Both the position numbers and the translations under genes were made by a program. From contig NZ_JACJPL010000031.1 of the NCBI RefSeq assembly GCF_014696065.1, positions 868,001-932,000 on the forward strand: a stretch of 64,000 bases of DNA, written 5' to 3'. Origin of the DNA: Leptolyngbya sp. FACHB-261 (GTDB lineage: Bacteria; Cyanobacteriota; Cyanobacteriia; FACHB-261). The notes beneath the pieces are model-generated. The model ran no database searches. It saw only the letters and a list, made by a program, of their open reading frames with translations, and was not told where the DNA came from. Positions 1-64,000 of this stretch are shown piece after piece; positions within the stretch are counted from its first letter, which is position 1, and each line of letters opens with the position of its first letter.

Positions 1-1089
1 AAGTGGCGAGTCTTGGACCTTGCCTAGACCCCGAAACACATTGTTGACTAGCGCTTGCCGGTCAAGAGCATGGGCGACTGCCTGTCGAAAGGCAAGGTCC
101 CTGAACCAACGCGACCGCTCTGGCCGCACCAATGGTTTCCCAGTTTTAGGATTGCGAGCACGGCTTTGGTTGAAGGTGATCCAGGTGCTATTCGGTGGTG
201 GACCACCGTTATAAATCGTGAACTGACCCCGCTCCTCTTCCTGTTTGAGCAGTTGAAAGTCCTCTGGCCGCAAATTATAGAAGTCCAATTCTTGCGAGCG
301 AAAACGCAGCAGTTGGGTATCGCGGGAGTCCATGACCTGAACCACCAGCCGCTCGATTAGGGGTTCTGCTGCACCTTGGGCAGTCCGCCGCCAGTAATAA
401 GGGTTGCGTTCTAATAACACTCGCTCACCAGGGCGATACTGCTTAAGGCGATAGGGGCCACTGCCAACAATTTGCTGAACGTTGGTCTCAACGGTCCAAG
501 TGGTTAAAAACTGCGGATTACCGTTTGAATTGAGATTTTGAACTGTGTTCTCTAAAACGTGCTTGGGCAGAATCGGCGCATCTAGCGTGACCAGAAACGG
601 GGCAAAAGGCTCAGGCAGAATGAACTCAATCTGCTGCTCATTGAGCTTACGCAAAGCGGGAAAGCGATTGCTTTGGCCGATGCGCATGACATCCCGTTGG
701 CGAGCTGGAATCTGCTCGTTAAAGATGACGTCTTCAAAAGTGAACAGAACATCGTCGGCAGTTAGCGGCTGTCCATCGGACCACTGCAATCCATCCCGCA
801 GTGTGAACCGAATGCGCTTGCCAGTGTTGTCGATTTCCCAAGACTCTGCCAGTTCTGGCTCTACGCGTCCGGTTAGCCCGTTCAAGCGCACCAAACCATC
901 AAAAACTAAGCTCACATCTTCCAGAGAGTTTTCGCCCAATATCGGGTTAAAACTTTTGGGGTCTGAGGTGGTCGACAGAACCAGTTGCGAGCCGGGGAGG
1001 GGATGAGGCGCACAGGCGACTAAGTAGCCACCTAAGATCAGCGCCAAGAGCAATAACCACAAGTGGCGCACTAAGCGGGCAGACTGCAT
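1..1089 (-). CDS. ABC transporter substrate-binding lipoprotein, family 5 (partial, C-terminus off the left edge)
   Basis: The reading frame opens with ATG at 1089 and runs off the left edge, giving 363 codons without a stop. Residues 1-26 are a hydrophobic signal ending in a lipobox, LVAC (23-26), so the protein should be lipid-anchored outside the cytoplasmic membrane. The mature part has the look of dipeptide/oligopeptide/nickel binding proteins (SBP_bac_5), with DPKSFNPI after the lipobox, DGLQWSDGQPLTADDV and a later VGSGPYRLKQYRPGE stretch. In this family the protein captures a peptide-like solute for an ABC permease. No permease or ATPase gene is visible here, so the ligand is not known. 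It is the last gene on the minus strand before the edge. Confidence 0.88.
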   Translation of the reverse strand, partial: MQSARLVRHLWLLLLALILGGYLVACAPHPLPGSQLVLSTTSDPKSFNPILGENSLEDVSLVFDGLVRLNGLTGRVEPELAESWEIDNTGKRIRFTLRDGLQWSDGQPLTADDVLFTFEDVIFNEQIPARQRDVMRIGQSNRFPALRKLNEQQIEFILPEPFAPFLVTLDAPILPKHVLENTVQNLNSNGNPQFLTTWTVETNVQQIVGSGPYRLKQYRPGERVLLERNPYYWRRTAQGAAEPLIERLVVQVMDSRDTQLLRFRSQELDFYNLRPEDFQLLKQEEERGQFTIYNGGPPPNSTWITFNQSRARNPKTGKPLVRPERSRWFRDLAFRQAVAHALDRQALVNNVFRGLGKVQDSPL

Positions 1090-1204
1090 AGACCAAACTG
1101 TCTAAAAAAAGATACAGCGCAGTCTACATGCTGCTGGGGCTAGTGCGCACTGAGCTTCTCGCGCTCAGTCAGAGACAGGGCTGGCATAGGCCATGTCGAT
1201 CGGT

Positions 1205-1426
1205 TCAAGCATCCTCAGCGCTCTCTAAAAACTGGGTGTCGATGAGATAGGCGCCTGTTGCGAAGCGCACGCCCCAATAACCGCCTGGTCGTCGGTCCAG
1301 AATCACGCCCTCAGCCCCCTGGCTAAGCAGGTAAGCGGGACGCAGCATTGGCATCGGTTCAGCAGTTTTGAGGTAGGGAGGTAGGGTTTTAAGCCGAACT
1401 TTCGCACCAATCGCAAACTCGCTCAT
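1205..1426 (-). CDS. sipA: SipA-type regulatory protein (DUF3148), partner of sensor kinase NblS
   Basis: This is a 73-residue protein. It carries the highly conserved cyanobacterial blocks KTAEPMPMLRP (about 20-30) and LDRRPGGYWGVRFA (about 44-57) of the SipA/DUF3148 family. In Synechococcus, SipA is a small SH3-like beta-barrel that binds the ATPase domain of NblS/Hik33 and affects control of high-light and nutrient-stress genes. That role is family knowledge; the sequence shows only the family match. The start ATG at 1426 is preceded by a purine-rich GAGAGTG. The gene is monocistronic-looking, lying between the ABC lipoprotein gene and the pentapeptide-repeat gene. Confidence 0.88.
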   Translation of the reverse strand: MSEFAIGAKVRLKTLPPYLKTAEPMPMLRPAYLLSQGAEGVILDRRPGGYWGVRFATGAYLIDTQFLESAEDA

Positions 1427-1469
1427 ATTTTGTTCACTCTCAAAGGTTCACTCTTCAGAATTAGCTAGA

Positions 1470-2207
1470 TTAGCGGGGCTCGTTGCGCAGGCGAATAATT
1501 GCCTGTCGGAGTTGTTGCTGTAACTCGGGTTGCGGTTCACGCCCTAGGGCCAGCAGCAAGGCCCCAACCGAATCAAACCGCCGCAATTGAACCAGCCCGG
1601 TCGCAGCACGGCGACGCACCTCCGGGTCTGGACAAGCTAGCAGACGGATCAAGTGGTGTTGCAGGCTGCGATCGAGGCTGTCAAGGCGGGCTCCATTGAA
1701 GCGAGCCCCTTTGAGATTGGCCTGAGCAAGCTGGGTCCCACGCAGATCCAGGTTGCGGAGATCGGATCCGCGCAAGTTCGCGCCCCGCAAATCTGCGCCC
1801 GGTCCCACAGCCCCACAGTGTTGAAACTTAAACTGCTCCGGCCACTGAGTTAGGTTGTTGTACCGCGCTTGGTTGAGGTCAGCGCCATTGAGATTGACAT
1901 TGCGTAGGTCTGTCCCGCGCAAATCTGCGCCGCGTAACTGCGTATCTTGGCAAATAGCCCCACTCAAATTGGCTGCCTGGAGATTAGCACCGTTGAGACA
2001 GGCGCGGCTGAGATCGGCATAACTGAGATCAGCCCGACTGAGGTCAGTATCTTGAAGCTGGCTGTGGTTGAGCAGAGCCTCTCTCAAGCAGGCATCTCTT
2101 AGACAAGCAGCCGTCAGCCGCATACTGCGTAGATCAGCTCGACGCAAATCTGCGCCACGAAGGTCAGCATGGCTGGCATCAGCAGCAATTAAAGTGCTAG
2201 GACGCAG
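1470..2207 (-). CDS. Pentapeptide-repeat protein with HEAT-like C-terminus, probable CTG start
   Basis: The protein is dominated by A(D/N)LxX pentapeptide repeats (about residues 8-170), which fold as a right-handed quadrilateral beta-helix. The last 60 or so residues (LLACPDPEVRRRAATGLVQL and after) look like a HEAT-type alpha repeat. The first conventional start in frame is TTG at 2147, but repeats of the same type (ADLRGADLRRADL) continue in frame upstream of it. There is no ATG, GTG or TTG between 2147 and the upstream stop near 2264. A strong AAAGGAGG at about 2213-2220 sits 4 nt before an in-frame CTG at 2205-2207, so I chose that as start. The cellular function is unknown. Confidence 0.75.
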   Translation of the reverse strand: MRPSTLIAADASHADLRGADLRRADLRSMRLTAACLRDACLREALLNHSQLQDTDLSRADLSYADLSRACLNGANLQAANLSGAICQDTQLRGADLRGTDLRNVNLNGADLNQARYNNLTQWPEQFKFQHCGAVGPGADLRGANLRGSDLRNLDLRGTQLAQANLKGARFNGARLDSLDRSLQHHLIRLLACPDPEVRRRAATGLVQLRRFDSVGALLLALGREPQPELQQQLRQAIIRLRNEPR

Positions 2208-2282
2208 TTGGCCTCCTTTCGCCGCAGCATTGCACCAGACAAAATGCTCAAGGGTGCCACTCTACTTCAGGGTACTCAGGAA

Positions 2283-2861
2283 CTATTTGTTAGGCTTCTC
2301 TGCGCTTTTGTCCGAGGCAGGTTTATCTGGGCCTGAACCCGCTGAACTAGGCTTGTCGGCTGGGTGTTTTTCAGACTTGGCGTCTGGTTCTGGCGATTGC
2401 AAGGCTTGGTCTAAAATGGCGCGTGCCTGTTCTGCCTGGGACCTAGCTTCTCGGTAGCGCAGGTTCGCCTGAGCAAAGGTCTTAAGCGATTTGAAGCCTT
2501 CTTTAAGTCGAGCAATCTCGTCTTCACTGACCGTTTCGTCGCTAAACAGAACGTCAACCTGGGCGCGAACCTCCAGGGCTTCAGTGCGGCTTTCTTGGAC
2601 CTTGAGCTTGAGAGTGGCTAAGTTACTGAGCACTTGGACAGCTTGGGTCACGGCGTCCTCATCACTGACAGAGGCAGAACCGGGATCTTTTACTTCGATA
2701 AACTGCTGAGGACTAAAGCCGTCAGCCAGCTCAGTGGCTAATTTGCCGGCATCCATGAGTTCGATGAGCTGGTCCATCGCTTTCTCACGAGCTTTGGCAG
2801 AGTCTTTCCCGGAAACCGTCAGGATGACTTCCGGGTTTTGAGCGAGGGTGTACTGGACCAT
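2283..2861 (-). CDS. Conserved cyanobacterial hypothetical protein, charged C-terminal tail
   Basis: This 192-residue soluble protein has no signal peptide or membrane segment. The N-terminal half (MVQYTLAQNPEVILTVSGKD, then FSPQQFIEVKDP near residue 50) looks like a family I recall from other cyanobacteria without a function. Residues about 70-150 are strongly helical, probably coiled coil (LKLKVQESRTEALEVRAQVD). The last 40 residues are low complexity, rich in Pro, Ser, Lys and Asp, and likely disordered. The stop lies 76 nt from the predicted start of the pentapeptide-repeat gene, so the two could be cotranscribed. I cannot assign a function. Confidence 0.75.
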   Translation of the reverse strand: MVQYTLAQNPEVILTVSGKDSAKAREKAMDQLIELMDAGKLATELADGFSPQQFIEVKDPGSASVSDEDAVTQAVQVLSNLATLKLKVQESRTEALEVRAQVDVLFSDETVSEDEIARLKEGFKSLKTFAQANLRYREARSQAEQARAILDQALQSPEPDAKSEKHPADKPSSAGSGPDKPASDKSAEKPNK

Positions 2862-3009
2862 GGTTAAAGGTAGGGCTTTTCTCTGAATGCTATCGATCCT
2901 AATGGTCTCTGCGCTGAATTGAGGTTCTACTGGCTAGTTGGCTGACTGACTACTGCCTCTCACCTAGCTAACCAACAAGACTTTTAGGGCAATGGTCATC
3001 CAGTAACAG

Positions 3010-3045
3010 CTGCAGCTCAAGCTTAAAAGCTTGAGCTGCAGTTTT
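3010..3045 (+). terminator. Perfect 15-bp hairpin followed by TTTT
   Basis: CTGCAGCTCAAGCTT (3010-3024) is followed by a 2-nt loop and its exact reverse complement (3027-3041), then TTTT. The T tract is on the plus strand, although both flanking genes are on the minus strand. It is therefore either a bidirectional hairpin or a terminator for unannotated plus-strand transcription. Confidence 0.55.
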
Positions 3046-3350
3046 CGGAACCCTCTTGAAGCCAATGGTCAAGCCATAAGCTCTGATTGCTATTTTTCCT
3101 TTAGATTCAGATAGATCAGAAGATCGACAGAGGGATGATCGGCAGTACTTTTCCTACTAAGTTATTCTCCCAGCCCAGACCTAGCGAGCCTATCTTCTGT
3201 GAAGGGCCTGCCGAGAAATGTAAGGTCAGAAGCTAATTAAGCAGGAAATTAAGCAGGAACAGGTTGATTAGGCACTCTAGGCCAAGTCAAGAGCCACCAA
3301 GCCAAGAAGCGCCAGCAGCTAAATAGCTACAGCGAAAAATCTCTTTTTCA

Positions 3351-3391
3351 CTGGTAGTGCCATTGCGACTGCGAAGGCAAAGCACTACCAG
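3351..3391 (-). terminator. Stem-loop downstream of the 102-residue hypothetical gene
   Basis: CTGGTAGTGC (3351-3360) pairs with GCACTACCAG (3382-3391). It lies 18 nt past the stop of the minus-strand gene ending at 3409. A-rich sequence follows on that strand, with an imperfect T run further on, so terminator function is plausible but weak. Confidence 0.4.
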
Positions 3392-3408
3392 ATTCACTCA
3401 TCCGCCGC

Positions 3409-3717
3409 TCAAACTGTTGCTAGCACAAACTCCCAGTAGGAGTCCCAAAGCGTATCTACCTTTGACTGTTCTTGGGTGGTTCGCTCCTGCACAGCACCAC
3501 GAGCAATGATTTGACCCACTTCGTAGGCCAATTCGCTTGAGACTCGACCATCAGTTGAGTTGACAACTTGAGCAGCAAAGCGTTCAGCCCAGCGCTTTTG
3601 CCCAACAGAAAAGCTACGGTTCATGGGTGTTTTCTTTGAAGCTAGAGATGTCACTAGTTTGGACCAATCAAGCAGCACTGACCTGCGTTTCAGATACGTA
3701 ATTTCACGCTGATCCAT
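3409..3717 (-). CDS. Hypothetical protein, 102 residues
   Basis: This is a small, soluble, mainly helical protein with a basic N-terminal part (MDQREITYLKRRSVLL) and an acidic, aromatic C-terminus (DTLWDSYWEFV). There is no signal peptide, membrane segment or motif that I recognise. It starts 29 nt downstream of the stop of the histidine phosphatase gene on the same strand, so the two may be cotranscribed. Codon use looks like that of neighbouring genes, which supports a real gene. Function unknown. Confidence 0.6.
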   Translation of the reverse strand: MDQREITYLKRRSVLLDWSKLVTSLASKKTPMNRSFSVGQKRWAERFAAQVVNSTDGRVSSELAYEVGQIIARGAVQERTTQEQSKVDTLWDSYWEFVLATV

Positions 3718-3746
3718 GTACTTTTGTTACCAGCTCTCAGATTGGC

Positions 3747-4385
3747 TTAAGTGCCGGGCAGCGAACGCAAGCGTTCACTGAGATGGCTGCGCTCAGCCAA
3801 AGCTCGGACTAGAGGTCCGTGATCGCCGAATTCTACGATACTGATCGAGCCTACAGGACAGCCAATCCGATAGCGAAAACGGCCCACATCAACTCCTAAA
3901 AGGCTACAGAGCAGGATGCGGATCGTCGCCTTATGAGAGGCAACTAGAACATTACCACTGCTATAGCGCTGCTTAATTTCTTCAACGACCTTGAGCGCAC
4001 GGGTAGCAATGGCGACAGCCGCCTCACCACCGGTAGGGGGATACCAGGCAGGATCAGCGGTCCAGCGAATATGGTCTTCTCGATAGGTTTCCTTAACCTT
4101 GTCTACCGATAGCCCTTCCCACTGACCATAGTGAATTTCCCTAAGACCATCGCGGAGTTGAATCTCTAGACCTAAGGCTTCACAGATCGGGTTCACTGTC
4201 GCAATCGTGCGTTTCATTGGGCTGGCAAACACTGCCGTCCAGGCAGTTGTGCGGTAAGCCTCTGCAAACGCTTGCGCCATCTCAATGCCCTCCGAGGTCA
4301 GTTCTGGATCGATGGAGCCGCAAAAGGCATTTTCACGACTGCACGCAGTCTGCCCGTGGCGCAGAAAGTAAAGCGTTAAGCTCAA
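3747..4385 (-). CDS. Histidine phosphatase family protein (phosphoglycerate mutase-like)
   Basis: The protein is 212 residues. It opens with the catalytic LRHGQT motif (His about 10), has a second conserved block LREIHYGQWEG (about 101-111) with the acid residue, and has the second histidine in VASHKATIR (about 150). These are the marks of the branch-1 histidine phosphatase superfamily, where the first His forms a phospho-intermediate. Members include cofactor-dependent phosphoglycerate mutases, alpha-ribazole phosphatase and phosphoserine phosphatase, and the substrate cannot be read from sequence alone. The length fits the small phosphatase subgroup. The start ATG at 4385 matches the usual start just before the RHG motif. 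Confidence 0.85.
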   Translation of the reverse strand: MSLTLYFLRHGQTACSRENAFCGSIDPELTSEGIEMAQAFAEAYRTTAWTAVFASPMKRTIATVNPICEALGLEIQLRDGLREIHYGQWEGLSVDKVKETYREDHIRWTADPAWYPPTGGEAAVAIATRALKVVEEIKQRYSSGNVLVASHKATIRILLCSLLGVDVGRFRYRIGCPVGSISIVEFGDHGPLVRALAERSHLSERLRSLPGT

Positions 4386-4472
4386 GGTTGTTCTCTCCGG
4401 TTGGTTGAGTGAGAGTAAGCCCTTGTATCGTAACCAGGTAATTCTATTGCCCAGTAGCTTGGGGACTACAGA

Positions 4473-4652
4473 TTAGGCGTTCTCTGCCACCAGGTTGAGG
4501 ATCGTTGTGACCAGTTCACTGGACTCCACGGGTGTAGCAAGGTGCTGTTGAAAACCAGCCCCAAGCGCTCGTTTACGATCTTCCTCACAGGTATAAGCAG
4601 AGTTGTCAGCAAGCAGGGTACAGGTATCAACTTCATCTTCAACGAGCAGAAT
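4473..4652 (-). pseudogene. Relic of a response-regulator receiver domain, former C-terminus of the upstream kinase
   Basis: Immediately after the TAA stop of the kinase gene (4653-4655), the same frame continues for 59 codons to a second stop at 4473-4475. It begins ILLVEDEVDTCTLL, the first strand and acidic pocket of a receiver domain. It then jumps to AYTCEEDRKRALGAGFQQHL followed by PVESSELV, the end of a receiver domain. About 60 residues of the middle, including the phosphorylated Asp, are missing. In hybrid kinases the junction is typically LKGLKILLVEDE; here the Lys codon AAA has become TAA. I read this as a nonsense mutation plus an in-frame internal deletion. Confidence 0.8.
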
Positions 4653-7529
4653 TTAGAGACCCTTAAGGCTTGTGTTGGCTACCTCCGCATCACCCTTGGT
4701 GGCATACGGGTCGGTCAGAAGGGAGCATATTTCTAAAGCTTGTAGTAGAGGGGAAGGGCTGTTGAGCGGCAATTTGACTGTGAAGGTGCTGCCTTGTCCC
4801 TCGCCGAGGCTATCCACTGAAACCATGCCGCCATGCAAATCAACCAGGTCTCGCACAATCGCTAAACCTAGACCCAAGCCCCCGTAAGTGCGCGTAATCG
4901 AGCTATCAGCCTGACGGAAGCGCTCAAAGACATGGGGGAGGAACTCAGCGCTGATCCCCTTGCCGGTATCACTTACACTGACCTCAGCGTGGGTGTCAGT
5001 GTAAGTCAGGTAGACTTGCATTCGCCCTCCTGCTGGCGTGAACTTGATGGCATTGGAAAGCAAGTTCCACAGAATTTGCTGGAGGCGGTTGGGATCACCC
5101 ATCACCGATTTTGGGTCTGCTGCTAACAGCGATTGCAGACAAATGCCTTTAGCCTCTACGGCTGGATGGATTGCCTCAAGGGCCGCTTCGATGATCGGTA
5201 CTAATTCACAGTTACCGATTTCTAAGCGCATTTTGCCGCGAATGATGCGTGAGATATCCAGCAGATCGTCAATCAGTTGCACTTGGGCTTTGGCATTGCG
5301 CTCGATGATCTCACAAGCGCGGGTTGCACCCTCTGGATTCAGCTTGCCGCGCCCCAATAACTGAGCCCAACCCAGAATGCCATTCAGGGGCGAGCGCAAC
5401 TCATGGGAGAGCGTGGCCAGGAACTCATCCTTGAGCCGATTGGCAGACTCGGCCTCAGCTCGCTCCCGTTGGGCTAGGGCGTAGAGCCGAGCATTGTCTA
5501 CGGCAATAGCCGCATGACGAGTCAACTCCTCTGCAAGTGCCAAATCAGCAGAGCTATAGCGTCGATCTGATGCTGTCAAGACAAAGGTAATCGCGCCCAA
5601 CGTCCGGTTGCGGGCAAGCAACGGCACGATCATGTAAGTTTTGATGCCAAGCGCCTCGGTCAGCTTCAGGTGCTCAGCATCCTGGGTGGTCGCCTCAAGC
5701 AGTTGTTGTGAGACTTCAGGCACAATCTCCGACTGGCCGGTCCGTAAAACCTTGGCAACTCCCTCCAAACTGTTGGGATTCGGGGGGTAGCGGCGCAATT
5801 GATGCACCAGATCAACCTTGTCCGGATCTGTATGCACAGTGGCTACTCGGCAGATTTGGCCGTTCTCTTCGACTACATCAACCAGGCAGTAATCTGCTAA
5901 CGCTGGTAAAGCAAGACCTGCCACACTAGCCAGCGTAGTTTCGTAATCCAACGAAGAAGCCAGCAGGGCGCTGACTTTGGCTAGAAAGCGCAGAGTTTGC
6001 TCGGCTCGCTTCTGGTCGTCGATATCCGTGCTGGTGCCAAACCATTTAACAACTTGTCCATCCGGTGATTGGAGAGGCAGAGCTCGTCCCAAGTGCCAGC
6101 GGTAGGCGTTATCTGTCGCTCGTTTAAAGCGGTACTCCACTTCATAACGCTCACCAGTCGCCACGCATTGCTGCCACTGATCCAAGCAATGGGGCAGATC
6201 ACTAGGATGCAAGACTGATTGCCAATCTAAGCCTAAGCTTTGCTCCAGGGTTAGACCGCTGTAATCAAACCAGCGCTGGTTGTGATAATCCACTTGACCG
6301 TCAGGCTGGGCAGTCCAGACAATCTGAGGAATAGACTCAGCCAAGAAGCGGTAGCGTTGCTCATTAGCCTGGGCTTCGGCTCGGGCTGCTTGCTCGCATT
6401 TCAGCCGTTGAGCCCGCTCCTGCTCAGCCTGTTTACGCTCAGTCAGATCTAGGCAGAAACTGACGATTTCCTGTTGCTGGTCGTAGGGCTCTTGTAATAG
6501 TGCGGCTCCGATTAGAACAGGCACACGCCGACCATCTTTGCGAATGAACTCCTGCTCAAACGGCGTGCAGACTCCTTGGCTTTTAAGTTCTGCTAGTCCT
6601 TTAGCGTGAAGAGGAATTAATTTCTGCGGTAGAGCCTGATTTTTATGGGTTTGGCTCGATAGCTCCTCCTGCCCGTAACCTAAAAGGTTTAGTAGATAGT
6701 CATTGGCATAATGAACTGCACCCTCAAAATTAGTGAACGTTACCCCAAAGATATTAGACTCTACGAGTCGTCGAAAGCGCCTCTCACTTTCTTGCAAAGC
6801 AGTCTCTGTGCGTTTACGCTCACTTAAATCCAAGACAAAGCCAATAACTCGCTCCCGAGTACCTTCTAAAAGAGCAAAGCCTAACAGAACGGGTACCCGG
6901 CTGCCATCTTTACGGACATACTCTTTCTCGAAAGGGGTACAAACCCCAACAGCTTGAAGTTCCTCAATGGCGCGTCGGCTAATCTCCTGGTACTTGGGTG
7001 GCGTCATTTCACCCCAGTGAACTCGCTCAGCGTGTAAATCCTCGCGGCTGTAGCCAACAGTGCGTAAAAAGGCGTCGTTGGCGTCCAGCACAGAGCCATT
7101 TATGTCTGCGACTAGAACACCAATTAGATTAGACTCAGCCAGACGGCTAAAGCGAGCCTCACTCGCGCGCAAAGACCGAAGGCTCATTTCAGCCTTGTGC
7201 TTGGCAGCGCGCAAAGCAGTGCTTAGCCCATAGATCATAAACGAGACTAGCACTAGTATACTAAAGCGCACTAGCACGTTGAAGTCAGTGATAGCAAGAG
7301 AATATAAAGGTGGCAGAAAGTAATACTTCGCCCCTAGCGCTGCCAAAACAATCGCGAATAGCCCCGGTTTTAACCCACCATATAGTGAGCTAATCATCAC
7401 TGCCGGGTAAAAGAGCGCGAAAACAGTTGGTGCCAACAGAGGTTGCAGGAGGCTCGTCAACAGTAGGGCGAGCCCATCGGCCAAAACAGCAATGCTGTAG
7501 GGTAACAACTCGCGAGTAACCTTGATCAT
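4653..7529 (-). CDS. Membrane-bound PAS/GAF sensor histidine kinase that lost its receiver domain
   Basis: The N-terminus has four hydrophobic segments of the KdpD/DUF4118 type (about residues 8-100). Three PAS domains follow (about 125-240, 245-370, 390-515), each introduced by an xxFxxLxES motif, then a GAF domain (about 530-690). The HisKA domain has the phospho-acceptor H in LATLSHELRSPLNG (about 710-725), and an HATPase domain carries N, G1 and G2 boxes (DTGKGIS, GLGLGLAIV). It should autophosphorylate in response to an unknown signal. An upstream in-frame start at 7589 exists, but ATG at 7529 has GGGGAG just before it. The protein stops immediately before a relic receiver domain, so it is now a plain kinase derived from a hybrid one. 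Confidence 0.9.
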   Translation of the reverse strand: MIKVTRELLPYSIAVLADGLALLLTSLLQPLLAPTVFALFYPAVMISSLYGGLKPGLFAIVLAALGAKYYFLPPLYSLAITDFNVLVRFSILVLVSFMIYGLSTALRAAKHKAEMSLRSLRASEARFSRLAESNLIGVLVADINGSVLDANDAFLRTVGYSREDLHAERVHWGEMTPPKYQEISRRAIEELQAVGVCTPFEKEYVRKDGSRVPVLLGFALLEGTRERVIGFVLDLSERKRTETALQESERRFRRLVESNIFGVTFTNFEGAVHYANDYLLNLLGYGQEELSSQTHKNQALPQKLIPLHAKGLAELKSQGVCTPFEQEFIRKDGRRVPVLIGAALLQEPYDQQQEIVSFCLDLTERKQAEQERAQRLKCEQAARAEAQANEQRYRFLAESIPQIVWTAQPDGQVDYHNQRWFDYSGLTLEQSLGLDWQSVLHPSDLPHCLDQWQQCVATGERYEVEYRFKRATDNAYRWHLGRALPLQSPDGQVVKWFGTSTDIDDQKRAEQTLRFLAKVSALLASSLDYETTLASVAGLALPALADYCLVDVVEENGQICRVATVHTDPDKVDLVHQLRRYPPNPNSLEGVAKVLRTGQSEIVPEVSQQLLEATTQDAEHLKLTEALGIKTYMIVPLLARNRTLGAITFVLTASDRRYSSADLALAEELTRHAAIAVDNARLYALAQRERAEAESANRLKDEFLATLSHELRSPLNGILGWAQLLGRGKLNPEGATRACEIIERNAKAQVQLIDDLLDISRIIRGKMRLEIGNCELVPIIEAALEAIHPAVEAKGICLQSLLAADPKSVMGDPNRLQQILWNLLSNAIKFTPAGGRMQVYLTYTDTHAEVSVSDTGKGISAEFLPHVFERFRQADSSITRTYGGLGLGLAIVRDLVDLHGGMVSVDSLGEGQGSTFTVKLPLNSPSPLLQALEICSLLTDPYATKGDAEVANTSLKGL

Positions 7530-7794
7530 CTTCTCCCCTTTGAAACACCAAATCAAAGCGTCAAGTAAAAAGCTCTCTAGAATCAGCAAAGGGGTTACTG
7601 AGGGGTTACTAAAGCTCTCCTCTCAACCGACAAAATTTTGGCAGCAAGAGTGAATAGTCGAGAAACACCTATAGCCTAAAAGCCTGTGGTCTAGGCAATA
7701 CTCTTAGCCTGCCTTTGCTCTATACTGATCCTAATAAATTTGATAAATTGGCGTAAGTCTGGCTATAACCTAAACAGACATCTCGCTTGACTAG

Positions 7795-8139
7795 TTACCG
7801 CTTGGGCTCACAAGGCTTCTCCAGTAACTTCTCTATCAAGAGAACTTGAATTTTGGCGTTGCGCTCAATCGTCTCAAGGGCTCGGGCGATAGTCTCCTCA
7901 TCTAATTCGTGACTGCGCAGCAACTGAGCCCAACCCAACATCGCAGTTAAGGGTGTGCGTAATTGGTAGGCTAAGGTTCTTAATAGTTCATCTTCACTCG
8001 AAGAAGCTGCCTCTTGTGCATGCTCAGGTTGAGGTCGGCAAGACGTTAAGCTCTCTTCTAAGAGCTGCTTTTCCTGAATTGAGTTCTCGGGCCTTGGGTC
8101 CGAGAACCTACTTTTTGCTTCTAGCCAAAGGTGATTCAT
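7795..8139 (-). CDS. Orphan HisKA-like fragment lacking the phospho-histidine
   Basis: This 114-residue product has no sensor and no ATPase domain. Residues about 50-107 match a histidine-kinase dimerisation domain, including LGWAQLLRSHEL and ALETIERNAKIQVLLIEKLLE. The match is to the same region of the neighbouring large kinase. In the H-box the neighbour reads LSHELRSPLNG, while this protein reads LAYQLRTPLTA, so the acceptor His is replaced by Tyr. It ends right after the second helix. It could be a decaying duplicate of a kinase, or a small protein that heterodimerises with kinases and blocks them. The frame is intact, so I list it as a CDS. Confidence 0.6.
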   Translation of the reverse strand: MNHLWLEAKSRFSDPRPENSIQEKQLLEESLTSCRPQPEHAQEAASSSEDELLRTLAYQLRTPLTAMLGWAQLLRSHELDEETIARALETIERNAKIQVLLIEKLLEKPCEPKR

Positions 8140-8537
8140 AAAGCTACAGACGTTCTAAACACTTGAGATATAGCATCAACGCTTTTTGAAAAAACATTGC
8201 TTGTTCTTAATGAAACATACAGACTTGTTGAACTGATGTCGATCTGATAATCGTTTTTCTACTATCCCAAGATATATTCTAGCTTACGACTATAGGTAGA
8301 AGCAGTGATATAGATGGTGATGCTTATAGCAACAGAACTATTTGAGTTCGTGCAGTCTCAAGCCGAGCAATGGGCGGTAGCGATAAGAAGCTTGAGCGTT
8401 TTATGCAAAATCGACGGGCAGCCATCCTTCACTGAATAGCTGCCCGCCGACTGCCCTAACTTTTTGTGCTGACCCTTGAGAGGCTACTTAAAGTTGTCTC
8501 TATAGAGACTCAAACAACTAAGACAGGGTTAAGCACT
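8140..8537. other. Intergenic region
   Basis: There is no gene I can support in these 398 bases. An 8-bp hairpin at 8415-8446 serves as a likely terminator for the receiver gene. The rest looks AT-rich and is unremarkable. Confidence 0.5.
8415..8446 (-). terminator. Hairpin terminator of the PilH/PixH-like receiver gene
   Basis: CGGGCAGC (8415-8422) pairs with GCTGCCCG (8439-8446). On the minus strand it is followed within a few bases by GATTTT, about 90 nt past the stop at 8538. Confidence 0.5.
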
Positions 8538-8906
8538 TTACTTTTGCCGTAACAACTGCTGGATGGTATCTACCATTTCTCCTGGATTAAAAGGTTTAGC
8601 AATATAAGCGTCTATACCTTGTTTCATGCCCCAATAATGATCAAAGGCCTCATTTTTGGTAGAGCACATGACAATTGGAACGTTCTTAGTTTCTAAGTTG
8701 TTTTTGACCCAACGGCAGAGGTCATAGCCGTTCATGCGGGGCATGACCACGTCCATGATTACCAAATCGGGACAATGAGCTCGGATCTGCTCCTGGGCTT
8801 CGATACCGTCTGCTGCTTGAATTACTTCAATGCCAGCCTTGATTAACAGCACCCCGATCATTCTGCAATGTATAGGGCAATCATCCACAACCAAAACTGT
8901 GCTCAT
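8538..8906 (-). CDS. Single-domain response regulator, PilH/PixH-like
   Basis: This 122-residue protein consists of a receiver domain only. It has the acidic pair DD (8-9), the phosphorylated Asp in LVIMDVVMPRMNG (about 52), Thr/Ser at MCSTKNEAFD and the conserved Lys in IAKPF (about 104). The signature MCSxK.EAFDxYWGMKQGxDAYIxKPF is typical of the CheY-like PilH/PixH proteins of cyanobacterial type IV pilus and phototaxis systems. A second protein with the same signature is encoded at 57206-57613. No pil or pix chemotaxis genes are adjacent, so the cognate kinase is unknown. The neighbouring sensor kinase and its fragment on the same strand could be partners, but this is inference. Confidence 0.88.
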   Translation of the reverse strand: MSTVLVVDDCPIHCRMIGVLLIKAGIEVIQAADGIEAQEQIRAHCPDLVIMDVVMPRMNGYDLCRWVKNNLETKNVPIVMCSTKNEAFDHYWGMKQGIDAYIAKPFNPGEMVDTIQQLLRQK

Positions 8907-9025
8907 AACGCCCTACCTGGGGGAGTAATTCGTAAGGGGCTAAGTTAGAGTCTTCCCTTCCAGCTCGCTAGAATCACGGCTAGCCGCCCCCTTGCCAGAT
9001 ATCCGTTTGTCTTAAACCGCCAACT

Positions 9026-9688
9026 ATGGCCAACAGAACCCTGCCCCTCAGTGACCGACTGCACGATTATTTGTTATCTGCTTCGTTAAGAGAGCCCGAG
9101 TTGTTGTTGCGTCTACGCGAAGAAACAGCACAGTTACCCCAGGCCTTGATGCAAATTTCCCCGGAACAGGGGCAATTCATGGGACTGCTTCTGCAATTGA
9201 TCGGCGCAACTAGAGTATTGGAGGTTGGCGTCTTCACAGGCTACAGTTCGCTCTGCATGGCCCTTGCTCTGCCGCCTGAGGGCAAAATCGTAGCCTGTGA
9301 TGTGAGCGAAGAGTGGACAGCAATTGCCCGTCGTTACTGGCAAGAAGCGGGCGTGAGCGACAAAATCGATCTCCGTCTAGTGCCTGGCCTGGATACCCTG
9401 AATCAACTTTTAGCATCAGGACAGGCTGGCAGCTTCGATTTTGCTTTTATCGATGCAGACAAGCAGAACTATGATGCTTACTACGAAAGAGCTCTCCAGT
9501 TAGTGCGTCCCAACGGAGTGATTGCGATTGATAACGTCCTCTGGTCAGGACGGGTTGCGGATCCCCAAGTTCAGGACGAGAGCACTCAAAATATTCGAGC
9601 CCTTAATGCAAAACTGCACCAGGACGAGCGAGTTACGCTCAGCTTGATACCTATTGGCGATGGGCTGACCTTGGCGCTTAAGCGCTAA
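9026..9688 (+). CDS. SAM-dependent O-methyltransferase, caffeoyl-CoA O-methyltransferase family
   Basis: The protein is 220 residues, the usual length of the bacterial CCoAOMT-like family. SAM motif I is VLEVGVFTGYSS (about 64-75). The metal-ligand region is FIDADKQNYDAYYE (about 150-163), and a second acidic site lies in IAIDNVLWSG (about 177-186). These enzymes methylate catechol-type hydroxyls with a divalent cation, and bacterial members act on varied phenolics. The natural substrate here is unknown. It is convergent with hpnH, and a GC-rich hairpin with a T tract separates the two stops. Confidence 0.88.
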   Translation: MANRTLPLSDRLHDYLLSASLREPELLLRLREETAQLPQALMQISPEQGQFMGLLLQLIGATRVLEVGVFTGYSSLCMALALPPEGKIVACDVSEEWTAIARRYWQEAGVSDKIDLRLVPGLDTLNQLLASGQAGSFDFAFIDADKQNYDAYYERALQLVRPNGVIAIDNVLWSGRVADPQVQDESTQNIRALNAKLHQDERVTLSLIPIGDGLTLALKR

Positions 9689-9709
9689 TGAACCTGCTGA
9701 AAAACCATT

Positions 9710-9731
9710 GGGCGGGTTTTTTGCCCCGCCC
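9710..9731 (+). terminator. Rho-independent terminator after the O-methyltransferase gene
   Basis: GGGCGGG (9710-9716) and CCCGCCC (9725-9731) flank a T-rich loop. It lies between two convergent genes and could serve both strands. Confidence 0.55.
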
Positions 9732-9759
9732 TCATGGAAACTGCTAGAGGATTTCGGGT

Positions 9760-10773
9760 CTAGCCAATCAAGCTGCCGACCGAGCGGGCAATATTGCCAG
9801 GACTCATAGCATCAACAGCAGCAGTCGGTTCATAGCCACAATGGACCATGCAGTCGGCACACTTGGGATTGTTGCTCTGGCGCCCGTACTTGGACCAGTC
9901 AGTCTTATCAATCAGCTCTTTAAAGGTCTTGTAGTGGCCCTCACTGAGCAGGTAGCACGGCTTTTGCCAACCAAAGACACTGTAGCTTGGGCTGCCCCAA
10001 GGCGTGCATTCGTAGTCTTTCTCGCCTGTTAAGAAGTCCAGGAAAAAGGGGCTGTGATTGAAGTTCCACTTCTTCTGCCCTTTCTTCATAGGTTCTAAGA
10101 TCTCGCGGAACAAAGCCCGCGTCTGCTCCCGCTTGAGGAAGTGGTCTTGATCAGGGGCCAACTCGTAGCTATAGCCGGGCGAGATCATCATGCCGTCCAC
10201 ACCCAAACCAGACACGAAGTCGAAAAACTCGTGCATCTCTTCGGGAGTGGTGCCTTCAAACACCGTGGTGTTGGTCGTGACTCGGAAGCCCCTGGCTTTG
10301 GCCTCTTTGATCGCTGTCACTGCCAAGTCAAAGGTGCCTTTGCGATCGACGGAGTGGTCGTGTTTTTCCTGTAAGCCATCCAAGTGAACACTGAAGCTCA
10401 GGTAGTCCGAGGGTGTGAACTTATGCAGGCTTTGCTTAAGGAGCAGAGCGTTGGTACAGAGGTAAACGAACTTACGCCGAGCCACCAAGCCCCGCACAAT
10501 CTCGTCGATCTGCGGGTGCATCAACGGCTCACCGCCTGGAATTGAGACAATCGGTGCACCGCACTCTTCAGCGGCTTTGAAGCACTGTTCTGGCGTGAGT
10601 TGCTGCTTGAGAATTTCGTCTGGGTGCTGGATCTTGCCACAGCCTGGACATGCCAAGTTGCAGCGGAACAGAGGCTCCAGCATCAGGACTAACGGATAAT
10701 GCTTGCGACCCATCAGGCGTTGGGTCACCAAATACTTACCAACCTCAATCGCCTGCTTCAGATTGATGGACAC
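9760..10773 (-). CDS. hpnH: HpnH, adenosyl-hopene transferase (radical SAM)
   Basis: The protein is 337 residues and has the radical SAM cluster motif CNLACPGC (Cys 38, 42, 45). A GGEP-type SAM-binding stretch follows ([10 protein letters not shown], about 93-102). The rest matches HpnH, including the C-terminal Cys cluster ([14 protein letters not shown]). HpnH adds the adenosyl radical to diploptene, forming adenosylhopane, the first step in making side-chain-extended hopanoids. The start is GTG at 10773 with AGGAG nine bases upstream. It lies in a hopanoid locus with squalene-hopene cyclase, hpnB and hpnG, which supports the call. Confidence 0.95.
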
Positions 10774-11435
10774 AGCACTCTACTCCTGACACCACACGGA
10801 CTCTAAAACTGATCCTACTAGATTCTTATAAATTCTTCGAATCCTTCGCTACAAACCAGTTCTAGCAAGTTCGTGCTGGGGTTGTTTCTAATCAATTTAG
10901 GTTGGCTTAGATCTGCGCACCAAGGAGGTAACACAGGTCATCGACCTTGCCATCTGCTCGCGAGTCCGTGCCTCAGCTCAAGTCTCTAAAAATCCCAAAA
11001 CTTGAGCGATGTTTTGCTTTTACTATGCCCATCCTGAAGCTCTCAGTTATTGCGAGGAGAGGGCTACTCGGTTCTTAAACTGATTGGCTATGGGGGCTCT
11101 GTCAGAACTTGATGGCAGTTGATCAAAGCCAATCTTCGCAATCCCGCCCCCTCATGAACCTTGTTAAGCAGTTCTCGCCAAGAGCTGGAACGCAAATGCG
11201 GAATTGGATCACACAATCAGAATTTGAGATTTACAGACAGAAAAATTGCTGCGTTCTCTGACCTTATCGAAGTGATCAGGTCTAGATCATTTAATTCCCA
11301 CAATTGCAGTTGGCCCAATTGAGTTGGTCCAGAGGAGCAAATTTCAGCGGGAGATGGTTTAGACAAAACCATTGAGTTGACGGTCAAAGTTTGAGGGTCG
11401 CTAAGGGGTGAGCTGTCGTGTACGCTTCAATGCCC
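10774..11435. other. Intergenic region upstream of hpnH
   Basis: In these 662 bases I find no gene with convincing coding character and no strong repeat. It must hold the hpnH promoter, but I cannot place it with confidence. Confidence 0.45.
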
Positions 11436-11645
11436 TTAGTTGGTTGCCACACTTGTCTCTACACTAGTGATACTCAGAGGGTTGTAAAAGCCCTGATCGT
11501 TCTTGACCTGGTCCTCGTAGCCGAGAATAACCAGACCAGCGATGGCACTGGCGTAAACAGCAATACTGACAATTAGCCACTTGAAAGCATCTTCTTCTGT
11601 GAACATGGCTTCTTCATAAGTGAAATTTTTTACAACTTTGCGCAT
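11436..11645 (-). CDS. Small single-pass membrane protein, unknown
   Basis: This 69-residue product has a charged N-terminus (MRKVVKNFTYEEAMFTEEDAF) and one clear transmembrane segment at about 23-43 (WLIVSIAVYASAIAGLVILG). A polar tail of about 25 residues follows. The ATG at 11645 is clean and no longer frame competes. It sits between hpnH and the squalene-hopene cyclase gene on the same strand, so a link with hopanoid synthesis or transport is possible but unproven. I do not recognise the family. Confidence 0.55.
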   Translation of the reverse strand: MRKVVKNFTYEEAMFTEEDAFKWLIVSIAVYASAIAGLVILGYEDQVKNDQGFYNPLSITSVETSVATN

Positions 11646-12073
11646 ACTGGCTTGACCGACTGGTCATTTGTTTGCTTCACTCACACAGTAGAGGAGTGGT
11701 TGGAGCAACACATGCGCCTTTTGCGCAAGCTTGCTTGCCACCTCAGGCACGCCAATTACGCGAAACGGCAAGCAAAATTTCCGGATACTGCAAAAGCTTG
11801 CAGTATCTGCCTTCTAGAGTGGGTTTGCTAACGGTTAGGAAATGCTTTTAGCGGCTGGCGAAACCAACTGCAATGCCAAGATGTCTTAACGAACGACTAT
11901 TGCGATTCGTCAAGCGTCAGGCGGTCGTCTTCCACAGGCCAAGCCAGCACAGCGCCGGAACCGGGCAGAGCTGGCAAAGACAATCAAAGCGAGATCAAGT
12001 GGGGCACTGAGGCTAAATGGCCTAAGACTCAACTGAAAGCTTCAGGATCTACCCCCAGTGCCCTTAAGCCCCG
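11646..12073. other. Intergenic region with two inverted repeats
   Basis: No supported gene. TTGCTTGCC at 11731-11739 pairs with GGCAAGCAA at 11767-11775, and a 10-bp hairpin lies at 11784-11807. Both follow the 3' end of the cyclase gene. Confidence 0.5.
11784..11807 (-). terminator. Perfect 10-bp hairpin downstream of shc
   Basis: GATACTGCAA (11784-11793) and TTGCAGTATC (11798-11807) flank a 4-nt loop. It could end the cyclase transcript, but the T tract is poor. Confidence 0.4.
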
Positions 12074-13993
12074 TTAGGGAGAGCCTACCAAAGCGCGATA
12101 GCGGCCCAAGGCTGTGAGCGGGAAATGCTGCTGGTAAAGGTGGTATTTCAGATAGAAGTGGCCGGGAAAGCCAGTGCCAGTGAACTCTGATTCGTCCCAG
12201 GTACCATCTGAGCGTTGCGTATCCAGGAGATAAACAATTCCGCGCTCGACCGCTCTGCTTTGAGCCTGACCAGCAGCCAGTAGGCCAATCAGTGCCCAAG
12301 CGGTTTGAGAGGCAGTGCTCACCCCTTGCCCCTTGAGCTTGGGATCGTTGTAGCTGCGGCAAGTTTCACCCCAACCCCCATCAGCATTTTGGCAACTGAC
12401 AAGCCAGGCGGCACCGCGCTGAATCGCTTGAGGTTGCGTGCCTAACGCATCCAGAGCTGCCAACACGCCACTGGTCCCGTAGACGTAATTCACGCCCCAG
12501 CGTCCAAACCAGCACCCTTCCGACTCCTGCTCTTGCAGCAAATAGTTCAGGGCTCTGGTTTTCACCGGCTCATCCAGGGGCAAGTCATTGCAGCGACCAA
12601 ACATCTCCAGCACCCGCGCTGTCACATCAGCAGTGTTAGGGTCGATCATCGCCTTGAGGTCGGCGTAGGGCAGGGCGTTGAGCCAGTCCTGATCGTTATT
12701 GAGATCAAAGGCAGCCCAACCGCCAGGTCGACATTGCATACTCACAATCCAAGCTGCCGTCCGAGCCATTGCCGCTTTTTTAATGGCCTCATTGGGCAGC
12801 TTCACGCCTTGCAAGGCCATGACCACCACGGCAGAATCGTCTACATCCGGGTAGAAGCGGTTGTCGAACTCGAAGGCCCAGGCTCCTGGTTTGCCGACTT
12901 TGTTTTTCACAACCCAGTCGCCGTAGTCCAGGATTTGCTTCTCCAATAGCCACTCGCCGCCTTTGACCAGGGCAGGGTGATCGGGTTCAAGACCGCTATC
13001 GACCAAAGCTCGCATGGTCAGGGCTGTATCCCATACAGGCGAGACGCAGGGCTGGATGCGGTATTCGGTCTCGGTTTCAATAGCAAAGTTGTCGATGGCG
13101 CGCAGACCCCGGTCTACAACTGGGTCGTCAGCAGCGTAGTCCAGGCAGCGCAAAGCCAGCAGCGAGTTCAGCATCGCGGGGATAATGCCACCCCAGTCGC
13201 CTGTTGCTTCTTGCCGCTCCAGCACCCACTTTTCCGCAGCTTTGATGCCTTCTTCGCGGAAAGGCACGAAGCCGAGTTGTTCACCAAACTTGAACAGGGA
13301 GTCGAGACCAACAAACAAGTCGGTCCAGTCGCCGTGCCGAGGCAGTTCAAAACGAGCGTTAGCAAACCCCTCCGCATAGAGTTCATCCAGGCTGACTTGC
13401 GGCGCAACCCGATATACAGGCTTGCGGTCAAACACAATTAGCAAAGGGACCGTGCTACCCCTTGCCCAACTGGATAGCTCGTAGATGTTGAAGGGGAACT
13501 CATCGGGCAGTAGCATCACCCAGGGCGGCAACGAGGGCACACCACGCCAGTTGTAGCAACCCAGCAAAGCTAGGTGCAGCTTGGTGAAGATGCGGGTTTT
13601 GGAGATGCCGCCCCGCGCCAAGATAAACTGACGTGCCCGCAGCATCGGCTCTGCCGACTCAGCCACCCCTAACAGCTTGAGCGCCAGGTAAGCCTCGACT
13701 GACGTGCTCAGATCACCGCCATCACCGTAGAACAGCTCCCAGCCGCCATGAGCACGCTGTTGATTGAGCAGATAGGTTCGCACCTTGTGCAGTGGTCGCT
13801 GAGCATCTGTGCCCCAAATCTTGTGCAGAAGGACCACTTCAGCCGTGATCGTGACGTTGGATTCCAGTTCGGCCCACCAGTAGCCCTTGGCATGCTGAGT
13901 GGCAAGCAAATAGTTCTGAGATTTGGCAATTACGGCCTCGACACGACTCCGGAGTGCTCCCCTAGCCGTGTAGTTTTCCTGAATGCTAGTCAC
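12074..13993 (-). CDS. shc: Squalene-hopene cyclase
   Basis: The protein is 639 residues, normal for the family. It carries the catalytic DVDD motif (383-386), whose central Asp protonates squalene. It also has repeated QW motifs, such as QxxxGxW near residues 33-40, 260-268 and 495-502. It cyclises squalene to hopene/hopanol at the cytoplasmic membrane face. The start is GTG at 13993, preceded by GGAG at a spacing of 8. It is divergent from hpnB, with about 590 bases between. Together with hpnH, hpnG and a squalene-synthase-type gene, this gives a nearly complete route from farnesyl diphosphate to side-chain-bearing hopanoids. Confidence 0.96.
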   Translation of the reverse strand: MTSIQENYTARGALRSRVEAVIAKSQNYLLATQHAKGYWWAELESNVTITAEVVLLHKIWGTDAQRPLHKVRTYLLNQQRAHGGWELFYGDGGDLSTSVEAYLALKLLGVAESAEPMLRARQFILARGGISKTRIFTKLHLALLGCYNWRGVPSLPPWVMLLPDEFPFNIYELSSWARGSTVPLLIVFDRKPVYRVAPQVSLDELYAEGFANARFELPRHGDWTDLFVGLDSLFKFGEQLGFVPFREEGIKAAEKWVLERQEATGDWGGIIPAMLNSLLALRCLDYAADDPVVDRGLRAIDNFAIETETEYRIQPCVSPVWDTALTMRALVDSGLEPDHPALVKGGEWLLEKQILDYGDWVVKNKVGKPGAWAFEFDNRFYPDVDDSAVVVMALQGVKLPNEAIKKAAMARTAAWIVSMQCRPGGWAAFDLNNDQDWLNALPYADLKAMIDPNTADVTARVLEMFGRCNDLPLDEPVKTRALNYLLQEQESEGCWFGRWGVNYVYGTSGVLAALDALGTQPQAIQRGAAWLVSCQNADGGWGETCRSYNDPKLKGQGVSTASQTAWALIGLLAAGQAQSRAVERGIVYLLDTQRSDGTWDESEFTGTGFPGHFYLKYHLYQQHFPLTALGRYRALVGSP

Positions 13994-14585
13994 CCTAACG
14001 TCTCCACCACACGCGATTTAGCATACGGGGGACCCACAGCTTTGACAAGCCGTATGCTCTTGGCTTAGAGGTAGCGAAGCACCCCTTTAGACTCAAGACC
14101 ACCGCTAGGAGTCTGAGAAAGTGAGAACTGAGCTTGTCGTTGCCACACGTTTTTGCTGCGGGCTGCTTTTGATTTACAGAGCCGCTGGTTTAGTAATGTG
14201 AACCTGAATTTTCTCAAATAGTTTTGCGGAAATGACACATTTTCAGGGAAAAAGCATGCCATTCAATACACTTTGTGTGTTCTGGCAAAATACTTAGGAT
14301 GACTGGAGATTTTGACTCAAGAAGTTCAGTATTAGTAGGTGATGTTTTTAGAAAAAGAAGATACGAGTTTTAGCCGTTGGTTTGACGACCTACGCCATGA
14401 TCTTAAACTCCTAGCCTAAGAGTAGGGAGAGCATCAACAACGCCTGATTCTTTTGCAACATGCGCTAGTAGATTTGATTGATTTTCTAGATCCTGACGGC
14501 AACCGTTTTCTCAAGGCAAGACGCGTGAAGGTATGAACGACGCTCATCTTGATATAAGAGATTTATCACGTGAGGAGATTTTAGT
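13994..14585. other. Divergent intergenic region between shc and hpnB
   Basis: This 592-base region separates two divergent hopanoid genes and must carry both promoters. I see one possible decayed small gene at 14342-14536 (separate entry) and no clear operators. Confidence 0.5.
14342..14536 (+). pseudogene. Possible decayed small gene with two in-frame stops
   Basis: From ATG 14342 the frame reads as an ordinary soluble protein (SFSRWFDDLRHDLKLLA). It then meets TAA and, one codon later, TAG, and continues coherently (GEHQQRLILLQHALVDLIDF, then DPDGNRFLKARRVKV) to TGA at 14534-14536. Both halves have protein-like composition in the same frame, which suggests one gene broken by two nonsense changes. 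I do not recognise the family, and chance cannot be excluded for a sequence this short. Confidence 0.4.
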
Positions 14586-15725
14586 GTGGCAGGTCTGTGG
14601 TTGATTCTCGCTGCAATATCCGCGCTCGCTTGGCTGTGGTTGCTGCTATTCAGAGGCCAATTCTGGCGTTGCGATCAGCACTTGGAACCTTCAGAGTTTT
14701 CAGCTTCAGAGTCTACCAATGAATCAAAAACTTGGCCTTCAGTATGTGCCATTGTGCCTGCCCGCAACGAAGCAGACGTCTTGCCCCAAACCCTGCCCAC
14801 ATTGCTACAGCAAGATTATCCGGGTCCCTTCCAAATCATTCTGGTAGATGACCGTAGCGAAGACGGAACCGGCGAAGTTGCCCGGAGTTTGGATAGCAAC
14901 GGCAGGCTTAAAGTCATTCAAACCGAGCCATTGCCCTCCGGTTGGACCGGCAAGCTTTGGGCAATGCATCAAGGGGTTGCCCAGGCCCAGGCCGAGTTTC
15001 TCCTGTTTACTGATGCAGATATAGCCCACTCGCCTCAGAGCCTGCGCACCTTAGTTAGCAAAGCGCAGAAGGAAAAATTGGATCTGGTGTCGCTAATGGT
15101 GCTGCTGCGCGTGCAAACCTTTTGGGAACGCCTGCTGATCCCCGCTTTTGTGTTCTTTTTTCAAAAACTTTATCCCTTCCGTTGGGCCAATAATCCAGCC
15201 CGAGCCACAGCTGCCGCCGCGGGGGGCTGTGTTTTGCTACGTTGCCAAAGCCTCATGCAAGCCGGAGGACTTCAGACAATTAGTGGGGCTTTAATTGACG
15301 ACTGCGCTCTGGCTGCCCTAATTAAGCGGAGTGGTGGCCGAGTTTGGCTTGGCTTAACTCGCGATGTTCTCAGCCTACGGCCCTACGATACGCTCAGTGA
15401 GATCTGGAATATGGTAGCCCGCACGGCCTTTACGCAGTTAGACTACTCGCCCTGGCTGCTAACCGGGACAGTGCTGGGTATGGTTTTGCTGTACCTGATC
15501 CCCGTGCTGACATTAGGGAGCTGGTTGCTGATGTCGCTAGCCTATTGGCCAACCGTACGACTGTATGGCAGCTCGCCCTGGTGGGCGTTCACTCTGCCCC
15601 TAGCGGGCCTGCTCTATACCGCCATGACCATCGATTCTGCCCTGCGCCACTGGAGCGGACGAGGCGGTGCTTGGAAAGGCCGCACCTATAGCCTTACTGA
15701 GGCTGCGCCGGGAACAGACACCTGA
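14586..15725 (+). CDS. hpnB: HpnB-like hopanoid-associated glycosyltransferase (GT2)
   Basis: The 379-residue protein begins with a membrane segment (about 3-23). The family-2 glycosyltransferase domain has VPARNEADVLPQTL (about 57-70), VDDRSEDGTG (87-96) and a DAD metal motif (143-145). Two further hydrophobic segments lie near the C-terminus (about 295-320 and 330-350). The TGKLWAMHQG stretch fits the HpnB group of hopanoid clusters. The family assignment is good, but its sugar substrate is not established. Start is GTG at 14586 with GAGGAG upstream. The stop overlaps the 3' end of the convergent hpnG gene by 32 nt. Confidence 0.88.
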   Translation: MAGLWLILAAISALAWLWLLLFRGQFWRCDQHLEPSEFSASESTNESKTWPSVCAIVPARNEADVLPQTLPTLLQQDYPGPFQIILVDDRSEDGTGEVARSLDSNGRLKVIQTEPLPSGWTGKLWAMHQGVAQAQAEFLLFTDADIAHSPQSLRTLVSKAQKEKLDLVSLMVLLRVQTFWERLLIPAFVFFFQKLYPFRWANNPARATAAAAGGCVLLRCQSLMQAGGLQTISGALIDDCALAALIKRSGGRVWLGLTRDVLSLRPYDTLSEIWNMVARTAFTQLDYSPWLLTGTVLGMVLLYLIPVLTLGSWLLMSLAYWPTVRLYGSSPWWAFTLPLAGLLYTAMTIDSALRHWSGRGGAWKGRTYSLTEAAPGTDT

Positions 15726-16431
15726 GGGTCTGCTGCAACACCCGCAGCGAACGCAAAGAGCCTCTGACCAGTTGATAGCCTGCCAGGGGTTGACACAAGA
15801 GTTGCCAGGCTAGGGCGAGAGGCTGTAACTGCCCTTGAGCATCGATCGCGGTGTTGAGATCAGGCAGGTCATGCTGGCAGTCATCGCTCACCACCCGCAG
15901 TACGGCTACCGCCACACCTGCTGCCGATAGCTCTTGCAAGAGAGGGTAACTCTCCATGTCTACAACCTGAGCGCCAGAAGTTTGCTGGGCAGAGCGTTTT
16001 TCTGCCACTTGACACAACACCCGCTCAGTCGTCAGTCCTCGCACTGCTACCGCTTCGGGCAGTGCTGTCAACAGTGCTGAGGTCAGGGTTGGGTCACACA
16101 GTTCTGAGTCTGTGCCATTGACTGAGCCCTCGTACACGCCCACTGTGCCTATGCCATAGTTGGGAGCAAGGCTGCCACATACGCCTGTGATTAAAACCCG
16201 TCGCCAGTGGCGCTCTTTTAGAGACAAGGCTAGTGCTTGCGCCTGGGCAGGACCAATAGCCAAGGGAACCACAAGAGGGCCGTTGGGGGGCAGCGCCCGC
16301 ACTACTGCCTGGTACTCCGCGCCTTGGGGAACTAAAACTGCATCAATGCCGCTAATTAGAGCGGAGGGACCTGTTAAAGGTCCAGAAGCGTTTAATCTCA
16401 CAGGAATGGGCAGGTCTGATTCAACAGGCAT
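15694..16431 (-). CDS. hpnG: HpnG-like phosphorylase/nucleosidase of hopanoid synthesis
   Basis: The protein is 245 residues and belongs to the purine nucleoside phosphorylase/MTA nucleosidase fold. Visible marks are ITGVCGSLAP (about 80-89), VVDMESYPLLQEL (about 151-163) with the nucleoside-binding Met-Glu, and LRVVSDD with the catalytic Asp (about 173-179). HpnG removes adenine from adenosylhopane to give ribosylhopane or its phosphate, the step after HpnH. The locus context makes HpnG the best call, although distant nucleosidases would look similar. It is convergent with hpnB, and the coding ends overlap. Confidence 0.85.
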   Translation of the reverse strand: MPVESDLPIPVRLNASGPLTGPSALISGIDAVLVPQGAEYQAVVRALPPNGPLVVPLAIGPAQAQALALSLKERHWRRVLITGVCGSLAPNYGIGTVGVYEGSVNGTDSELCDPTLTSALLTALPEAVAVRGLTTERVLCQVAEKRSAQQTSGAQVVDMESYPLLQELSAAGVAVAVLRVVSDDCQHDLPDLNTAIDAQGQLQPLALAWQLLCQPLAGYQLVRGSLRSLRVLQQTLRCLFPAQPQ

Positions 16432-16577
16432 ATGCTATCTTCCTCGCAGAGCACAGGATGCGAGAGCTATCGATTGCTGATTGCTACTCCTGGCTTATTT
16501 ATGGTCCCTTATTCTCGGTTTTACGGGAAGTCGGGCGTTGGGTGTGGTGAGTGAACTAGCTGCTTGAGCGATCCGCA

Positions 16578-17657
16578 ATGATTCAGACAACACTTGAGCC
16601 TCTGCTTCAGCCTAAGCAACAGAGGCAGGTTGAAAAGCAGGCTGAACGCTTCTGCCAAGAGATTCTGTCAAAAGTTTCGCGAACCTTTGCCCTGAGTATT
16701 CGCTTTTTGCCGGGTCAGTTGGGCCGAGCTGTACTTTGTGCTTATTTACTGTGCCGGATTGCTGACACGCTAGAAGACGATCCTGCCGTTGCTACTGAGC
16801 GTAAAGTCTTGCTGCTGGAGTGCTTTCTGGAGTGCTTCGAGAGCAGCGAATTAGCCGATAAGTTCGCGGCTCTGGCCCATCCAGTTACGGGTGAGGCAGC
16901 GCATGTCGAACTGGTGCAGCACACAGATCTCGTCTTTGTGATGTTCCGAACCCTACCAGCGCAATCACAAATTCGAGTGCGCCATTGGGTTGTGGAAATG
17001 GTGCGAGGCATGAAAAAGTTCGTTGGCCTCCACCCTCAGGGCATCCGAATCCAAACGCTCTCTGAGTATCAAGAATACTGCTACTACGTGGCTGGCACAG
17101 TCGGCCACTTGCTCAGCGATCTGTGGCACGAGCATTCGTTACTCGTGGGTGAGCGGGAGTACGAGTTGTTGCTGCCTAAGTGCGAAGCCTTTGGTGAAGC
17201 TCTCCAGACCGTGAACATCCTCAAGGACATTGCCTGGGACGTCGAGCACGAGAATGCGATCTATGTGCCGGAGCAATCGCTGCTCGCGGTGGGTAGCAGT
17301 CATCAGTTGCTGCTGAGTCCAGAGCACACAGAGCACAACCGAGCTGCAGTTGCTGGCTTGATTGAGCTAGCTTGGCGTGACTTAGACGAAGCGTTGGAAT
17401 ATACCCTACTCATCCCCCGAGCAGCGGTGCCCATTCGGTTGTTCTGCATTCTGCCGCTCTTATTTGCCTATGCAACGCTGCGTGATTTGTGCCAGTCAAC
17501 CGCGATGTTGCAGTCAGGTGGCTCAGTCAAGATTTCCCGCAACGAGGTGAAGTCTTTGATGCTAGCGGGTCCAATGTCGGTCGTTAGTGACCGCGGGGTG
17601 CGTTGGTTGATCAAGCAAGTGCGTCGCGCCCCATTTGTGTTAGGTGAGACATCCTGA
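16578..17657 (+). CDS. Squalene/phytoene synthase family protein, likely squalene synthase
   Basis: The 359-residue protein has the first aspartate-rich motif DTLED (63-67) and the second NILKDIAWD (213-221). These bind the diphosphates of two prenyl donors through magnesium. SRTFALSIRFLP (about 34-45) and YCYYVAGTVGHLL (about 167-179) are typical of the head-to-head synthase family. The position next to hpnG, hpnB and the cyclase makes squalene the expected product. A phytoene or dehydrosqualene role cannot be excluded from sequence alone. The start at 16578 gives the usual length before the SRTF motif. Confidence 0.88.
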   Translation: MIQTTLEPLLQPKQQRQVEKQAERFCQEILSKVSRTFALSIRFLPGQLGRAVLCAYLLCRIADTLEDDPAVATERKVLLLECFLECFESSELADKFAALAHPVTGEAAHVELVQHTDLVFVMFRTLPAQSQIRVRHWVVEMVRGMKKFVGLHPQGIRIQTLSEYQEYCYYVAGTVGHLLSDLWHEHSLLVGEREYELLLPKCEAFGEALQTVNILKDIAWDVEHENAIYVPEQSLLAVGSSHQLLLSPEHTEHNRAAVAGLIELAWRDLDEALEYTLLIPRAAVPIRLFCILPLLFAYATLRDLCQSTAMLQSGGSVKISRNEVKSLMLAGPMSVVSDRGVRWLIKQVRRAPFVLGETS

Positions 17658-17658
17658 A

Positions 17659-17687
17659 ATCCCTCAGAAAAACAACAGAAGAGGGAT
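17659..17687 (+). terminator. Weak hairpin right after the squalene synthase-like gene
   Basis: ATCCCTC (17659-17665) and GAGGGAT (17681-17687) form a 7-bp stem immediately after the stop codon. There is no good T tract, so readthrough into the RND gene is possible. Confidence 0.35.
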
Positions 17688-17748
17688 GCCAAGGCTGAGT
17701 GATAACGGTCAAGGTGATACATTTGGAGCGTCTTTTGGCCTCTAAATC

Positions 17749-20388
17749 ATGTCCCGTCCGTTTTCACCTCTACCGGAACGTCCTCGCTTTAACCTGTCAC
17801 GCTGGGCCATTCAACACCCGCGACTGATTGTAGGTTTCTGGCTGGCAGTGATGACGGCAGGGCTGCTGGCCTTTAGCTCTCTGAAGTACGCCCTGTTTCC
17901 GGATATCACGTTTCCAGTCGTAGTTGTTAGTGTCAGCGTCCCTGCTGCTGCTGCCGACTCGCCTGCCTCCGGTTTGCCATCCAGTGGTGAGCTGCCGGTG
18001 GGGATTTCGTTGCCGGGTGGTGCCTTACCACTCAGTGCCGCCACTGTTGAGGCCGATGTAGTTGTGCCCCTGGAACGTCAGCTGAGCCAGCTCCAGGGAG
18101 CAGGTGAAATTCAATCGACCAGCTATCCGGGACAGGCAGTGATCAGCTTGCCCTTTGATGTCGGCACTGATCTGGCTAATGCTACCCAACGGGTTGAGGC
18201 TGCGCTCAAACAGGTCTCTCTACCTACCGGCGCAATCACTAAGGTCACGCCGATTAATCTCAACGAGACAGCACCCCTCAGCTATGTCTTGGAAGGGGAA
18301 GACGTAGCACAGCTTGCCCAGCTCGCTCGCGATCAACTGGTACCTGCCTTAGAGAAGGTACCCGGTGTGCTACAGGTGCCAATCTTAGGTAGCCCTGACA
18401 GCTCTAACCGCATTCGCTTCAATGGCGAGGCGGCTCTGGGATTACGGGTGGTGAAACGGGGAGATGCTAACACCCTTGATGTGGTGGGTCGGGTTGAGCG
18501 TGAAATCGAGCAGTTGCGAGGCAGTTTGAAGCCTCCGACACGCCTGATTTTGGCAGCGAATCAGGCTGACTATATCCATGCCGCTATCGAATCTACCCTG
18601 CACGACTTGGGTTTCACCCTCATCCTGGCTGTGGTGGTCATCTACCCATTTCTGCGGAACTGGCGGGCCACACTAATCTCAGCCTTGGCGATCCCTACCT
18701 CCCTGCTGGCAACTTTCATCGTGATGGCAAGCTTCGGCTTCAATCTGGAGACGATTACGCTACTGGCCATCGCCCTAGTGATTGGTGTTGTGGTCGATGA
18801 CGCCATCGTGGACGTGGAAAACATCATGCGGCATATCGAAGCTGGTGAGTCCCCCTATGAGGCAGCAGTTGACGCAACGTCAGAAATCGGTTGGGCAGTG
18901 ACTGCTGCCACCCTCACAATTGTGGCGGTGTTTCTGCCTGTTGCCCTGATGGGTAATGTCATCGGGCAATTCTTCAAACCCTTTGGCATCACAGTGTCTG
19001 CCGCTGTTCTTGCTTCTCTGCTGGTGGCGCGGACGCTTTCGCCCGTGGTTGCTGCCCACTGGCTAAAACCCTCCAATCGCCCTCAGAGGAGCAATTCAGA
19101 AGAGGGGCAGTTCTGGACGACCCTAGTCGAGCAATATTATCGACTGCTGCGCTGGGGGCTGAGCCATCGTTGGCTGGTAGTTGGCTGTGCCCTGGCAACC
19201 TTTGTGCTTGGCCTGGCCCTGATCCCTCTGGTGCCTAAGGGCTTTATTCCTCGTTTGGATCGAGGAGAGTTCAACGTTGTTTATTCAGCCCCGCCCAGCG
19301 TTCAGTTGTCCGATTCGGTCACGATTGCTGAGCGGATTGAAACCTCACTGAAACGCTTTCCAGATATCCAAACAGTCTTCACAACCGTAGGTTCTCGCGA
19401 AGGTCAGTCCAACCGCGGCAGTCTCTACGTCAAACTTGTGCCGCCTGAACAGCGCCAGATCAGCACCTTTCACTTGCAAGAGCAGGTTCGAGACAACCTG
19501 CCCCAGCTAGCCGACGTCAACATCAGCGTCGAAGATCCACAGGTAGTTGATCTAGGAGGAGAGAAACCACTGAAGGCAGTGCTGCTTGGCAATGAGATTA
19601 AAGCTTTACAGGACGCTTCCAGTCGCCTTCAGGAACGTCTGGGCCAACTTCGAGGCCTGGAAGACGTCACTGCAACCCCGCTGGGTGAATTTCAAATTGA
19701 TCGGCAAGATCAGCAGCGAGCTGTGGTGGTTACTGCAAACCTGGCACGCAATACCAGTCTGGGTGATGCGACTGCAGAGGTAGTGGCAGCAGCTAAAGAC
19801 TTGAATCTACCACCCAGTATTCGCTTGGACTTGGGCGGCGACTCTGGGCGGCTGAATGAGGTATTCAGTAGTTTTAGTACGACCCTGTCGCTGTCGGTGC
19901 TGTGCATCCTGGTTGTCCTGGTCGTGTTGCTGCGCAGTTGGACGGACCCCCTAGTCATTCTGCTGTCGCTGCCGTTATCACTGACTGGTTCAGTCGTGGC
20001 GTTGCTGGTGACAGGTCGCGAGTTCGGCATGATTTCTCTGATTGGGGTGATCTTTCTGATGGGGCTGGTGGACAAAAACGCGATTCTACTGGTGGACTAC
20101 ATCAATCAACTACGGCAGCAAGGCTTCAAACGCACGGAGGCCATTCTCAAAGCAGGCCCAGTGCGTTTGCGACCGATTTTGATGACCACAGTCTCGACCC
20201 TATTAGGCATGGTTCCAGTCGCTTTGGGACTGGGTGCTGGTGCAGAAACACGAGCCCCAATGGCAATCGCCATTATTGGTGGCCTGACTGCCTCCACCCT
20301 ATTGAGTCTGGTGGTCATTCCAGTTGCCTACGCCTTGCTTGATGATTTAGCCGGAGGTAAGCGTAAGCAGTCTCTACCCAGCCCCTAA
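17749..20388 (+). CDS. RND efflux transporter of the HAE1/AcrB type, short form
   Basis: The 879-residue inner-membrane protein shows the RND layout: TM1 (about 26-45), a periplasmic loop, TM2-6, a linker, TM7, a second loop and TM8-12. The proton-relay region VIGVVVDDAIVDVENI lies in TM4 (about 345-360), and VDKNAILLVDYIN lies in TM10. It exports hydrophobic compounds using proton motive force. AcrB-type pumps usually exceed 1000 residues; here both periplasmic loops are about a third shorter. It follows the squalene synthase-like gene by 91 nt, so hopanoid or related lipid export is one possible role. No membrane fusion protein gene is adjacent. Confidence 0.9.
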   Translation: MSRPFSPLPERPRFNLSRWAIQHPRLIVGFWLAVMTAGLLAFSSLKYALFPDITFPVVVVSVSVPAAAADSPASGLPSSGELPVGISLPGGALPLSAATVEADVVVPLERQLSQLQGAGEIQSTSYPGQAVISLPFDVGTDLANATQRVEAALKQVSLPTGAITKVTPINLNETAPLSYVLEGEDVAQLAQLARDQLVPALEKVPGVLQVPILGSPDSSNRIRFNGEAALGLRVVKRGDANTLDVVGRVEREIEQLRGSLKPPTRLILAANQADYIHAAIESTLHDLGFTLILAVVVIYPFLRNWRATLISALAIPTSLLATFIVMASFGFNLETITLLAIALVIGVVVDDAIVDVENIMRHIEAGESPYEAAVDATSEIGWAVTAATLTIVAVFLPVALMGNVIGQFFKPFGITVSAAVLASLLVARTLSPVVAAHWLKPSNRPQRSNSEEGQFWTTLVEQYYRLLRWGLSHRWLVVGCALATFVLGLALIPLVPKGFIPRLDRGEFNVVYSAPPSVQLSDSVTIAERIETSLKRFPDIQTVFTTVGSREGQSNRGSLYVKLVPPEQRQISTFHLQEQVRDNLPQLADVNISVEDPQVVDLGGEKPLKAVLLGNEIKALQDASSRLQERLGQLRGLEDVTATPLGEFQIDRQDQQRAVVVTANLARNTSLGDATAEVVAAAKDLNLPPSIRLDLGGDSGRLNEVFSSFSTTLSLSVLCILVVLVVLLRSWTDPLVILLSLPLSLTGSVVALLVTGREFGMISLIGVIFLMGLVDKNAILLVDYINQLRQQGFKRTEAILKAGPVRLRPILMTTVSTLLGMVPVALGLGAGAETRAPMAIAIIGGLTASTLLSLVVIPVAYALLDDLAGGKRKQSLPSP

Positions 20389-20500
20389 AACTCAACTAGA
20401 ACGGCATAGTCAGGTTGCAGAACTAGGTAATAAACCGGGCAGCAAAACTGGGTAGCCTGTTTATACTGTTAGCGTCTGAGAAGTGAACGGAGAAAACAGC

Positions 20501-20869
20501 ATGCGACAGATCAATTTTGTTCTAATCTTTGTCATTGCCCTCGCCCTAGTTCTGTTCTCCCTGGAGAACACAGAATTGGCTAGCATTCAACTCACTGATC
20601 GTCTTCAGCTACAAGCACCTATCGCAGTGGAATTGATTCTGGCGATGGGGTTAGGCGCAGTTCTAGCCTGGTTATTTAGCGTTTGGGGCCGCTTACAGCG
20701 CTTGATGGCTCTGCGCGAAAAGAATAATCAGATTCAGCAGCTCCAGCAGCAGGTGCAGCAACTCGAAGTAGCTGTTCAGGAACAGCGGCAACTGCCTCCT
20801 GCACCCAGTAGTGAAGCGATTGATGCTGAGACGGTTGAATCCAGCTCTGGCAAGCCAGCTTACTCTTAA
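20501..20869 (+). CDS. LapA-domain (DUF1049) membrane protein
   Basis: The protein is 122 residues from ATG 20501. There are two membrane segments: VLIFVIALALVLFSLENTE (about 6-24), with the SLENTE block typical of LapA/DUF1049 proteins, and ELILAMGLGAVLAWLFSVWG (about 43-62). The cytoplasmic remainder is a coiled coil (EKNNQIQQLQQQVQQLEVAV) and a low-complexity tail. An in-frame GTG at 20483 would add six residues, but GGAG sits just before the ATG, so I chose that. The LapA family is linked to lipopolysaccharide assembly in proteobacteria. The cyanobacterial role is unknown. Confidence 0.8.
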   Translation: MRQINFVLIFVIALALVLFSLENTELASIQLTDRLQLQAPIAVELILAMGLGAVLAWLFSVWGRLQRLMALREKNNQIQQLQQQVQQLEVAVQEQRQLPPAPSSEAIDAETVESSSGKPAYS

Positions 20870-20903
20870 CTTCCAGATGCCTCTAAATTGCTTCTGATTA
20901 AGA

Positions 20904-20984
20904 ATGGAGTGGGATAGCTGGGTACCTCTGGCTTTGCTGGCGCTAATTGTTGGGGCCGCAATCTTTTTCTTGAAAGCAAAGTAG
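20904..20984 (+). CDS. Possible 26-residue single-pass membrane peptide
   Basis: The frame from ATG 20904 encodes a short acidic N-terminus (MEWDSW), a hydrophobic segment of about 17 residues (VPLALLALIVGAAIFFL) and a basic end (KAK) before TAG. This layout is that of tiny photosynthetic or respiratory membrane subunits. I cannot match it to PetN, PetG, PsbY, Psb30 or PsaM as I remember them. The ribosome binding site is weak, and chance is possible at this length. Confidence 0.3.
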   Translation: MEWDSWVPLALLALIVGAAIFFLKAK

Positions 20985-21072
20985 CAGTTCAGCGAAATGC
21001 CGACAAAGCAAGGCCATCCCGACTAGAATCACTACAAGGTTTGAACCAGCGAAAGGAACCAGAAATAACGCA

Positions 21073-21819
21073 ATGGCGGATTCTCTCGCCCAGGATGCGA
21101 TTTCGCTGCTGATTGATTTAGCAGAACGGGGAGAGATTAATCCCTGGGATGTTCACGTCATTGATGTGATTGACCGATTCCTTACCGAACTGGCACCCAA
21201 AAACCAGCAGGACCTATACAAATCGGGGCAGGCGTTACTCTACGCCTCGACCCTGATTCTGCTGAAAGCACAAACTTTGGCTCAGATGGAAACGCAGCAA
21301 GAGTCCAGCGATGAGCCTGAGGAGTTACTGGAGCTGCTAGATGCAGTAGCCCTTGGCAATGGCCTGCCTTACCCTCTAGAGCACCAGTTACGCCGCCGCC
21401 CGGCCGCTTTGCCCCCAACAGCGCGTCCGATTACGCTGCAGGAACTGATTACTCAGCTAGAGATCATGGCCTCTAGCTTGGAGCAGTCAGGTCCATCCAG
21501 ACCTAAGCGCGGTTTACCAAACAATGGACGCACATCACGGACCAAGGCCCTGCAAGCCATTGCTCAGCTAGCCCACCGAGAAAACCTCTCCGAAGTGGTG
21601 GAAGAGCTAGAGCACTTTCTGGTGAATCACTGGTCCACTGTGGTGCCACAGGCAGAGGGGTGGCTAGACCTGGACCGATTACTAGAGTTCTATAACGACC
21701 GGGTCGGCGTTTTCTGGGCGTTGTTGCTGCTGTCGGCCCGGTCCCGAGTGGAACTGTCACAGGATGAGTTTTATATTGACCTCAAGCTCCGTCCTCTGGA
21801 TCTCTCTGGAGACAGCTAA
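21073..21819 (+). CDS. scpA: Segregation and condensation protein A
   Basis: The 248-residue protein starts with the ScpA signature: a helical N-terminal domain with LLIDLAERGEINPWDVHVID (about 12-31), then YASTLILLKAQTL (about 57-69). The C-terminal winged-helix part ends FWALLLLSARSRVELSQDEFYIDL. ScpA is the kleisin that, with ScpB, bridges SMC heads in the chromosome condensation complex. No scpB is adjacent, as is common in cyanobacteria. The start ATG is preceded by AAAGGAACC. Confidence 0.93.
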   Translation: MADSLAQDAISLLIDLAERGEINPWDVHVIDVIDRFLTELAPKNQQDLYKSGQALLYASTLILLKAQTLAQMETQQESSDEPEELLELLDAVALGNGLPYPLEHQLRRRPAALPPTARPITLQELITQLEIMASSLEQSGPSRPKRGLPNNGRTSRTKALQAIAQLAHRENLSEVVEELEHFLVNHWSTVVPQAEGWLDLDRLLEFYNDRVGVFWALLLLSARSRVELSQDEFYIDLKLRPLDLSGDS

Positions 21820-21952
21820 GTGGGTGGCAACAGCGTTTGGGTATGCCATCCTGTTTCTGGTCCCCTAACTTGAATAGGCAAAAGGGCGTGTCTAGGACAC
21901 CCCTAAGATCTAGTGCTCCGTATCCGAATCGCCCAAGTTTGAGAGTGAACTT

Positions 21953-23128
21953 ATGAAAGCCATGATCCTGGCGGCGGGCAAGGGAACCCGCGTCCGTCCG
22001 ATCACCTATGTGATTCCCAAGCCGATGATTCCCATCCTGCAAAAGCCAGTCATGGAGTTCCTGGTGGAACTACTTCGTCAGCATGGCTTTGACGAAATCA
22101 TGGTGAACGTCAGTCACCTCGCCAACGAAATTGAGAACTACTTCCGAGACGGCCAAAAATTTGGCGTTCAGATCGCCTATTCCTTCGAAGGCCATATTGA
22201 TGAGAATGGCGAGTTAGTTGGCGAAGCCCTAGGCTCAGCAGGCGGGCTCAAAAAGATTCAGGACTTCTCGCCCTTTTTCAATGACACCTTCATCGTTATG
22301 TGCGGTGACGGTCTGATTGATCTGAACCTGAGCGAGGTAGTGGAGTGGCACCGCAAAAAAGGTTCCATTGCCACCATTGTCATGAAGACAGTGCCCAAGG
22401 AAGAAGTCTCCAGTTATGGGGTCGTTGTTACTGACGAAGACGGACGCATTCGTCAGTTCCAGGAAAAGCCTAAGGTCGAAGAAGCGCTTTCGAACTGTAT
22501 CAATACCGGCATCTACATCTTCGAACCCGAAGTCCTTAACTATGTCCCTTCTGGCGAAGAGTACGACATCGGTAGTCAGCTTTTCCCCAAGCTGGTCGAG
22601 ATGAATGCGCCCTTCTACGGCGTGAACATGGACTTTGAGTGGGTTGATATTGGCAAGGTTCCTGATTATTGGCAAGCCATCCAGGATGTACTGCGCGGCA
22701 AGGTCAAAAACGTTGACATTCCTGGCCACGAAGTTGCCCCTGGCATTTACACCGGCTTGAACGTGGCTGTGAACTGGGACAAAGTTGAGGTTGAAGGGCC
22801 AGTCTACATCGGTGGTATGACCAAAATCGATGATGGCGCCCGGATCATTGGACCAACAATGATTGGCCCCAACTGCCACATCTGCGGTGGTGCTACGGTC
22901 GAACGCAGCGTCATCTTTGAATACTCGCGGTTGGGACCAGATGTGAGACTGGTGGACAAGCTCGTCTTTGGTCGCTACTGCGTAGACAAGACTGGGGCAA
23001 CTATCGACGTGCAAGCAGCGGCTTTGGATTGGCTAATCACGGATGCCCGCCAGCCTCACCCTCCTATCAAACCAGCGGTCGAACAGCAAGCCATTGCCGA
23101 ACTGCTCGGCAGCGATGCCCGTCTGTAA
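21953..23128 (+). CDS. Sugar-1-phosphate nucleotidyltransferase with left-handed beta-helix
   Basis: The 391-residue protein opens with the nucleotide-binding signature MKAMILAAGKGTRVRPITY, followed by KPMIPI and a VMCGDGLIDLNL metal site (about 115-126). Next come EKPKVEEA (catalytic Lys region, about 165) and FEWVDIGKVPDYWQA (about 223-237). The C-terminal 130 residues carry hexapeptide-type repeats (DDGARIIGPTMIGPNCHICG). This is the mannose-1-phosphate guanylyltransferase / glucose-1-phosphate thymidylyltransferase group. The nucleotide and sugar cannot be told apart from sequence. It is monocistronic and ends with a clear hairpin at 23189-23224. Confidence 0.9.
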   Translation: MKAMILAAGKGTRVRPITYVIPKPMIPILQKPVMEFLVELLRQHGFDEIMVNVSHLANEIENYFRDGQKFGVQIAYSFEGHIDENGELVGEALGSAGGLKKIQDFSPFFNDTFIVMCGDGLIDLNLSEVVEWHRKKGSIATIVMKTVPKEEVSSYGVVVTDEDGRIRQFQEKPKVEEALSNCINTGIYIFEPEVLNYVPSGEEYDIGSQLFPKLVEMNAPFYGVNMDFEWVDIGKVPDYWQAIQDVLRGKVKNVDIPGHEVAPGIYTGLNVAVNWDKVEVEGPVYIGGMTKIDDGARIIGPTMIGPNCHICGGATVERSVIFEYSRLGPDVRLVDKLVFGRYCVDKTGATIDVQAAALDWLITDARQPHPPIKPAVEQQAIAELLGSDARL

Positions 23129-23188
23129 ACTATCACCAGTCGCTCATCGCCAGTAGCCCATTGCCACTAGCTCAATTCCATTAAGAAC

Positions 23189-23224
23189 TATCCCCAGCCC
23201 TTGAAGAGTGATGGACTGGGGATA
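23189..23224 (+). terminator. Terminator after the nucleotidyltransferase gene
   Basis: TATCCCCAG (23189-23197) and CTGGGGATA (23216-23224) form a 9-bp stem followed by ATTATTTAT. It lies between convergent genes. Confidence 0.6.
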
Positions 23225-23307
23225 ATTATTTATCTCGTCTAACTAGGTGCTTAGGCTTAGGTGGCACTTAGATTGGCAGTCGCTGGCCGCAAGCGAGCAG
23301 AGGAGCC

Positions 23308-24384
23308 TTAATCCTCTTCGAAGTATTCTTCGTCCTCCTCACCTTCGTCACTGGGGCTAACCGAGTTAGCGGAGACCACTGCCCCCATCTCCAACTTCTG
23401 TCGTACCTGCGCATCCAGGTCACGAGCGAACTCTGGCTTCTCTTCCAGCAGTTTGATTGTGTTATCGCGGCCCTGGCCAATATTGTCGCCGTTGTAGCTG
23501 TACCAAGCACCCTTGCGGGTGATCACGCCAGTTTCCTCAGCCATATCAACCAAACAACCTATGGTTGAGATGCCTTTACCAAAGATCACATCGAACTCAG
23601 CACGGCGGAAGGGAGGAGCAACTTTGTTTTTGGCAACCTTTACTTTGGCGCGGATGCCGTACTCCTCAGTGCCCTTCTTGAGAGTCTGAATCCGACGGAT
23701 ATCCAGGCGCACCGACGCATAGAACTTCAGAGCGTTACCGCCTGTAGTGACCTCAGGGTTACCGTAGGAGATCCCAATTTTCTGACGCAACTGGTTGAGA
23801 AAAACGACCAAGCAACCCGATTTGCCAATGTTGCCAGTAATCTTGCGCAGAGCTTGGCTCATCAAGCGGGCTTGCAGACCCACATGAGAGTCACCCATCT
23901 CGCCTTCAATTTCTGCGCGAGGTACCAGAGCAGCCACAGAGTCGATGACCACAATATCTACAGCTGCCGAGCGGACGAGTTGGTCCACAATCTCCAACGC
24001 AGCTTCGCCAGTGTCTGGCTGGGAAACTAGCAAATTCTCAATATCGACACCCAGAGCCCCTGCGTAGACTGGGTCTAGAGCATGTTCTGCATCCACAAAA
24101 GCTGCAACGCCGCCTGCCTTCTGCACTTCCGCAATCGCGTGCAGAGCCAAGGTGGTTTTGCCTGAGCTTTCTGGGCCATAGATCTCGACTACCCGCCCCT
24201 TGGGCAAGCCACCGCCGAGCGCCAGATCTAGGGGCAGCGCGCCACTGGGAAATGTCTCCACCTTCATCCGGGTGGCGTCCCCTAAGCGCATGATCGCGCC
24301 CTTCCCAAAGTTGCGCTCAATCTGGTTGAGCACCATGGTCAAGGCCTTTTGTTTGTCGGGGCTGTCCGTTGACTTAGGGGCCAT
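23308..24384 (-). CDS. recA: Recombinase RecA
   Basis: The 358-residue protein has the Walker A motif GPESSGKT (70-77), a Walker B strand ([20 protein letters not shown]), loop L2 residues ([20 protein letters not shown]) and an acidic tail ([12 protein letters not shown]). RecA forms filaments on single-stranded DNA for homologous recombination and the SOS response. The same frame is open for 41 more codons upstream, to 24507. The family start MAPKSTDS at 24384 gives normal length and register, so I chose that. Confidence 0.97.
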
Positions 24385-24539
24385 TGCGTAGAGTCCAGTT
24401 ATGAGGTATGCAGAGCGTGCGACCTTCAATATAGCAAGTGGCTTCTGTCCCTGGAGGGCGGTTCCAGATGTAGATCCGCCTACCCCTGTGATCCAGCAAT
24501 CGGTCACAATAGAGCAGGGTCCTAAATGTAAAAAATCAT

Positions 24540-24977
24540 ATGGAGCGCGGACTACTCTGGCTGCCGCTGCTAGCCCTGTTTATCTGGCTAACCTGGGCTG
24601 GTTGGAACGAGTACCAGAAAGTGGAGGCTTATCGACGTTGGGCTGCAGGCTTCCGACGGGCTAAGTATGACATTTATGCTGTCCTGGGTCAGGATGGAGA
24701 AGATCTAATTTGGGGCAAGCCTACCCGCCGTGGCCCTGTAGAGCTACAGCGAGTTCGTTTACAGCAGGTGCAAGCCATTTACCTAAATGTAGATGGGCAA
24801 CGGATCGACCCCAGTGAGCTATTGACTGACAAACCGGCTAGCAAACCAGTGACTGGCAAGCGGGTGGTTCTAGAGTTAGTGGCTGACCCACCTGCAGAAA
24901 TCCCTTTTACCGAAGTCAGCCTGGCTGCCGCTTGGTGCCAGACACTCAACCGACAGCTTGAAGCTACTGTTTCCTAA
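24540..24977 (+). CDS. Conserved membrane-anchored hypothetical protein
   Basis: The 145-residue protein begins with a hydrophobic segment ([18 protein letters not shown], about 5-22) that is probably an uncleaved anchor, followed by a helical linker. The remainder is a soluble domain of mixed strands ([34 protein letters not shown]). The gene is divergent from recA and ends 56 nt before nrdR. I do not recognise a named family. The composition and position suggest a genuine cyanobacterial gene. Confidence 0.65.
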
Positions 24978-25033
24978 GCTTGCCTTGCAAAAGATTGTTT
25001 TTTGGGTCAGCTTCAGCCAATATACGAAATACT

Positions 25034-25552
25034 ATGCGCTGTACATTTTGCCAACATACTGACAGCCGGGTTTTGGAGTCGCGCTCAGCGGAGAGCGGCC
25101 AGAGTATTCGTCGACGCCGTGAATGCCTCAAGTGTAAGCGTCGCTTCACAACCTATGAGCGGATCGAGTTCGTGCCTGTCACCGTGATTAAGCGGGATGG
25201 GCAGCGAGAGTCATTTGACCGTTCTAAGCTGTTGCGAGGTGTGGTTCGAGCCTGTGAGAAGACAGGAGTTCATGCCGAGCGAATCGAGGCATTAGTCGAT
25301 GAGATTGAAGCCCAACTTCAGCAGCAGGCTACTCGAGAGGTCGCCAGTATTGAAATTGGTGAAATGGTTCTCCAGCAGCTCCAAGGTTTGAGCGAAGTTG
25401 CTTACGTGCGTTTTGCTTCAGTTTATCGGCAGTTTCGAGGTATCCGCGACTTTGCGGAAGAACTCAATCAACTGCGCAATCGGATGGGTGACGTCGAACC
25501 AGCAGTCAGCGACAGCCGTAACCGAGAGAGTAGCAGCCCGGTGGTTCTTTAG
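25034..25552 (+). CDS. nrdR: Transcriptional repressor NrdR
   Basis: The protein is 172 residues. It starts with a zinc ribbon (Cys 3, 6, 31, 34 in [10 protein letters not shown] and [12 protein letters not shown]), followed by an ATP-cone domain (about 49-139; [17 protein letters not shown]). NrdR senses dATP/ATP and represses ribonucleotide reductase genes. The open frame extends 18 codons upstream, but ATG 25034 gives the canonical MxCxxC start. The last 20 or so residues after the cone are variable. No nrd gene lies in the window. Confidence 0.95.
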
Positions 25553-25731
25553 GTTGACTTCTCTTCATCGACCCGATTCGGTTATGATGTTTGATCTAGC
25601 CCTCTAGTGCTGTCTGCAGCACACCGATCTCGGTGTCTGAATCAGCAGCGTCTATGCCCGCTCTCGCAGCGTGCGGTGCACTCACAGGAGGCAAATCCCA
25701 TACGGAGATCATCACCAGGACACTAGCAAGC

Positions 25732-26751
25732 ATGGTCAACCCAGCAATCGATGTCGGCTTTACCCACGAAGAATTCGCCGCCCTTCTAGACAAATACGAC
25801 TACCATTTCAGCCCTGGCGACATCGTTGCAGGAACCGTCTTCAGCATCGAGCCACGCGGAGCTTTGATTGACATTGGCGCCAAAACGGCTGCCTACATCC
25901 CTATTCAGGAGATGTCAATCAACCGCATCGACGGTCCCGAAGAGGTCCTCCAGTCGAACGAGACCCGCGAGTTCTTTATTCTGACAGACGAGAACGAGGA
26001 GGGACAACTCACCCTCTCCATTCGTCGCATCGAATACATGCGAGCCTGGGAACGGGTGCGTCAGCTCCAGAAGGAAGACGCCACGGTGCGCTCTCTCATC
26101 TTCGCGACTAACCGAGGCGGTGCCCTGGTGCGCATTGAAGGGCTGCGGGGGTTCATTCCCGGCTCCCACATCAGCACTCGTAAGCCGAAAGAGGAACTAG
26201 TGGGAGAGGAATTACCCCTCAAGTTCTTGGAAGTGGATGAAGATCGCAACCGCTTAGTCCTGAGCCATCGTCGTGCTCTGGTTGAGAAGAAGATGAACCG
26301 TCTCGAACTCTACGAGGTGGTGACAGGCGTGGTTCGTGGTATCAAGCCCTACGGTGCCTTCATTGACATTGGCGGTGTTTCTGGTTTGTTGCACATCTCC
26401 GAGATCTCACACGATCACATCGACACGCCTCACAGTGTGTTCAATGTCAACGATGAGGTCAAGGTAATGATCATTGACCTAGATGCTGAGCGAGGCCGAA
26501 TCTCGCTTTCCACCAAGCAGTTGGAGCCAGAACCTGGCGCCATGGTTAAAGACCCGAACTTGGTCTATGACAATGCTGAGGTGATGGCAGCTAAGTACCG
26601 CGAGCAAATGCTGGGCGGTGGTCGGACTGATGATGACGTAGAAGCTGACAGCGATGATGGCGTAGAAGCTGTCAGTGATGTTGAGGTTAACTTAGCTCCG
26701 GTTTTGGAGGATCTGCCTACAGCAACCGAAGAAGGAACCGAAGAAGAGTAA
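25732..26751 (+). CDS. rpsA: 30S ribosomal protein S1 (three S1 domains)
   Basis: From ATG 25732 the protein is 339 residues. It has three S1 OB-fold repeats: GDIVAGTVFSIEPRGALIDIG (about 31-51), a second about 110-180 with IEGLRGFIPGSHIS, and a third about 200-268 with VVRGIKPYGAFIDIGG and LLHISEISHDH. Plant and cyanobacterial S1 proteins have three domains rather than the six of E. coli. The acidic C-terminal tail (DDDVEADSDDGVEAVSDVE) is low complexity. The frame is open for 33 codons upstream, but MVNPAIDVGF is the family-type start and has AGGA upstream. A long perfect terminator hairpin follows. Confidence 0.94.
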   Translation: MVNPAIDVGFTHEEFAALLDKYDYHFSPGDIVAGTVFSIEPRGALIDIGAKTAAYIPIQEMSINRIDGPEEVLQSNETREFFILTDENEEGQLTLSIRRIEYMRAWERVRQLQKEDATVRSLIFATNRGGALVRIEGLRGFIPGSHISTRKPKEELVGEELPLKFLEVDEDRNRLVLSHRRALVEKKMNRLELYEVVTGVVRGIKPYGAFIDIGGVSGLLHISEISHDHIDTPHSVFNVNDEVKVMIIDLDAERGRISLSTKQLEPEPGAMVKDPNLVYDNAEVMAAKYREQMLGGGRTDDDVEADSDDGVEAVSDVEVNLAPVLEDLPTATEEGTEEE

Positions 26752-26782
26752 GTCTTCAAGCTAGCACTCCACTAATTTAGAT

Positions 26783-26829
26783 AAAGAAGGAAAGAGGATT
26801 GCTACTCAAGCAATCCTCTTTCCTTCTTT
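26783..26829 (+). terminator. Strong terminator after rpsA, perfect 21-bp stem
   Basis: Arms at 26783-26803 and 26809-26829 are exact reverse complements around a 5-nt loop (ACTCA). The downstream arm ends in TTTCCTTCTTT. This is one of the strongest hairpins in the window. Confidence 0.75.
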
Positions 26830-27003
26830 GAGGCTGCTTTGCTTTAGGGCAACTTCAGCTAGATGGTCAACTTTAGGCCACTGTGAGGTCAATTAGAGGT
26901 TGCGGCTAATGAGGTGAGACCTAGAAGCAGGATGTCATAATGCAGCTTAGGTTCAGCATTGAATCTGCCCCTCTTTTTAGCCCCTAAGTTCAACAGCTCC
27001 CTT

Positions 27004-27825
27004 ATGTCGCTTGCTTCTACGCCTGCTACGCCAACACAGTTCAAGCGAATCCTTGAAGACAGCCTAACGATCTGGTGGGGCGATTGGCTGGATTTGCGAG
27101 TGCGGATTTTACAAATCATCGCCTCTGGCTTGGTGTCCCCTCTGATTTATATTCTGGCTTTTGGTCTAGGGCTTGGTTCTGCCATGGATCGCATCACCGA
27201 TCCGGTCCTTGGCGACAACTACCTTGAGTTCATCTTGCCCGGTATGGTCGCCCTCTCCTCAATGACGATCAGCTTTGGCGGCACTACGTTCTCGATTTGT
27301 GGTGAGCGCCTTTATAGCCGTACCTTCGAAGAAATTTTGCTACTGCCCGTTCATCCTTTAGCCTTACATCTGGGCAAAATGCTAGCAGGGGTCACAAGAG
27401 GTTTAATGACCTCCGCTTCGGTGATGGCAGTTGGCATTTTAGCAACCGGCAAGTTCGTGAGTTTTGTCAATCCAATGTTCTTGCTGTTGCTGCTGCTCAA
27501 CTGTATGGTGTTTTCTGCTCTGGGGGTTTTGGTTGGTTTGAAGGTGGAATCTTTAGAGAGCGTAGGGCTTTACAACAATTTTTTGATTGTGCCAATGTCC
27601 TTTCTAGGAGCTACCTTTTTCGACCCCTCCCAGTTACCAGGCTTCCTCAAAGCAATTGTGTATCTGTTACCACTAACCTATGCCAGCGTGGGTTTGCGAG
27701 CAGCTGCTTACCTTCCCCTTCGAGAACTGGCTGATTTTCCCTGGTATACCTTATTGGTCCTGGCACTGCTGGCTGTGGTGTTATCGTTAGCCGGAGCTTA
27801 TCGTTTCGCACACCAACAAGATTAA
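27004..27825 (+). CDS. ABC-2 type transporter permease
   Basis: The 273-residue protein has six hydrophobic segments (starting about 33, 75, 123, 156, 190 and 248). It shows the ABC-2/DrrB-NodJ pattern, including LPGMVALSSMTISFGG and TFEEILLLPVHPLALHLGKM (the coupling-helix region). Such permeases export lipids, polysaccharides or drugs with a separate ATPase. No ATPase gene is adjacent, so the partner must be elsewhere. An upstream TTG start at 26959 is possible, but ATG 27004 gives the usual N-terminal tail before TM1. A hairpin overlaps the stop codon. Confidence 0.85.
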   Translation: MSLASTPATPTQFKRILEDSLTIWWGDWLDLRVRILQIIASGLVSPLIYILAFGLGLGSAMDRITDPVLGDNYLEFILPGMVALSSMTISFGGTTFSICGERLYSRTFEEILLLPVHPLALHLGKMLAGVTRGLMTSASVMAVGILATGKFVSFVNPMFLLLLLLNCMVFSALGVLVGLKVESLESVGLYNNFLIVPMSFLGATFFDPSQLPGFLKAIVYLLPLTYASVGLRAAAYLPLRELADFPWYTLLVLALLAVVLSLAGAYRFAHQQD

Positions 27826-27848
27826 GAGCCTCTACATGAGAGGCTCTT
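27824..27848 (+). terminator. Hairpin overlapping the stop of the permease gene
   Basis: AAGAGCCTCT (27824-27833) pairs exactly with AGAGGCTCTT (27839-27848). It sits between convergent genes and overlaps the TAA stop. Confidence 0.6.
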
Positions 27849-27890
27849 AGAAGTAAGTCAACCGGTCGCTTCTTAGTCTGGAGCTGGGTT

Positions 27891-28235
27891 TTAGAGGCCG
27901 GGCAGGTTTAGGCCACCTGTCAGCTCTTCCATGCGCTCACGCATAGTGGCCGTTGACTTGTTGTAGGCGTCTTTCATAGCCGTTGCTACTAAATCGGAGA
28001 GCACCTCGGCACCTTCGTTGAGGGCTTCGGGGGCAATGACAACACCTAGAGGCTCTTGGTTGCCACTCACTGTGACCTTCACCAAGCCGCCCCCGCCTTC
28101 ACCCACAATCTCCATGGCCTCCAACTCTTCCTGAAGGCGTTTGGCCCCTTCTTGGACTTGCTGGGCTTTCTTAAACGCCTCCGTCAGCTCTTTCATTTTG
28201 CCGAGGCCGAACCCAAATCCCTTTCCTTCTGCCAT
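27891..28235 (-). CDS. Nucleoid-associated protein of the YbaB/EbfC family
   Basis: The protein is 114 residues from the ATG at 28235; a GTG five codons upstream is less likely. The family signature is clear: [20 protein letters not shown] (about 14-33), a [15 protein letters not shown] beta strand region (about 48-62) and [13 protein letters not shown] (about 80-92). YbaB/EbfC proteins form tweezer-like dimers that bind DNA. In cyanobacteria the homologue is a small nucleoid-associated protein. It is separated from murB by a 123-nt gap. Confidence 0.92.
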
Positions 28236-28358
28236 AACTAGGCTTACCAACTATGCTTGAGAACATCCCAGTGAAGGGCAGCCTTTATTATGGCACTCCC
28301 AACCCCTTTGCATCGGCAAGCAAGCTTTATCCTTGCCATAGGTTAGGTTAGATTCAGC

Positions 28359-29303
28359 TTAGATAGCAGGAAACTCGCCCAAAATCTGGACCTCTGGGCG
28401 TAAGCGAATTGACCAGTGCTGCTCAACCTGGTCCTGAACATGACAGATCAACCGCCAAATATCGCTGGCAGTTGCTCCGCCGCAATTGAGAATAAAGTTA
28501 GCGTGTAACTGAGAAACTTGGGCTTGGCCGATCTGATAACCCTTCAGCCCAGTGTGTTCGATTAGCCAGCCAGCTGTTTGAGGGCCTGGATTTTTAAAAA
28601 CGCTACCACAACTGGGCAGGTTGTAAGGTTGTGTCGATTTGCGAGCCCGTAAGTGCTCTGCTGTGATGGTCCGAACCCGTTGAGGATCGCCACCAGGCGC
28701 TAGCTGAATTTGAGCTTGGGTTACAACCCATTCTCCAGTCTGTAAACCAGAAGTTCGGTAGCTAAAGGCCAGGGCTTCAGGCTCGCTTAATTGAGGTTTG
28801 CCGCCAAAACGTGACAGCAGCTCAACTTGACGGAGCAACTGAGATGTCCAAGCACCGTGAGCACCAGCGTTCATGACTACCGCACCGCCGATGGTACCGG
28901 GAATGCCAACTGCCCACTCAAGTCCCTCCCAACCCCGAGCTGCTGCCAGCCATGCCAGGCGGGCAATCGATTCCCCCGCAGCAGCTCTCACCTGTCCGGT
29001 TTCATCATCAAAGTGCAAACCCCGCAAATAGCGAGTGTGAATGACTAGACCCGGTAAGCCTGCATCACTAATCAGCAAGTTGGAGCCTGCACCCAACCAG
29101 GTTAACGGCAACCCGCCATCCTGAGCCCATTGAAGACAGCTTCGCAGGGCCTCCAAGGTGCGTGGTGCAGCGTACCAGGCAGCAGGACCGCCAACACGGA
29201 AGGAGGTCAGGGGCGCTAGAGAAACACTGCGTTGGACCAGAGATGGAGGCGATGGCAGCTCTGGTTGGCTGAGGCTTTCGAGCCCAGGGTAAAAGATCGT
29301 CAT
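28359..29303 (-). CDS. murB: UDP-N-acetylenolpyruvoylglucosamine reductase
   Basis: The 314-residue protein has the FAD-binding parts TSFRVGGPAAWY (about 33-44) and LGAGSNLLISDAG (about 75-87), GIPGTIGGAVVMNAGAHG (about 131-148) and the catalytic SCGSVFKNP (about 231-239). MurB reduces the enolpyruvyl group to give UDP-MurNAc in peptidoglycan synthesis. Its ATG overlaps the TGA stop of murC by 4 nt (ATGA), so the two are translationally coupled, as in many cyanobacteria. Confidence 0.96.
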   Translation of the reverse strand: MTIFYPGLESLSQPELPSPPSLVQRSVSLAPLTSFRVGGPAAWYAAPRTLEALRSCLQWAQDGGLPLTWLGAGSNLLISDAGLPGLVIHTRYLRGLHFDDETGQVRAAAGESIARLAWLAAARGWEGLEWAVGIPGTIGGAVVMNAGAHGAWTSQLLRQVELLSRFGGKPQLSEPEALAFSYRTSGLQTGEWVVTQAQIQLAPGGDPQRVRTITAEHLRARKSTQPYNLPSCGSVFKNPGPQTAGWLIEHTGLKGYQIGQAQVSQLHANFILNCGGATASDIWRLICHVQDQVEQHWSIRLRPEVQILGEFPAI

Positions 29304-30727
29304 GACAGCACCACTTCCTGGGGCTCAGCAGCCAAGAGCTGAGGAATGATTTGGTTCAGGTTGCCCGCACCCAAGAAGAGCGCCAAATCTCCCGGTGCTA
29401 GAAAGCGTTCCAGAAACTGGCGCACATCCTCAAGACTGCTTTGGTAGTGAACTGCTGGATGCTGTGCAGCAATACTTTGGGCAAACTGTTCACTGCTCAA
29501 AGTGCCAGGATTAACTTCTCCAGCGCTATAGATGGCACTGACGATGACAACATCTGCATCTGAGAACGCTCGACTAAAATCTTCCAGCAGGGTTAGGGCA
29601 CGACTAAAGCGATGGGGCTGAAAAACTGCGATCACCCGATTAGGCTTCTGTAAACGAGCTGCAGCCAGCGTTGCTCTAATCTCACTAGGATGATGCGCAT
29701 AATCATCAATGAGAACGGCGCCCTTAAACTGTCCACGCACCTCAAAGCGACGGCGGGCGCCGTTGAAGCTTGATAGCGCCTGAGCAATATCGTCAAAAGC
29801 CACACCCCAGACACGGCAAACCGCAATGGCAGCCAGAGTGTTACTAAGGTTATGTTCACCGAGCAGGCGGAGGTGAATCTTGCCCAAAACCGTTTCGCTC
29901 TCCCAGATGCGGGCGTAGGTTCCTTCAGCGCCGTAACTCACCCGATCTGCTCGGTAACGTGCTTGAGGGTGTCCCTTGAGGCTGTAACCAATTAGCTCGT
30001 AGCTGTCGCCAGGCTGGAGATTCTGTTCGACAGTTGGACAATCCAAACAGGCAACTAGCGTTTTGCAATGGTGAGCGAAGGTTAGAAAAGTCTCAATGAC
30101 TTGATTGAGACTCTCATAGTGGTCTGGGTGATCCAGCTCAATATTGGTGATGACCCCAACGCTAGGGATTAGCTTAACCAGAGAGCCATCTGATTCATCG
30201 GCTTCAGCAACTAAGTAGGGGCTCTGACCTAGCCGAGCATTACCGTTCCAAGCGTTGACTTCACCGCCAACGACAATCGTAGGATCAAGCCCAGCCTGCA
30301 ACAGCAGGTAAGCGATCAAGCTACTGGTCGTGGTCTTGCCGTGAGTACCTGCTACCGCAACGCTCTCATACTGCTGGATCAAAGCAGCCAACAAATCAGA
30401 CCGATGAAAAATGGGCAGTGTTAAGTCTTGGGCCGCCCGATACTCGGGATTCTGGGGATCAATGGCACTGGAACTAATAACTTGAGGAAGCTGTGCGCAA
30501 GTGCCTTTTGATACCTGACTAGATAAAGTCAAATTTTCAGCTTGATGTCCCCAGAGTACCCGAACGCCTAAATCCTCTAAACGTTTTGTTATCGCGCTAG
30601 GTCGAATATCTGAACCAGAAACGCATTTTCCCTGTTTTGCTAAAACATAGGCCAGGGCTGACATGCCAATCCCGCCGATGCCTATAAAGTGAAATGATCC
30701 ACCGCTGAAATCAAGCGAGTTCAGCAT
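29300..30727 (-). CDS. murC: UDP-N-acetylmuramate-L-alanine ligase
   Basis: The 475-residue protein begins with the UDP-binding FIGIGGIGMSALA (about 15-27). It has the ATP loop GTHGKTTTSSLIAY (about 123-136), AEADESDGS (about 176-184) and DDYAHHPSEI (about 342-351). MurC adds L-Ala to UDP-MurNAc in the cytoplasm. It forms a two-gene operon with the downstream murB and is divergent from nadD. Confidence 0.96.
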   Translation of the reverse strand: MLNSLDFSGGSFHFIGIGGIGMSALAYVLAKQGKCVSGSDIRPSAITKRLEDLGVRVLWGHQAENLTLSSQVSKGTCAQLPQVISSSAIDPQNPEYRAAQDLTLPIFHRSDLLAALIQQYESVAVAGTHGKTTTSSLIAYLLLQAGLDPTIVVGGEVNAWNGNARLGQSPYLVAEADESDGSLVKLIPSVGVITNIELDHPDHYESLNQVIETFLTFAHHCKTLVACLDCPTVEQNLQPGDSYELIGYSLKGHPQARYRADRVSYGAEGTYARIWESETVLGKIHLRLLGEHNLSNTLAAIAVCRVWGVAFDDIAQALSSFNGARRRFEVRGQFKGAVLIDDYAHHPSEIRATLAAARLQKPNRVIAVFQPHRFSRALTLLEDFSRAFSDADVVIVSAIYSAGEVNPGTLSSEQFAQSIAAQHPAVHYQSSLEDVRQFLERFLAPGDLALFLGAGNLNQIIPQLLAAEPQEVVLS

Positions 30728-31035
30728 CCTAGCTCCTCAAACACCACACCACACCGATTTGACAGCGACATCATATCAAGGATCATCTGTTGCCGGTAGT
30801 ATTGCTGACCTCGCATATGATCCTGCTACACGAGGTTGGAAGTAGTCCCCGGATTGATCTAATCATCCGGCACATTCTCAGAGCTGCTATGTACCGTGAG
30901 GGAGAATCGGTGAGGCAGAAATGCGATCTAACTGCGGCTAAGCAACTTCAAGTTGAGTTTTCACAGAGAGCTCGCTCTGAAATTCCGATTCGATCGAAGC
31001 TAGGCCCTTTACAGAGCTTGGCTGACCACACTGTA
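30728..31035. other. Divergent intergenic region between murC and nadD
   Basis: The region is 308 bases. The nadD reading frame happens to stay open back to 30790, but that upstream part has no family similarity I can see. I read it as promoter space for both genes. Confidence 0.45.
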
Positions 31036-31695
31036 ATGCCTCATCTTATGGATGCAGCATTCCCAATTCAGGGGATTTCATCACAACGGCTAGCAATCTT
31101 CGGTGGCAGTTTTGACCCTGTGCATTGCGGTCACCTAAACATGGCGCAGCAAGCGCAACAGCAAGTGGGTCTAGCGCAAATCCTCTGGCTTCCGGCAGCT
31201 AATCCGCCCCACAAATCTGGCAGAGTAACAACGCCGGTTGCACACCGACTGGCAATGCTAGAACTAGCCTTGGCCTCTAAGCTGAACCAAACCATTTCAA
31301 CCCTAGAAGTGCAACGCCCAGGGCTCTCGTTTGCAGCACAAACTTTCAGGCAGTTGCGCCAGTCTCAACCACAAGCCGACTGGCACTGGTTAATCGGGAG
31401 CGATACCTTTGCTAGCCTACCCCGTTGGTATGACTTAGAAGAGCTGGTAGAGCACTGTCACTGGTTAGTCGTTCCGCGCGCAGGGAGTCGACCTTTGCAG
31501 ACTCTGATTGCTCAGGTGCAGCAACAGTTAACCACCCGAGAGTTACCTCTCAGATGGTCTGTTTTGAACCTAAAGCCTCTAGCTGTTTCCTCAACGCAGA
31601 TCCGAGAGGCTGTTGCCCAAGGGACCTCAATTGCAGGGCTGGTTCCTGCCGCTGTGCAGGCCTATATCGAAGCCCATGGGCTTTACCGGGATTAG
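31036..31695 (+). CDS. nadD: Nicotinate-nucleotide adenylyltransferase
   Basis: From ATG 31036 the protein is 219 residues. It has the nucleotidyltransferase signature FGGSFDPVHCGHL (about 21-33), PHKSGRVTTPVAHRLAML, and the C-terminal ISSTQIR-type motif (VSSTQIREAV, about 188-197). NadD adenylates nicotinate mononucleotide in NAD synthesis. The frame is open for 82 more codons upstream, but the catalytic motif normally lies within the first 30 residues, so a start at 31036 or 31048 is preferred. Confidence 0.92.
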   Translation: MPHLMDAAFPIQGISSQRLAIFGGSFDPVHCGHLNMAQQAQQQVGLAQILWLPAANPPHKSGRVTTPVAHRLAMLELALASKLNQTISTLEVQRPGLSFAAQTFRQLRQSQPQADWHWLIGSDTFASLPRWYDLEELVEHCHWLVVPRAGSRPLQTLIAQVQQQLTTRELPLRWSVLNLKPLAVSSTQIREAVAQGTSIAGLVPAAVQAYIEAHGLYRD

Positions 31696-31746
31696 GTGTT
31701 AGACATTGCAGCCAACGAGCTGAAGCTGGCTAGGAGAGTCGTCCGG

Positions 31747-31788
31747 GATAACCAGTTTAAGATAACCAGTTCAAGACAACCTGTTCGA
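31747..31788. repeat. Three tandem copies of a 14-bp unit
   Basis: GATAACCAGTTTAA, GATAACCAGTTCAA and GACAACCTGTTCGA lie head to tail in the short gap after nadD. The first two differ at one base and the third has diverged. Confidence 0.65.
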
Positions 31789-31807
31789 AAAGCTGGCTTA
31801 AGAGAGC

Positions 31808-32308
31808 CTAATTTAAAAAAGCCTGGCCAGAGGCTTGAACGGTCAGCGAAGTTCGGTCGACATCAAAGCTAGGTCCACGGCTGAATACTAACCGTAATTC
31901 GCCAGGGGCTGGTGAGTCAGCTGCGACGGCGAGGGGACCACGATCAGGGCGGTAGAAGCTCATGTTGGTGGGAACAGACAAGTCGCGCAGTGTATAGGTT
32001 GACTCTGCGCTGAGACTGCGCTCGCTGGTGTCCCCAATGACTTGATAGGTCACCTCTGTACCAGTTTGGTTCACTAAGACAATACTGATCTGACCATTCC
32101 GTGGGCTGACAACCGCCGAGGGTGCCTGTAGCCTCTCAACAGGAGGCGCAGTGGAGGAAGGGGCTGAGGGTTGAGTCGTTGGGCGGGTGTAAGGAGGCTC
32201 ATTAAAGACACTAGGTCTGGATTGAGCCTGGACAGGCAGGACAGCAGCGAGACCAGCCAACCCTACAACCAAAGTACCGGTCCAGCGAACAAGGTTAACG
32301 GGAAGCAT
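31808..32308 (-). CDS. Secreted hypothetical protein
   Basis: From ATG 32308 the protein is 166 residues with a classic signal peptide (LVRWTGTLVVGLAGLAAVLPVQAQ, cleavage probably after AQA). Next is a Pro/Ser/Thr-rich linker (TTQPSAPSSTAPP). The remainder is a beta-rich domain (ISIVLVNQTGTEVTYQVIGD; ELRLVFSRGPSFDVD). The frame is open for 33 codons upstream, but the signal peptide fixes the start. It is probably periplasmic or outer-membrane associated; function unknown. Confidence 0.72.
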   Translation of the reverse strand: MLPVNLVRWTGTLVVGLAGLAAVLPVQAQSRPSVFNEPPYTRPTTQPSAPSSTAPPVERLQAPSAVVSPRNGQISIVLVNQTGTEVTYQVIGDTSERSLSAESTYTLRDLSVPTNMSFYRPDRGPLAVAADSPAPGELRLVFSRGPSFDVDRTSLTVQASGQAFLN

Positions 32309-32463
32309 GAGATCAGGTTCAACTTCAGTTTGTTTCAACCCGATTCTAGTTGCAGCCACAACCTCCGTCGTCTGGCTAGAGGCTCGTTCTATCTCCGTCT
32401 CACGCAATCTTACTGGAGATTGCTGGCTTAACCTTGCTGCGCACTCTGCTTGAGGCAGAACCT

Positions 32464-33012
32464 CTAACTAGGGCTGGACTGGTGCTCGAAATTGGGTGCG
32501 TAGGATTGCAGCAGAGAGCTGACTTGGCTGAGGGTTTCTTTGTTAGAGCTTTTGCCCAGAGCCTGACGCTCAGGGAAGAATTCAGGACGATTCAGATTAT
32601 GGGTAATTGCCTCCTGCACCTGTGTGGAGATTAGCTCTTGTAACTCTGTGCGAGCCCGTTGGCGCTGGTAGTTTGCCCCTTCTTCAGTCGTGGCATAAAG
32701 CGGTGGCAGTCGGTTGAGAGCATAGGCAGCAATATCACCCAAATCCAAAGTTCTGTCGCTGTTAGCCTCAATCTCTGCAACTCGGGTAATTGATTCAGTG
32801 AGCACTAACTCTTCCATCACGTTGATGAATTGTTTGCGAGGAACGGCAACCACTTCGCCAGTTAGCAGCGCCCCCATGAGACGGTCAAGGGCCATGTACT
32901 CTTCAATGCTCAGCTCAGAGACACTGTCACAAATACGGCCAACCTCAGCTTCCATAGCTGGGGTGAGATAACCGTCTTGAAGAGCCTGTTCAATAATCGA
33001 TTCAATACTCAT
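32464..33012 (-). CDS. comFB: ComFB-family protein
   Basis: The 182-residue protein contains the ComFB domain in its middle: FINVMEELVLTESI (about 62-75) and LGDIAAYALNRLPPLYATTEEG (about 92-113). The first 60 residues are acidic and helical. ComFB is named after a Bacillus competence locus. Cyanobacterial homologues have more recently been reported as cyclic-nucleotide second-messenger binding proteins affecting competence and cell size; I state this from memory. The gene stands alone between the secreted hypothetical and the GH57 gene. Confidence 0.82.
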   Translation of the reverse strand: MSIESIIEQALQDGYLTPAMEAEVGRICDSVSELSIEEYMALDRLMGALLTGEVVAVPRKQFINVMEELVLTESITRVAEIEANSDRTLDLGDIAAYALNRLPPLYATTEEGANYQRQRARTELQELISTQVQEAITHNLNRPEFFPERQALGKSSNKETLSQVSSLLQSYAPNFEHQSSPS

Positions 33013-33051
33013 GATGGGCGTCCGTTTCAGGGTAAGTATGCCAATAGCACC

Positions 33052-35283
33052 CTAGGGGGCTTCGATGGGGAGCAGAGCCTTGTCGAGGAGAGCCGCTTGA
33101 AAACAACCGTCCTGAGCAAGCATCGCCACCAACCGTAGAGGACAACTGGGCTCAATGCCCAGATCACTCCAGGGAATAGCGACTTCTAAACATTGGTTGA
33201 GTCCCAACTGGACGTTATTGGTGCGTTGCTCCCAGTGATAATATTCCCGCGCCTGCATGAAGCGTACCGTTTGCGTTTTTAAGTCGATCAGCAGATGGTG
33301 GTGAAAGAAATAGTTGAGCGGGGCTTGATCGGGCAGGTTTGCTAGAGGGGCGGGGCTGTTGTGGTGAATGCGACCAGGGTAGAACCAGAACAAATGCAGT
33401 TGTGAAGGCGTATCAACCCCAGGTGTGAGACCGCTACGAAAGTCTAGGCGTAAGTAGAAGTTGAAGTGGTCAACGCCATACCACAGCCTCTGGATGGCGC
33501 TTGCCTGATGCATGGCGCCGCGAGCACCCCCTAAATCAATGCGCCCTGCCCGGTCCCAGTCTTGTTCATCGCCCAAGCCATCAATATAAGGATGAATAAA
33601 GCCACGGGGTAGGTGATCGCCAGGTCCATCATGAATTTCCAGATCACCTAGAAGTGAGGACGGAACGGGTTCATTCAAAGCACGATATAAGGCGATGAGA
33701 TGCTCCCGAAATAACTGGTCGAACATAGCATCTTGGTTCGAAGAGTGGCCTTCGCCAAACCACCAGAACCAATCTGACCCCTCAGCCGCTAGCAGTGCCT
33801 CCCAAACCTCTGGATTGTTCTCTAGGGTTGCTTCAGGATGATTGGCTAAGACTCGGCGCGCTTCAGTCAACAATTCCCAGGCTAGATTCTTGACCGGAGC
33901 GCCAATCCAGGTCGTGAAGTTGGCATCGATCCAGGAGCCGCTATGAAGCTGTTGGGCAGCCAGGATAGCCGTGGGAGGGAATTCCTCTAAGAACTCAGAG
34001 ACAGTAACTAACTTCAACTCAGAATGCTCGCTCAAGCGGCTATATAGAGCTTCTAGGAAGGGCAGCCCATCGCGCTCGTAGTATTCCCAGCAGTTTTCGC
34101 CATCCAAAGCGATGGTCACGAGCCAGGGCTGCGCAAGTGCTGTACCACCACCCGGTTGACGGGTCTTGAGGGAATTGGCGATTGATTCTAGATGCCCGAT
34201 AAAGTCTTGGGCCGCAACAGTGGGCTGCATGGGACCGTAGCTGAAGCCGATCAAATCGGAGAGACGGTGATCGCGGAAGACCATGGCTAGATCGCCCGCA
34301 GCAGTCTCAACACGATAGGGGCGATAGAGTAGTTCAGGGTCCAGCACATTGCCGTGGTCATCTCGCCGGAATAAGTGCTGCAAGCTCCAGCTCAATACCC
34401 CTTCGTCAGAGCAAAGCCAGTTAAATCCAGCTTTGGCAACATAGGGCAGAATTGCTGGTGAGACGGACTGTTCTGAGGGCCAGAGGCCGCGTGGCTGTCG
34501 ACCAAAGTGTTGTTGATAAACCTCAACCCCTTTAGTGAGATGCAAAGGGATATCCTGCTCCCAAGTAAAACGATTGCGAGGGAGAGGCAGGTTGGGAAGA
34601 GCGACTCGGGCAGCTTCGGTGTCAGCGAGCAGCGGCAAGATAGGGTGGGTGTAAGGAGTTGTCGTCAGCTCCAATTGTCCCGACTCCTGCATCTTGCGGT
34701 GTTGAGGAATAATCCGGCTCAGAATCTCCCGTTGCTTACTGTAGATGCGTTGGCGATCGCTGTTACTGAAATTGCGGTCTTGTCGCAGCCACTGCTCTAC
34801 CTCAGGATCGTCCCAGAAAATAGGATCTATCCAGGCTAAGTTGTGCCAGGCTAACAGGTCACCATATTCAGTTTTGGTCCAGTTCTCCAGACACCATTGA
34901 TGACCATGACTTTGTCGCTGATTGTAGAGTTCAGCGTAGCGAGGATGGGGGTCAATGAGCGTGTGGTGGTTGGCGTCAAAAAAGTGTTCAACGATAAATT
35001 GCTGTTTTTGTGGATCTAGGCTCTCGATGGGTGAAAGCAGCAGTTCGAGGTAAGGGTCAAAGGCAGTTCCCTGAACGTAGTCCTCCAACTGACGCAGCAA
35101 TGAGGGAACTAGATTAACGGTCTGGTGCAGAGCTGGGTAGCGCTCCAGAATTAGAATCAGATCCAAGTAGTCTTTGGTGCCGTGTAGACGCACCCAAGGT
35201 AGACGATACTTGCCAGCAACTGGGCTCTTGTAGAGTGGCTGATGCTGGTGCCAGATGAAGGCAACGTAGAGCGGGTGAGGCAT
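33052..35283 (-). CDS. Glycoside hydrolase family 57 protein
   Basis: The 743-residue protein begins with the GH57 start motif FIWHQHQPLY (about 9-18), followed by WVRLHGTKDYLD (about 30-41) and GLWPSEQSVSP (about 250-260). The nucleophile region is TIALDGENCWEYY (about 390-402). GH57 enzymes act on alpha-glucans as amylases, branching enzymes or 4-alpha-glucanotransferases. The N-terminal catalytic barrel is followed by a C-terminal domain with many aromatic residues. In cyanobacteria it probably acts on glycogen. I chose ATG 35283 over a TTG five codons earlier. Confidence 0.88.
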   Translation of the reverse strand: MPHPLYVAFIWHQHQPLYKSPVAGKYRLPWVRLHGTKDYLDLILILERYPALHQTVNLVPSLLRQLEDYVQGTAFDPYLELLLSPIESLDPQKQQFIVEHFFDANHHTLIDPHPRYAELYNQRQSHGHQWCLENWTKTEYGDLLAWHNLAWIDPIFWDDPEVEQWLRQDRNFSNSDRQRIYSKQREILSRIIPQHRKMQESGQLELTTTPYTHPILPLLADTEAARVALPNLPLPRNRFTWEQDIPLHLTKGVEVYQQHFGRQPRGLWPSEQSVSPAILPYVAKAGFNWLCSDEGVLSWSLQHLFRRDDHGNVLDPELLYRPYRVETAAGDLAMVFRDHRLSDLIGFSYGPMQPTVAAQDFIGHLESIANSLKTRQPGGGTALAQPWLVTIALDGENCWEYYERDGLPFLEALYSRLSEHSELKLVTVSEFLEEFPPTAILAAQQLHSGSWIDANFTTWIGAPVKNLAWELLTEARRVLANHPEATLENNPEVWEALLAAEGSDWFWWFGEGHSSNQDAMFDQLFREHLIALYRALNEPVPSSLLGDLEIHDGPGDHLPRGFIHPYIDGLGDEQDWDRAGRIDLGGARGAMHQASAIQRLWYGVDHFNFYLRLDFRSGLTPGVDTPSQLHLFWFYPGRIHHNSPAPLANLPDQAPLNYFFHHHLLIDLKTQTVRFMQAREYYHWEQRTNNVQLGLNQCLEVAIPWSDLGIEPSCPLRLVAMLAQDGCFQAALLDKALLPIEAP

Positions 35284-35780
35284 GGGTTGGAACGACAACC
35301 GGGATACCCCGAAATTTTAATCCCTGTCCTCAGTTTTAGAGGCTTGCTTAGGAATTAATGAGCACTGAAGCTGGATCACGGGCTGAGTTCACCATCAGAA
35401 AGGAGATTTACCTTCGCTTTCGTTCAATAACTTCAACTAAGGATTAGCCATCTAGCCATCTTGAAATATGTCAGGAAAAGTTTTCACCCAAATTACTTTT
35501 AATTACTATTTCTGACTGGGAAATTCAGCAATATCCCAAGTTTTTATAAACCTCAAATTGCTCTGAGAAAGGCTGCAAAAGGCAAGTGTTGAACCATTAG
35601 CAACTTCTGATGGCAGTTCACCTCGCAGTTCACCAGGTAGCTAATTGGCTAGCTCAAAACCTTTCTACACCGCCACGACAGCCCCTCGTAGCAGCAGAAA
35701 TCAACCGCTTTGTGGCAAACTCATGAGGAACGAAATCTCAGCCCTTCTGTCAGTGGTAAGCAGTTGCCCCGATTCGGCCC
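35284..35780. other. Divergent intergenic region
   Basis: These 497 bases lie between the GH57 gene and the glycosyltransferase gene. They look AT-rich in the middle (35460-35560). I see no gene or strong repeat. Confidence 0.45.
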
Positions 35781-36713
35781 ATGTTTTTCAGCGTTGTTAT
35801 CCCGACCTATAACCGTCTGCCCATCTTGACGAAGTGCCTGCATGCCCTAGAACAGCAACAGCCTGCAGGTCAGGGATATGAAGTCGTGGTGGTAGATGAT
35901 GGTTCTACGGATGGCACGGTCGAGTTCTTGCAGCGCAATGCCGAGCGTTTCACCAAGGTACGCCTGTTTCAGCAAGACCATGCAGGTCCCTCTGCTGCCC
36001 GCAACCTGGGCGTAGAGAAGGCTATTGGCGATGTCATTATCTTCATCGATAGTGACCTGGTAGTAACCCCCGTCTTCCTCAGCGCTCATGAACGGAGCTT
36101 ACACCAGGCTTGGGGCAGTCAAGGCAATGATCGCGCCTTTACCTACGGACGGGTGATTAACACTGCCAATTTTGACGATCCCACAGCCGAGCCTTACAAA
36201 ATTACTGACTTCTCGGCAGCTTACTTCGCCACTGGTAATGTTGCCATTGCCCGCCATTGGTTGTTGAAAGCGGGACTGTTCGATACCCGCTTTCAACTCT
36301 ATGGTTGGGAGGATTTAGAACTGGGAGTGCGCTTGAAACAGCGGGGGCTCAAATTGATTAAGTGCCCGGATGCTGTCGGCTACCACTGGCATCCCCCGTT
36401 CAATCTTAAGCAGATTCCTCACCTGATCGACCGGGAGATCCAGCGGGGACGCATGGGCGTGTTGTTTTACCAGAAGCACCCAACCTGGGAAGTGCGGCTG
36501 ATGATTCAGATGACCTGGTTGCACCGGCTGCTGTGGGGGCTGCTATCTCTAGGTGGAACTCTTAACGAGCGCACTCTAGCACCCCTGTTGCAGTGGTTGA
36601 TCGACCGAGGCAAACCTCAGCTAGCCCTGGAATTGGCCCGTGTCTTTCTAAATTGGTACAACGTGCAGGGGGTCTACGCTGCCTATCGTGAGCAACATAC
36701 AGGTACTGTCTAA
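35781..36713 (+). CDS. Family 2 glycosyltransferase
   Basis: The 310-residue soluble protein has the GT-A fold marks: VVIPTYNRLPILTKCL (about 5-20), VVVDDGSTDGTVEFL (about 37-51), the DSD metal motif in IFIDSDLVV (about 90-98), and WEDLELGVRLKQRG (about 176-189) with the catalytic acid. It transfers an activated sugar to a polysaccharide or lipid acceptor that cannot be inferred. There is no membrane segment. It is monocistronic. Confidence 0.9.
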   Translation: MFFSVVIPTYNRLPILTKCLHALEQQQPAGQGYEVVVVDDGSTDGTVEFLQRNAERFTKVRLFQQDHAGPSAARNLGVEKAIGDVIIFIDSDLVVTPVFLSAHERSLHQAWGSQGNDRAFTYGRVINTANFDDPTAEPYKITDFSAAYFATGNVAIARHWLLKAGLFDTRFQLYGWEDLELGVRLKQRGLKLIKCPDAVGYHWHPPFNLKQIPHLIDREIQRGRMGVLFYQKHPTWEVRLMIQMTWLHRLLWGLLSLGGTLNERTLAPLLQWLIDRGKPQLALELARVFLNWYNVQGVYAAYREQHTGTV

Positions 36714-36730
36714 CAGCACCGTTTACCCAG

Positions 36731-37201
36731 TCACTCAGCAAGGGTCTGTTGGATGACTTGCAAGACTGGCATCAGTATGGCAACCTCTGGGCTGCTCAGC
36801 CGTCTGCGCAAGACAGTTCCCATCAGCATGTAGGTTTCAGCGCAGCTCCGTAGAGCACCGAAAGCTCGCATCATTGTTTGCATCCATAGCAGAAAGCTTT
36901 GTTTTAGGTAGTCTACGTCGTCGAGCAGCACAGCCTTAGCCATCGCTCGGTAGGTCAGCAGCGTGTCCCGCTTCCATTTGGAAGACACATCCTCACCCCC
37001 GTAGAGAAATAGGCTGGAATCTTGATGGCGAAGTTTGCCTTCAATTTCAGCAATCACCTCAGTTTCAAGCGCCTGAAGCTTTTGGTAAACGGCAATGCGG
37101 GCTTTTAATTCCGAGAGATAGCGAGTATAAACACTCAGCTCACTGTCGTAGAGGTATCGACCTTCAGTTTCACGGACCAAAATAGAAATTCGACTAATCA
37201 C
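36731..37201 (-). CDS. Phycobilisome-like globin protein lacking the bilin cysteine
   Basis: The 156-residue all-helical protein shows the spacing of phycobiliprotein-like families: RYLYDSEL (about 15-22), YLSELKARIAVYQKL, then KWKRDTLLTYRAMAKAVLLDD (about 75-95) and WMQTMMRAFGALRSC. In chromophorylated phycobiliproteins the block equivalent to KWKRD reads C-x-RD, the Cys carrying the bilin; here it is Trp. It is probably a non-pigmented member, such as a linker-like or assembly protein. The start is GTG at 37201, with AGAGG upstream at a spacing of 7. It is convergent with the GT2 gene. Confidence 0.72.
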   Translation of the reverse strand: MISRISILVRETEGRYLYDSELSVYTRYLSELKARIAVYQKLQALETEVIAEIEGKLRHQDSSLFLYGGEDVSSKWKRDTLLTYRAMAKAVLLDDVDYLKQSFLLWMQTMMRAFGALRSCAETYMLMGTVLRRRLSSPEVAILMPVLQVIQQTLAE

Positions 37202-37466
37202 AGGAAAACCTCTTAGTAGAGCGAGATATTAAGAATCTTTAAGACAGATGTGTCACGATATGTTAACAAGTCTAATAAAGTTCTTGAACGGTCAGCGGGA
37301 AGGTAGGCTAGCTCCCTAGCGTTTCAGGCTGTGCAGATTCAGTGCAGATCCAGATTGTGCTAGGGCTAATTTCTACTGATTCCAGCGGACTAGCGTCCAT
37401 CCGGAGAATGGAGCAGGGCCAAAGACAGTCAGGTAAGATAGCCAGGGTATTGCCCCACACTAGACC

Positions 37467-38165
37467 ATGTCTCTCGAAGAGCAGATCAGCCTATTTGGTC
37501 AATCTGAACCTGCGGCTGCTACGAATTTTGATCCAGAACTGATTCCCACAGACGGATCGTTACCGATCCCTCCAGGCAGCTACTCAGATATCGCGACGAT
37601 CGTGCGGCACTGCAATAGCTGTGTGCGCTGTGAGCTAGCGGCGGGGCGGACCCATGCGGTGGTCGGTCGAGGCAGCGAGAACGCCAAAATTATGATTGTG
37701 GGAGAGGGGCCAGGGCAGCACGAAGACGAAACTGGCATCCCATTTGTGGGGCGTTCTGGGCAGTTGCTGGAGAAGATCTTAGAGTCCGTGCGGCTGACCG
37801 AGGACGATGTTTACATCTCCAATATCGTTAAGTGCCGCCCTCCTGGTAACCGGACACCTACAACCGAAGAAGCAGACATTTGCAAGGGCTATCTGTTAGA
37901 GCAGATCCGCATGATCGATCCCAAAATTATTTTGCTGACCGGAGCGACTGCCGTACGTTCGCTGACAGGCAATAAGCAGGGGATTACAAAGATTCGAGGC
38001 GAGTGGCTGAGCTGGAATGGACGAGATTGCATGCCCATTTTTCATCCGGCTTACTTGCTGCGCAACCCTTCGCGGGACAAAGGCAGCCCAAAATGGCTGA
38101 TGTGGCAAGACATCCAAAAGGTGCGCCAGCGCTACGACGAGCTTATGGCTGAGGCTGCTGTATAG
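37467..38165 (+). CDS. Family 4 uracil-DNA glycosylase (iron-sulfur)
   Basis: The 232-residue protein has iron-sulfur cysteines in CNSCVRC (49-55), KCRPPGN (about 122) and DICKGYL (about 138). The active-site loop is GEGPGQHEDETGIPFVGRSG (about 79-98), and the uracil-binding motif is HPAYLLR (about 193-199). It removes uracil from DNA as the first step of base excision repair. The ATG at 37467 gives the usual short N-terminal extension of cyanobacterial members. The 3' end overlaps that of a convergent secreted-protein gene by 23 nt. Confidence 0.93.
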   Translation: MSLEEQISLFGQSEPAAATNFDPELIPTDGSLPIPPGSYSDIATIVRHCNSCVRCELAAGRTHAVVGRGSENAKIMIVGEGPGQHEDETGIPFVGRSGQLLEKILESVRLTEDDVYISNIVKCRPPGNRTPTTEEADICKGYLLEQIRMIDPKIILLTGATAVRSLTGNKQGITKIRGEWLSWNGRDCMPIFHPAYLLRNPSRDKGSPKWLMWQDIQKVRQRYDELMAEAAV

Positions 38166-38721
38166 ACTGCGGTGGCGTAGACCGCAATGGTGTACGGCGC
38201 AAATAACCTGCCTGACAGTCTCGCAGCCAGGTTCGGATCGCTTCAGCTAGAGCGCCGTTGCTGTTATCGCGAGGGGGCGTGAGCAGAGGAGGATTACCTG
38301 TACGAGCCCCTGTACGGGTGAATAGTAGAGCTAACCGCCAGGTTTCTGCATCTTGAGCCAAAAACAGCCAGTGGAATTGCTCTACTGTCTGCGTTCCCTC
38401 GGGCGTATAGGCCCGCTCCAAGGTACTGAAAAAAAGCTGCTTCACATCGTCGTCACGGTTAGGTACAGCCGTGCCAGCAGTCTGACCTAAATCCCGGTTG
38501 AGCTGACCAGGACCAGTGGGCAGGGGATCAAACTCAGGACGACCTGCCACTACCAAATGAGTGCGCAAGTTGTAGCGCGCATAAGCCCGGTTGGCGTAAC
38601 TGGGTAGATCGCGCACTAGGCCTTGGGCTAGACCTGGCAGGTCTGCGGGACAACTCTCCCCAGCCAAGGCTGGTGGTGACCATAGGAGTAGCAACAGCCA
38701 GCCGAGATGCCCCAGCCTCAT
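38143..38721 (-). CDS. Secreted hypothetical protein
   Basis: From ATG 38721 the protein is 192 residues with a signal peptide (LGHLGWLLLLLWSPPALAG, cleavage probably after ALA). A conserved-looking beta domain follows (SYANRAYARYNLRTHLVVAG; FHWLFLAQDAETWRLALLFT). The tail is Pro/Gln-rich. The frame is open for 16 more codons upstream, overlapping pyrF. The signal peptide argues for 38721, placing this gene just behind pyrF on the same strand with an 18-nt gap. Function unknown. Confidence 0.72.
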   Translation of the reverse strand: MRLGHLGWLLLLLWSPPALAGESCPADLPGLAQGLVRDLPSYANRAYARYNLRTHLVVAGRPEFDPLPTGPGQLNRDLGQTAGTAVPNRDDDVKQLFFSTLERAYTPEGTQTVEQFHWLFLAQDAETWRLALLFTRTGARTGNPPLLTPPRDNSNGALAEAIRTWLRDCQAGYLRRTPLRSTPPQSIQQPQP

Positions 38722-38738
38722 GGCTCCTGGACCTTGCC

Positions 38739-39467
38739 TCACACACCAACCTCCGACAGTTCTGTACAAAGTCGGCGAAAGGCAGCAGCAGGATCAGGCG
38801 CGGCTGTAATAGGTCGGCCAATGACCAAGTAATCGCTTCCCCAACGCAGAGCTGAGGCTGGTGTTGTATGACGGCTCTGGTCGTTCGCGACGCTCCAGTC
38901 TGGCCGCACCCCCGGTGTGACCAGGCAAAATCCATCATTCAGCCGCGTTCGCAATTCTTCGACCTCTTGAGGAGAACAAACAGCTCCGCCAATGCCACAT
39001 TCCTGCGCCAACAGCGCCAACTTCAGTGTGTATTCTGGCAACTCCAGAGGTACGTTCAGGTCAAAAGCCAGATCTCGGGATGAAAGGCTAGTCAGCAGTG
39101 TAACTGCCAATAGCCGAGGCGGTGCAACGCCCCCTTTGGCTGCACCAGCTTCGGCTGCAGCCACTGCCGCTTTCAGCATGGCTCGTCCACCCACTGCGTG
39201 AACCGTGAGCAAATCTACGCCGTAGCTAGCTGCTACCTGCACTGCCCCAGCAACTGTGTTGGGAATATCGTGCAGCTTCAGGTCTAGAAAAATGCGCTTG
39301 CCCTGTTGCCTCAGCTTCTGAACAATGCCAGGTCCACAGCTAATAAATAGCTCTAGGCCCACTTTCCAAAAGCGGACTTCTGGCAGCTGAGCAACTAAAG
39401 CCAGGGCTTCGGGCTCACCGGCCACATCCAAAGCCACAATAATTTGATCTGCAGGTGAAAGTTTCAA
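38739..39467 (-). CDS. pyrF: Orotidine 5'-phosphate decarboxylase
   Basis: The 242-residue protein has the family motifs IIVALDVAG (about 9-17), [13 protein letters not shown] (about 60-72, with the catalytic Asp-Lys-Asp charge network), TVHAVGG (about 89-95) and a phosphate-binding end ([18 protein letters not shown], about 209-226). It converts OMP to UMP in pyrimidine synthesis. The start is a TTG at 39467, as no ATG lies near the first strand. Probably cotranscribed with the downstream secreted-protein gene. Confidence 0.95.
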
Positions 39468-39644
39468 CCGCCTATTCCCTCAATCCAATTCTTAGGGTGA
39501 GGTCTAGTCCCATTGAATCTGGAAAGACCCAACTAGACAAAACCTAGCTCCTGACCAGAGTCTAGTGTGCCTCTTCTCGGTAATCGGGCGCTGTGTCGGG
39601 TACAGCCTTTGCTAGTCTGGGGGGCACAGTGTTGGGAATTTGGG

Positions 39645-40625
39645 ATGACAAGCCCCCATGTCATATGCCTGGGTGAAGTGCTGTTTGACTATCTCGCCGA
39701 TCAGTCAGGTCGCGAATATGCGGAGGTAACCTCCTGGACTCCTTATCCGGGTGGGGCTCCGGCCAATGTTGCCTGTGGCCTTGCCAAGTTGGGGACCTCC
39801 AGCGCTTTTATCGGCTGCGTGGGCAGCGATGAAGCTGGCGACACTCTGATCTCAGTTCTGCGCAGTGACGGAGTCGAAGTCAGCGGCGTCCAGCGCCACT
39901 CAACAGCCCCAACCCGTCTGGTCTACGTCACCCGGTCTGAAGAGGGGGAGCGTACCTTTGCAGGCTTTGGTGACCTGGATACCACTCGCTTCGCGGATGC
40001 TTTTTTAAACCAGGACCAGCTACCTGTGCCCCTGTTTGAAGCCGCTGACTTTTTGGTTCTGGGCACACTGGAACTGGCTTATCCCCAAACCCGCGCGGCG
40101 ATTGAAACCGCCTTACAACTCTGCGAACAGAACTTCGTCAAAATTCTGCTGGATGTCAACTGGCGACCCATGTTCTGGCCCGATCCAGCTCAGGCAGAAG
40201 CACCGATTCGGGCCTTGATGCAACGGGTAGATTTTCTGAAGCTCTCAGATGAGGAAGCCCAGTGGCTATTCGGCACTATGGATCCGGGTGTGATCGCCCA
40301 TCGCTTAGGTCAGGTGGAAGGTGTATTTGTCACTGCTGGAGCGCAAGGCTGTGCTTATTGTCTGGGCGGGAACGAAGGCAAAGTACCTGCTTTGTCAGTC
40401 AAAGCCGTTGACACCACAGGTGCAGGCGATGCCTTCGTGGCAGGCCTGCTACACCAATTGAACCAAACTGCTGTGAGCAACCTGAACGATCCGCAGCGCG
40501 CTCAGGCCATAGTCCGCTACGCCAATGCTGTCGGTGCCTTGACCACTACCGCGCCCGGTGCCATTGCAGCTCAACCGACGGCTGCCGCAGTTGATGTGTT
40601 GCTGCGCCAAGTTGTCAGCTACTAG
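39645..40625 (+). CDS. PfkB-family sugar kinase (fructokinase-like)
   Basis: The 326-residue protein has ICLGEVLFDYLA (about 6-17), GGAPANVACGLAKLG (about 37-51) and the PfkB signature 2 with the catalytic Asp in DTTGAGDAFVAGLL (about 256-269). This pattern fits fructokinases and other ribokinase-family kinases that phosphorylate a sugar with ATP. The frame is open 26 codons upstream, but ATG 39645 matches the family start. Monocistronic. Confidence 0.9.
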   Translation: MTSPHVICLGEVLFDYLADQSGREYAEVTSWTPYPGGAPANVACGLAKLGTSSAFIGCVGSDEAGDTLISVLRSDGVEVSGVQRHSTAPTRLVYVTRSEEGERTFAGFGDLDTTRFADAFLNQDQLPVPLFEAADFLVLGTLELAYPQTRAAIETALQLCEQNFVKILLDVNWRPMFWPDPAQAEAPIRALMQRVDFLKLSDEEAQWLFGTMDPGVIAHRLGQVEGVFVTAGAQGCAYCLGGNEGKVPALSVKAVDTTGAGDAFVAGLLHQLNQTAVSNLNDPQRAQAIVRYANAVGALTTTAPGAIAAQPTAAAVDVLLRQVVSY

Positions 40626-40731
40626 ACCCACTAAAACCTAACTAGTAGCTGAATCTATCGCTAGGCGTTTATAGACTCAGAATGGCCTTGCTAGCGTTCT
40701 GGCTGTAAGCAACCGAATAGGGACTGACATC

Positions 40732-41514
40732 ATGGTCGCCACGTCTACCTCAGCCTCCCAACCCAGTCAGCAGGTTGAACGGGCTGTCACTGCCGTCTTT
40801 ACCGACCAGGCCAAGATTGACGCCGCAATCCGGCGTCTTCTGGATCGAGCGGTGTTACGGGAAGATATTTCGGTCATGGGCCGTAATTTCCACACAGAAA
40901 CTCGCATTACCGGCTTTCTGACCCGTCGGGATGTGATCCTGGGTGGTCTCAAGAATGGTGGCATTTTCGGCTCTCTCTTCGGCTCGGTTCTAGCGCTTTT
41001 GACCGGCGTAGGCGTGTTGTTTATCCCCTTTGTTGGCCCGGTAGTTGCTGCGGGTCCTCTGGGGGCAGTGCTACTTGGCGCTGCTAGTGGCGCGATTGCT
41101 GGTTCGGCGGGAGCTGGCTTGGTGTCTGTCTTCGCAGCCTTGGGAATGCCCGAAGACAAAGCAGCGATCTACCAAACTCGAGTTGAAGCTGGCGATTTTC
41201 TGTTGATGGCAGAAGTACCAGCTGACCGAAGCGGCGAAATTCAACTGCTTTTAGAAAGTGCAGGTGGCGAGGAAGTAAGCACCACTCAGACTGCTTTGCC
41301 TCGGGGAAGCACTGGCCCTATTCAAAGTGTTCAGGACCTATCGCCTGAAGTGCGCTCTCATTTGTCTGATGAAGCGCAACAAACCTATATCGAGCACTAC
41401 AACCGGGCTCTAAGTGAAACCAGCAGTGCTAGCGAGGCTGAGCATGCTGCTTGGGACACGATTCGGACCCACTACGTTGAAGGGGCGGACGGGCGTTGGT
41501 CTAAAGCAAGCTAA
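40732..41514 (+). CDS. Membrane stress-type protein with C-terminal ChaB domain
   Basis: The 260-residue protein has three parts. Residues about 15-70 form a small alpha/beta domain like general-stress proteins of the GSP17M/DUF1269 type ([20 protein letters not shown]). Residues about 80-135 are a glycine- and alanine-rich hydrophobic double segment. Residues about 200-258 are a ChaB domain ([19 protein letters not shown], then [14 protein letters not shown]). ChaB was named as a cation transport regulator, but its molecular role is unclear. It is monocistronic, upstream of sphR. Confidence 0.78.
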
Positions 41515-41576
41515 GGTCTAGATTTCGGATTGGTCACTGCCTTTAGCGTGAATGAACCCTTCGACCAAAGCTAAAA

Positions 41577-41630
41577 CTTCCCCGAACTGTATCGTCCACA
41601 ACAGCATTTCAGCGGTACAGTTTGGGGGAG
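41577..41630 (+). promoter_or_regulatory. 15-bp inverted repeat in the sphR leader
   Basis: CTTCCCCGAACTGTA (41577-41591) pairs with TACAGTTTGGGGGAG (41616-41630), all positions pairing if two G-T wobbles are allowed, around a 24-nt loop. It lies 42 nt before the chosen start of sphR. There is no T tract, so an operator or leader structure is more likely than a terminator. Confidence 0.5.
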
Positions 41631-41672
41631 TGGTATTATGAGCCCGGCTGTTGCTGGTCCCCCCAGAACTTT

Positions 41673-42404
41673 ATGATGATGTGCCTAGAGAGTGCGACGA
41701 ACCCTGCAAGAGTTCGCACTGGTCGAGTCTTGGTAGTCGAAGATGAGGCCCTGATTCGCGAAACCATCGCTATGGCGCTGGATGAAGAAGGGTACGAAGT
41801 CCTGCTCGCAGCTGACGGTCGTGAGGCACTAGAGACCGCCAAATCTGTGGAGCCTCTAGACTTGATCATCCTAGATTTGATGTTGCCTTACCTCAACGGC
41901 TTGGACCTTTGCCGTTTGATCCGTCATGAAGGCAATAGTGTCCCGATCTTGATTCTGAGTGCCCGTGACAGTGAAACCGACCGGGTGGTGGGTTTAGAGG
42001 TCGGTGCCGACGATTACCTCACCAAACCCTTCGGCATGCGGGAATTGGTGGCACGGGTGCGGGCGATCCTACGGCGTCAAAACCGCCTGTGGGAGCCTGT
42101 ACAGGGAGCCATACTCAAGTTCAACGAGATCGTGATGTACCCCGAGGAATGTCGGGTGTTGGTGCGAGGCCAGGAAGTTAACTTCTCACCCAAGGAGTTC
42201 CGCCTGCTAGAGCTGTTTATGACTCACCCACGCCGGGTCTGGTCGCGGGAGCAGTTACTAGAACGGGTTTGGGGACCAGACTTTATGGGAGACAGCAAAA
42301 CTGTAGATGTTCATATCCGCTGGCTGCGGGAAAAGCTGGAGCGTGATCCCAGTCATCCCGATTATCTAGTGACCGTTCGGGGTTTTGGCTATCGGTTTGG
42401 ATAG
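41673..42404 (+). CDS. sphR: OmpR/PhoB-type response regulator, likely SphR
   Basis: From ATG 41673 the protein is 243 residues. The receiver domain has the acidic pair in VVEDEALIRET, the phosphorylated Asp in IILDLMLPYLNG and the Lys in YLTKPF. The winged-helix DNA-binding domain contains FSPKEFRLLELFMTHPRRVWSREQLL and VDVHIRWLREKLE. It is followed 8 nt later by a PhoR/SphS-type kinase, which points to the phosphate-starvation system SphS-SphR. The receiver alone could also be NblR- or RppA-like. The upstream end is open to 41622, so the start is not certain. Confidence 0.85.
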   Translation: MMMCLESATNPARVRTGRVLVVEDEALIRETIAMALDEEGYEVLLAADGREALETAKSVEPLDLIILDLMLPYLNGLDLCRLIRHEGNSVPILILSARDSETDRVVGLEVGADDYLTKPFGMRELVARVRAILRRQNRLWEPVQGAILKFNEIVMYPEECRVLVRGQEVNFSPKEFRLLELFMTHPRRVWSREQLLERVWGPDFMGDSKTVDVHIRWLREKLERDPSHPDYLVTVRGFGYRFG

Positions 42405-42412
42405 TAAGTTTA

Positions 42413-43804
42413 ATGGGGGAAGCGATCCTGGCTGCTGTATTAGCTGTGGTGCCTTTCCCCAGTTTTGTCTATTTTGCCTCTGGTCTGGGGCTGGGTGTGC
42501 TGCTGACCTGGATCATTCAGGCTCGTTTGCATCGAAGGCTGCGAAGACTACTCTCGATTGTGGAAAGCACCAGTCCTCCCAGTTCAACCCCTCAGCCCTC
42601 AGCTCTATTTTCTAGGCTGTCTGCTGCAGTAAGCCTACAGACGGAACAAATTTACCAACTTCAGCAGCAGCTCACCGACAACCAACGGCTGTTAAGCGAA
42701 GCGCCGATTGGCTATCTCCAGGTTGATGGAGAGAACCGCCTGGTTTACTGGAATGTCCTAGCTCGCAAGCTGTTAGGGATTGAGCATGGCCAGGAGCCAC
42801 GCTTGGGGCGTCTGCTGCTGGAAGTTGTTCGCTCTTACGAGCTGGACCGGCTGATTGAGATTGCTCGGGAGCAGCAGCGATCGGTTCAGGCAGAATGGAC
42901 TTTCCCCCCCACACCGCCCGAGCGTCGTCCTGTGCCAGTCCGGGGTCTGGGCGTGCATCTCAGCGAAGGCTGTGTCGGAGTTTATCTGGAAGACCGACGC
43001 GAGGCCGTTCTGATCGCTCAGCAGCACAACCGCTGGACTTCCGACGTCGCCCACGAACTGAAAACGCCTCTGACCTCAGTGCGGCTCGTCGCTGAGATGT
43101 TGCAATCCAAGGTTGACGCCTCGGTGCGTCCCTGGTTAGATCGCCTGCTTAACGAGACTCAACGGCTGAGCAGTCTGGTTCAGGATCTTTTAGAGCTAAG
43201 CCGTCTCGATGTGCAGGCAGTGCGAGCTCTGTCTATCAAAGCAGTGGATTTACCTGCTCTAGTGCGTTCCGCCTGGGAGAACCTGACCCCTCTCAGTAGT
43301 GCGAAACAACAGCGCCTAGATTACGTGGGGCCTAGTCAACTCACGATCCAGGCAGACGAGCCACGCCTGTACCGGGTGTTGTTTAATCTACTGGACAACA
43401 GCATCCAGCACAGCGAGAATGGTCAACCGATCCGAATCAGCATCAGCAGTGCGTTGCCAGAAGGCAGCAGTTCTAACCCTGAAACGGACGGCTCAGAGAT
43501 GATCACCATTGAGGTCATCGACTGGGGTCCTGGCTTCCCGGAAGCAGCGCTTCCTCATGTCTTTGAACGCTTCTACCGTGCTGATGCTGCTCGAACCCAT
43601 CTTGCGCCAGCAGTTGCCCAGCCTAGCCATTTGGGCCCTAACGGCAGCGGTTTGGGGCTCGCGATTGCCCAGCAGATCGTTGAAGCTCACAGTGGCACGA
43701 TTACAGCGGCGAATCACCCACAAACAGGCGGGGCCTGGCTGTGTATTCGCCTACCCCGCATTCAAGCAGTACCGCAAAGCATCAACGTTACAGCTTTACC
43801 TTAA
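42413..43804 (+). CDS. sphS: PhoR/SphS-type sensor histidine kinase
   Basis: The 463-residue protein has one N-terminal membrane segment (VVPFPSFVYFASGLGLGVLLTWI, about 11-35), a short linker and a PAS domain (about 90-195; EAPIGYLQVDGENRLVYWN). HisKA has its His in TSDVAHELKTPLTSVRLV (about 207-224), and HATPase has the N box (FNLLDNSIQHS) and DWGPGFP and GSGLGLAIA glycine boxes. This architecture is that of SphS, which senses phosphate shortage with the Pst system and phosphorylates SphR. No phoU or pst gene lies in the window. Confidence 0.88.
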   Translation: MGEAILAAVLAVVPFPSFVYFASGLGLGVLLTWIIQARLHRRLRRLLSIVESTSPPSSTPQPSALFSRLSAAVSLQTEQIYQLQQQLTDNQRLLSEAPIGYLQVDGENRLVYWNVLARKLLGIEHGQEPRLGRLLLEVVRSYELDRLIEIAREQQRSVQAEWTFPPTPPERRPVPVRGLGVHLSEGCVGVYLEDRREAVLIAQQHNRWTSDVAHELKTPLTSVRLVAEMLQSKVDASVRPWLDRLLNETQRLSSLVQDLLELSRLDVQAVRALSIKAVDLPALVRSAWENLTPLSSAKQQRLDYVGPSQLTIQADEPRLYRVLFNLLDNSIQHSENGQPIRISISSALPEGSSSNPETDGSEMITIEVIDWGPGFPEAALPHVFERFYRADAARTHLAPAVAQPSHLGPNGSGLGLAIAQQIVEAHSGTITAANHPQTGGAWLCIRLPRIQAVPQSINVTALP

Positions 43805-44058
43805 GCCTATTAGGTTCTACGCTAATTCAAGAAGTTCAATCGGCTATTCCCAACTCTGGGGCTTACCAGTAATATCTTGAGTACATGGTGGGTACATGGT
43901 GCTAGCCTCATTGATAGCCTTGTAACTAAGGCTGGCCGAGTTTGTAAGCTTGATTCAGTAGCGTTTATCTACCGAGCCAGTTGTTCATTGACAACTGCTA
44001 GCCCCCGGACAGTTCGTTGGACGGTTCATTCCAGTAAAGTCGCCCGAAAACAGTAGTC

Positions 44059-44871
44059 ATGGCTGAACGCCTCCAGAAGATTCTTGCCCGCTGGGGGATT
44101 GCCTCGCGCAGACAGGCTGAGCAACTCATTCAGTCTGGGCGTGTCCGTCTCAATGGCGAAGTAATTACAACCTTGGGTCACAAAGCCGATCCAACGGTTG
44201 ATCAGATTGAGGTGGATGGGCGGCCTCTAGAGTCTGAAAACCAGCCTGCACATCTCTATTTGCTATTGAACAAGCCAGCCGGTGTGCTCTCTACCTGCGA
44301 CGATCCCCAAGCTCGACGCACCGTCCTGGATCTACTGCCAGCCCAGTGGCGTTCAGGACAGGGCCTTCATCCGGTGGGTCGCTTAGACGCAGACAGTACT
44401 GGTGCCCTGCTGCTCACAAATGATGGCGAGCTGACCTATGGACTCACCCATCCCCATTATCCTGGCTCCGCTTCCCAAAAGCAGGTTGCTAAAACTTACC
44501 AAGTCCAGGTTCAGGGTCATCCAGCACTCGAGCTTTTAGCTCAGTGGCGCTCAGGCATAGAACTAGATGGCAGACTCACATTGCCAGCCAAGGTACGGGT
44601 GCTGCACCGAGGCGAGCGCACCACAACTTTAGAGATTGTGCTTCAGGAAGGACGCAATCGTCAGATCCGGCGCGTAGCTGAGCAGTTGGGCCATCCGGTT
44701 CTGAAACTGCATCGGCTCGCCATTGGTCCCCTCAATTTGGGTAAGTTGGCAGTTGGAGCCTATCGAGTTTTGTCACCCGCTGAAGTGCAGCAGCTCAAAG
44801 CAGCCTATAGCAGCGCCAGTGATTTTGACCATTCAGACATCAGAGGTATTCAAGGTGCTAGGAGTGCGTAG
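44059..44871 (+). CDS. 16S/23S rRNA pseudouridine synthase, RsuA/RluB family
   Basis: The 270-residue protein starts with an S4 RNA-binding domain ([20 protein letters not shown]). The catalytic domain follows with [15 protein letters not shown] (about 72-86), the active-site Asp in [18 protein letters not shown] (about 111-128), and [18 protein letters not shown] (about 200-217). It isomerises a specific uridine in ribosomal RNA; RluB and RsuA specificities cannot be separated here. It ends 13 nt before the next gene, with which it is probably cotranscribed. Confidence 0.9.
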
Positions 44872-44884
44872 CAACAGCGTTGTC

Positions 44885-45751
44885 ATGGAACCCCGAACGG
44901 ACCAGCAGCAATCGCTGCGTCTGGTTGAACTTGGTGCCTATCTGCGCCAAGCGCGTGAAGACTTGAACTTGAGCTTGGAAAACGTTGCCGCTCAGACCTT
45001 GATCCAGATCAAGCATTTGAGCGCAATCGAGCAAGGGCAGCTAGACCAGTTGCCAGAGCCAGTTTACATTCAGGGCTTTATTCGGCGATTTGCAGATGCG
45101 TTAGGACTTGATGGCGCCCAGCTTGCCTACTCATTTCCAGTGCATCTCAAGCCCAATTCTTCCGAAGCTTGGCGAGGGTCGGCCGCCGCTCAGTTGCGTC
45201 CGATGCATCTCTATCTGTTTTATGTCGCCCTGATTGCCTGTGCGGTAGGGAGTCTATCCCTGCTGCTCGACCATTCTGGCAAAACGGTAAGTGATTCTGA
45301 AACTTCTCTAGGGAGTGCAGCTCAGCTTTCGCCAACTGCACCAGTCCCATCCAGTTCCGCGCCTGCCAGTGGTAGTAGCCCCTGGGCCTCACCGCCAGTG
45401 AACGCGAGCAATGGCAGCACTAATGCTCCGTTTCAGTTTCGTGCGGACCAACCAGTCAACGTGGGGATCTCTCTGACTAATCAGTCCTGGGTACGGGTGA
45501 TCAGCGACGGTAAAACCGCCTTTGAAGGCATCCTACACGAGGGAGATCAACGTAACTGGTCTGCTCAATCTAAGATCTTGCTGCGCGTCGGCAATGCGGG
45601 CGGCGTGAAAGTCACCTCTGGTAATCAACCGCCTCGGGCACTGGGACAGCCAGGAGCCGTTGCCGAGGAAGTGTTCAGTGCGAATTCGTCTACCGAGACC
45701 CCTACTCCAGCTGCTTCAGCCCCAACACCGAATCCATCGCCTACCCCGTGA
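44885..45751 (+). CDS. RodZ-like membrane protein with HTH and DUF4115
   Basis: From ATG 44885 the protein is 288 residues. It has a cytoplasmic helix-turn-helix domain (about 15-75; LGAYLRQAREDLNLSLENVA, then YIQGFIRRFADALG) and one membrane segment (about 105-127). A Pro/Ser-rich periplasmic linker leads to a DUF4115 domain (VNVGISLTNQSWVRVISDGK; ILLRVGNAGGVKV). RodZ links MreB to the membrane and helps set cell shape. The frame is open 54 codons upstream, inside the preceding gene. Its stop overlaps the next gene's GTG by 4 nt. Confidence 0.85.
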   Translation: MEPRTDQQQSLRLVELGAYLRQAREDLNLSLENVAAQTLIQIKHLSAIEQGQLDQLPEPVYIQGFIRRFADALGLDGAQLAYSFPVHLKPNSSEAWRGSAAAQLRPMHLYLFYVALIACAVGSLSLLLDHSGKTVSDSETSLGSAAQLSPTAPVPSSSAPASGSSPWASPPVNASNGSTNAPFQFRADQPVNVGISLTNQSWVRVISDGKTAFEGILHEGDQRNWSAQSKILLRVGNAGGVKVTSGNQPPRALGQPGAVAEEVFSANSSTETPTPAASAPTPNPSPTP

Positions 45752-46428
45752 GTCCAGCTAGTCGCTGTCAGCTGCTGCTGACAGCTTTCGAGCCCTACGG
45801 CAACTTCTCGATTAACGCTTCGCAGCAGGTTCTTCAGCATCTAGAGATCGGGGTGTTGAAGCATCTGCCTGGGGCAGAGAGCCTATTGCTTCCTTGTGCC
45901 AGTCAGCAAGCCTGGCAGATTCTGAGTTCAGCTCTGGCAAGCCAGCAACCATCGGTGCTGATCTGCTTGGGACAGGCGCCTGGACGAGCTGAGATTTGTC
46001 TGGAACGGTTAGCTCGCAACTGCCTTGACTTTTCGATCCCTGACAACATGGGTCAACAACCTCAGCGGCAGGTCATTGAGCCTGAAGGCCCCGAGAGTTT
46101 AGCTAGCCCTTTACCGTTGCAGGCTTGGGCAACCGCCTTGAACGAGCAGGGTATCGCGACCCAAGTTTCTGAGGATGCAGGGACCTATCTTTGTAACCAG
46201 GTGTACTATCAAAGCTTGTACTACAACGCTTACTACAACACTCAGAAGAATAGTCAACAGCCTCGGCTACAGGCAGTCTTCGTGCATCTGCCTCTATTAC
46301 CCGAGCAACTACCAACGCAGGAGGCTCTAAAAGAGCCTCCTGCGTTGGCCCTGAAATCGCAATGTCAGGCGGTGCAGTTCCTAATTTCAGAAGCCTTAAA
46401 GCTAGCGCTGTCACCCCCAGGGAAGTAG
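45748..46428 (+). CDS. Pyroglutamyl-peptidase-like protein (peptidase family C15)
   Basis: The 226-residue protein has TAFEPYGNFSINAS (about 11-24), ICLGQAPGRAEICLERLARN (about 71-90, with the Glu of the triad) and the catalytic Cys in SEDAGTYLCNQVYY (about 139-152). The His lies in AVFVHLPLLP (about 173-182). Family C15 removes N-terminal pyroglutamate. The start is GTG at 45748, overlapping the RodZ-like stop in GTGA, so translation is coupled. A perfect 17-bp inverted repeat lies inside the coding sequence near the 3' end, in an unusual linker (TQEALKEPPALALK). Confidence 0.85.
   Translation: MSPASRCQLLLTAFEPYGNFSINASQQVLQHLEIGVLKHLPGAESLLLPCASQQAWQILSSALASQQPSVLICLGQAPGRAEICLERLARNCLDFSIPDNMGQQPQRQVIEPEGPESLASPLPLQAWATALNEQGIATQVSEDAGTYLCNQVYYQSLYYNAYYNTQKNSQQPRLQAVFVHLPLLPEQLPTQEALKEPPALALKSQCQAVQFLISEALKLALSPPGK
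46312..46348. repeat. Perfect 17-bp inverted repeat inside a coding sequence
   Basis: CCAACGCAGGAGGCTCT (46312-46328) and AGAGCCTCCTGCGTTGG (46332-46348) are exact reverse complements around a 3-nt loop. It lies within the C15 peptidase gene about 80 nt before its stop, and no T tract follows. Confidence 0.75.
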
Positions 46429-46525
46429 CAAGTGTTCCCGGAAGTAAGTATTAGTATGGTGGATAAGGAGGAGGGATCTGCCTTCATCCTGACTCATTGA
46501 TCACATCCCAACTAAATCAATACTG

Positions 46526-47128
46526 ATGCCTGTTGTTGCCATGGATGGAATGCCACTGCTGACTGCTTACTCCTGGCCAAGCCTGAGTGTTCTGCTACCA
46601 CTGGATGCACTGTTCTCAACCCAGAGCGTCATGGTGATGCTGCTGGGTGCCTATGCAGTCGCGATGTGGATGTTTCTAACCAGTGCGCCTAAGGTGCATA
46701 CCGTCATGGTGTCTGATCTTGACCAAGCCCGTAGCTTTTACGAAGGTCAGCTCGACTTGCCCGCTGCAGATGTGCCCTTGCACTACTACTACAACTATGA
46801 GCAGACATTAGGGGCGGGCGCGGTCGATCCTTTGTATTTCCCGGCTGATATGCGTGGCAGTGTCGCAACTGCTCGTCGCACTGATGCTCCAGACGGACTG
46901 TGGTACCAGCTTGAGAAGAACGTCCAACTGCATGTGATTAGCGGCGCTAATTCTCAGAGCCCCAAGCGCGACCGTCACGTTTGCTTTGACCGTGACTGCC
47001 TGGAAAAGGTATTGATGCGCGCCCAGACTCGAGGCGTAAAGTATAAGATTCGGGCCGAGAAACCGCTGAACTTCCTAGTTAAGGATCGCCAAGGTCGAGT
47101 TATTGAGATGTCTGAAGCCACTACCTAA
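46526..47128 (+). CDS. Glyoxalase/VOC-domain protein with N-terminal membrane anchor
   Basis: The 200-residue protein has a hydrophobic region at about 30-52 (SVMVMLLGAYAVAMWMFLT) and then a vicinal-oxygen-chelate domain starting VHTVMVSDLDQARSFYEGQL (about 58-77). The domain contains a Tyr-rich stretch (LHYYYNYE), LQLHVI-like strand VQLHVISGA and HVCFDRDCLEKVL, and ends FLVKDRQGRVIEMSE. Some metal-ligand positions are recognisable, but the catalytic activity is unknown. A more downstream Met could be the true start. Confidence 0.75.
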   Translation: MPVVAMDGMPLLTAYSWPSLSVLLPLDALFSTQSVMVMLLGAYAVAMWMFLTSAPKVHTVMVSDLDQARSFYEGQLDLPAADVPLHYYYNYEQTLGAGAVDPLYFPADMRGSVATARRTDAPDGLWYQLEKNVQLHVISGANSQSPKRDRHVCFDRDCLEKVLMRAQTRGVKYKIRAEKPLNFLVKDRQGRVIEMSEATT

Positions 47129-47206
47129 AGCGGCTTCGGCTGGATTACTGTAAACTGCAAGTGTTTTCTTCGTTCTGCTGCCGTTCGCTCAGCGGCACCC
47201 GCGTCT

Positions 47207-47773
47207 ATGACCTCCAACCTCAATACCTCCTCACCTCGTACAGAGTCTAGATCGGGTGCACAGCAAGCTTCAGTTCCGATCTCTGTATATCGAGAGCTGG
47301 CTAGTGAGTTGCAGGTCACCCGGACACGACTAGAAACCTTGACTCGGCAGAACCAGGAATTGGTTCGGCAAAATCAGCGCTTCCGGGCTGAGGTTGAAAC
47401 CACCGTACGCGCCTGTGCTCGCCTCAAGCAGATTGCTGACTCTCTTCACAGCTCTGAGGTAGAGGGTGAGTCAATAACTGCTAGAACGGCTAGTGTCGCT
47501 GACCGGCTTGCGCGGAGCTTTGTAGGGGAGAGCAACAGCACTGCACCTGAAGTAAGCTCCCCAGACGGACCAATACCAGAACACGAACCATTGCTCTATC
47601 AAGAAGAGTCTCAAATAGCAGAGAGCTTGGACCTCCGCGCTGGCACTTCTGATCGGGCAGTCAAGGGTTGGCTGCCAGCCGTGGTTCTAGCCCTAGTCGT
47701 TTTGACATTTGCCGTCTCTACCTTTGGCGTAAGCTTTTTCTTACTACGTCCACCCTCTCAACCCGGACGCTAA
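47207..47773 (+). CDS. Hypothetical protein with coiled coil and C-terminal membrane anchor
   Basis: The 188-residue protein begins with a Ser/Thr-rich segment, then a coiled coil (about 27-80; YRELASELQVTRTRLETLTR). An acidic, variable middle follows, then one transmembrane segment near the end (about 156-181; WLPAVVLALVVLTFAVSTFG). It is probably tail-anchored. It follows the VOC gene by 78 nt on the same strand. I do not recognise the family; the clean architecture supports a real gene. Confidence 0.65.
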   Translation: MTSNLNTSSPRTESRSGAQQASVPISVYRELASELQVTRTRLETLTRQNQELVRQNQRFRAEVETTVRACARLKQIADSLHSSEVEGESITARTASVADRLARSFVGESNSTAPEVSSPDGPIPEHEPLLYQEESQIAESLDLRAGTSDRAVKGWLPAVVLALVVLTFAVSTFGVSFFLLRPPSQPGR

Positions 47774-48081
47774 AGAACGCTAGACAGTTTTTGCGCCATT
47801 TCAAAGTTAAATTTTTCGCAATATTCCGGTAAGCTGCATTCAGTTGCAGCGACTATTTGTGGCTATTTGCGCTGGGTAGCTATCCAACGTGGAGTTTTAC
47901 GGCGGCCTGATTTGTTCTGCTAACCAATAGCTAGACATTTCATCAAGTATCTGTATCTTTCCGTTAAGAAAAGTTGAATTCCTAGTGCCGAACCGATATA
48001 CTCACAACGGATTTTGTAGCCGCAAACACAATTTAGTCAGGATTGCAAGCTGCTACCGCAACACTCAAGGAGGTACGAGGT

Positions 48082-48390
48082 TTGGCTAGGAGACGGAAAC
48101 GGAAGAGTCGGCGGCGTCTAGAGGGACGTAGAATCCTAGAACACGTTCCTCAGTTCAGCATTGACAGTGGCGACGATAAGCCGGTCACAGCGGCCCGTAA
48201 GTTTATCCATACTGCCGGGATTGCACCACCTGCCTTGCTACTCGTTCGACGGAACGAGCACACCACTGACCGCTATTTTTGGGCTGAGAAGGGCCTGTTC
48301 GGGGCACAATACGTAGAAGAAAATCACTTCCTCTTCCCTAGCCTCAAGCCACCGGAAGAGGCCGAAGAGTTGGCTGCTTCTGTTGGTTGA
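48082..48390 (+). CDS. DUF3155 protein, TTG start
   Basis: From TTG 48082 the protein is 102 residues, beginning MARRRKRKSRRRLEGRRIL. It continues with FSIDSGDDKPVTAARKFI, NEHTTDRYFWAEKGLFGAQY and ENHFLFPSL, all characteristic of DUF3155, which I know only from cyanobacteria. Longer starts are in frame from 48043. However, a strong AAGGAGGT at 48067-48074 lies 7 nt before the TTG, and the family begins MARRRKRKSRRR, so the TTG is well supported. The very basic N-terminus suggests nucleic-acid contact. Function unknown. Confidence 0.88.
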   Translation: MARRRKRKSRRRLEGRRILEHVPQFSIDSGDDKPVTAARKFIHTAGIAPPALLLVRRNEHTTDRYFWAEKGLFGAQYVEENHFLFPSLKPPEEAEELAASVG

Positions 48391-48537
48391 GACGATTGGT
48401 TTCAGGGAATCGGACCTCCACGCCATCGTGCCTAAACGGTACTCCGGCGTGGAGGTTATGCTTTTGAGCTCTAGACCCAGAGGTGAGAGCTTATGCCTGG
48501 GCTAGAATCCAGAAGTCTTAGAGTCTGAGTTCTGCCT

Positions 48538-49695
48538 GTGTCTGATTTGGGTGTCCATCGCCAGCAGTTTCCTGCTCTCGCTGACAAAGCTTATTTCAAC
48601 TATGGCGGCCAGGGCCCACTTCCCTCATCTGCCCTAGAGATTATTCAAGAGAATTACCGCAAGATTGACCAGCTAGGACCCTTCAGTGCACAAGTCAACG
48701 CCTGGATTGCATCTGAGTGTGAAGCAACTCGGACTGCGATTGCGGCTGAGTTAGGCGCCCCCAGCCAAACCATAGCCTTGACAGAAGATACAACAGTTGG
48801 CTGCAATATTGCCCTCTGGGGATTGCCTTGGCAGGCTGGGGATCATCTGCTGCTGTCAGACTGTGAACACCCTGGTATCGTTGCAGCCGCCTTTCAGCTG
48901 CAGAAGCGTTTTGGCATTGAGGTCTCTTTTTGTCCCCTGCAGTCAACCCTGAATCCAAACGATGCGGTGGGGATCGTGCAGGCGTACCTGCGTCCTGCCA
49001 CACGACTACTGGTGATTAGCCACATCCTCTGGAACACTGGGCAAGTCCTACCTCTTGCTGAGATTGTCCGTGTTTGTCATGCTCAAGGCACCCGGGTGCT
49101 AGTTGATGCGGCTCAATCAGTTGGCGTTCTACCCTTAAACTTGCCTGAATCAGCAGTCGACTTCTACGCCTTTACAGGGCACAAGTGGTGGTGTGGTCCC
49201 GCAGGGGTTGGCGGGCTTTATGTCAGCGTCGCAGCTCAGGCCGAGTTGGAACCAACCTTTATTGGCTGGCGTAGCACTCGCACCTACTCTTCTGCGGCAC
49301 CTGCTGAGTGGCATCCGGATTGCCGTCGCTATGAAGTAGCCAGTTCCGCCTTCATGTTGTACGGTGGGCTGCGTCAGGCTATCGCTTCACATGCAGCTTG
49401 GGGGACGGCCCAAGCGCGTTATGAGCGTATCGTTAGCCTCAGTACTCAGCTCTGGCAACAGTTGCAGGCAATCCCAGACATCACTTGCCTGCGTCAGACT
49501 GCGCCAGAAGCTGGCTTAGTCTCGTTCCAGGTCAATGGGCAGGAGCACGCTAGCCTGGTCAAAGCCTTGGAGGAGCAAGCTGTGTTTGTACGTACCATTG
49601 CTGATCCCAACTGCATTCGGGCCTCCGTCCATTACTTGAGTACACCAGAAGATCTTCAAAAACTAGTAGACACCCTGCAAGCAGCCTTAGCCTGA
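48538..49695 (+). CDS. Class V aminotransferase, C-DES-type L-cysteine/cystine lyase
   Basis: The 385-residue PLP enzyme has a small N-terminal motif (AYFNYGGQGPLP), DCEHPGIVAA (about 104-113), DAAQSVGVLPL (about 200-210, with the cofactor-binding Asp) and the PLP lysine in FTGHKWWCGPAGVGG (about 220-234). The closest match I recall is the cyanobacterial C-DES group, which cleaves cystine to a persulfide and supplies sulfur for iron-sulfur clusters. Other NifS-like or isopenicillin N epimerase-like roles remain possible. The start is GTG at 48538, with no strong ribosome binding site. Confidence 0.85.
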   Translation: MSDLGVHRQQFPALADKAYFNYGGQGPLPSSALEIIQENYRKIDQLGPFSAQVNAWIASECEATRTAIAAELGAPSQTIALTEDTTVGCNIALWGLPWQAGDHLLLSDCEHPGIVAAAFQLQKRFGIEVSFCPLQSTLNPNDAVGIVQAYLRPATRLLVISHILWNTGQVLPLAEIVRVCHAQGTRVLVDAAQSVGVLPLNLPESAVDFYAFTGHKWWCGPAGVGGLYVSVAAQAELEPTFIGWRSTRTYSSAAPAEWHPDCRRYEVASSAFMLYGGLRQAIASHAAWGTAQARYERIVSLSTQLWQQLQAIPDITCLRQTAPEAGLVSFQVNGQEHASLVKALEEQAVFVRTIADPNCIRASVHYLSTPEDLQKLVDTLQAALA

Positions 49696-49714
49696 GGCTC
49701 AGTTAGAGCAGCGC

Positions 49715-50035
49715 TCAGAAAATGCTGCTCTTGAAGGTAATTGACTGTAGACCTAAGATGCTCCAAACCAGCAGGCCTATGTAGTCGGACTGATTGGTTA
49801 GCAGTTGCTTCTTCCAGCCGTAGCGGCTTCGGAAGGCAAACACACAGACTGTGGGCAAGGTCATCACCAAGGGCAAGCCGGTATGGGCAATAAAGCCCTT
49901 GATGATCATTGGCACAGTTGCCACCTGTAAGGACAGGGCAGACCACTTTGCCGCTTCACCTAGGAACTGCTCCGAATCAAGGTATTCAACGACACAGCCG
50001 ATGCCTGTGCATAACTGCCTTGACAGATTAGCCAT
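49715..50035 (-). CDS. Hypothetical small membrane protein
   Basis: The 106-residue product has two or three hydrophobic segments (about 32-48, 53-69 and 85-98) and a cluster of basic residues between them (FRSRYGWKKQ). It is convergent with the cysteine lyase gene, 19 nt from its stop. I see no known motif. The frame is clean but the gene is not strongly supported by context. Confidence 0.5.
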   Translation of the reverse strand: MANLSRQLCTGIGCVVEYLDSEQFLGEAAKWSALSLQVATVPMIIKGFIAHTGLPLVMTLPTVCVFAFRSRYGWKKQLLTNQSDYIGLLVWSILGLQSITFKSSIF

Positions 50036-50184
50036 AGTCGCTTTAGAAGTGCTTCTACAATTACCCTTGTAGACCCAGCCCGACCCGGAAGGTCTAATGT
50101 TAACTCTGAGTTACGTGTAGTCTTAATGACTTGAAATCCTTAGAAAATGGGTAAGCTCGCCTAGTAGTATGGACCACAGAGGTC

Positions 50185-50517
50185 ATGCCTAAGTCTCCCT
50201 CGGGGAAGGCAGGACCTATTCCGGACTGGGAGGGATCTGTGCCAAAGACCAAGGTGGACAAGTTACTAACCGAAGTTGAAACGGCTCAAATTGCCATCAA
50301 GCGTAGGCTGGCGGCAATCGGCAGGCATCCGGAAATGTCGGAGATTGTGGCTCAACTCCAAGGCGAAGCTCTGGCTTTGCAGGCTGTCCACAATTTTCTC
50401 AGTGGTAGGGATGATGCTTGCAGTCAACTCAAGCGCCTTGCAAGACAGCCAGGGTTCTTGACCTTTCGTCGCGAGCAACAGAGAGGTAGGACTCCCCGAG
50501 CCGAGGATCATCAATAG
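50185..50517 (+). CDS. Hypothetical soluble protein, 110 residues
   Basis: The protein is helical in its middle (VDKLLTEVETAQIAIKRRLAAIG, about 24-46; MSEIVAQLQGEALALQAVHNFL, about 51-72) and basic at the C-terminus (RREQQRGRTPRAEDHQ). There are no membrane segments or known motif. The start could also be the Met or Val further in. It lies between a small membrane-protein gene and a DUF1361 gene. Confidence 0.5.
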   Translation: MPKSPSGKAGPIPDWEGSVPKTKVDKLLTEVETAQIAIKRRLAAIGRHPEMSEIVAQLQGEALALQAVHNFLSGRDDACSQLKRLARQPGFLTFRREQQRGRTPRAEDHQ

Positions 50518-50592
50518 AGATAGAGGCAACTCAAAAGCAAGGCTCAGTTCTAGACTTAGCTTCTAGGTTCAGCTCTAGATTTAGTTTTGGGC

Positions 50593-51264
50593 CTAGTTCT
50601 TCGCCGGTGGCTCTGGCTTGATGTGGCGTCGCTGCCAAGCTTCTAACACCGCTAAGTCCACCCCCTTAAACAGGTAGTACAATCCCGTAATCACCACGAA
50701 GGTCACCGTCACCACAGCAAGGGGAAAGCGGCTGGTGAAGTCATTGAGAGTGGTATAGAGCAGCTCTTCTGGCTGTGTGGCAATATCCCAACTGTTGAAG
50801 CGTCGGAAGCGGCCTAGATAGATACCCATCGCGCACAGCAAGTTCAGCCCTGACTCCATAGGCAAGACCCAGGACGGCCGCCGTTGCTTTTGCAGATAGT
50901 GGCCCAGATTTAGAAGGGACAGGACATGGGCTTGAAAGCCCGCCAGGATGAACAGGGCATACTGCGGAATCAGAATCAGCACAATCGTCCACAGGGGCAG
51001 AGGCGGCTCACGGCGAATCTCAGTAATCAGGTGAATCACATCAGTGAGCACATAAGCCGCATTCGGCAGAAATAGCAGAAAAGCGATTGCTGTTAACCAC
51101 CAAAGCGTCCCTCGTCGCCCACCCTGTCCACGAGCTTTGCCTCTAAACAGCAACAAGCTCAGCCCTAGCGGAATCAAAGCGAGGAATAAATTCCAACCCA
51201 AGCCAAAGTCGGGATGCAGAACTTCCCAGATATATCGGCAGAAAGCAACCATTCGCGCAGCCAT
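50593..51264 (-). CDS. DUF1361 multi-pass membrane protein
   Basis: The 223-residue protein has about five or six hydrophobic segments. It carries the DUF1361 blocks WNLFLALIPLGLSLLLF (about 24-40), LFLPNAAYVLTDVIHL (about 63-78) and the C-terminal WDIATQPEELLYTTLNDF stretch. The family is widespread in bacteria and its role is unknown. It is divergent from the methyltransferase gene. Confidence 0.82.
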   Translation of the reverse strand: MAARMVAFCRYIWEVLHPDFGLGWNLFLALIPLGLSLLLFRGKARGQGGRRGTLWWLTAIAFLLFLPNAAYVLTDVIHLITEIRREPPLPLWTIVLILIPQYALFILAGFQAHVLSLLNLGHYLQKQRRPSWVLPMESGLNLLCAMGIYLGRFRRFNSWDIATQPEELLYTTLNDFTSRFPLAVVTVTFVVITGLYYLFKGVDLAVLEAWQRRHIKPEPPAKN

Positions 51265-51468
51265 GCTCTCACCATAGATCCGGCTATAACTTGATTAACC
51301 TATAACCTGACCAGGGATGGATCGCCTGGTTCGATTTGAGGCCCGAGTTTAGATAAATTTCTGTTACAAAAGTTATAACAGCTCATTTCCATGAGTGCTG
51401 GGATCGAAACTGCTCCCTGCAACCGCCCCTACTGCAACGCTCTATCGCAAGCTTTCCCTTTTAAAATC

Positions 51469-52134
51469 ATGGCTGATTTGCTCTCCAACCAAGATGTTCA
51501 GCGCCTAGACGAGTCTGCTGATCCGCAGTTCTACAGCTTTCCGCGCTTCGTGACCCATGTCGATGACGGCTTCATCGATCAACTCACCCGCCTTTATGCC
51601 GAGCGTATTCCAGCAGATAGTCGGGTACTGGATTTGATGAGCAGTTGGGTATCACACCTGCCGGATGCCTCCGAATTACCTTTGCGTGAGGTAGTAGGTC
51701 ATGGTCTGAACGCAGAGGAACTGGGGCGCAATCCCAGTCTGGCTAAGTTCGTTGTGCAAGATCTGAATAAGAATCCACGTTTATCCTTCGAGGATCAATC
51801 TTTCGACGCAATTCTAATTGCTGTTTCTATCCAGTACGTCACCCGTCCTCTGGAGCTGTTTCAGGAACTACAGCGGCTCCTGACCCCTGGGGGAGTTGTA
51901 ATCACCAGCTTCAGCAATCGCATGTTTCATCAAAAGGCGATTCGCGTTTGGATGGAGAGCAATGAGACAGAGCGGGTAGAACTGGTGAAGCGCTATTTCC
52001 AGAACGCTGGTGGCTTTGAGCGGATTGAGGCAGTACAGAACCAGGGCCGCAGTTCAGGTCCACTCGGTTGGCTGCTACCCGCAGGCGATCCTTTCTATGC
52101 CGTGCTTGGTTATAAGACAGCTCTAGCAGAGTGA
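51469..52134 (+). CDS. Class I SAM-dependent methyltransferase
   Basis: From ATG 51469 the protein is 221 residues. SAM-binding motif I is degenerate (SRVLDLMSSWVSHLP, about 48-62). The downstream elements are typical: FDAILIAVSIQYVTRPLELF (about 110-129), ELQRLLTPGGVVITSFSNRMF (about 131-151). The glycine-rich loop normally reads DxGxGxG, but here the glycines are missing, as in a recognised cyanobacterial subgroup. The substrate is unknown. An ATG at 51391 would add 26 residues; neither start has a clear ribosome binding site. Confidence 0.78.
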   Translation: MADLLSNQDVQRLDESADPQFYSFPRFVTHVDDGFIDQLTRLYAERIPADSRVLDLMSSWVSHLPDASELPLREVVGHGLNAEELGRNPSLAKFVVQDLNKNPRLSFEDQSFDAILIAVSIQYVTRPLELFQELQRLLTPGGVVITSFSNRMFHQKAIRVWMESNETERVELVKRYFQNAGGFERIEAVQNQGRSSGPLGWLLPAGDPFYAVLGYKTALAE

Positions 52135-52202
52135 AAACTGCTAGCAGAATCTGCCGAAGAGGAAAGCAGCTTGCTCGAAACAGCTGATTGACAGCAAGTT
52201 AA

Positions 52203-52241
52203 AGCCCCAGGCTTCCCTTACATAAGGTTGAACTTGGGGCT
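52203..52241 (+). terminator. Hairpin after the methyltransferase gene
   Basis: AGCCCCAG (52203-52210) pairs with CTTGGGGCT (52233-52241) with one bulged base and a 22-nt loop. It lies between convergent genes. Confidence 0.4.
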
Positions 52242-52338
52242 CTTGAACGATTTGACTTAGCTTAACTTAGCGAGCTTTTAGAGATCTTTGGACTAGAGAT
52301 CTAGAGCTCAAAGGCCCAAAGCGGTAGCCCTAAGCGCT

Positions 52339-53949
52339 TTATTCCCACTCAATGGTGCCAGGTGGTTTGGAGGTAATGTCGTAGACGACACGGTTGACTC
52401 CCTTGACCTCGTTGACAATGCGGGTGGAGATAGTTTCCAGCAACTCATAGGGAACCTGCGCCCAGTCTGCCGTCATGCCATCCTCACTTTTAATCAGGCG
52501 CAACACAATTGGATAAGCATAGGTGCGCTGGTCACCCATGACGCCGACACTACGCACGGGTAGCAGCACAGCAAAGGCTTGCCAGAGTTGGGAATAGAAA
52601 CCGGAACGATTGATTTCCTGGCGCACAATCAGGTCAGCATCCCGTACGATCTCTAGGCGCTCTAAGGTCACTTCACCAATAATGCGGATCGCTAGACCGG
52701 GACCCGGGAACGGATGGCGCTGTACAATCTCTTCGGGCAGACCTAATGAACGCCCGACCTTGCGCACTTCATCTTTAAAGAGCTTACGCAAGGGCTCAAC
52801 TAGCTTGAAACGCAGGTCTTTAGGCAAACCACCGACATTGTGGTGGCTCTTGATCTTGACTGCGACCCTTTCGCCCGTTGCCGGATCGACGTTGGTATCA
52901 GCAGATTCGATCACATCCGGATAGAGCGTCCCTTGAGCTAGATAGTCAAAGGGACCAAGACGCCTAGACTCCGACTCAAATACTTGGATGAACTCGTGGC
53001 CAATGCGTCGCCGCTTCTCTTCAGGGTCGGTAACGCCTTCAAGTTGATCAAGGAAACGCTCTTGGGCGTTCACATACTCTACAGGGATGTGAAACTGCTC
53101 CTGAAACAGCTTCAGCAACCGCTCCGGCTCACCCTTACGCATGAAACCTTGGTCGATGAACATGCAGGTGAGCTTGTCACCAATAGCCTTGTGCAGCAAA
53201 AAGGCCAGCGTTGAAGAATCAACTCCGCCCGATAGAGCCAGCAGTACCCGCTTTTCACCGACCCGGGCTCGCACTTCGCGAATAGCGTCTTCCACAAAGG
53301 CTTCTGTCGTCCAGGTGGGTTCGCAACGACAGATGTGGTAAACAAAGTTGCGAATTAAGGCCATGCCACCTAGTGAATGCACCACTTCCGGGTGGAATTG
53401 CACACCGTAGAGGTTACGCTCATGGTGAGCGATGGCAGCACAGGGAGTATTTGCGGTATGTGCCAGGGTTTCAAAGCCATTAGGCAGAGCCGTCACCGAA
53501 TCGCCATGGCTCATCCACATCGTGGTGCCGTCATCGACATTGGTCAGCAGATCGGTGGGATCGTCAATCTGGAGTGAGGCCTTGCCGTACTCTCCTCGCG
53601 CTGCCCGCTCAACCTGACCACCTAACTGCTGCACCATCAGCTGCATGCCGTAGCAAACACCCAGCACAGGAATACCTAGATTCCAAATCTCTGGGTCAGA
53701 TAGGGGTGCGTGGTTGTCGTAAACCGAGCTGGGACCACCCGAAAGAATAATGCCCTGAGGATTAAGTTGTTTGAGCTGTTCTGCCGTTGTACGGTAGGAA
53801 AGAACCTCAGAGTAAACCTGGGTCTCCCGGATGCGTCGTGCGATTAGTTCGGAATACTGGGAGCCGAAATCCAGAATTGCAATCATCTGGCGCTCAATCT
53901 GGTAGGCACTCTCTATGGGTGCATCGGGAATTTGGGTCTGTGGAACCAC
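52339..53949 (-). CDS. guaA: GMP synthase (glutamine-hydrolysing)
   Basis: From GTG 53949 the protein is 536 residues. The glutamine amidotransferase domain starts [21 protein letters not shown] and has the nucleophile Cys in GVCYGMQLM, plus HPEVVHS. The ATP pyrophosphatase domain has the P-loop [10 protein letters not shown], and the C-terminal dimerisation domain ends KPPGTIEWE. It makes GMP from XMP and glutamine. The frame is open upstream to 54000, but AGAGGA lies 9 nt before the GTG, and homologues begin shortly before the QMIxILDFG block. Confidence 0.96.
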
Positions 53950-54169
53950 CGTCAAGTGTCCTCTTACAGGCAATGGAGCTGGAAAATACCTGACCTTCAA
54001 TTCAGGTAGGGTCAGCGCTCAGGTAGAGGTTTTCAAAAACTTATTGAAGGGTATTTGAACTAGATTACCATATCTGTGCTTGTACAACCTTCATCCCTAA
54101 AAGCCAAATGAATTGGCTGAAGGCCTTGACTGACTTCCAATGGCAGCGCTAGGATGATTAAGCTTCAAC

Positions 54170-54242
<73 letters not shown>

Positions 54243-54470
54243 TCTCCTGGTACACCTCAAACATCGGCGCTTAAACTGCAAAAGCAACCCGTCGCTGTAG
54301 TAAGCACTGCCCTCTGTCTCGCACACCTCGGGTGGTGAAGCCGACGGGTCATGTCGATGATTTCAGACAGTATTACCAGCTAGCGCTTTGGGGCAGATGG
54401 TTCAAAATACGAAGGAGTTGACCTGCGGGAGCTTACCCCAGTCCGGGGATGAAGCCTGACCTCTGATTTA
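54243..54470. other. Region downstream of tRNA-Phe with a long-range stem
   Basis: ACCCGTCG (54287-54294) pairs with CGACGGGT (54342-54349), enclosing a small CACC/GGTG stem. This could be a terminator or processing structure after the tRNA. No gene is supported. Confidence 0.35.
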
Positions 54471-54741
54471 CTGGCCTTTCTTCACCGCTTTTCCATTGAG
54501 ATAAGAAGTATGCTGCCCCACGCTTCTACCAATACGGTCAGCAAAAGCAATTGCGTGAGCGTAAGAAGTGAATGAATGAAGCAACTTGCACAGAGGCAGC
54601 TCCAGTGTCCTTGCGAATGGTCTGTTGAGCATCGCCACAGATATTGGCTCTGACTTCTGACAAGTTGCCCCCATCTACAAACACGGGCCAGTACGTCCCA
54701 TTCGGATCATACGGATCCCCACAGGTTGATTGGTAACTGTT
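54471..54741 (-). pseudogene. Detached C-terminal domain of the zinc-ribbon protein, with a 4-nt frameshift
   Basis: Reading through the TAG stop (54742-54744) of the upstream gene in the same frame gives a coherent domain: CGDPYDPNGTYWPV, VFVDGGNLSEVRANICGD, then VQVASF. The DNA there reads TTCATTCATTCAC; removing one ATTC repeat restores the frame into TSYAHAIAFADRIGRSVG and on to a TAA at the left end. So the ancestral protein was about 225 residues, and this C-terminal domain is now lost through one nonsense change and one tandem 4-nt duplication. The VQVASF-type end resembles short SPOR-like segments, but I do not claim that family. Confidence 0.7.
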
Positions 54742-55155
54742 CTAGTTCAGGGATAGATCTTGGTCAGTGAGAGAGCTGCTTGAGCTTGTGCCTGGGTTAG
54801 ATTTTTCTAGCGTAGGTGGAGAGTAAGCGCCAGCATTGGTTTCTGTTGCTGACGCTAGATCATTTTCGCTACTGCTTCTCGCTTCCTCCACAGCTTTTTC
54901 TAAATCTTCTAAGCTCTGCTGAGCTTGCCTCGCCTGCTCCCCAATTTCTCCACCCCGGTCTTGAGAAGCAATCCACCAAACTTGAAGAACACTATACCCA
55001 GCACTTAAAATAACAACGACTAAGACTAGTATTACTGCAACCCTGAGTGAATCATTCAAGATTGATGTAAGCTTTCGACCACAGTTAGGGCAACTGGCGG
55101 CCTTGGGTGAGACCATGTGCCCACAATCGGGGCAAGATTTTAGGCTGTTCGCCAT
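54742..55155 (-). CDS. Zinc-ribbon membrane protein, C-terminally truncated
   Basis: The 137-residue product starts with a zinc ribbon (CPDCGHMVSPKAASCPNCG; Cys 8, 11, 22, 25). One transmembrane segment follows (about 39-60; VAVILVLVVVILSAGYSVLQ), then an acidic coiled-coil region (EQARQAQQSLEDLEKAVEEA) and a Ser/Thr-rich tail. The TAG stop interrupts a longer ancestral frame whose C-terminal domain survives as a relic just downstream. The remaining protein may still be made but would lack its probable extracytoplasmic functional domain. Confidence 0.7.
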   Translation of the reverse strand: MANSLKSCPDCGHMVSPKAASCPNCGRKLTSILNDSLRVAVILVLVVVILSAGYSVLQVWWIASQDRGGEIGEQARQAQQSLEDLEKAVEEARSSSENDLASATETNAGAYSPPTLEKSNPGTSSSSSLTDQDLSLN

Positions 55156-55272
55156 AGGGATTACTCAGGCTATAGTGCAACAAATAACCGTAACGGTAGA
55201 CCCTGTTACTAGTGCTACTTCAGAGGTAAGCCACATACTTATTAGCCACTAGAACCATTTTGACCAGCTAGC

Positions 55273-55740
55273 CTATCGATTTAAGCTTGGTGATTCTTTG
55301 CTTAAGTAAGCTCTGAAGTCTTGCTGAGCTGTTGGGTGATAACCTCCATGATTCAACCACGCAAATAGGGTCTTCTGTACCTCGTATGAGATTGCTACAT
55401 CAGTGGCAATCAACCGTGCAAAATGCTCGCAATTCCAGCCAAGCAATCCGTAGTCCCAAGAGCCAAAACATCTTAGGGCATGGGTTAGACGCTCGATAGT
55501 CTCACCAGGATTGAAAGCGATCTGGTCAATACCAAGCACAAAGTTAGCGTTGACTGTACGGCTTTCAAAGGTCTGCATGCCTTGCCCCGTATCAAAGATC
55601 AGGTCATCTGACAGCCCAATTCCGTAATGCCACACGAAGTCATGCCAATTAAGTAGCTTGCCATAAAATTCACTGTCCCGGTTGACATGACGCTTAATGT
55701 CTCTGATTCTTTCTTCTATCTCTTCAATGGATAAAGCCAT
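55273..55740 (-). CDS. LRAT-like (NlpC/P60-fold) domain protein
   Basis: The 155-residue protein has a His in WHDFVWHYGIGLSDDLIFDT (about 32-51) and a Cys in GLLGWNCEHFARLIATDV (about 98-115). HYGI and NCEHF are the hallmark motifs of the lecithin:retinol acyltransferase/H-REV107 group, thiol enzymes that act as acyltransferases, phospholipases or amidases. There is no signal peptide. It is the last gene of a three-gene minus-strand set after two small hydrophobic proteins, suggesting action at a membrane. The actual substrate is unknown. Confidence 0.75.
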   Translation of the reverse strand: MALSIEEIEERIRDIKRHVNRDSEFYGKLLNWHDFVWHYGIGLSDDLIFDTGQGMQTFESRTVNANFVLGIDQIAFNPGETIERLTHALRCFGSWDYGLLGWNCEHFARLIATDVAISYEVQKTLFAWLNHGGYHPTAQQDFRAYLSKESPSLNR

Positions 55741-55861
55741 CTATTCACTCCAGGTGCTCTCATTGCTTTAGGGCTGTGTAGCAGTGAATAGAAAAACAGA
55801 AGACAAATAGCTCTTTAAGTCTTATTGTCTAGGAGCTACTTACGTAGTTAAGTTCTGGTTT

Positions 55862-56104
55862 TTACTTTTGAGGAGGGCTTATGCACTCATTCGTTTTGCA
55901 GGCTCCATAATAAGCCAATCCGCCTGCAGCTATGATCCCTGCTACTGGCAATGCAACAGTGGTGGTTGTGGTTAAGCCAACAAATCCTAATACTCCTGGC
56001 ATTGGAGCAGTGATGGTGGCTACCGTTATTGAGCCTAAACTTGCGCCTGCCGAGGCAAGCGTAGCTAGGAAGGAAGCTAGAGCTTTGACGTCATTCTCTT
56101 GCAT
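55862..56104 (-). CDS. Small glycine/threonine-rich membrane protein
   Basis: From ATG 56104 (GGAG six bases upstream) the protein is 80 residues. It has a short charged N-terminus (MQENDVKALASF) and then an almost continuous hydrophobic region of about 55 residues in two or three segments (GASLGSITVATITAPMPG; VLGFVGLTTTTTVALPVAG). It ends in a cysteine-containing polar tail (GACKTNECISPPQK). It lies 20 nt after the 109-residue gene and upstream of the LRAT-like gene. I do not recognise the family. The composition resembles pore-forming or bacteriocin-like peptides, but that is only a resemblance. Confidence 0.62.
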   Translation of the reverse strand: MQENDVKALASFLATLASAGASLGSITVATITAPMPGVLGFVGLTTTTTVALPVAGIIAAGGLAYYGACKTNECISPPQK

Positions 56105-56124
56105 TATCAACTCCTACAGTTCTC

Positions 56125-56454
56125 TTAGAGAGAATCCTTTAGCTTGAGCTTCAGTTCAAGTGAGATAGGTAGACTATCTATTTCCCTGGCAAGACTCTCT
56201 TTGGACTCGTTCTTTCTACGTTCTGCATAAACACCGGCAAGCAGAAAATCAATCCCATATTTGCTTAGAGCGTCAGCAACAAGTCCTGCAATTCCTAGCA
56301 GCCCTATGCCACCTAGCATACCGAATGGGCCACCTAGGGCTGCTAGAGCTGTTGTGATTGCGGCAGCGCCAGCAAAACCACTGAATGCCATTGTGACGAC
56401 TAGCATGACACCAGGAAGCCCCAGCGCAGCAAGTTTTCTGACTATTTCGTCCAT
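56125..56454 (-). CDS. Glycine/alanine-rich hydrophobic membrane protein
   Basis: The 109-residue protein has a short N-terminal helix (MDEIVRKLAALG) and a long hydrophobic hairpin (about 13-62; MLVVTMAFSGFAGAAAITTA and GGPFGMLGGIGLLGIAGLVA). A charged C-terminal helical part follows (YAERRKNESKESLAREIDSL). It starts at ATG 56454 with AAGG upstream and leads a three-gene set with the 80-residue membrane protein and the LRAT-like protein. The GxxxG-like glycine spacing suggests tight helix packing or oligomerisation. Family not recognised with confidence. Confidence 0.65.
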   Translation of the reverse strand: MDEIVRKLAALGLPGVMLVVTMAFSGFAGAAAITTALAALGGPFGMLGGIGLLGIAGLVADALSKYGIDFLLAGVYAERRKNESKESLAREIDSLPISLELKLKLKDSL

Positions 56455-56621
56455 CTAGAACCTTGGCTACAAGCTTGAGAACACTGCGTCTACCTTGACA
56501 GATGTATTCACAGAGAGCTGTAAAGGTGCAGTGAAGCAGCATCAAGGTTGTCAGTAATTATAAGGTCACTTCCCTGAAAATCAAAAAATACGTTGTGTGA
56601 GGTGGCAGAGCAAGCTATTGA

Positions 56622-57002
56622 AGCGGATGTACAGGATCAAATCGCTCTATACAAGGTGCATACATCATAGGAGGGAAGGAAAACATCATTGCATCTATAG
56701 AAGTAAATGTTGTAAGGGACACGAGTAAGCCCACAATCATACAACTCATCAATCAGCTTCAACGGGTGCAGGGCATAACTGATGCAAACAGAGCAGATTT
56801 TGCCAAGTCTCATCCTCATATTGTTTTCAGAAATGGCATAGCTATCTACACCTAGAAAAACTATGCAGGCGTTGATCATGTGTTCATTACTGATCGCTCA
56901 GGAAAATGTGTTTATGGAGGGTATGTTAGCTGGGTGCACTCGGAATGCCTGAAAAGCTCTCTTCAAGCACTACATAGCGAGTTGAGAGACTATATTGTGT
57001 AA
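56622..57002 (+). pseudogene. Broken gene, one internal stop, unknown family
   Basis: The frame in register with 56622 reads GAYIIGGKENIIASIEVN, then TIIQLINQLQRVQG and HPHIVFRNGIAIYT up to TAG at 56853-56855. It continues in the same frame with NYAGVDHVFITDRSGKC, YGGYVSWVHSECLKSSLQ and a TAA at 57000-57002. Both halves are clearly protein-like and join naturally, so this looks like a roughly 125-residue C-terminal piece disabled by one stop. No start codon or upstream continuation is evident because another stop lies at 56619-56621. Function unknown. Confidence 0.6.
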
Positions 57003-57205
57003 GTTCACGTCAGCTAATACAGATCTATGCTCCTTCGCCCCCTGTAGTTCTGCTTAGAGATAGGTCATCATTAGTTCAACAGCTAGCATCTTCACGGTGT
57101 TCACCTTTTTCTGTGGCTGGTAGGCTATTAGCCAACGCAACTAACAGCTAGAAATCTGGCGTTGCTTCATCTCTTCTAAGTCAACGATTCATTCAGTAGA
57201 GGACC

Positions 57206-57613
57206 ATGAGGACAGTTCTAGTTGTAGACGATAACGAGTTGGCACGAACTGTCACTGCCAGAGTATTGAGCAGAAGCAACTTTGAGGTGCGCGAAGCTCA
57301 GAGCGGCACCGAGGGTATGGAAATGGTCCAAGATCAGCTTCCTGATCTGGTCGTGCTGGACATCGTAATGCCCGGAATGAATGGCTATGCTTTCTGTCGT
57401 TGGTTGAAGAGCACCCCAAAAGGTCAGCACATCCCGGTGATTATGTGCTCAGCTAAAAGCGAGGCGTTTGATCGATACTGGGGGATGAAGCAAGGAGTTG
57501 ATGCTTACATCACCAAGCCATTTGAACCGATGGAACTGGTTGAGACAGTAAGGTGTGTGCTGCGGCAGTCTTTGCTAAAGGAAATGGAAAGACGTGTGCC
57601 CCATAAGCCATAG
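57206..57613 (+). CDS. Single-domain response regulator, PilH/PixH-like (second copy)
   Basis: The 135-residue receiver has VVDDNELART (acid pair at 8-9), the phosphorylated Asp in LVVLDIVMPGMNG (about 52), MCSAKSEAFD and the Lys in ITKPF (about 104). It shares with the 8538-8906 protein the block xxAFDxYWGMKQGxDAY, which is typical of cyanobacterial PilH/PixH regulators of type IV pili and phototaxis. A basic tail (LLKEMERRVPHKP) extends beyond the receiver. It stands alone between a pseudogene and a long gap, so its kinase partner is elsewhere. Confidence 0.88.
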   Translation: MRTVLVVDDNELARTVTARVLSRSNFEVREAQSGTEGMEMVQDQLPDLVVLDIVMPGMNGYAFCRWLKSTPKGQHIPVIMCSAKSEAFDRYWGMKQGVDAYITKPFEPMELVETVRCVLRQSLLKEMERRVPHKP

Positions 57614-58085
57614 ATGATAATCTGTTCACTCAATTTACCAAATTGTTTTCAATAGTTAGTAGCTATTTGTCTTGACTATCTTAATCACTATTTTATTCGC
57701 AAGATTTTAGTCTAGTTCACTCCTCCGTCTAAACTTGCTTTTAGCCCGTGGCTGTTTGGGCAGATATTTCTTAATCTTGCAGCTTTTCAGGTTAGGCTGA
57801 AACAAATCAAGGTAGTGCTGCTCTTGTTTGTTTAGCAAGCCAGCCAAGTATTATTTTAATCGCTTTTGTGATGGAAGTTGTGCTAAGAAAGGTATTTTGA
57901 GCTGGCATATGTGATTCAAAATCTAGCAACTTTGGGCTTGCCACCTCTTCAGTGGTCAAGCCTTTATTGAGTTTGTGAAATTTTGTTCAGAAAAAGCAAA
58001 GATCTCGCTGCAACCTGTAGGCTTTACTACAGTAAATTTACGCAATGCTTGTGTATTTTACGAAGGCCAGTTTTAGTAAAGTATC
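57614..58085. other. AT-rich intergenic region
   Basis: These 472 bases precede the RTX metallopeptidase gene and look clearly AT-rich. I see no gene and no strong hairpin. The promoter of the downstream gene must lie here. Confidence 0.45.
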
Positions 58086-60233
58086 ATGTGTCTTTTTTGT
58101 AGCTTACGTAACCTGAGTGACGCTCTACCTGAAACAACTCCAAGAACAATTTCCAGGGCAGCTCTTGCCAATGCGGCTCCTTCAGCGGGTGCTGCCGGGG
58201 TCGGCGATTCACTTTACCCAGGCTTTGGTAACGGTGGTTATGATGTTCAAAATTACACCGTTGATCTAAACGTCTCTGACGTTGACACCAGCACTCTGAC
58301 TGGCATCACTACGATTGAAGCCGAGGCGACTCAGGGTCTCACCAGCTTCAATTTGGACCTCATTGGCTTCTCGGTTGACAGCATCACGGTCAATGGCAAA
58401 CCTGCAACCTATAGCCGTGATGGGCAGGAGCTGACCATTACGCCAGCAGAGACGCTTGCTGAAGGCGAAGCGTTCACAGTAAAGGTGAACTATAACGGCT
58501 CGCCGGAGCAGATCACCTCAGTGGCAATTCCAGTGCTGACTGGCTGGGTGATCTTTGATGGGGGCAGCTTTGTTCTCAGTGAACCAGATGGCGCGGCGAA
58601 TTATTATCCAGTCAACGATCACCCGCTGGACAAAGCTTCTTATACATTCCGCGTTACAGTTCCAGAACCCTTTGAGGTTGCCGCGAATGGGGTGCTGGAG
58701 CAAACCATCGACAATGGCAATACGACTACCTATATTTTTGAAGCTCGCGATCCGATGGCGAGCTACCTAACGACAGTTAATATCAGTCAATTTGATCTCG
58801 ATACCGATGGAACGGCGAACGGAATTCCGATTCGCAATTATTTCGCTGAGGGCATTGCGCCAGACCTACTCAAGCCGTTTGATCTTCAGCCGGAGATGCT
58901 CACTTATTTTAGTGAGCTTTTTGGTCCTTACCCGTTTGATGTCTATGGCTCTGTGGTTATGAACACAGACACAGGCGCAGCCCTGGAGACGCAAACTCTG
59001 TCGATTTTCGGCACGGGTCAATTGGGCCGGAACCCAGCTTTTCTAGGTGGGTTTGCTTCGAGTACTGAAGAGGTGGTTGCCCATGAGCTAGCTCACCAGT
59101 GGTTTGGCAACAGCGTGAGTTTGGCCGATTGGAGCGACATCTGGCTGAATGAAAGCTTTGCTACCTACTCGCAAGGGTTGTGGATTGAGAACACTCAAGG
59201 CCGCGATGCTCTAGATGAGTGGGTAGTCAACAAGTACAACACAGTCGTAGATGCCAAGGCGGAATTAGTTGCGCCCGGTTTGCCACCAGCAGATGATTTG
59301 TTTAACTCGGGTGTGTATGACTGGGGGGCATTGGCCTTACATGCGCTACGGCTAGAAGTCGGCGATACCGATTTCTTCGATACCTTGCAGACTTATTACG
59401 AACGCTATCGTAATGGCAATGTCACGAGTGAGGACTTCTTTGGCGTAGCTGAAGAAGTGAGTGGGCAAGAACTGAGTGCCTTCTTTCAAGACTGGATTTA
59501 CAGCGGTGAGATTCCACCGATTGCCCAGTTGGGATTATCCTCTGATCCAACTGGTGACCAAACCCTAACAGGTACGAACGCCGCTGAAGTGATTTTTGGC
59601 CGCGATGGTGACGATACCATTTACGGGAAGGGTGGCATCAATGTTCTGATTGGTGGTGCTGGGGATGACACTCTCTACGGGGGTTCCAGCAAAGACACGA
59701 TCACGGCTGGAGATGGCAACGACACGGTTTATGGCAGAGGCGGCACCAATACGCTCAACGGTGGTAATGGCGATGACCTGATTTACGGTGGCTCCAGCGC
59801 CGATACGCTTACGGCAGGGGCTGGCAACGACACGGTTTATGGGGGTGGCGGTAACGATACAGTCAACGGTGGCGCGGGCGATGACCTCATCTATGGCGGT
59901 TCCAACGCCGATACGATCACAGCGGGGGCTGGCAATGACACGATCTACGGTAGAGGTGGCGCGGATTCGATCAATAGTGGCGCTGGTTTAGATACCATCT
60001 GGCTTGGTCCTGGTATGGCCACTGTGGTGCTATCGCTGGGTGACGGCTTCGATACCATCAATAACTTCAAACTGGGCTCAACTAAGTTTCAGGTTACTAG
60101 CCTGGATACGTTGTCCTTTACGGATAGTACTGATGGTGCCCAGATTTTCCAAGGGGATGATCTGCTCGCGGTGGTGACGAAGAAAGCAGCCAGTCTTTTG
60201 AGTGACAACACAAGTCAAATCTTTGTGGTGTAA
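58086..60233 (+). CDS. M1-family metallopeptidase fused to RTX calcium-binding repeats
   Basis: The 715-residue protein has an M1 aminopeptidase module (about 50-475). This includes a beta-rich N-terminal domain, the exopeptidase-region GAALETQTL, the zinc motif HELAHQW (about 336-342) and the third ligand Glu in WLNESFATY (about 357-365). From about 500 to 640 it has nonapeptide repeats of GGxGxDxUx type ([32 protein letters not shown]), which bind calcium. There is no N-terminal signal peptide. RTX proteins of this kind are usually exported by a type I system through C-terminal signals, so it is probably secreted. No hlyB/hlyD-type genes are adjacent. Confidence 0.92.
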
Positions 60234-60263
60234 CTAACGTCGCCTAGCTTAAGTTCGAGTCTA

Positions 60264-60292
60264 AGCAGGGACATATAGTTTATGTCCCTGCT
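60264..60292 (+). terminator. Terminator after the RTX metallopeptidase gene
   Basis: AGCAGGGACATA (60264-60275) pairs exactly with TATGTCCCTGCT (60281-60292) around a 5-nt loop, 30 nt past the stop codon. A proper T run is lacking. Confidence 0.6.
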
Positions 60293-60401
60293 ATAGCAAG
60301 CTAATTTGAGGTTGCTCTCGCTAGTCCAAGCCCTATCTTCTTGGGCATGAGGTCATGTCTGAGCTGACTTGTGGCGGCAGTTGAGCAGGACAAACTAACC
60401 G

Positions 60402-60623
60402 TCAGTGATTGAGCTGAACGACGGTTTTATTCAAGATGCTGGCATCCTCTCGCCATTCGCGAATGGTCTCTCGGTTTTGCCGTTGGGTCACGGCCTGTTC
60501 TGCTTGCCAAAAGCAAATTCGACTGAGAGCAGCGACAACTGCCGAGAGACTATAGCGCTGCATTAAGACCCTCAAAATATTCAAATCGCTGTCGCTAAAA
60601 GTGGGTGCAGGCGATTGAGTCAT
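60402..60623 (-). CDS. Small hypothetical protein behind a structured leader
   Basis: From ATG 60623 the protein is 73 residues and soluble (MTQSPAPTFSDSDLNILRVL; YSLSAVVAALSRICFWQAEQ). A GTG two codons earlier is possible. It is mostly helical, with no known motif. Its 5' region on the minus strand (60624-60830) carries several stable hairpins, the last being followed by ATTTTT just before the start codon. The gene may therefore be controlled by attenuation. Confidence 0.55.
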   Translation of the reverse strand: MTQSPAPTFSDSDLNILRVLMQRYSLSAVVAALSRICFWQAEQAVTQRQNRETIREWREDASILNKTVVQLNH

Positions 60624-60830
60624 AACCAAAAATCCTCAATAGGTTTTGAGGGGCAACCGGTGAAGATTGCCCCTTCGCTCCCTCTCTAGGTTCCCGCCTG
60701 ACCCGCTTGGAATAGGTTGACCCCAACGGAGTGCTAAACTCCGTCGTAGCCTTTGGGCTGGCAAACACCAACCTAGAGGTCAGTCGCCGAGGGTTGCGGT
60801 TATCAACCCTCGGCGGCGCTTTGAGAACTG
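60624..60830 (-). ncRNA. Candidate structured RNA or leader with terminator-like hairpin
   Basis: Read on the minus strand, this region contains the following stems in order: a 12-bp stem (60804-60815 with 60785-60796); AACCTAGAG/CTCTAGGTT (60770-60778 with 60684-60692), enclosing ACGGAGT/ACTCCGT (60726-60732 with 60738-60744); GGGGCAA/TTGCCCC (60650-60656 with 60667-60673); and CTCAA/TTGAG (60634-60638 with 60646-60650) followed by ATTTTT. The last two stems share a base at 60650, so they could compete. I do not recognise a known RNA family. It could be an attenuator for the 73-residue gene or an independent RNA. Confidence 0.45.
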
Positions 60831-61014
60831 GACTGAACGAAAGATAAGTCAAAGTAAGGCGTTTGGCAAGCCCAGTTTGAGACTAATTTCAGAGGCTTCT
60901 GATCCAGGCGCAGAACTCTGTGCCAGCAATGCCCTGTGTCAGTTGAGTAAAGAGTTTGGGCAACCACAAGGGATTGCCCCTACCGATGCTCATGCGCTTA
61001 ATTTGCGTCATTCC
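60831..61014. other. Short intergenic stretch
   Basis: There is no gene I can support between the structured region and the 130-residue hypothetical gene. It would carry the promoter of the structured transcript on the minus strand. Confidence 0.4.
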
Positions 61015-61407
61015 CTAGGCGGTCTGAGGCTTATTGTTGGATTGGCTTGCTGACTCCCGGATGCGTTTCTGGCTGCTCCTACGCACGCGCTCGCTCTTGC
61101 GCACGCCACCGGCCATTTCGTACTGAACGCTGTCCTTGCCGTAGCGGTAGGCAATGCCAATCAACAGTTTGTCAGCCATATCACCCAGGCTTTTCTCTAG
61201 CTCAGCGATCTCGGTCGTAGAAGAATCAATGACAGCCAGAGCAGTGTTATAAGCATCAATTCTGAGCCGTAATCTCTCGATAGTGCTAGTAAAGTTGCTC
61301 AACTTGACCGAATTGTCAAACTCCAGTTGTGGATCAACGGCTTTTAGGCCAGAGGCGCGTAGTTCAGCTTTTTCTAAAACTCTCGAAGTGCGCTTTCTGC
61401 GAGCCAT
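61015..61407 (-). CDS. Cyanobacterial hypothetical protein with basic ends
   Basis: The 130-residue protein has a basic N-terminus (MARRKRTSRVLEKAELRASG), a central coiled-coil helix (about 38-85; TIERLRLRIDAYNTALAVID and TEIAELEKSLGDMADKLLIG), the block AYRYGKDSVQYEMAGGVRKS (about 86-105) and a basic, low-complexity tail. I recall similar proteins (YGxxSxEYEMAGGxRKS) in other cyanobacteria, with no assigned function. The pattern suggests nucleic-acid or ribosome contact, but this is speculation. Confidence 0.65.
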   Translation of the reverse strand: MARRKRTSRVLEKAELRASGLKAVDPQLEFDNSVKLSNFTSTIERLRLRIDAYNTALAVIDSSTTEIAELEKSLGDMADKLLIGIAYRYGKDSVQYEMAGGVRKSERVRRSSQKRIRESASQSNNKPQTA

Positions 61408-61606
61408 GATTTCATCCCTTAAGTGAAAGGTCTAGTGTCAGATTTCCCACCTTCCTTAGGCTGTTTACCAATTTGATTTACGAGGATCTCACAGACTTTT
61501 ACTACCTCTTCAAGAAAATTCAGTAGATTTTCTGAGGCTGTTCAAAAGGTAGCCTGATCAATTCTCAATGACAAATGTAAAGCAAATTAAAGATCAACTA
61601 AAATCT

Positions 61607-61669
61607 TTGTTGACGTTACTCCCGGACTTGTTGACGTTACTTCCACAAGTCCGGGAGTAACGTCAACAA
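61607..61669. repeat. Perfect 25-bp inverted repeat made of the 21-bp unit
   Basis: The arm 61607-61631 is the exact reverse complement of 61645-61669, around a 13-nt loop that itself contains a partial inverted copy (TGACGTTACTTCC). It would form a very stable hairpin or cruciform. Confidence 0.85.
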
Positions 61670-61772
61670 CTTCTGTCCCTACAACAACAAGTCCGGGAGT
61701 AACGTCAACAAGTCCGGAAGTAACGACAGCAAGTCCGGGAGTAACGACAGCAAGTCTGGTTGTTGTGATCAC
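61647..61772 (+). repeat. Direct repeats of a 21-bp unit
   Basis: The unit AAGTCCGGGAGTAACGTCAAC occurs at 61647-61667 and 61689-61709. Contiguous variants follow at 61710-61730 (AAGTCCGGAAGTAACGACAGC), 61731-61751 and a diverged copy at 61752-61772. A further diverged copy is at 63629-63649 (CAGTCTGGAGGTAACGATAGC), beyond the next gene. There are no unique spacers of CRISPR type. Confidence 0.85.
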
Positions 61773-62127
61773 AAGCTGGTGCCTTGCTCACACTTCCGCT
61801 GCTCTGAAACTTGACCAGACGCAGGTGAAATCTGCCTTCAGTGAAGGAGCCTGTCCGACTACGGTTGTTCTAACCAGGGTTACCGTTTACCTTGGTGCGA
61901 CTCTGACAGGTAGAAAAAATCAGGTTCTTGCCACTCTCAACGTTTTACCTGGACATAGGCTGAGACCTTCGGCCCATCAAGTGCTGAGGTTAACATGCAG
62001 ATAGCTTCTGTCTAGTAAACTCCCAGTCCACTTGATTATCTGTTAGGACTGTTGCAGTAGCTGTCTGTCACACTTGTTAAGTTCTCAAGTGTTATTCTAA
62101 AGCTGAAGTAGTATTAGTGTGCACAAC

Positions 62128-63591
62128 ATGCCAGAATGCAAAGTATTCTATTCATGGCAGTCAGACTTACCCAACTCTACTAATCGTGGCTTTATCGAAA
62201 AAGCCCTTGAAAATGCGGTGAAATCAATTCGCAATGATGAGTCCATAGAAGTTGAACCAGTTGTAGATCGTGATACTACTGGTGTTCCTGGATCACCTGA
62301 TATTGCAAGTACTATTTTTGCCAAAATCGAGCAAACTCACATCTTCGTGTGTGATATTTCGATTATTAATTCAGGAAGTCAATTCCGTCCAACACCAAAT
62401 CCGAATGTTTTGATTGAACTGGGTTATGCTATCAAAACTCTTGGTCCGGAACGGATCGTCATGATTATGAATACAGCATTTGGCGTACCAGAACATCTTC
62501 CATTCGACTTGCGAATGAGAAGAGTAATTACTTACAAAATACCCGAAGCACCTACAGAAAAAGCATCAGAACGCAGACAACTTGAGACGAAGTTGGTGGC
62601 TGCATTGGACACTATCTTTACAGATCATAGATTGCAAACAGTTGGCAAAATCATTCAACCTATATCCATAGGTGAGCAAGCGAGAATAGCTGTTGAAAAT
62701 ACCCAACCTAATCAGGAGGTTTTAACTCGTAAGTTCATGACCGACTTGGTGGAGCGGCTTGATTCTATCGCTCCAAGTTTGACGGAAGTGGTTTCCGACC
62801 AAATGATCATAGATGCAATAGGGCAAACTATTGAACTTGGAGTAGAGTTTTCTCATCTTGCAGAAGCCATTGCATCAATGAGTGCGCTAAATGCTGCAAC
62901 GGCTATGTATAGGGGGTTTGAAGAAGTTCTCAATCGTTACGGTACACCAACTGGATTTGCAGGCAGTTTTTATAAGCAGGCTTTTGACTTTTACAAGTTT
63001 GTAGGGCATGAGTTTTTTGTAATGTTTTTCTCATTTCTAATTCGCGAGGAGCAATGGGAGATTATTACAAAAATCTTAGATGAAGACTTATACGTTGAAA
63101 GACCTTACGATTATAGCAAGCCTGATAATGTACCATTTACCTATATATGCTCACCTCTCGACTCTCTAGAGAATCGAAGACAACGCCTTAATCTCAATAC
63201 AATATCTGTACATGCTGACCTACTTAACGAGCGTCATACTCAAGGAGATCTAGCTGAAGTTGTTCCCATGCAGCAATTCATAAACGCTGACTGTTTTCTA
63301 TTTCTGAGAGCAGAACTCCAGCCATACACAATTAGTGCCTTCTCTGGATGGGCCGCATGGAGTATTATCTACGTCAAACAACCACCACGGTATTTAATCG
63401 AGGCTTATCGAATTAAGAACGCCCAGAAACTTCTAGCCCCATTAAAAATGGATAATGTCGAGATGCTTAGAGATAGAATGATTGAGATTACTCCTAAATT
63501 AGACCAAGCATTTAGACAAAATGTTTCACTTTACTTTCGCAAGCATCCTCTAGGAGATTTCTCCCCTCAAGATATTGGAAGCCGACAATAG
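62128..63591 (+). CDS. TIR-like-domain protein, candidate defence effector
   Basis: From ATG 62128 the protein is 487 residues (a GTG three codons earlier is also possible). The first 160 residues look like the TIR-like nucleotide-binding family: CKVFYSWQSDLPNSTNRGF (about 4-22), VDRDTTGVPGSPDIASTIF (about 45-63), THIFVCDISII (about 70-80) and NPNVLIELGYAIKTLG (about 91-106). The Glu in IELGY is the likely catalytic residue. The remaining 330 residues are mainly helical and unrecognised. TIR-like proteins of this type often cleave NAD in antiphage systems. The gene is AT-rich relative to the housekeeping part and is bracketed by 21-bp repeats. Confidence 0.72.
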   Translation: MPECKVFYSWQSDLPNSTNRGFIEKALENAVKSIRNDESIEVEPVVDRDTTGVPGSPDIASTIFAKIEQTHIFVCDISIINSGSQFRPTPNPNVLIELGYAIKTLGPERIVMIMNTAFGVPEHLPFDLRMRRVITYKIPEAPTEKASERRQLETKLVAALDTIFTDHRLQTVGKIIQPISIGEQARIAVENTQPNQEVLTRKFMTDLVERLDSIAPSLTEVVSDQMIIDAIGQTIELGVEFSHLAEAIASMSALNAATAMYRGFEEVLNRYGTPTGFAGSFYKQAFDFYKFVGHEFFVMFFSFLIREEQWEIITKILDEDLYVERPYDYSKPDNVPFTYICSPLDSLENRRQRLNLNTISVHADLLNERHTQGDLAEVVPMQQFINADCFLFLRAELQPYTISAFSGWAAWSIIYVKQPPRYLIEAYRIKNAQKLLAPLKMDNVEMLRDRMIEITPKLDQAFRQNVSLYFRKHPLGDFSPQDIGSRQ

Positions 63592-63628
63592 CAGAAGTTC
63601 TAAGTGGTACTAAGTAAGTAACAATAAC

Positions 63629-63649
63629 CAGTCTGGAGGTAACGATAGC
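63629..63649 (+). repeat. Outlying diverged copy of the 21-bp unit
   Basis: CAGTCTGGAGGTAACGATAGC matches the upstream unit AAGTCCGGGAGTAACGACAGC at 17 of 21 positions. It lies 38 nt past the stop of the TIR-like gene, so the family of repeats brackets that gene. Confidence 0.6.
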
Positions 63650-63752
63650 AAGTGTGAAAGTATGATGTCTAACAAATGCTCGCACCCGAAGAGAATACTT
63701 AATTCATGAACAGTATGACATGATTGCCGGTAAAGGCGATTGAGTAAGTTAC

Positions 63753-63968
63753 ATGACGACTTGTCAGGACATTCGCCGTCAAGTTGAAAATCTTAAACCC
63801 GATGAGCAACTGCGTTTGTTAGCGGGGTTAGCTGGAATAGTAAGCCGTCGCATGGCTCCAAAACCTAAATACAGCATCATGGAACTGGAAGGGTTAGGAA
63901 AAGAAATCTGGCAAGGCATTGATGCTCAGGAGTACGTTGATCAGGAACGAGATTCATGGAATGACTAA
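63753..63968 (+). CDS. Antitoxin-like protein of a type II toxin-antitoxin pair
   Basis: The 71-residue protein (RRQVENLKPDEQLRLLAGLA, about 9-28; then ELEGLGKEIWQGIDAQEYVD, about 44-63; ending RDSWND) resembles small cyanobacterial antitoxins. Those usually lie directly upstream of, and overlap, a PIN-domain toxin gene. An ATG at the usual overlap position (just before TGACTAATC) opens a frame that stops after 12 codons at the window edge. The partner toxin is therefore either broken, starts elsewhere, or lies further right. The antitoxin call is from remembered similarity and context. Confidence 0.6.
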   Translation: MTTCQDIRRQVENLKPDEQLRLLAGLAGIVSRRMAPKPKYSIMELEGLGKEIWQGIDAQEYVDQERDSWND

Positions 63969-64000
63969 TCCAGTTACAAACTATCAACCGATTGTGTAAC

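Follow-up and report, generated by a model that had tools for sequence, protein, structure and literature searches.

Acyl-modifying thiol enzymes of the LRAT/PLAAT fold are known for lipid mediators in animals and as phospholipase toxins in bacteria. In LRAT, the catalytic triad is Cys-His-His (PMC10318531). The permuted NlpC/P60 phospholipase toxins Tox-Act1 and TseH belong to the same superfamily, with a His/Cys dyad, and Tox-Act1 cleaves PG and PE in a His- and Cys-dependent manner (PMC12994826). Another relevant comparison is provided by the EAD/VMAP conflict systems, in which constant small domains are combined with interchangeable effectors, LRAT and dynamin not being mentioned in the paper that describes them (PMC7159879). 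Likewise, LRAT is not mentioned in the EAD/TRADD-N papers, and no paper joining LRAT domains with cyanobacteria was found in the literature library searched.

The window analyzed here is a stretch of 64,000 nucleotides from Leptolyngbya sp. FACHB-261, the sole member of its order in a comparison set of 388 cyanobacterial genomes. Three minus-strand genes, with the places (55273-56454) and lengths given by the original prediction, follow each other in the order GLY1, GLY2, and LRAT-like enzyme, with gaps of 20 nt (GLY1-GLY2) and 121 nt (GLY2-enzyme) (Table 1). The start retained for GLY2 is an ATG, two codons inside the frame reported by the ORF lister. All three are real genes rather than chance ORFs, since other genera have relatives whose reading frames are intact and conserved. 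The flanking gene that accompanies tRNA-Phe is presumably guaA, a name read off the protein sequence without a family search.

Table 1. Features of the LRAT-like locus (positions within the window).
Feature	Position	Strand	Description
tRNA-Phe	54170-54242		flanks the locus on one side, with guaA
Zinc ribbon + one TM helix protein	54742..55155	-	137 aa; next gene downstream of the enzyme
LRAT-like permuted papain-fold thiol enzyme	55273..55740	-	155 aa
NCEHF motif (residues 103-107), nucleophile Cys104	55420..55434	-	N103-C104-E105-H106 invariant in 25/25 family members
HYGI motif (residues 38-41), catalytic His38	55618..55629	-	invariant in 25/25 family members
Perfect 9-bp inverted repeat CTATTCACT/AGTGAATAG	55741..55791	-	covers the ribosome-binding region of the LRAT-like gene
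GLY2	55862..56104	-	80 aa from ATG; small, glycine-rich
GLY1	56125..56454	-	109 aa; glycine/alanine-rich helical membrane segment (residues ~4-64) + charged C-terminal helical pair
Candidate promoter TTGATT-16-TATAAT	56557..56584	-	~100 nt before GLY1; consensus match only
Broken DHIF domain gene	56757..56984	+	TAG in frame where Trp is usual; lacks the N-terminal membrane segment
Response regulator	57206		flanks the locus on the other side

Sites matching the promoter consensus are about as frequent as expected (five found vs 3.7 expected). The 9-bp inverted repeat, for which the z value is weak (-1.75), possibly acts as an operator or as a translation-blocking hairpin; because it covers the ribosome-binding region of the enzyme, separate control of this gene is possible. 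The zinc-ribbon/TM gene lies 118 nt downstream of the enzyme gene and may belong to the same transcript as the trio. It was rejected as a fixed partner, as no relative was found beside relatives of the enzyme and 49 genomes yielded a single weak match. Integration at the tRNA-Phe was rejected as no direct repeat of its 3' end was found, a weak test because a generic tRNA end served as the search pattern. Plasmid carriage was also rejected, with zero matches for either the enzyme or GLY1, and no GLY1 was found on viral contigs.

The enzyme had been assigned to the LRAT/H-REV107 class from its HYGI and NCEHF motifs, and this assignment is borne out by its structural neighbors and by the residues conserved in its family. 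Indeed, when an AlphaFold2 model of pLDDT 93.4 was compared with the PDB by Foldseek, human HRASLS/PLAAT structures took the first five places (probability 0.95-0.98, E 0.02-0.06). In VIA-align, nine rows reach Z >= 5, of which eight are PLAAT entries (Z 5.8-6.9) and one is a Euglena respiratory complex I subunit (Z 8.0), and unrelated rows stand at Z 4.5 or below; as a Z under 8 is indecisive by itself, the argument is taken from the agreement of motif, element order, and ranking. Alignment, model, and structural neighbors all display a permuted papain fold with a His placed before the NCEHF Cys, as in the PLAAT/HRASLS (H-REV107) and LRAT proteins of PF04970. A sequence search of the PDB with the enzyme family or the GLY1 family gave nothing credible. 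Across a 25-member alignment, His38, Tyr39, Trp102, Asn103, Cys104, Glu105, and His106 are invariant; the original prediction had been staked on the conservation of the Cys and His in homologues, and neither His38 nor the N-C-E-H around Cys104 ever varies in these 25 relatives.

The enzyme nevertheless differs from the described members of this fold. Its Pfam LRAT match (E 2e-4, 22.0 bits) is below the gathering cut-off of 24.3 bits, as are those of two fusion members tested, and weak LRAT matches occur in 17 of the 25 family members. The position of the second LRAT His, 12 residues past His38, is occupied by Asp50 in the enzyme and by Asp, Asn, or Ser in its relatives, a correspondence read from motif register rather than from superposition. 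The enzyme is thus named LRAT-like, because its score falls just below the Pfam cut-off and the second catalytic His is absent: it has the permuted papain fold without being a full PF04970 member. Compared with PLAAT and LRAT proteins, it lacks a C-terminal membrane anchor and has extra C-terminal helices. It shares with Tox-Act1 and TseH the His/Cys dyad and a predicted action on membrane lipids, whereas the source locus shows no secretion-system context and no recognized immunity gene.

With a threshold of E 1e-3, relatives of the enzyme are found in 38 of the 388 genomes, with strong matches in about 30, and are either stand-alone or fused. In Nostocales (L021, and similarly L062-L073), the LRAT-like domain is C-terminal to a Ser/Thr protein kinase (Pkinase E 1e-42), possibly constituting a kinase-coupled lipid enzyme. 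In L079, it is fused to pentapeptide repeats, and the L078 protein includes a short N-terminal segment that recurs where the next gene begins. The neighbors of these genes differ from genome to genome. At L074:3639-6843 (genome G059), EAD1, AAA, and vWA genes of conflict-system type are found near DHIF and near genes for an LRAT-like protein and a glycine-rich coiled-coil protein. A 184-kb viral contig carries a relative 46% identical to the enzyme (L194:3980-4426, plus strand) beside genes of DUF1501 type, a family encountered mainly in Planctomycetes.

The GLY1 family, which is strongly conserved, occurs in 54 of the 388 genomes and combines a glycine-rich segment with a charged tail IxxLPISxELKLKLK (looser form IxxLPISxELKxKLK), both being present in GLY1. 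In an alignment of 32 relatives, D2, G12, L37, G45, G49, L53, and G67 are invariant, and identity of GLY1 to 31 relatives ranges from 40 to 70%. The AF2 model (pLDDT 78.6) is helical throughout, with a long helix at residues 45-79 and a confident C-terminal pair; its membrane part is moderately confident (pLDDT 53-65 over residues 21-50). Both small proteins had been described as almost wholly hydrophobic, which holds for the first ~65 residues of GLY1 but neither for its last ~40, forming the charged helical pair, nor for GLY2, which is moderately hydrophobic (three 19-residue windows just above 1.6). No Pfam match or published description of the GLY1 family was found; assignment to DUF3693 was rejected, the match being below cut-off, and the small proteins gave only weak matches to holin models.

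The neighborhood of GLY1 genes is often populated by lipid- or membrane-acting proteins. In five loci (L108, L111, L118, L120, and L124), GLY1 immediately follows a LamG-patatin phospholipase gene, and this phospholipase is found nearby in two further ones (L109 and L112). Four of these loci, from one cyanobacterial family (L108, L111, L118, and L120), also include an ABC transporter and resemble the source locus in that a lipid-acting enzyme adjoins GLY1, whereas the patatin fold is unrelated to that of the enzyme and some of these loci are microviridin-like. More generally, NRPS and microviridin-like genes are located near some GLY1 loci. Dynamin_N GTPases stand beside GLY1 in L109, L114, and L119. 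On the minus strand of L114 (8238-9530), the GLY1 domain is joined via extra hydrophobic segments to an Exo_endo_phos (EEP) enzyme; this gene adjoins a pair of dynamin-like GTPase genes. Fusions of GLY1 with the DHIF domain occur in L104 and L116, and such a fusion is split by a frameshift in L159. The GLY1 family is therefore a recurrent membrane component, often tied to lipid- or membrane-acting proteins.

GLY2 relatives were retrieved in 17 genomes at E 0.01, and in nine genomes besides the source genome at E 1e-4 or better. In seven of these nine, a second small glycine-rich gene lies close to GLY2, five being recognized by a fixed composition criterion (with a background of 1.9% of random positions) and two by alignment, namely an overlapping gene in G294 and GLY1 itself in G313. 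Judged by this frequency, the pairing of small glycine-rich genes truly recurs, with a partner that varies. In G313 (L096), the GLY1-GLY2 pair adjoins genes for an SNF2-type helicase and an Hsp70-like protein, the latter not named by Pfam. Tandem GLYX + GLY2 pairs were observed in L135, L136, L139, L140, L142, L151, and L152, and are tripled in a row in G154.

DHIF is a domain of ~80 aa with the pattern G[IM]T..H..DF...P...L.DG..V..W.NP.GV.H.F...MI[FY]GG[FY]VGW[IV]H, found in 157 of the 388 genomes, mostly as the C-terminal part of alpha/beta hydrolases of ~300 aa (L156-L182). The proteins scanned gave no Pfam family match for it, and no published description was found. Just upstream of the trio and divergent from it, the plus-strand copy at the source locus matches DHIF with E 3.9e-17 and is probably a pseudogene, because it contains one in-frame TAG where Trp is usual and has lost the N-terminal membrane segment, whereas many cyanobacteria have intact copies. 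DHIF lies within 2 kb of the LRAT family of the enzyme in three genomes (G000, G059, and G175) vs 0.017 expected (p 8e-7), a linkage that persists without the source genome (p 1e-4). The arrangement is not always operon-like, being convergent in G175 and divergent and broken at the source locus.

Cyanobacteria have a second family of LRAT enzymes, LRAT-B, with a score (30.4 bits) above the Pfam LRAT cut-off. Its genes are grouped with a DHIF gene on the same strand, in small clusters (L158, L160, L162-L165, and L183-L190), so that an LRAT enzyme adjoins DHIF as at the source locus, whereas LRAT-B aligns with the enzyme family only around the NCEH motif and is not accompanied by GLY1. DHIF is within 2 kb of LRAT-B in six of nine genomes vs 0.015 expected, with five of the six from one genus, so that independent events number about two; the Poisson model used for these linkages also takes no account of ancestry. 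L162 encodes DHIF joined to a J domain.

The original prediction of a module was to be given up should the three genes never occur together elsewhere, and by this standard the trio as a fixed module fails. Indeed, an LRAT-like gene adjoins GLY1 in the source genome only, without a second case in the 388 genomes, and the genomes that contain both families are not more numerous than by chance (seven vs 5.3 expected, Fisher p 0.26); a conserved operon was thus rejected. The enzyme and the GLY1-GLY2 membrane pair could then be chance neighbors, the LRAT-like gene being unrelated and independently transcribed between guaA/tRNA-Phe and the response regulator. This serious rival, to which roughly a third of our belief is given, agrees with the varying neighbors of the enzyme among genomes, and an independent gene is permitted by the 121-nt gap and the hairpin of its own. 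The fusion partners of the enzyme family, namely a Ser/Thr kinase and pentapeptide repeats, are not membrane parts, which also speaks against a unit. On the other hand, the three genes share a strand and no terminator-like site was found between GLY2 and the enzyme. In a genome with both families, such proximity has a total probability of < 0.01, with the caveat that the case was selected for that very proximity. It is mainly because of DHIF, which independently links both families and is present at the source locus, that pure chance is not the preferred call. Still tentatively, since it falls somewhat short of an even chance, the best explanation is a PLAAT/LRAT-like lipid enzyme with a glycine-rich membrane pair, drawn once from a mosaic. 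Instead of a fixed new machine, the trio seems to be one combination out of a set of membrane-acting parts. The original suggestion that a lipid enzyme has membrane partners is supported indirectly, through the ties of the GLY1 family to other lipid- and membrane-acting proteins, but not for this specific trio, which is not conserved.

Two further readings concern what the proteins would do. In an abortive-infection defence, which we consider unlikely, the enzyme would attack host membrane lipids upon infection and the glycine-rich proteins would permeabilize the membrane. The patchy distribution of the enzyme family (38/388), its relative in a viral contig, the EAD1, AAA, and vWA genes of L074, which are parts of known conflict systems, and the SNF2 helicase and Hsp70-like gene of L096 are consistent with such a role. 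GLY1 also resembles hydrophobic stretches of LeoBC, BnzA, and PDC-M09A in PADLOC (E 1e-4 to 1e-2), but these are low-complexity matches, weak and maybe due to composition, that were not counted as evidence of membership. The known defence genes looked for nearby were not detected by PADLOC, whose matches around the locus are to domains of generic type (aminotransferase, methyltransferase, and receiver), suggestive contexts being confined to the relatives in L074 and L096. The window has no sensor gene, and unlike in EAD/VMAP systems, EAD, NTPase, and VMAP are absent among its proteins scanned with Pfam around 46.5-63.6 kb. The commoner GLY1 contexts are phospholipases, NRPS, and transporter genes, and a defence role of the locus is possible but weak. 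Less probable still, the enzyme would be a PPPDE/DeSI-like isopeptidase cutting protein-peptide bonds instead of lipids. This activity would agree with a His-Cys dyad that lacks the second His, and 11 of the 25 family members match Peptidase_C97 weakly (PF05903; 15.8 bits vs a cut-off of 29.2 for the enzyme itself), but the LRAT model fits better and in more members, the structural neighbors are PLAATs, and the accessory domains have lipid enzymes as partners. DeSI/PPPDE structures do not appear in the Foldseek and VIA-align lists, an absence compatible with such a relation.

The locus would most likely encode a membrane-targeted lipid hydrolase/acyltransferase module, of mosaic composition and accessory nature. 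As a small cytoplasmic thiol enzyme, the LRAT-like protein would split off or transfer the acyl groups of membrane lipids, its inferred substrate, by means of His38 and Cys104, in the manner of its permuted NlpC/P60 relatives. GLY1 and GLY2 would insert in the membrane as small glycine-rich proteins, GLY1 with its hydrophobic part embedded and its charged helical tail toward the cytoplasm. Together, they may form a membrane platform that brings the lipid enzyme to its substrate or that is switched by the enzyme; alternatively, they may form a pore. Elsewhere in cyanobacteria, the GLY1 domain occurs next to, or fused within, other proteins that act on lipids or membranes, and DHIF, broken here, is a second accessory domain joining both GLY1 and LRAT-type enzymes. 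The results themselves concern the fold, the catalytic residues, the family memberships, and the linkage statistics; from these, a lipid substrate, recruitment to the membrane, and co-transcription of the genes are deduced. The occasion for such activity may be membrane remodeling, or membrane damage under stress or attack.

A broader and more speculative proposal, to which we give about one chance in four, is that cyanobacteria possess a mosaic of membrane-lipid effector modules, so far undescribed, in which interchangeable enzymes (two LRAT-type families, patatin, EEP, and alpha/beta hydrolase) share GLY1 and DHIF in the manner of the constant adaptor domains of bacterial conflict systems. 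The finding would name two small domain families, GLY1 and DHIF. An enzyme family of this kind in photosynthetic bacteria, if its membrane and accessory partners indeed recur, would also offer a tractable route to the role of LRAT/PLAAT-fold enzymes in cells that make them for their own use.

Follow-up and report, generated by a model that had tools for sequence, protein, structure and literature searches.

Introduction

The closest described relatives in concept of the RNA element that we report here are 5′ UTR RNAs of cyanobacteria: the Downstream-peptide RNA (RF01704) and the glnA RNA (RF01739), both of which are nitrogen-linked riboswitch candidates. According to PMC2864571, the Downstream-peptide RNA precedes reading frames of 17-100 residues that belong to no known family, and it is the nearest concept to our element, which is likewise located in front of uncharacterised small proteins. 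The element differs from both of these RNAs in its architecture, i.e. four hairpins that are closed by a helix, P0, with different conserved junctions, and in its setting, as it precedes several gene families and occurs in about 70 copies in one genome.

Two broader groups of leaders also invite comparison. With translational riboswitches, the element shares an oriented, promoter-proximal folded domain, conserved junction nucleotides and, in part of its family, an alternative pairing at the Shine-Dalgarno (SD) site; however, its genes encode uncharacterised small proteins, which therefore offer no metabolic clue to a ligand, and both the switching and the ligand are putative. With attenuators that end in an intrinsic terminator, it shares competing hairpins upstream of a gene, but the element has no conserved U run, and the last hairpin at our locus is built on the SD.

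The locus lies in a stretch of 64,000 nucleotides from Leptolyngbya sp. FACHB-261, which we refer to as “the window”. The original prediction had recognised no known class at this place, and our comparisons agree: the whole window, compared with Rfam at gathering scores, contains only a tRNA; positions 60200-61020, compared at E<=5, yield five matches, all far below the gathering scores; and 20 loci that carry the element, compared at E<=0.5, have no match at the element, with neither RF01704 nor RF01739 among the Rfam matches there. In the literature that was searched, to which subscription papers mostly did not belong, we have found no description of the element.

Results

Layout of the leader-gene unit in the window

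The unit is located at 60402-60869 on the minus strand, where a leader of about 210 nt is followed by a gene of 73 residues. At its 5′ end, a sigma-70-like promoter (TTGCCA, 17 nt, TATCTT; 60841-60869) occupies a position that is kept in the paralogues. The promoter is followed by strand A (60820-60840), the 5′ strand that is the expected P0 partner of the strand 3′ of hairpin P4, and whose pairing is weak in the window copy; by hairpin P1 (60785-60815), with 12 bp between 60815-60804 and 60796-60785; by the junction CUGACC (60778-60783); by hairpin P2 (60750-60779), in which 60779-60768 pair with 60761-60750; by the junction GGCUA (60747-60751); by hairpin P3 (60727-60743), with the sequence CGGAGU-UUAGC-ACUCCG; and by hairpin P5 (60649-60674), formed by AGGGGCAAUC and GGUUGCCCCU (60674-60665 with 60658-60649). 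Both junctions are conserved across copies; P1 is supported by its sequence and by covariation, and P2, P3 and P5 by covariation.

The last hairpin, CCUCAA/UUGAGG (60634-60651), is restricted to the five closest copies, among which it is nearly invariant, and holds the SD GAGG (60637-60634), which is located 10 nt upstream of the ATG. The hairpin is followed by AUUUUU, GGUU and the ATG at 60623; the 73-codon frame (60402-60623), which is multicopy in the genome and encodes a predicted three-helix protein, ends at 60402. All of the stems that had been named in the original prediction are present in the sequence of the minus strand. The overlap that it described between the last hairpin and the preceding stem exists as well, but comprises three bases (60651-60649) instead of one, and the ATTTTT that it placed directly before the ATG is present, but lies four bases upstream of it.

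The folding energy of the minus strand over 241 nt is -97.9 kcal/mol, below that of the shuffled sequences (-78.9 +/- 4.9 kcal/mol; z -3.9, with 0 of 200 as low). The complement, i.e. the plus strand, folds just as stably (z -3.8), and stability alone thus has no power to choose the strand. The strand is chosen by conservation: the unit that recurs comprises the promoter, the leader and the frame, and its promoter-like site lies on the minus strand.

Copies and distribution of the unit

A stretch of 321 bases from the locus has eight matching places in its own genome, corresponding to seven copies (one is split into two pieces) that are 74-100% identical; their similarity begins at the promoter, covers the unit and ceases where the gene ends. 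Among 59 genomes (own included), only two others match this stretch, through short and weak similarities (best E 7e-4), and patterns of the peptide and of the DNA have no match in 84,980 named genomes or viral contigs.

Searches by structure reach much further. The covariance model R1 is derived from nine leaders that belong to paralogues of the locus. It finds 69 copies in the own genome at E<=0.00264, four further matches (E 0.09-0.82) having been dropped, and is matched in 55 of the 388 genomes of the class at E<=0.01 (own included), with 1 to 21 copies in each of 16 chosen genomes. A second model, R2, was trained on 69 copies from other genomes, i.e. nine loci returned by the R1 search of the class and 60 chosen from its match list; it finds 74 copies in the own genome at E<=0.01, and 108 of the 388 genomes at E<=0.001 (own included), from 53 of 160 genera.

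Sigma-70-like sites are enriched 5′ of the element at a fixed distance across the family: they precede 37 of the 69 own copies (4.1 expected from shuffles), with most of the -10 elements starting 26-34 nt before P1, and 34 of 68 copies in other genomes (3.6 expected), with most at 54-66 nt. This placement of a promoter-like site 5′ of the element identifies the minus strand of the window as the RNA strand.

Covariation of the hairpins and conservation of the junctions

Of the alignments of the leader, A6 and A7 were fitted to the structure of the model; A2, A3 and A8 were not. In the two model-fitted alignments, 83-89% of the cells of P1-P3 are paired, with 340-362 two-sided changes, and for three of five measures no shuffle out of 500 reaches the observed value in either alignment. 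The alignment of 78 matches (69 own, 9 from other genomes) has 88.6% of its cells paired and two-sided changes at 19 of 20 pairs, with a covariation of 0.567 (0.232 when shuffled, at most 0.131 when slid); the corresponding values for the 69 matches from other genomes are 83.1%, 20 of 20 pairs and 0.601 (0.209 when shuffled, at most 0.108 when slid). The compensatory changes that the original prediction had proposed to look for in P1 are found as strong covariation, both in the own genome and in other genomes.

The unfitted MAFFT alignments point in the same direction. Among the nine paralogous leaders, 17 of the 49 predicted pairs stay paired through two-sided changes, and P2 is paired in 93.1% of cells, with a covariation of 0.243 (shuffled 0.160; 6 of 500 as high). 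Among 28 leaders from other genera, P1 and P4 stand out, and 12 of 22 pairs have two-sided changes, P4 being supported in these genera; for A8, 32 loci were extracted, and L151, L190, L157 and L209 were left out before alignment. P5 is paired in 93.2% of cells, three of its pairs have two-sided changes, and its covariation is reached by none of 500 shuffles. Of the junctions, the CUNACY-type motif occurs in all of the 69 own copies and in 66 of the 69 from other genomes.

A long-range helix of 9 bp (60684-60692/60770-60778), which had been proposed for the same region and whose complementary strands enclose P3, has not withstood this comparison: in the nine paralogous leaders, 72.5% of its cells are paired and its covariation is at the level of the shuffles (0.123, shuffled 0.112; 184 of 500 as high). 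We have rejected this helix, which is also mutually exclusive with P2, a hairpin that covaries.

The element is thus a conserved structured RNA leader, a conclusion that we hold with high confidence: like a riboswitch, it has a conserved folded domain upstream of genes, and its helices covary. The structured, regulatory-type leader that had been expected upstream of the small gene is borne out by the covariation among its relatives.

Genes that follow the leader

In the own genome, the leader is followed by a small gene in 68 of the 69 copies, belonging to five families: 43 copies precede one family with two branches, ten a second family, also with two branches, nine the window's family, and five a fourth; of the remaining two copies, one precedes a gene that contains a domain of the family found in other genomes, and one has no small gene. 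In other genomes, another small-protein family of roughly 65-120 residues follows the leader in at least 52 of the 69 copies; among the 17 loci that have no match to the family are truncated contigs, divergent members and a small number of other genes. This protein family and the RNA go together across 353 genomes: 92 have both, nine the RNA only, 41 the protein only, and 211 neither. At two places in G000 C15 (438198-439176 and 445587-446577), the leader is followed by a gene of the commonest own family and then by a gene of the family typical elsewhere, which shows that the two families share a unit. The name Asr1405/Asl0597, which was considered for the family of the other genera and looked up in PMC4390870, PMC5862535 and PMC2821919, has been dropped, as it lacks support from NCBIfam or Pfam.

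The protein of 73 residues has 12 matches in the own genome, two of them partial, and its three helices are predicted from the single sequence with a mean pLDDT of 89. None of the tested members of the downstream proteins, the 73-residue protein included, matches Pfam or NCBIfam above a curated score; no plasmid or phage record matches the 73-residue protein, no solved relative is found by sequence, and none is significant by fold (best E 1.6). Distant relatives of this protein are present in 20 of 388 cyanobacterial genomes (own included), and beside those that were checked there is a single R1 match (E 2).

Other arrangements occur at individual loci. At L207 (G114), the leader precedes a frame of 327 residues, named by eye as DNA methyltransferase-like, instead of a small gene, and at L087/L200 a frame of 266 residues follows it. 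At L023 and L024, a short frame (MPVYASK.. and MRPVFVAK.., respectively) is located 5′ of the small gene, and its stop overlaps the ATG of that gene as ATGA; translational coupling of the two frames is possible.

The closing helix P0 and a possible pairing at the start site

The two strands of helix P0 lie on the 5′ side of P1 and on the 3′ side of P4. In 28 loci from other genera (gapped, A8), the true strand pairs are better than swapped partners, with a mean percentile of 0.907 and a sum that none of 2000 permutations reaches; P0 is absent or weak in four of these loci (L159, L165, L170 and L174). In the own genome P0 is weaker, with a mean percentile of 0.62 over the 69 copies; among the copies of the 73-residue type, the pairing of strand A has a percentile of 1.0 in L011 and of 0.28-0.98 in the others. 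Before this, P0 had received only weak support in a test without gaps, with 54.8% paired and a covariation of 0.289 that 12 of 500 shuffles equalled or exceeded; a still earlier test gave a similarly weak result, and a comparison of duplex energies was not decisive. The weakness of P0 in the own genome and in these four loci counts against the proposed switch, which in the window copy is no more than putative.

In many copies from other genomes, the strand 3′ of P4 has an alternative partner, namely the start region with the SD: over 26 of these loci, the mean percentile of this pairing is 0.69, with 0 of 2000 permutations as high. The predicted accessibility of the SD changes little when strand A is removed, and does so in the opposite direction in the own-labelled set: in other genomes it is 0.226 with strand A and 0.189 without it (9 up and 3 down, of 56 loci), while in the own-labelled set of 46, which includes six loci from other genomes, it is 0.253 with strand A and 0.292 without it (3 up and 5 down). 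These values speak against a simple switch that operates throughout the family.

A strand of P3 is also complementary to the start region in one group, over 7-12 contiguous pairs, with 9-12 bp to the SD region. Overall, this complementarity has a mean percentile of 0.58 in 60 copies from other genomes and of 0.47 in the 69 own copies; by these percentiles we have rejected an anti-SD role of the P3 strand as a general property, and have kept it for the one group. By eye, P3 of L089, L157, L159, L164 and L174 looks complementary to the stretch from the SD to the ATG over most of its length, in two adjoining helices, which exceeds the single runs counted above. The start codons of L160 and L169 were set by hand for the P3:SD, neighbour-gene and alternative-pairing analyses; the automatic choice of the start codon is wrong for some own loci (e.g. 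L098, L104, L106, L142, L147 and L149). The alternative pairing of the P4-3′ strand, together with the complementarity of P3 in one group, suggests that the element may control the start of translation.

Discussion

We consider it likely that the locus is the 5′ mRNA leader of the 73-residue protein and a copy of a widespread, uncatalogued family of cyanobacterial cis-regulatory RNAs, which would act on translation initiation; that the element regulates translation as a cis-regulatory RNA is a claim in which we have moderate confidence. Dozens of dispersed units keep one order of parts: a promoter-like site at a fixed distance, P1-P2-P3 with their conserved junctions, a further hairpin adjacent to the SD, and a small gene. 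P0 would close P1-P4 into one folded domain, whose state may be set by a bound ligand, protein or RNA; depending on this state, the P4-3′ strand would either return to its P0 partner or pair downstream, at or next to the SD site, which would give the element control over translation initiation. The SD of the window copy would itself be held in the last, small hairpin, three bases of which are also claimed by P5. More tentatively, the element may form a new riboswitch-like class that has expanded to about 70 copies in one genome, and through which one signal acts on entire paralogous families of unknown small proteins, with one strand choosing between closure of the domain and covering of the ribosome-binding site.

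Other explanations have been weighed against this regulatory reading. The leader could be a constitutive 5′ element without a switch, i.e. an mRNA stabiliser, a processing site or a protein-binding tag for small mRNAs, an account that would suit the strong conservation of the fold and the junctions and the lack of a general effect of strand A on the predicted accessibility of the SD; we regard it as rather unlikely, since the P4-3′ strand matches two different partners in a locus-specific manner, and P3 is complementary to the start region in one group. The original prediction took the locus for an attenuator, and a transcription attenuator or transcriptional riboswitch, with the last hairpin and its U run as an intrinsic terminator, would account for the one terminator-like match (60651-60634, then ATTTTT); this reading is improbable, as such matches are at the level of chance (one found, 0.8 expected), three of the five closest copies (L018, L019 and L020) have a truncated or interrupted U run but keep the SD and its spacing, and the hairpin, which itself holds the SD, is missing from other leaders (L021-L024), so that the G+C-rich hairpin with a conserved U run of an intrinsic terminator is not what we find.

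The dozens of dispersed copies, and the differing genes that flank them, would also be expected of a repeat that acts at the level of DNA, such as a mobile cassette or a recombination site whose hairpins function as single-stranded DNA. However, the own copies have no ends in common, their similarity stopping anywhere between the interior of the gene and more than 800 bases beyond it, which, together with the differing neighbours, argues for dispersed units rather than one mobile element; moreover, the orientation of promoter and gene is fixed, and divergent copies keep the structure rather than the sequence, leaving this the most improbable of the explanations considered. Autoregulation, in which the downstream protein would bind its own leader, is suggested by the small, predicted helical protein directly downstream, but is very unlikely: within one genome the leader is located upstream of five protein families, including the one that predominates elsewhere, and a single cognate protein therefore cannot be the common ligand, while the ligands of individual groups could differ.

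If the element is, as we propose, a cis-regulatory RNA, its regulon would be unusually large for an RNA, with about 70 copies in a single genome and members in more than a quarter of the cyanobacterial genomes sampled; whatever ligand or partner the leader has would then be a single experimental handle on several unannotated small-protein families. The covarying helices and the two competing pairings, like the model itself, are open to direct testing.

Sequences adjoining the leader-gene units

Three further features have been observed next to the units. In the window, a tandem array of 5.3 copies of the 21-base unit ACAAGTCCGGGAGTAACGACA is located at 61645-61756, and sequence that resembles it adjoins other copies of the leader-gene unit (L003, L018 and L020). 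Downstream of one unit, L090 2339-3463 contains at least 16 direct repeats that resemble CRISPR-DR5, with scores just below the Rfam cut-off. Lastly, a long palindrome, AGCAGGGACATA..TATGTCCCTGCT (60262-60293), lies between the ends of the plus-strand gene (at 60233) and of the 73-residue gene, and is probably a two-way terminator.
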